A stretch of 13,422 nt of DNA. Source: Hyphomicrobiales bacterium. GTDB lineage: Bacteria; Pseudomonadota; Alphaproteobacteria; Rhizobiales; Xanthobacteraceae. The DNA lies in NCBI GenBank assembly GCA_017304505.1, contig JAFKKQ010000119.1, forward strand, positions 1 to 13,422. Reading direction: 5' to 3'. The position numbers were made by a program, and so were the translations under genes. The notes under the pieces were generated by a model. The model was not told the origin of the DNA and did no database searches. It worked only from the letters and a program-made list of their open reading frames with translations. Shown here piece after piece: positions 1 through 13,422 of the stretch (the first letter of the stretch is position 1; each line of letters starts with the position of its first letter).

Positions 1-787
1 GTACCTCGAACTGATGGAGCACGTGCTCGCCGATGGCGTCGAGAAGCGCGATCGTACGGGCGTCGGCACGATTTCGGTGTTTGGCCATCAGATGCGCTTC
101 GATTTGGGCGCCGGCTTCCCGCTGGTCACCACCAAGAAGCTGCACCTGAAGTCGATCGTCCACGAATTGCTCTGGTTCCTGGCCGGCGACACCAATGTCA
201 AATATCTCAACGATCACGGTGTGCGGATCTGGGACGAATGGGCCGACGAACGCGGCGACCTTGGCCCGGTCTACGGCCGCCAGTGGCGTTCTTGGCCCGC
301 GCAGGACGGCCGCACCATCGACCAGATCGCCCATGTGGTGGAGATGATCCGAAGCAATCCGGACTCCCGCCGCCTGATCGTGACTGCGTGGAATCCCGCC
401 GACGTCGACAAGATGGCGCTGCCGCCGTGCCACTGCTTGTTCCAGTTCTATGTCGCCCGTGGGCGGTTGTCGTGTCAGCTCTACCAGCGGTCGGCCGATA
501 TCTTCCTCGGCGTGCCCTTCAACATCGCCTCCTATGCGCTGCTCACCATGATGGTCGCGCAGGTGACCGGGCTCGCGCCCGGCGCGTTCATCCACACCCT
601 CGGCGACGCGCACCTCTATCTCAACCACATCGAGCAGGCGCGGCTGCAGCTTTCGCGCGCGCCGCGCGCTCTGCCGACGATGAAAATCAATCCGGCGGTG
701 CGCGATATCTTCGCCTTCCGCTACGAGGATTTCACCCTCGAAGGCTACGACGCCCACCCGCACATCAAGGCCGAGGTGGCGGTGTGA
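1..787 (+). CDS. thyA: Thymidylate synthase (5' end cut by window edge)
   Basis: Converts dUMP to dTMP using 5,10-methylene-tetrahydrofolate as both carbon donor and reductant, releasing dihydrofolate in the cytoplasm. The reading frame is open from base 2 (Y-L-E-L-M...), which matches residues 4-8 of the E. coli enzyme. The true start is therefore about three codons outside the window, and the ATG at 14 is internal. Visible family landmarks are the phosphate-binding KRDRTG segment, WDEWADE, the catalytic cysteine in PPCHC (codon 428-430, aligning with E. coli Cys146), and the dUMP-binding [21 protein letters not shown] block. The C-terminus ends in [10 protein letters not shown], like the usual HPxIKAxVAI. 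Restored length would be about 264 residues, the same as E. coli. The stop overlaps the folA start, which suits a pair in which FolA recycles the dihydrofolate made by ThyA. Identification is near certain. Confidence 0.97.
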
Positions 788-1311
788 GCGCGGCATGGCC
801 GCACCCCATCGCCATCGTCCTCGTGGCCGCCGTTGCCGACAATGGCGTGATCGGCCGGGGCAACGCGCTGCCGTTCCGGCAAGGCTCCGACCTCAAACGG
901 TTCAAAGCCCTGACGATCGGCAAGCCGGTGGTGATGGGCCGCAAAACCTATCTTTCGATCGGCCGGCCGCTGCCGGGGCGCACCAACATCGTTGTCAGCC
1001 GCGATCCCGGCTTTGCTGTACCTGACGTTCTGGCGGCCGCGAGCCTTGACGCGGCGCTCACCGCCGCTCGTGGCGACGCGCTGCGCCGCGGCGCGGACGA
1101 GATCGTGGTGATCGGCGGCACGGACATTTTCGCGCAGACGATGCCCCTTGCCGATCGTCTTGAGATTACCCATGTGCACGCGCGGCCGGACGGCGATACG
1201 CACTTTCCGCCGATCGACCCGGATTCGTGGCGTGCCGTGGCGCGCAGCGAGCATTCGGCCGGCCCGCGGGACGAGGCTGCTTTCGACCACGTGACCTATG
1301 CACGGGCTTGA
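784..1311 (+). CDS. folA: Dihydrofolate reductase
   Basis: NADPH-dependent reduction of dihydrofolate to tetrahydrofolate; it regenerates the folate oxidised by ThyA and is the target of trimethoprim. The 175-residue product shows the DHFR core: [13 protein letters not shown] (Met20-loop region), the catalytic acid Asp36 (equivalent to E. coli Asp27) in [33 protein letters not shown], the [10 protein letters not shown] nucleotide-binding stretch and GDTHFP. The start is GTG at 784, overlapping the thyA stop as GTGA, with a GAGG Shine-Dalgarno at 773-776. The nearest ATG (795) is in another frame. Odd point: the residue after LP is Phe31, where nearly all chromosomal DHFRs have Trp (E. coli Trp22), and the following segment reads RQGSD instead of a more typical W-x-L-x-x-D. 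Translational coupling to thyA is likely from the overlap. Confidence 0.95.
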
Positions 1312-1372
1312 GTTTCGGGCGAATGGGAAAGATCAGTTTCGCCAGCACGTTGAGCCGCTCCGGCGCGATGCG

Positions 1373-1401
1373 TTGTAAGGTGCGGAGCGCTCCCCTATAA
1401 C
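1373..1401 (+). promoter_or_regulatory. Candidate sigma70-type promoter for hflKC
   Basis: TTGTAA at 1373-1378 and TATAAC at 1396-1401 are separated by exactly 17 bases, close to the housekeeping consensus TTGACA-17-TATAAT (10 of 12 positions match). It lies 53 bases before the hflK ATG, in the gap after folA. The remainder of this gap (1312-1372) shows no gene and no convincing terminator. Seen by eye only; activity is inferred. Confidence 0.5.
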
Positions 1402-1454
1402 CTCATCAGCAAAACGGACCGCTGCCATTATGGTGGCCTCCGAGGAGAGATTTC

Positions 1455-2582
1455 ATGCCGTGGAGCAATCAGGGCGGCGGGCCCTGGGGATCGGGCGGGT
1501 CCAAGGGGCCTTGGGGTTCTGGGCCGCAATCGTCCGGGCCGACCCCGCCCGACCTTGAGGAATTGCTGCGGCGCAGCCAGGACAAGCTCAGGACGGTGCT
1601 TCCTGGGGGCAATCTCGGCGGCCGCGGTTTCGCGCTGATCGCGCTCGGCGCCATCGTGCTCTGGGGCATCTCCGGTTTCTTCCGGGTCGAGCCCGACGAG
1701 GTCGGCGTCGTGCTGCGCTTCGGCAAGGAGGTCCGCGAGGTGCAGCCGGGCCTCAACTACCATTTGCCGTATCCGATCGAGAGCGTGCTTACGCCGAAGG
1801 CGCTGCAGGTGCGCAAGATCGATGTCGGCATGCGCATCGTCGACGATCTGCGCCGCGGCACCACCGTGCGCGACGTGCCGGAGGAGAGCCTGATGCTCAC
1901 CGGCGACGAGAACATCGTCGATGTCGACTTCTCGGTGCTGTGGCGGGTTGATCCCAAGCCGGACAGCGTCGGCAAATATCTGTTCAACATCCAGAACCCC
2001 GAAGGCACGGTGAAGGCTGTGGCCGAAAGCGCCATGCGCGAGGTGATCGGCCGCTCCGAAATCTCGCAGGTCCTGACGATTCGGCAGCCGATTGAAACGG
2101 CGGTGCAGGACCTGATGCAGAAGACGCTCGATCACTACGGCTCCGGCATCCTGATTCAGCAGGTCCAGATGCAGAAGGTCGATCCGCCGCAGCAGGTGAT
2201 CGATTCCTTCCGCGACGTCCAGGCGGCGCGTGCCGACCTTGAGCGTGCGCAGAACGAGGCACAGACCTACGCCAACCGCGTCGTGCCCGAAGCGCGAGGC
2301 AAGGCGGCGCAGATCCTGCAGGCCGCCGATGCCTACAAGTCGCAGACCGTGGCCGAGGCGATCGGCCAGACCTCCCGATTCACCAAGATTTACGACGAGT
2401 ACAAGAAGGCGCCCGAGGTGACCCGCAAGCGCATGTATCTCGAAACGATGGAGCGCGTGTTGGGCGGCACCGACAAGATCATCATCGACTCCAAAGGCCA
2501 GGCCGGCAGCGGCGTCGTGCCCTATCTGCCGCTGAACGAGTTGAAGACGCAGACGAAGACGCAGAGCGGAGGCACGCGATGA
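1455..2582 (+). CDS. hflK: HflK, FtsH protease modulator (SPFH/band 7 protein)
   Basis: Inner-membrane subunit of the HflKC complex, which forms a cage around the FtsH AAA protease and controls substrate access. The 375-residue protein has the typical Gly/Trp/Pro-rich cytoplasmic N-terminus (residues 1-32, with GPWGSG appearing twice). One transmembrane helix follows at about 58-76, then an SPFH/band 7 domain facing the periplasm from about 77 (FFRVEPDEVGVVLRFGK...). A long charged helical region follows (DVQAARADLERAQNEAQTYANRVVPEARGKAAQI). The C-terminal tail is PYLPLNEL-type. Start ATG 1455 is preceded by AGGAGAG at 1443-1449. The stop overlaps the hflC start (ATGA), so the two are co-translated. 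The family assignment is secure. Confidence 0.96.
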   Translation: MPWSNQGGGPWGSGGSKGPWGSGPQSSGPTPPDLEELLRRSQDKLRTVLPGGNLGGRGFALIALGAIVLWGISGFFRVEPDEVGVVLRFGKEVREVQPGLNYHLPYPIESVLTPKALQVRKIDVGMRIVDDLRRGTTVRDVPEESLMLTGDENIVDVDFSVLWRVDPKPDSVGKYLFNIQNPEGTVKAVAESAMREVIGRSEISQVLTIRQPIETAVQDLMQKTLDHYGSGILIQQVQMQKVDPPQQVIDSFRDVQAARADLERAQNEAQTYANRVVPEARGKAAQILQAADAYKSQTVAEAIGQTSRFTKIYDEYKKAPEVTRKRMYLETMERVLGGTDKIIIDSKGQAGSGVVPYLPLNELKTQTKTQSGGTR

Positions 2583-3514
2583 GACTCGGTGTCGCCGGCG
2601 GCGTTGCCATCGTTCTCGCGTTTGTCGCGCTCGTGCTCGGCTATTCGTCGCTGTTCACGGTCTACCAGACGCAACAGGCGCTGGTGGTTCGGCTCGGCGA
2701 GCCGGTCGAGGTCGTGACCCAGCCTGGCCTGCACTTCAAGGCCCCGCTGATCGATAGCGTCATCGCCATCGACAAGCGCATCCTCGACCTGGAAAATCCG
2801 GCGCAGGAAGTCATCGCCTCCGACCAGAAGCGTCTCGTGGTCGATGCCTTTGCGCGCTATCGCATCGACCAGCCGCTGCGCTTCTATCAGACGGTCAACA
2901 CGGTGCAGGGCGCCAACTCGCAGCTTTCGATTTTGCTGAACGCCTCGCTGCGGCGTGTGCTGGGCGAAGCCACGCTCACGCATGTCGTGCGTGACGAGCG
3001 CGCGCAATTGATGGCGCGCGTGCGCGAGCAACTCGACAAGGAAGCCAGGGTCTACGGCATTCAGGTGGTCGACGTCCGTATCCGCCGCGCCGATCTGCCG
3101 GACCAGAACAGCCAGGCAGTCTATCAGCGCATGCAGACCGAGCGGCAGCGTGAGGCCGCCGAGTTCCGCGCTCAAGGCAGTCAGCGCTCGCAGGAAATCC
3201 GCTCCAAGGCAGACCGCGACGTGACCGTTCTCGTCGCCGAGGCGACCTCAAAGTCGGAGCAGATCCGCGGTGAAGGCGATGCGGAACGTAACCGTATCTT
3301 CGCCGAGGCCTTCAACAAGGATCCGGACTTTTTTGACTTCTACCGTTCGATGCAGGCGTATGAGGCCGGTCTGAAGCACAACGATACCCGGATGGTGCTG
3401 CATCCGGATTCGGAGTTCTTCCGCTATTTCGTCGACCCGTCCGGCAAGCCGCACGAAAACGCGGCGCCAAGATCCAGCGCCGCCGGGGGAACGCCGCCAC
3501 CAGCCGCCCAGTAG
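2579..3514 (+). CDS. hflC: HflC, FtsH protease modulator (SPFH/band 7 protein)
   Basis: Partner of HflK in the membrane complex that modulates FtsH. The 311-residue product opens with a signal-anchor helix (about residues 4-25, VAGGVAIVLAFVALVLGYSS). It then runs into the band 7 domain (FTVYQTQQALVVRLGEPVEVVTQPGLHFKAPLIDSV). The typical HflC motifs RILDLENPAQEVIASDQKRLVVDAFARYRI, the DVRIRRADLP loop and a charged helix (QRMQTERQREAAEFRAQGSQRSQEIRSKADRD) follow. The C-terminal 25 or so residues are an Ala/Pro-rich, probably disordered extension. The start ATG overlaps the hflK stop and has a perfect GGAGG at 2568-2572, six bases upstream. It is transcribed with hflK. Confidence 0.96.
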   Translation: MRLGVAGGVAIVLAFVALVLGYSSLFTVYQTQQALVVRLGEPVEVVTQPGLHFKAPLIDSVIAIDKRILDLENPAQEVIASDQKRLVVDAFARYRIDQPLRFYQTVNTVQGANSQLSILLNASLRRVLGEATLTHVVRDERAQLMARVREQLDKEARVYGIQVVDVRIRRADLPDQNSQAVYQRMQTERQREAAEFRAQGSQRSQEIRSKADRDVTVLVAEATSKSEQIRGEGDAERNRIFAEAFNKDPDFFDFYRSMQAYEAGLKHNDTRMVLHPDSEFFRYFVDPSGKPHENAAPRSSAAGGTPPPAAQ

Positions 3515-3558
3515 CAAGCAAGTCTCGGGGGCGCGCGACAGCTTGGCGGTGGGCGGCA

Positions 3559-3744
3559 ATGTGGGATTTTCTGGTCGCGATCGGGTTGGTGCTTGCCATC
3601 GAGGGAATTCTATTCGCGGCCTTTCCGGGGCCGGTGAAGCGGGCGATGGAACATGTTCGGGAAACCCCCGACGGAATCCTGCGCCTGATGGGGATCGCTT
3701 CGGCGGTGATCGGTGTTCTTGTGGTGTGGTTGGTGCGGGGCTGA
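3559..3744 (+). CDS. DUF2065 family small membrane protein (YjeT-like)
   Basis: A 61-residue protein with two predicted transmembrane helices: about residues 4-21 (FLVAIGLVLAIEGILFAA) and 42-58 (LMGIASAVIGVLVVWLV). They are joined by a short charged loop containing the recognisable FPGPVKRAMEHVRETPDGILRLMG segment. This pattern fits the DUF2065 family, whose E. coli member YjeT lies directly after hflC. The same neighbourhood here supports the call. Function is not established; an accessory role in the HflKC/FtsH membrane complex is only inferred from the conserved position. A weak GGTGGG sits at 3548-3553 before the ATG, and the gap from hflC is 44 bases, so it is probably in the hflKC transcript. 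Confidence 0.85.
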   Translation: MWDFLVAIGLVLAIEGILFAAFPGPVKRAMEHVRETPDGILRLMGIASAVIGVLVVWLVRG

Positions 3745-3762
3745 GCGGCGCGCGAGGCCGCT
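3744..3762 (+). other. Small hairpin after the DUF2065 gene
   Basis: AGCGGC (3744-3749) and GCCGCT (3757-3762) form a 6-bp stem over a 7-base loop, starting at the last base of the DUF2065 stop codon. It is followed by ATTCC, not a T-run. It could slow or protect the upstream hflKC transcript, but it does not qualify as an intrinsic terminator. The rest of the 149-base gap before degP holds no promoter I can defend. Confidence 0.25.
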
Positions 3763-3893
3763 ATTCCGCCCCAATCCAACGGTTCAGTCCCGGCCCCGGC
3801 CGCACCGATGTCGCCTCGGGCGTGCGTGATCTTGCGTCCGTCGCGTTCGGAATGTCACTGTCGTCGCAACGCTTTCCAGGAGAACTGAAGGCC

Positions 3894-5381
3894 ATGGCCC
3901 GCCTGTTCCACGCTCTCGCGCATGCCGTCCGGCAACCGGCCCTGGCCGCGTTCGTCGCGGCCGCGCTCGCGCTGCCCACGCTCTCCGCACCGGCATTCGC
4001 GCGCGGGCCGGAGAACATCGCCGATGTTGCCGAGAAAGTGATCGACGCGGTGGTCAACATCTCCACATCGCAGAAAGTGGATTCCCGCGCCACGCCGATG
4101 CCGCAGTTGCCGCCGGGTTCGCCGTTCGAGGAATTCTTCGAGGAGTTCTTCAAGAACCGCCGCGGTCAGGGCGGTGACGACCAGACGCCCCGTTCGCCGC
4201 GGCGGGTGAATTCGCTCGGCTCCGGTTTCATCATCGATCCGTCCGGCGTGGTGGTCACCAACAATCATGTGATCTCGGAAGCCGATGAGATCACCGTGAT
4301 CCTCACCGACGGCACGCGGCTGAAGGCCGATGTGATCGGGCGCGACCAGAAAACCGACCTTGCGGTGCTGCGCGTCAAGCCGACCAAGCCGCTGACGGCG
4401 GTGAAGTTCGGCGATTCCGACAAGATCCGGCTCGGCGAATGGGTTATTGCCATCGGCAATCCGTTCAGCCTTGGCGGTTCGGTCACCGCCGGCATCGTGT
4501 CGGCGCGCAACCGCGACATCAATTCGGGACCCTACGACAACTACATTCAGACCGATGCCGCCATCAATCGCGGCAACTCCGGCGGTCCGCTGTTCAACCT
4601 CGAGGGCGAGGTCATCGGCGTGAACACTGCCATCATCTCGCCGTCGGGCGGCTCGATCGGCATCGGCTTCGCCGTGCCCTCGAAGATCGTGCAGGCGGTG
4701 GTGTCGCAACTCCAGCAATACGGCGAGATCCGCCGCGGCTGGCTTGGCGTGAAGATTCAGCAGGTCACCGATGAGATCGCCGAGAGCCTGAACCTGAAGC
4801 CCGCGCGCGGTGCGCTGGTTGCCGGCGTTGACGACAAAGGACCCGCCAAGCCCGCCGGCATCGAGGCCGGTGACGTCATCGTCAAGTTCGACGGCAAGGA
4901 CATCAAGGAGATGCGCGACCTGCCGCGCATCGTTGCCGATACGCCGGTCGGCCGCGACGTCGAGGTCGTTATCATCCGCAAGGGCAAGGAAGAGAAGAAG
5001 ACGGTCAAGCTCGGCCGGCTTGAGGACGACAAGCCGGTCAAGGCGTCGGCCAAGTCCGAGCCGCAGCCGGAAAAGCCGGTCGTGCAGAAATCGCTCGGCC
5101 TGCAGCTTTCGGCCATGACCGACGAGGTGCGCAAGAAGTACAAGATCAAGAACTCGGTCAAAGGCGTCGTTATCACCGGGGTCGATTCCAACTCGGCGGC
5201 CGCCGACAAGCGGCTTGCCGCAGGCGCCACCATCGTCGCCATCGAGCAGGAGCAGGTGAAGGCGCCCGCCGACGTGCAGCGTCGGGTCGACTCGCTGAAG
5301 AAGGCGGGCAAGAAGACGGCCCTGCTGCTGGTCGCCACCGCCGAGGGTGACATGCTGTTCGTGGCCTTGCCGATCGAGTAA
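3894..5381 (+). CDS. degP: Do/HtrA family periplasmic serine protease
   Basis: Periplasmic protease/chaperone that degrades or refolds damaged envelope proteins. From ATG 3894 (CCAGGAGAA at 3876-3884) the product is 495 residues. It begins with a signal peptide (about 1-36, ending APAFA before RG). The trypsin-like domain has the catalytic triad His125 (TNNHV), Asp155 (KTDLAV) and Ser229 (GNSGGP). A mobile loop at about 70-100 contains FEEFFEEFFKNRR, as in Do proteases. PDZ1 spans about 280-380 (GWLGVKIQ... AGIEAGDVIVKFDG). A more divergent PDZ2 spans about 398-495 (LGLQLSAMTDE... KGVVITGVD). An in-frame ATG at 3852 would put 14 hydrophilic residues ahead of the signal peptide and lacks a ribosome site, so it is less likely. 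Which Do paralogue this is (DegP, DegQ or MucD type) cannot be settled here. It follows hflKC-DUF2065, making a protein-quality-control cluster. Confidence 0.93.
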   Translation: MARLFHALAHAVRQPALAAFVAAALALPTLSAPAFARGPENIADVAEKVIDAVVNISTSQKVDSRATPMPQLPPGSPFEEFFEEFFKNRRGQGGDDQTPRSPRRVNSLGSGFIIDPSGVVVTNNHVISEADEITVILTDGTRLKADVIGRDQKTDLAVLRVKPTKPLTAVKFGDSDKIRLGEWVIAIGNPFSLGGSVTAGIVSARNRDINSGPYDNYIQTDAAINRGNSGGPLFNLEGEVIGVNTAIISPSGGSIGIGFAVPSKIVQAVVSQLQQYGEIRRGWLGVKIQQVTDEIAESLNLKPARGALVAGVDDKGPAKPAGIEAGDVIVKFDGKDIKEMRDLPRIVADTPVGRDVEVVIIRKGKEEKKTVKLGRLEDDKPVKASAKSEPQPEKPVVQKSLGLQLSAMTDEVRKKYKIKNSVKGVVITGVDSNSAAADKRLAAGATIVAIEQEQVKAPADVQRRVDSLKKAGKKTALLLVATAEGDMLFVALPIE

Positions 5382-5408
5382 GCGGCGCGTCCGCGCGTGT
5401 TGCGAATG

Positions 5409-5430
5409 GGCGGCCGCGAGGCCGCCTTTT
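5409..5430 (+). terminator. Rho-independent terminator after degP
   Basis: GGCGGCC (5409-5415) and GGCCGCC (5420-5426) form a perfect 7-bp GC stem around a GCGA loop, followed directly by TTTT. It lies 28 bases past the degP stop. On the other strand it sits just beyond the serB stop (5433), but there is no T-run in that direction, so it serves the plus strand best. Confidence 0.8.
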
Positions 5431-5432
5431 CG

Positions 5433-6338
5433 TTATGCGGATTCGGCGAATTCTGTGCGCGAATAGCCTTGCATGTAAAGCAAGGCGGTAAGATCGGCGT
5501 GGTCGATCCGCGCGGACGCCGCCGCCGCGACCGCGGGCTTGCCATGATAGGCGACACCCAAGCCGGCCGCCTCGAGCATCGGGATATCGTTGGCGCCGTC
5601 GCCGACCGCGATGACATCCGCGCGAGCCAGACCGAGACGCTGGCGCAGCCTGTTGAGCGTTGCGAGCTTGGCATCCTTGCCGAGGATCGGTTCCTGCACC
5701 GTTCCGGCGAATTTGCTGTCGCCGTCGACCATCAGGACATTGGCGTGGTTCTCGTCAAAGCCGATCGCCGCGCCGATCCGTCCGGTGAACAGCGTGAATC
5801 CGCCGGAGACCAGGCAGGTGTAAGCGCCATGCGCCCGCATCGTCGCCACCAGGGTCCGCCCGCCCGGCGTCAGCACGATGCGCTTGGCGATGACGTCGTC
5901 GACCACGGTGACCGGCAAGCCCTTGAGCAGCGCGACGCGCTCGCGCAGCGCCGGCTCGAAGGCGATCTCGCCGCGCATGGCGCGCTCGGTGATGGCGGCG
6001 ACGTGGGCCTTCAGGCCGGCGTGGTCGGCCAGTTCGTCGATGCACTCCTGGCCGATCATGGTGGAGTCCATGTCCGCCAGGAACAGCCGCTTGCGCCGAT
6101 GCTCCGTCGGTTGCACCACCGCATCGACCGGGCGTCCGGCGAGCGCGTCGCGGATCCGGTCGGCAAGTGCGCGTTGGTCATGGCTGCCATCCGGGGTAAA
6201 GGGGATATCGGCGGCGATGCCGGGGTCGAGCCACTTCGGGCTTTGGGCATGAGGCAACGCCGCGCGGGCGCGCTCGAGCGCGGTATCGTCGAGCGCAGGT
6301 GCGGCAGGGTTCGAGATCAGGGTTGCGATATGAGTCAT
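5433..6338 (-). CDS. serB: Phosphoserine phosphatase
   Basis: Last step of serine synthesis: hydrolysis of O-phosphoserine to serine by a HAD-superfamily phosphatase. The 301-residue product carries HAD motif I as Asp89-Met-Asp91-Ser-Thr (nucleophile Asp89), motif II in [11 protein letters not shown], the lysine of GKDAK and motif III in [12 protein letters not shown]. The cap segment [16 protein letters not shown]...RAMRGEIAF is characteristic of SerB. Residues 1-80 form a divergent N-terminal region of the kind found in longer bacterial SerB proteins. The start is set at ATG 6338, giving [11 protein letters not shown]. The open frame continues far upstream, antisense to miaA, but that part is a shadow. 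No Shine-Dalgarno is visible ahead of this ATG. The gene is divergent from miaA and their 5' ends interlock; it converges on degP. Confidence 0.94.
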
Positions 6339-7280
6339 GAAGCGCGCGGGCTTGGGGAGCGCGGATTGCGAAGGCGTGTGCTGCTTATTGCAGGCCCGAC
6401 CGCGAGCGGCAAGTCGGCGCTGGCGCTGACGCTGGCCGAGCGGCTCGGCGGCATCATCGTTAATGCCGATTCCATGCAGGTCTATCGCGATCTTCGCGTC
6501 ATCACCGCGCGGCCCACCGTGGACGACGAGGCGCGCGTGCCGCATCGGCTCTATGGTCATATCGATGCGGCGGAGAATTATTCGGTCGGCCGCTGGTGTG
6601 CGGATGCGCGGGCAACGCTGGCAGAGGCTGAGCGGGAGAGCCGGTTGCCGATCGTCGTCGGCGGCACGGGCCTTTATTTCAAGGCGTTGACCCAGGGGCT
6701 TTCGGCCGTGCCGCCGACTCCGCCCGAGATTCGGGCCGCTGTCCGCGCGCGCTGCGACCGTGATGGCGCGGCGGCCCTGCACGCTGAATTGGCGCGTCGC
6801 GATCCGGCGATGGCCGGGCGGCTCAAGCCCGGCGACCGCATGCGTGTCGCGCGCGCGCTCGAGGTTCTCGAGGCGACCGGGCGGTCGCTCGCCGACTGGC
6901 ATCGCGACGGCATGCCGGCGATCCTCGACCCTGAAAGTGCCGTGAAAGTGTTTCTGGCGGTTGATCGGGCGGAACTGCACCGCCGGATCGACGAGCGCTT
7001 CGACGGCATGCTCGCGGCCGGCGCACTGGGTGAGGTGGAGGCGCTTGCCGCGCGGGGCCTCGATCCGATGCTGCCGGCGATGAAGGCCCACGGCGTGCCT
7101 TGGCTGCGGCGGCACCTCGCGGGCGAGATCGGCCTGGATGAGGCGGCCGAGGGGGGCAAGCGCGACACCCGGCGCTACACCAAGCGGCAGGCCACCTGGT
7201 TTCGCCATCAGATGCCGGGTTGGGCTTGGCTTGATGGGGAAGCCGCACTCCGGGACATCGAGCGGCAGTTTGCGGCCTGA
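6330..7280 (+). CDS. miaA: tRNA dimethylallyltransferase
   Basis: Transfers the dimethylallyl group from DMAPP to N6 of A37 in tRNAs reading UNN codons. The product is 316 residues from ATG 6330, close to E. coli MiaA. It shows the P-loop GPTASGKS at residues 22-29, [11 protein letters not shown] with Asp47, [15 protein letters not shown], the [13 protein letters not shown] motif, an insert domain with [17 protein letters not shown], and the C-terminal [14 protein letters not shown] signature. ATG 6330 has AGGG at 6319-6322. A TTG at 6366 (residue 13) with GGGGAG at 6354-6359 is a credible alternative start, and would remove the 9-bp overlap with serB while keeping the whole P-loop. No hfq follows, unlike in E. 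coli; the next operon is ilv. Confidence 0.95.
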
Positions 7281-7309
7281 CGGTTTGTCGCCGTCGTGGC
7301 AATTTCGGC

Positions 7310-7338
7310 TTGACCGGAGGTCTTCCAGCCCGTATATC
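7310..7338 (+). promoter_or_regulatory. Promoter of the ilv leader and ilvIH
   Basis: TTGACC (7310-7315) and TATATC (7333-7338) are 17 bases apart, a very good match to the alphaproteobacterial housekeeping promoter. It begins 30 bases after the miaA stop, and the predicted transcription start is near 7345. That would place about 190 bases of leader RNA before ilvI, containing the leader ORF and two hairpins described separately. Confidence 0.65.
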
Positions 7339-7369
7339 CGCCGCAACGAAATGCCGAAAGAATGGTTCT

Positions 7370-7432
7370 GTGCGCAACTTTATTACTAAATTGCTGATCC
7401 TCGTACGAAGGCGCGCCGTCGTGGGTGGCTAA
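7370..7432 (+). CDS. Candidate ilv leader peptide (attenuation)
   Basis: A 20-codon ORF from GTG 7370 to TAA 7430-7432. Its peptide contains Leu-Leu-Ile-Leu-Val as residues 8-12 and Val-Val at 17-18; in all, 8 of 20 residues are Leu, Ile or Val, the end products of the operon it precedes. It sits just after a good promoter. Its last codons form the 5' arm of a strong hairpin, and its stop codon is exactly the TAA in the hairpin loop. This is the expected design of a leader whose translation senses charged branched-chain tRNAs. The weak point is the start: GTG, with only a purine stretch (GAAAGAA, 7356-7362) as a ribosome site. Two other short ORFs begin at ATG 7351 and ATG 7362 in the other frames. 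Confidence 0.6.
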   Translation: MRNFITKLLILVRRRAVVGG

Positions 7433-7456
7433 GCCACCCAGGGCACGACGGTGCGC
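7411..7456 (+). promoter_or_regulatory. Leader hairpin 1 (pause/switch element) upstream of ilvI
   Basis: An outer 12-bp stem pairs 7411-7422 with 7445-7456 (one G-U pair). An inner 7-bp stem pairs GGGTGGC (7423-7429) with GCCACCC (7433-7439) over a TAA loop, with a 5-base bulge at 7440-7444. The 5' arm is coding for the leader peptide and the loop is its stop codon, so a translating ribosome would open the structure. I could not identify by eye a convincing alternative pairing (antiterminator) between this element and the next hairpin. Confidence 0.6.
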
Positions 7457-7460
7457 GGAC

Positions 7461-7486
7461 AGGGGCTCTTGGGCCCCTTGTTGATT
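7461..7486 (+). terminator. Candidate attenuator terminator before ilvI
   Basis: AGGGGC (7461-7466) and GCCCCT (7473-7478) make a 6-bp GC-rich stem over a 6-base loop, followed by TTGTTGATT, a moderately T-rich tail. It lies after leader hairpin 1 and 47 bases before the ilvI ATG, where the terminator of an attenuator is expected. The T-tract is interrupted, so strength is uncertain. Confidence 0.45.
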
Positions 7487-7532
7487 CCCGGATCGGCGAT
7501 TTTCGATAAGCAGCGAGTGAGTGGAGCGGACG

Positions 7533-9293
7533 ATGACCAAGCAGATGACCGGCGCCGAAATGGTGCTTGAGGCGCTTGCCGATCAAGGCGTGCAGCACAT
7601 CTTCGGCTATCCGGGCGGCGCGGTGCTGCCGATCTATGACGCGATCTTCCAGCAGAAAAAGGTTCAGCACGTCCTGGTGCGCCACGAGCAGGGCGCGGTG
7701 CATGCGGCGGAAGGCTATGCGCGTTCCACCGGCAAGGTCGGCTGTGTGCTGGTCACGTCCGGTCCCGGCGCCACCAACGCGGTGACGGGTCTGGCCGATG
7801 CGTTCTGCGATTCCATTCCGATCGTCGTCATCACTGGGCAGGTGCCGACGCACCTGATCGGCAACGATGCCTTCCAGGAGTGCGACACGGTCGGCATCAC
7901 GCGGCCGTGCACGAAGTACAATTACCTGGTCAAGACCATCGAGGATTTGCCGCGCGCGCTGCATGAGGCGTTCCACATCGCTGCGAGCGGGCGGCCGGGT
8001 CCGGTCGTGATCGATATTCCGAAAGACATTCAGTTCGCCAGCGGTACCTACACCAAGCCGCAGGCCATTCAGCACAAGGGCTATCATCCTCGGCTGAAGG
8101 GCGATCCCGCTGCGATCAAGCATGCCGTGGACTTGATGCAGCGCGCCAAGCGCCCGCTGTTCTACACCGGTGGCGGCATCATCAACTCCGGCCCGAACGC
8201 CAGCAAGCTGCTGCGCGAACTGGTCAAGCTTACCGGTTTTCCGATCACATCGACGTTGATGGGGCTTGGTGCTTATCCGGCCTCGGGTCCGGCGTGGCTC
8301 GGCATGCTGGGCATGCACGGCACCTGGGAAGCAAACTGGGCGATGCACGATTGCGATCTGATGATCTGCATCGGCGCGCGCTTCGATGACCGCATCACCG
8401 GGCGCCTCGATGCCTTTGCGCCGAATTCGACCAAGATCCACGTCGATATCGACCCGTCGTCGATCAACAAGAACGTCAAGGTCGACGTGCCGATCATCGG
8501 CGACTGCGCGCATGTGCTCGAGGAGATGGCCGCGCTCTGGCGCGCGGGCAAAGCATCGCCGGAGAAGAAGGCGCTGGCGGCCTGGTGGAAGGAGATCGAC
8601 ACGTGGCGGGCGCGCAAATCGCTCGCCTATCGACCCTCGAAGAGCGTGATCAAGCCGCAATACGCCATTCAGCGGCTTTATGAACTGACCAAGGATCGCG
8701 ACACCTACATCACCACCGAGGTGGGACAGCATCAGATGTGGGCGGCGCAGTTCTACCACTTCGAGGAACCGAACCGTTGGATGACCTCCGGTGGGCTCGG
8801 CACGATGGGCTATGGCCTGCCGTCGGCGGTTGGCGTTCAGATGGCGCATCCGAAGTCGCTTGTGGTCGACATCGCCGGCGAAGCCTCGGTGCTGATGACC
8901 ATGCAGGAGATGTCGACGGCCGTGCAGTACCGGCTGCCGATCAAGATCTTCATCCTCAACAACCAGTACATGGGGATGGTGCGGCAATGGCAGGAATTGC
9001 TGCACGGCGGCCGCTACGCCGAGAGCTACACGCACTCGCTGCCGGACTTCGTGAAGCTCGCCGAGGCGTATCACGCGGTCGGCATCCGCTGCGAGCAGCC
9101 GGGCGACCTCGACGACGCGATCAAGGAAATGATCGCTGTCGACAAGCCGGTGCTGTTCGATTGCCGGGTCGATCAGACCGAGAACTGCTTCCCGATGATT
9201 CCGTCCGGTCGCGCCCATAACGAGATGCTGTTGGGCGACAGCGGCGAGAGCGTCGAGGGCGCCATCACCGAAGACGGAAAGATCATGGTGTGA
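7533..9293 (+). CDS. ilvI: Acetolactate synthase large (catalytic) subunit
   Basis: ThDP-, FAD- and Mg-dependent condensation of two pyruvates to 2-acetolactate, or of pyruvate with 2-oxobutyrate, the first common step of Val/Leu/Ile synthesis. The 586-residue product has the catalytic Glu52 in VRHEQGAVH, VTSGPGATNA, ASGRPGPVVIDIPKD, the MLGMHGTWEANWAMHDCDLMICIGARFDDRITG central segment, SGGLGTMGYGLPSAVG, and the ThDP-binding stretch ending FILNNQYMGMVRQWQ. It resembles E. coli IlvI along its whole length; ilvB is an equally used symbol. The start is ATG 7533 with GTGGAG at 7521-7526; an upstream in-frame GTG (7521) is that ribosome site itself. In the metal/ThDP motif the usual Gly-Asp-Gly/Ala-Ser reads Gly449-Glu450-Ala-Ser. 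The gene follows a leader with attenuator features and is followed by ilvH. Confidence 0.96.
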   Translation: MTKQMTGAEMVLEALADQGVQHIFGYPGGAVLPIYDAIFQQKKVQHVLVRHEQGAVHAAEGYARSTGKVGCVLVTSGPGATNAVTGLADAFCDSIPIVVITGQVPTHLIGNDAFQECDTVGITRPCTKYNYLVKTIEDLPRALHEAFHIAASGRPGPVVIDIPKDIQFASGTYTKPQAIQHKGYHPRLKGDPAAIKHAVDLMQRAKRPLFYTGGGIINSGPNASKLLRELVKLTGFPITSTLMGLGAYPASGPAWLGMLGMHGTWEANWAMHDCDLMICIGARFDDRITGRLDAFAPNSTKIHVDIDPSSINKNVKVDVPIIGDCAHVLEEMAALWRAGKASPEKKALAAWWKEIDTWRARKSLAYRPSKSVIKPQYAIQRLYELTKDRDTYITTEVGQHQMWAAQFYHFEEPNRWMTSGGLGTMGYGLPSAVGVQMAHPKSLVVDIAGEASVLMTMQEMSTAVQYRLPIKIFILNNQYMGMVRQWQELLHGGRYAESYTHSLPDFVKLAEAYHAVGIRCEQPGDLDDAIKEMIAVDKPVLFDCRVDQTENCFPMIPSGRAHNEMLLGDSGESVEGAITEDGKIMV

Positions 9294-9304
9294 CAACGGC
9301 TGCC

Positions 9305-9375
9305 ATGCCCGCGCAGGCGGGCATCCGGTCGTCATGAGAAGTGGTTACTGGATCGCCCGGCCAGGGCCGGGCGAT
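9305..9375. repeat. Two palindromes of extragenic-repeat type between ilvI and ilvH
   Basis: Palindrome A has an 8-bp stem, ATGCCCGC (9305-9312) with GCGGGCAT (9317-9324), and loop GCAG. Palindrome B has a 10-bp stem, ATCGCCCGGC (9352-9361) with GCCGGGCGAT (9366-9375), and loop CAGG, flanked by TTACTGG and GACG. Similar paired palindromes beginning CTGGATCGCCCGG and ending GGGCGATGACG are familiar dispersed elements in rhizobial genomes; that identity is from memory, not a search. They fill most of the 105-base gap and would fold in the ilvIH message, possibly protecting the ilvI 3' end. The 27 bases joining them include GTCATGAGAAGTGG. Confidence 0.6.
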
Positions 9376-9398
9376 GACGCCGAGTAAGAGGAACGATT

Positions 9399-9938
9399 GT
9401 GAACAGCACCTCCCATTATCCCGCGGCCACTGTGATGGAGCGGATCGAGACCCACACCTTGTCGGTGATCGTCGACAACGAGCCGGGCGTGCTGGCACGG
9501 GTGATTGGGCTGTTTTCCGGCCGTGGCTACAACATCGACTCGCTGACGGTGTCGGAGACCGAGCACGAGAAGCACCTGTCGCGCATCACCATCGTCACGC
9601 GCGGCACGCCGATGGTGATCGAGCAGATCAAGAACCAGCTCGAGCGCCTGGTGCCGATCCATCGCGTGGTCGATATGACGCTGGTGGGGCTCTCGATTCA
9701 GCGCGAACTTGCGATGGTGAAGGTGCGCGGCAAGGGCGAGCACCGGGTCGAGGCGTTGCGGCTCGCGGACGCCTTCCGCGCTCGCGTCATCGACGCCAGC
9801 ATCGGGAGCTTTATCTTCGAGATCACCGGGGCGAGCGACAAGGTCGACAGCTTCATCGGCCTGATGCTGCCGCTCGGGCTGGTCGAGGTGTCGCGCACCG
9901 GCGCCGTCGCCATCGGCCGTGGCGCCGAGGCGATGTGA
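9399..9938 (+). CDS. ilvH: Acetolactate synthase small (regulatory) subunit
   Basis: Regulatory subunit that activates the catalytic subunit and confers valine feedback inhibition. The 179-residue product has an N-terminal ACT domain at about 18-92 (HTLSVIVDNEPGVLARVIGLFSGRGYNIDSLTVSE) and a C-terminal ACT-like domain (ELAMVKVRGKG... RVIDASIGSFIFEITGASDKVDSFI). The length fits the two-domain IlvH type rather than the short E. coli IlvN. The residues aligning with the valine site of E. coli IlvH are kept (Asn27, Gly30, Asn45, equivalent to Asn11, Gly14, Asn29), so valine inhibition is likely. The start is GTG 9399, with AAGAGGAA at 9386-9393. ATG 9435 is a shorter alternative and would begin directly at the ACT domain. 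The symbol ilvN is also used for this gene. Confidence 0.94.
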   Translation: MNSTSHYPAATVMERIETHTLSVIVDNEPGVLARVIGLFSGRGYNIDSLTVSETEHEKHLSRITIVTRGTPMVIEQIKNQLERLVPIHRVVDMTLVGLSIQRELAMVKVRGKGEHRVEALRLADAFRARVIDASIGSFIFEITGASDKVDSFIGLMLPLGLVEVSRTGAVAIGRGAEAM

Positions 9939-9995
9939 GGGGCGGGGCCGTGGGGACGCCGGCGCGATCCGCCGCCGCTCCAGGCTTGCGGGGAC

Positions 9996-10016
9996 TTGCC
10001 CCCGGTGGGGCGGCAA
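9996..10016 (+). other. Hairpin in the ilvH-ilvC gap
   Basis: TTGCCCCC (9996-10003) can pair with GGGCGGCAA (10008-10016), giving an 8-bp stem with one bulged C over a GGTG loop. No T-run follows, so it is not a standard terminator. The remainder of the 161-base gap between ilvH and ilvC is very G-rich. It contains no leader ORF with branched-chain codons and no promoter I would defend. Confidence 0.25.
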
Positions 10017-10021
10017 CCTAG

Positions 10022-11119
<1,098 letters not shown>

Positions 11120-11147
11120 GCGCGCGATTCGCAATTCGGCCTGTATT

Positions 11148-11187
11148 CGGAGGGGGCTTCGCGTCGCGAAGCCCCCTCCGCCTGTTT
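11148..11187 (+). terminator. Terminator-like long hairpin after ilvC
   Basis: The sequences 11148-11163 and 11165-11180 are perfect reverse complements, 16 bases each around one central T. In practice this is a 14-bp stem with a small loop. CCTGTTT follows, a short T-tract. It begins 29 bases after the ilvC stop and most likely ends the ilv transcript. The symmetry means it could also work on the other strand. Confidence 0.65.
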
Positions 11188-11214
11188 GGGCATCGCGTGG
11201 TGCCGCTGGCGTAA

Positions 11215-11241
11215 GGTGGGTTGAGCGCAGCGAAACCCATC
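11215..11241. repeat. Palindrome resembling a widespread dispersed repeat
   Basis: GGTGGGTT (11215-11222) faces AAACCCATC (11233-11241) across GAGCGCAGCG, forming an imperfect hairpin with seven pairs, including one G-T. The form (GGTGGGTT, a GC-rich centre, AACCCATC) resembles a palindromic intergenic repeat seen in many proteobacterial genomes; that is recall, not a search result. It has no coding role. The rest of the 286-base gap between ilvC and the next gene (11120-11405) contains the ilvC terminator, a GC-palindromic stretch around 11303-11320 and a weak promoter candidate. Confidence 0.5.
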
Positions 11242-11320
11242 GCGATCAGACTTGGTGCGTCTTGGCGCCGGGGTGTGGCGGCGTTGGTGTGTCCACGGCC
11301 TGCCGGCCCGCCCGCCGGGC

Positions 11321-11349
11321 TTGCCATGACAGTTTTATTACAGAATGAT
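11321..11349 (+). promoter_or_regulatory. Weak promoter candidate for the membrane phosphotransferase gene
   Basis: TTGCCA (11321-11326) and AATGAT (11344-11349), 17 bases apart, match 9 of 12 consensus positions. It is 56 bases before the start codon at 11406, in the most AT-rich patch of the gap. Moderate match only. Confidence 0.3.
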
Positions 11350-11405
11350 GACGCCAGTCCGCCACCGGCCGTATCAGGTCCAAACCCGGGCGCGGCTCCG
11401 GTGCC

Positions 11406-13124
11406 ATGTCGACCGCCCCGACCAACAATCCCTGGAGCCTGAACGTCTTTCGCGTTCTTGGGCGCGATACGGTGGCGTGGGGTCTGCTGGCCGTTCTGCA
11501 TCTTGCCGCGCTCGCGATCCTGATGGGAACCGAGGACGAGCTTGTCGGCCGTTTTGCATTTCTGTTCGCCTGGGGGCTTCTGAACAGCCTTTGGCTTGTC
11601 GTGCTGCGCCGGCCGGCGGCGGCGGCGGCGCTTTCTCTCGTCATGTTCGTGGTGCTGATCCTGCTTTCGCAGTTCAAGCAGAACGTGGTGTTGATGTCGG
11701 CCAATTTCGTCGACGTCATGCTGATCGACAAAGACACCGTCACGTTCCTGCTCACGGTCTTTCCCAAGGTGATCCCGGCGACCGTGATTGCAGCGGTGGT
11801 GGTTCTGCCGTTGTTGGCGCTGTGTTGGTGGGCCGATGCGTTTCGCGTGCGGCGATGGACGGCGGCGCTCGGAGCGGCTGCGTCGCTGGCGGCGCTCAGC
11901 GCACTCTCGCTCGCGGTGCCGATGGATCGCGAGAAGGCTTTCGCGTCCGCTGCTTACGTATCCGAGTTCATGCGCTCCGGCGTGCTGGCGATGGTGGATA
12001 TTGCAACCCGTGGCGTGCTCGAATCCGACAGCTTTGTCGCGGACCGCTTGCCGCAAGTGGCACCGGTCGGTTGCCAGCCGGGCCAGCGGTTGCCGCATAT
12101 TGTCCTTGTGCTCGACGAGTCGAGCTTCGACATCAGCACCGTGCGCGGCATCAAGGTTCCGCCGAACTACCGGAGAAGGTTTCAATCGTTCGACGGCAAT
12201 TCGCGAGCGCTGATGGTGGAGGGCGCCGGCGGGCCGACCTGGTACACAGAATACAATGTGCTCACGGGGCTTTCGGCCAAGTCCTATGGCCGGTTCTCGA
12301 ATTTCGTCACCCGCATCGCCGGAGGGCGCGTCTCCCGCAGCCTGCCGAACGCGCTGCGCCCCTGCGGCTATCGCAGCTACAGCCTTTATCCCTGGTACGG
12401 CGCGTTCCTGGGGGCGCGCTATTTCCAGAAGTCGATCGGCATCGACCGCTTTCTCGATACCAAGGACCTCGGCACGCGGAATGTCGAGCCCGACCGTTTC
12501 TATTACGACTTCACGGCTGACCTGATCCGCCGCGACGGCCGCGATCGCCCGTTGTTCGTGATGACCTACCTGATGGCCAATCATTTCTCGTGGGGGCCTC
12601 GCTACCGACCGGACCTGATGCCCGGCTGGCGCGACCTGGGCAACCCCGTGATCGATGGCGAACGGGTGGACGAATACCTGCGCCGGCAGGAGATGAGCGC
12701 GCGCGACTATCGCGCGTTCGTGGAACGTCTGCACAATGAATTTCCCAGCGACCCGTTCCTGATCGTCCGTTTCGGGGATCATCAGCCATTGTTCGCCAAG
12801 AAAATCATCGACCCGACGCTTGACGATATCGGCATCGGCCGGCGGATCGATGCCGGCGATCCACGCTATTTCACGACGTATTATGCCATCGACGCGCTGA
12901 ACTTCCGTCCGGCCGATTTGTCACTCGCCTTCGACGGGCTCGATGCTGCCTATCTGCCGCTGATCATCCTGGAGGCTGCGGGGGTGCCGCTTGACGGTTC
13001 ATTCGTCGAGCAAAGGCGCATCCTGAAAGAGTGCAACGGCCTGTTCTATCTTTGCGCCGGCGGCGCCAAGGTCCGGCGCTTCAACCGCATGCTGATCGAT
13101 GCGGGGTTTATCAAAGGTCTCTGA
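11406..13124 (+). CDS. LTA synthase/phosphoglycerol transferase-like membrane protein (sulfatase fold)
   Basis: A 572-residue protein with about five N-terminal transmembrane helices (near 23-41, 48-67, 71-90, 122-143, 152-171), then a periplasmic alkaline-phosphatase/sulfatase-type domain. Candidate metal and nucleophile positions match the lipoteichoic-acid synthase pattern: Glu238 in VLVLDESSFD, Thr278 in GGPTWYTEYNVLTGLS, and Asp458-His459 in FGDHQP. Enzymes of this family move phosphoglycerol or phosphoethanolamine from phospholipids to envelope glycans or lipids. Gram-negative alphaproteobacteria make no LTA, so the acceptor is unknown. Periplasmic glucans (as with OpgB or CgmB) or a surface polysaccharide are possible, but no glycan gene is nearby. 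ATG 11406 has no clear Shine-Dalgarno. No homolog was searched; a broader sulfatase-superfamily role is the fallback. Confidence 0.75.
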   Translation: MSTAPTNNPWSLNVFRVLGRDTVAWGLLAVLHLAALAILMGTEDELVGRFAFLFAWGLLNSLWLVVLRRPAAAAALSLVMFVVLILLSQFKQNVVLMSANFVDVMLIDKDTVTFLLTVFPKVIPATVIAAVVVLPLLALCWWADAFRVRRWTAALGAAASLAALSALSLAVPMDREKAFASAAYVSEFMRSGVLAMVDIATRGVLESDSFVADRLPQVAPVGCQPGQRLPHIVLVLDESSFDISTVRGIKVPPNYRRRFQSFDGNSRALMVEGAGGPTWYTEYNVLTGLSAKSYGRFSNFVTRIAGGRVSRSLPNALRPCGYRSYSLYPWYGAFLGARYFQKSIGIDRFLDTKDLGTRNVEPDRFYYDFTADLIRRDGRDRPLFVMTYLMANHFSWGPRYRPDLMPGWRDLGNPVIDGERVDEYLRRQEMSARDYRAFVERLHNEFPSDPFLIVRFGDHQPLFAKKIIDPTLDDIGIGRRIDAGDPRYFTTYYAIDALNFRPADLSLAFDGLDAAYLPLIILEAAGVPLDGSFVEQRRILKECNGLFYLCAGGAKVRRFNRMLIDAGFIKGL

Positions 13125-13157
13125 TCGCGAGGCGGCTACGGCAGCTCTCGCGATCAG
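13121..13157. terminator. Inverted repeat joining two convergent stop codons
   Basis: CTGATCGCGAG (13121-13131) and CTCGCGATCAG (13147-13157) are perfect 11-bp reverse complements around a 15-base loop. The left arm contains the stop of the plus-strand membrane protein (TGA 13122-13124). The right arm contains the stop of the minus-strand thioredoxin gene (complement of 13154-13156). It is probably a bidirectional terminator or transcript-end stabiliser, although neither side has a strong T-run. Confidence 0.5.
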
Positions 13158-13422
13158 CCGTTCGTCTTGAGATCGCTGTCAAAGCTTCGCCCTTTGCCGG
13201 CATGTCCGGCGACGGAACGGAACAGCGCAAGGAATTTGTCGGGATCGAGATAGCCCTGTGCGCGTGCGGTTTCACGTTCGCGCGGCGCTTTGCCGGCAAG
13301 GCCGGTGAGACTCTGGGGGAAGAACTGGAAGGTCGGCGTGTAGCGCACACCGTATTTCCGTGCGATCTGCTTTTCAGACAGCTTCTCGCCGTCGAAATCC
13401 GTCACTTGGCGCGAGCCGATGA
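13154..13422 (-). CDS. Thioredoxin-family protein, SoxW-like (5' part beyond window)
   Basis: Only the C-terminal part, about 88 residues, is in the window; the frame stays open to the right edge. The sequence IGSRQVTDFDGEKLSEKQIARKYGVRYTPTFQFFP resembles SoxW-type periplasmic thioredoxins. It includes the cis-proline loop (YTPTFQFF, the thioredoxin-fold landmark) and a closing GYLDPDKFLALFRSVAGHA helix. The redox CxxC motif would lie upstream, outside the window, so activity cannot be checked. A GTG at 13403-13405 is just an internal Val. The pathway is unknown; the family handles disulfide exchange or sulfur oxidation in the periplasm. It converges on the membrane phosphotransferase gene with 29 bases between the stops. 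Confidence 0.7.
   Translation of the reverse strand, partial: IGSRQVTDFDGEKLSEKQIARKYGVRYTPTFQFFPQSLTGLAGKAPRERETARAQGYLDPDKFLALFRSVAGHAGKGRSFDSDLKTNG

Follow-up and report, generated by a model that had tools for sequence, protein, structure and literature searches.

The trp, leu, and ilv attenuators of Escherichia coli combine a leader peptide harboring regulatory codons, which are themselves biased in choice, with a hairpin just after these codons and a terminator. In Caulobacter, the ilv leader contains a coding sequence with tandem Ile and Val codons and mediates attenuation of the operon, according to passages of PMC4117421 citing Tarleton 1994. For S. meliloti, an ilvIH cis-regulatory element is listed in a section of PMC2573895 citing Vitreschak 2004.

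The locus analyzed here lies in a 13,422-nt stretch of DNA from a Hyphomicrobiales bacterium (hereafter the window). As in the Caulobacter crescentus ilvBN/ilvIH attenuator, to the extent that it is portrayed in the same passages (PMC4117421), a branched-chain leader coding sequence and a rho-independent terminator precede an alphaproteobacterial acetolactate synthase operon; the cluster in the window differs in having Leu codons besides those for Ile and Val, the comparison being one of descriptions rather than structures. With the proteobacterial ilvIH attenuators, as they appear in the section of PMC2573895 citing Vitreschak 2004, it shares the operon, the taxonomic order, and a cis-regulatory element, structures aside. 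Regulatory codons, a hairpin just after them, a terminator, and codon bias are common to the window and the E. coli trp, leu, and ilv attenuators, whose theory is treated in excerpts of PMC1183508. In contrast to the latter, the family of the window has no detected co-varying antiterminator strand, and the leader stop codon resides in the loop of the first hairpin. The features of the locus, all on the + strand, are as follows.

7310-7338, +: promoter TTGACC-17-TATATC (sequence; congeners by eye)
7370-7432, +: leader peptide ORF MRNFITKLLILVRRRAVVGG with a GTG start and a UAA stop (aligned with the MRN..I..(L/I/V cluster) leaders of relatives)
7378-7492, +: match to Rfam RF02502 (Atu_C8) (cmscan, 44.1 bits, cut-off 50)
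7391-7405, +: control codons Leu8 UUG, Leu9 CUG, Ile10 AUC, Leu11 CUC, and Val12 GUA (conserved cluster)
7411-7456, +: hairpin 1, with lower stem 7411-7422/7445-7456, upper stem 7423-7429/7433-7439, and loop 7430-7432, the UAA stop (fold; covariation)
7432-7438, +: candidate 5′ part of an antiterminator (AGCC-A-CC), with partner GGGGCT at 7462-7467 (fold; no support from co-variation)
7461-7478, +: intrinsic terminator hairpin (fold; covariation; matched-duplex tests)
7479-7487, +: T-rich tail TTGTTGATT, weaker than that of most relatives (alignment with relatives)
7533-9293, +: ilvI, acetolactate synthase large subunit (Pfam TPP_enzyme N, M, and C)
9399-9938, +: ilvH, acetolactate synthase small subunit (Pfam ALS_ss_C and ACT_AHAS_ss)

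The leader is located directly upstream of ilvI on the same strand, and its Pfam-recognized neighbors are miaA upstream and ilvI, ilvH, and ilvC downstream. The near-consensus promoter noticed in the sequence-only reading is present, with the −35 element TTGACC at 7310-7315 and the −10 element TATATC at 7333-7338 separated by a 17-nt spacer. By eye, the same arrangement (CTTGAC...TATAT-) recurs upstream of the leaders in five of six congeners, the five with enough upstream sequence, although a consensus scanner, which demands T as the last −10 base, reported no promoter at the window leader. The upstream miaA gene (6450-7280, Pfam IPPT) ends 29 nt from the promoter, and the end of miaA also lies upstream of ilvI in several relatives (by eye). 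MiaA influences E. coli attenuators via the modification of tRNAs that read U-starting codons. Elsewhere in the window, a Hammerhead_II match at 2021-2093, within a long ORF, scores 23.8 bits (cut-off 37, E 0.41) and is probably due to chance.

The leader spans 20 codons, from the GTG at 7370 to the UAA at 7430-7432. When the upstream 400 nt are shuffled 500 times, a short ORF with five consecutive Ile, Leu, or Val codons arises twice. A covariance model (R1) was built from 17 leaders of the window's family, and conservation of the leader frame is evident throughout the model alignment, whose 100 rows were picked because they match the covariance model; the in-frame leader was found directly in 90 rows and starts just before the model in the other 10 (by eye, the start in L284 is one codon further up). 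The 90 parsed family leaders begin with ATG (71), GTG (18), or TTG (1), and all except one retain the branched-chain codon run (89/90). Examples from congeners are the peptides MRNFITQMLVLVGRRTAGGG (L118) and MRNFIAQRLVLVRRRTAMGG (L116). Of the two codon groups that had caught attention in the window, the short ORF with its Leu-Leu-Ile-Leu-Val (LLILV) cluster is conserved among relatives, whereas the Val17-Val18 pair is nearly confined to the window, Val being found at the fourth-last residue in 3/90 leaders and at the third-last in 5/90 (window counted). Two other short ORFs, beginning at ATG 7351 and ATG 7362 (the latter with Leu-Leu-Leu), were rejected as the leader; neither shares the reading frame of the conserved leader, and these upstream ATGs are not retained in all congeners (by eye).

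The control codons are selectively chosen. Codons were counted in the 81 distinct leaders among a set of 89 (from the window, 64 named loci, and 24 loci retrieved with RF02502) and compared with the ilvI genes of the same loci. Val codons of the cluster are GUA in 86/152 cases vs 40/3365 in ilvI, a count that leans slightly toward GTA because the leader detector awarded one point for this codon. Leu codons are CUU or CUC in 99/104 cases vs 1211/3349, with CUG reduced to 2/104 vs 1927/3349, and Ile codons are AUU in 62/106 cases vs 389/3057. The family set, which was found by the covariance model and not by the GTA-scoring detector, has GUA at 112/188 and GUC at 53/188 of the Val codons, as well as CUU or CUC at 119/141 and CUG at 17/141 of the Leu codons. 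The window obeys this preference at CUC11-GUA12 but not at UUG8-CUG9; in eight ORFs of the window, GUA accounts for 1/273 Val codons.

In the congener G400, ARAGORN identifies one tRNA-Val each with the anticodons UAC, GAC, and CAC, along with tRNA-Leu species with CAA, GAG, CAG, and UAG, from a list that is incomplete (1/45 matches unconfirmed, and no tRNA-Ile(GAU) present). We take GUA to be read by tRNA-Val(UAC) and CUU/CUC by tRNA-Leu(GAG). AUU and AUC are read by one tRNA, so the raised AUU is not explained by isoacceptor choice, which is thus rejected as the only source of the bias; a requirement for unstructured sequence may contribute as well. Given the decoding assumed above, the GUA and CUU/CUC preference would fit the selective-charging theory in the form in which it appears in excerpts of PMC1183508.

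The 12+7-bp hairpin whose loop is the leader stop codon, as proposed from the sequence, is recovered by folding: hairpin 1 has 12 lower and 7 upper pairs and a loop of exactly UAA, at −37.4 kcal/mol. The intrinsic terminator between the leader and ilvI has an energy of −12.2 kcal/mol (fold of 7459-7482). The second GC-rich hairpin of the earlier description is therefore present, but the T-rich tail ascribed to it is imperfect, its T run being broken by a G (TTGTTGATT). At least five consecutive T residues follow the terminator in 15/16 aligned relatives, and the tail of the window is among the two poorest in the 17-row set. The broken run may reflect a weak terminator or an error in a fragmented assembly. 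As a whole, the 193-nt leader RNA has a fold energy 2.9 sd below that of shuffles, with 2/200 being equally stable.

Compensatory changes are found in both hairpins in the 17-row alignment, where 86.6% of the cells pair and 13/26 pairs show double changes. The covariation score is as high in 0/500 shuffles, which ignore relatedness and probe a structure that came from the window; slid-partner controls give 2-9 double-change pairs, with pairing falling to 41-50%. The relatives do not generally retain the pairs of 7421 and 7422, which form in 7/17 and 4/17 rows, respectively. The geometry is similarly well kept. Among 99 distinct leaders, the 5′ arm of hairpin 1 follows the control codons, with a median distance of 4 nt from the last control codon to the first paired base, and the median gap between the end of hairpin 1 and the terminator is likewise 4 nt. 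In 91 of these 99 leaders, and in 86/90 of the family set, the stop codon falls at least partly within an apical loop. In these comparisons, L017 (a doubtful leader) is excluded from the relatives' folding, codon counts, duplex tests, and geometry; L065 (no terminator found) from the folding, duplex tests, and geometry; and L003 and L004, duplicates of L122 and L125, from the duplex and geometry sets.

Short GC hairpins are to be expected in a GC-rich genome, and a leaky terminator could merely precede ilvI, with the hairpins and the ORF being incidental. Such a coincidence is exceedingly improbable, as the leader frame, the codon choice, and the covariation are kept across families.

RF02502, the Rhizobiales sRNA family Atu_C8, aligns at full length across both window hairpins, yet its score of 44.1 bits (E 2.1e-6, cmscan) is below the gathering score of 50, and its best matches are Rhizobium-type leaders, e.g., L082. 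Matches are found in 217/397 genomes of the order, 71 of them above the cut-off. None is found in 14 control genomes, including Caulobacter vibrioides, and thus the RF02502 model does not reach the Caulobacter leader. The filing of RF02502 as an sRNA raises the alternative that the terminated leader acts mainly in trans, with attenuation being secondary, and the trp attenuator RNA of Sinorhizobium is reported to regulate in trans (Melior 2019, as mentioned in part of PMC10117765). Our search of the literature on Atu_C8 itself retrieved nothing relevant. However, the conserved parts of the window leader are those of an attenuator, i.e., a coding frame, control codons, a terminator, and a place before ilvI, making a primarily trans-acting role quite improbable.

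Leaders were further sought upstream of the best 80 of 590 confirmed ilvI loci (the named loci), 78 of which have enough upstream sequence. The detector scans 400 nt and scores the branched-chain cluster, promoter, terminator, ATG, and GTA. Candidates precede ilvI in 65/78 of these loci vs 23/390 shuffles at a loose threshold and in 61/78 vs 0/390 at a strict one. No candidate occurs within the scanned 400 nt in 13/78 of them, including Hyphomicrobium, Parvibaculum, and Methyloligella. R1, run on the named loci without L003 and L004, which were already part of the model, yields 61 matches at E ≤1 among the remaining 78 of the 80 loci, 51 of these at <0.001. The 61 comprise 60/63 detector-positive loci and L042 (E 0.002), which has no detector candidate and whose match starts upstream of the scanned 400 nt. 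The Caulobacteraceae leaders L079 and L080 also match R1 (E 0.0015 and 0.0017, respectively).

Within the family, R1 has a single match in each of 134/149 genomes, or 119/134 when the 15 that built the model are excluded, and in 114/121 of the good-quality genomes. It has no match in 15/149, including the congener G404 and G428. In G404, ilvI was not found whole; in G428, the locus L127 has a leader by eye and is absent from alignment A1. Leaders were read by eye in all six congeners examined (of ten) as well as in the eleven family loci L119-L129. By eye, no leader is recognizable before ilvI in L130, L131, L133, L135, and L136 (5/29 of the relatives L113-L141), and some leaderless ilvI loci have a TTGACC promoter close to ilvI. 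On the basis of the 13/78 named loci that lack a candidate and the 15/149 genomes that lack an R1 match, ilvIH can probably do without the leader.

The module can be found more than once per genome, with two RF02502 matches listed in 16/397. Among those inspected, G306, G320, and G260 (L142, L143, and L144) have two matches ~2.7 kb apart, one before each ilvI copy; G223 (L154) has a second ilvI copy of which only the end is in view, and in G023 (L146) an ilvI paralogue (61% identity) follows one of the matches. In G369, G332, G127, G357, and G396 (L147, L149, L151, L153, and L145), the leader precedes an MFS-transporter-like gene instead of ilvI (three by eye). These transporter-associated leaders encode peptides such as MMIENGMVVVGARMGTAA and MNTALVLVVVGRRMGRMV and have a hairpin and a terminator. 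The partial products of L147 and L145 score best with the Bcr/CflA efflux model TIGR00710, at 151.7 and 122.3 bits against a whole-protein cut-off of 200.9. Among the titles and opening abstract lines of the listed literature, no report of leader peptides with CflA/MFS transporters in rhizobia was found.

The window leader is in all likelihood a ribosome-mediated transcription attenuator of ilvIH, namely the alphaproteobacterial ilv leader. The branched-chain attenuator-like leader proposed at the outset is borne out by the conserved frame, the cluster, and both hairpins; the control codons, the spacing, the stop codon in the loop, and the place before ilvI are likewise conserved. As judged from these sequence features, the leader very probably switches on ilvIH when Leu, Ile, or Val runs short. 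Transcription start, translation, termination, and the response to amino-acid supply are predicted to proceed as follows. RNA polymerase would start near 7345, and a ribosome would follow on the 20-codon leader. When Leu-, Ile-, and Val-tRNAs are charged, the ribosome would quickly pass the LLILV codons and finish at the UAA that forms the hairpin 1 loop; with the ribosome so placed, the hairpin at 7461-7478 would form and transcription would end near 7480-7486. When the tRNAs for the LLILV codons are poorly charged, the ribosome would stall ~5 nt before hairpin 1 and cover the lower stem on its 5′ side, and the polymerase would go on into ilvIH.

How a stalled ribosome could prevent termination was examined by folding the window leader with the ribosome at each of its 21 codons. 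These folds at alternative ribosome positions show that the terminator, once complete, forms with near certainty in every modeled state. Hairpin 1 remains largely closed when the A site is at codons 8-12. In a classical four-strand switch of the trp type, AGCC-A-CC (7432-7438) would pair with GGGGCT (7462-7467) on stalling and be masked by a ribosome at the stop codon. This pairing enters the minimum-energy fold (−15.6 kcal/mol) only when codon 16 or 17 occupies the A site, before the 3′ arm of the terminator emerges; the same six pairs are possible in L118, and six unbroken pairs in L117. However, at codons 16-18 the window encodes Ala-Val-Val and the six congeners encode Ile/Thr-Ala-X, and a stall at codons 8-12 leaves intact the upper stem that hides AGCCACC.

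Averaged over 99 leaders, terminator formation is 0.928-0.945 in all three states (offset 10). Pairing of the terminator 5′ arm with upstream sequence in these leaders depends on the assumed ribosome footprint and was computed by equilibrium folding, which ignores transcription kinetics: it is 0.529 in the stalled state vs 0.477 at the stop codon with a 12-nt footprint, 0.479 vs 0.476 with 10 nt, and 0.361 vs 0.484 with 8 nt. The 12-nt footprint favors the trp-type switch, with the stalled state exceeding the stop state by >0.1 in 27/99 leaders and the reverse in 8, but the counts are even with 10 nt (26 vs 24) and reversed with 8 nt (21 vs 52).

Duplex tests compared matched with mismatched leaders (1000 permutations) for ten region pairs in 98 leaders and for eight pairs in 86 leaders; leaders without a found terminator and identical leaders were not counted, and the two sets, which partly overlap via alignment-A1 leaders, are not independent. 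In the 98 leaders, the duplexes of hairpin 1 (matched −30.09 vs mismatched −21.77) and of the terminator (−12.17 vs −9.44) are each equaled in 0/1000 permutations. In contrast, strand 2 paired with the terminator 5′ arm gives −6.52 vs −6.43 (245/1000) in the 98 leaders and −6.98 vs −7.07 (756/1000) in the 86. In the 98 leaders, shuffling strand 2 gives a stronger duplex (−7.30, sd 0.17), although this null is unclean since strand 2 is constrained by hairpin 1. Strand 2 with the terminator 3′ arm is marginal in the 98 leaders (39/1000) and absent in the 86 (578/1000), and strand 1 with the terminator 5′ arm gives 586/1000 and 61/1000, respectively. Complementarity between the control-codon region and strand 1 is weaker within a leader than between different leaders (−9.65 vs −10.61, with 1000/1000 permutations lower in the 98 leaders), as if the region were kept free.

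Mutual information, scanned over 111 alignment columns with 98 distinct rows, points in the same direction, although the alignment was fitted to the model structure and is hence biased toward it. Among 32 listed pairs with >80% canonical cells, 12 are pairs of the structure, and hairpin-1 pairs occupy the top seven canonical places. The isolated canonical pairs 7423-7430, 7447-7469, and 7403-7488 (z ~5) have no neighboring support and were set aside; non-canonical pairs, such as 7483-7487 and 7429-7433, are also high (z near 12).

These analyses agree with the initial failure to see an antiterminator pairing by eye: only hairpin 1 and the terminator clearly co-vary in the 98 and 86 leaders. 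No conserved, co-varying pairing of strand 2 with the terminator 5′ arm was detected by these tests, which would not reveal a helix formed by invariant bases. Since matched scores should be inflated by relatedness, the lack of an antiterminator signal is all the more telling. Within the reach of the tests, the antiterminator is missing from the family as a whole and was not simply overlooked by eye. Without co-variation of its central pairing in either duplex test, the four-strand switch is unlikely.

A different helix, the 13-bp pairing 7388-7400/7490-7502, is part of the minimum-energy fold of 7340-7532 and was missed in the sequence-only reading; it could in principle be a switch that leader translation opens. 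Its 3′ arm lies beyond the terminator and would be made only after read-through, a helix as long or longer arises in 9/300 shuffles, and congeners show no sign of it by eye. This pairing was rejected, and the chance that it is the switch is very small.

Ribosome-mediated attenuation by the window leader could then operate differently from the textbook scheme. A tentative proposal, which we regard as possible but doubtful, is that the rhizobial-type ilv leaders are two-hairpin attenuators that have no antiterminator strand and carry their stop codon in the loop of hairpin 1. Termination would be decided not by an alternative helix but by where the ribosome stands relative to hairpin 1, acting through timing, spacing, or pausing of RNA polymerase, and the same module would be reused before Bcr/CflA-like efflux genes in some Hyphomicrobiales.

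For the window, the findings indicate that ilvIH is under leader-peptide control as in its relatives, by a kind of leader that is already known. Of wider interest is the pattern across ~100 leaders, in which the geometry is strongly conserved and the codons are selectively chosen, yet no antiterminator co-varies. If this pattern holds, leaders of this large group would achieve ribosome-mediated attenuation without needing the mutually exclusive helix of the textbook, and simple reporter mutants could test how they switch.
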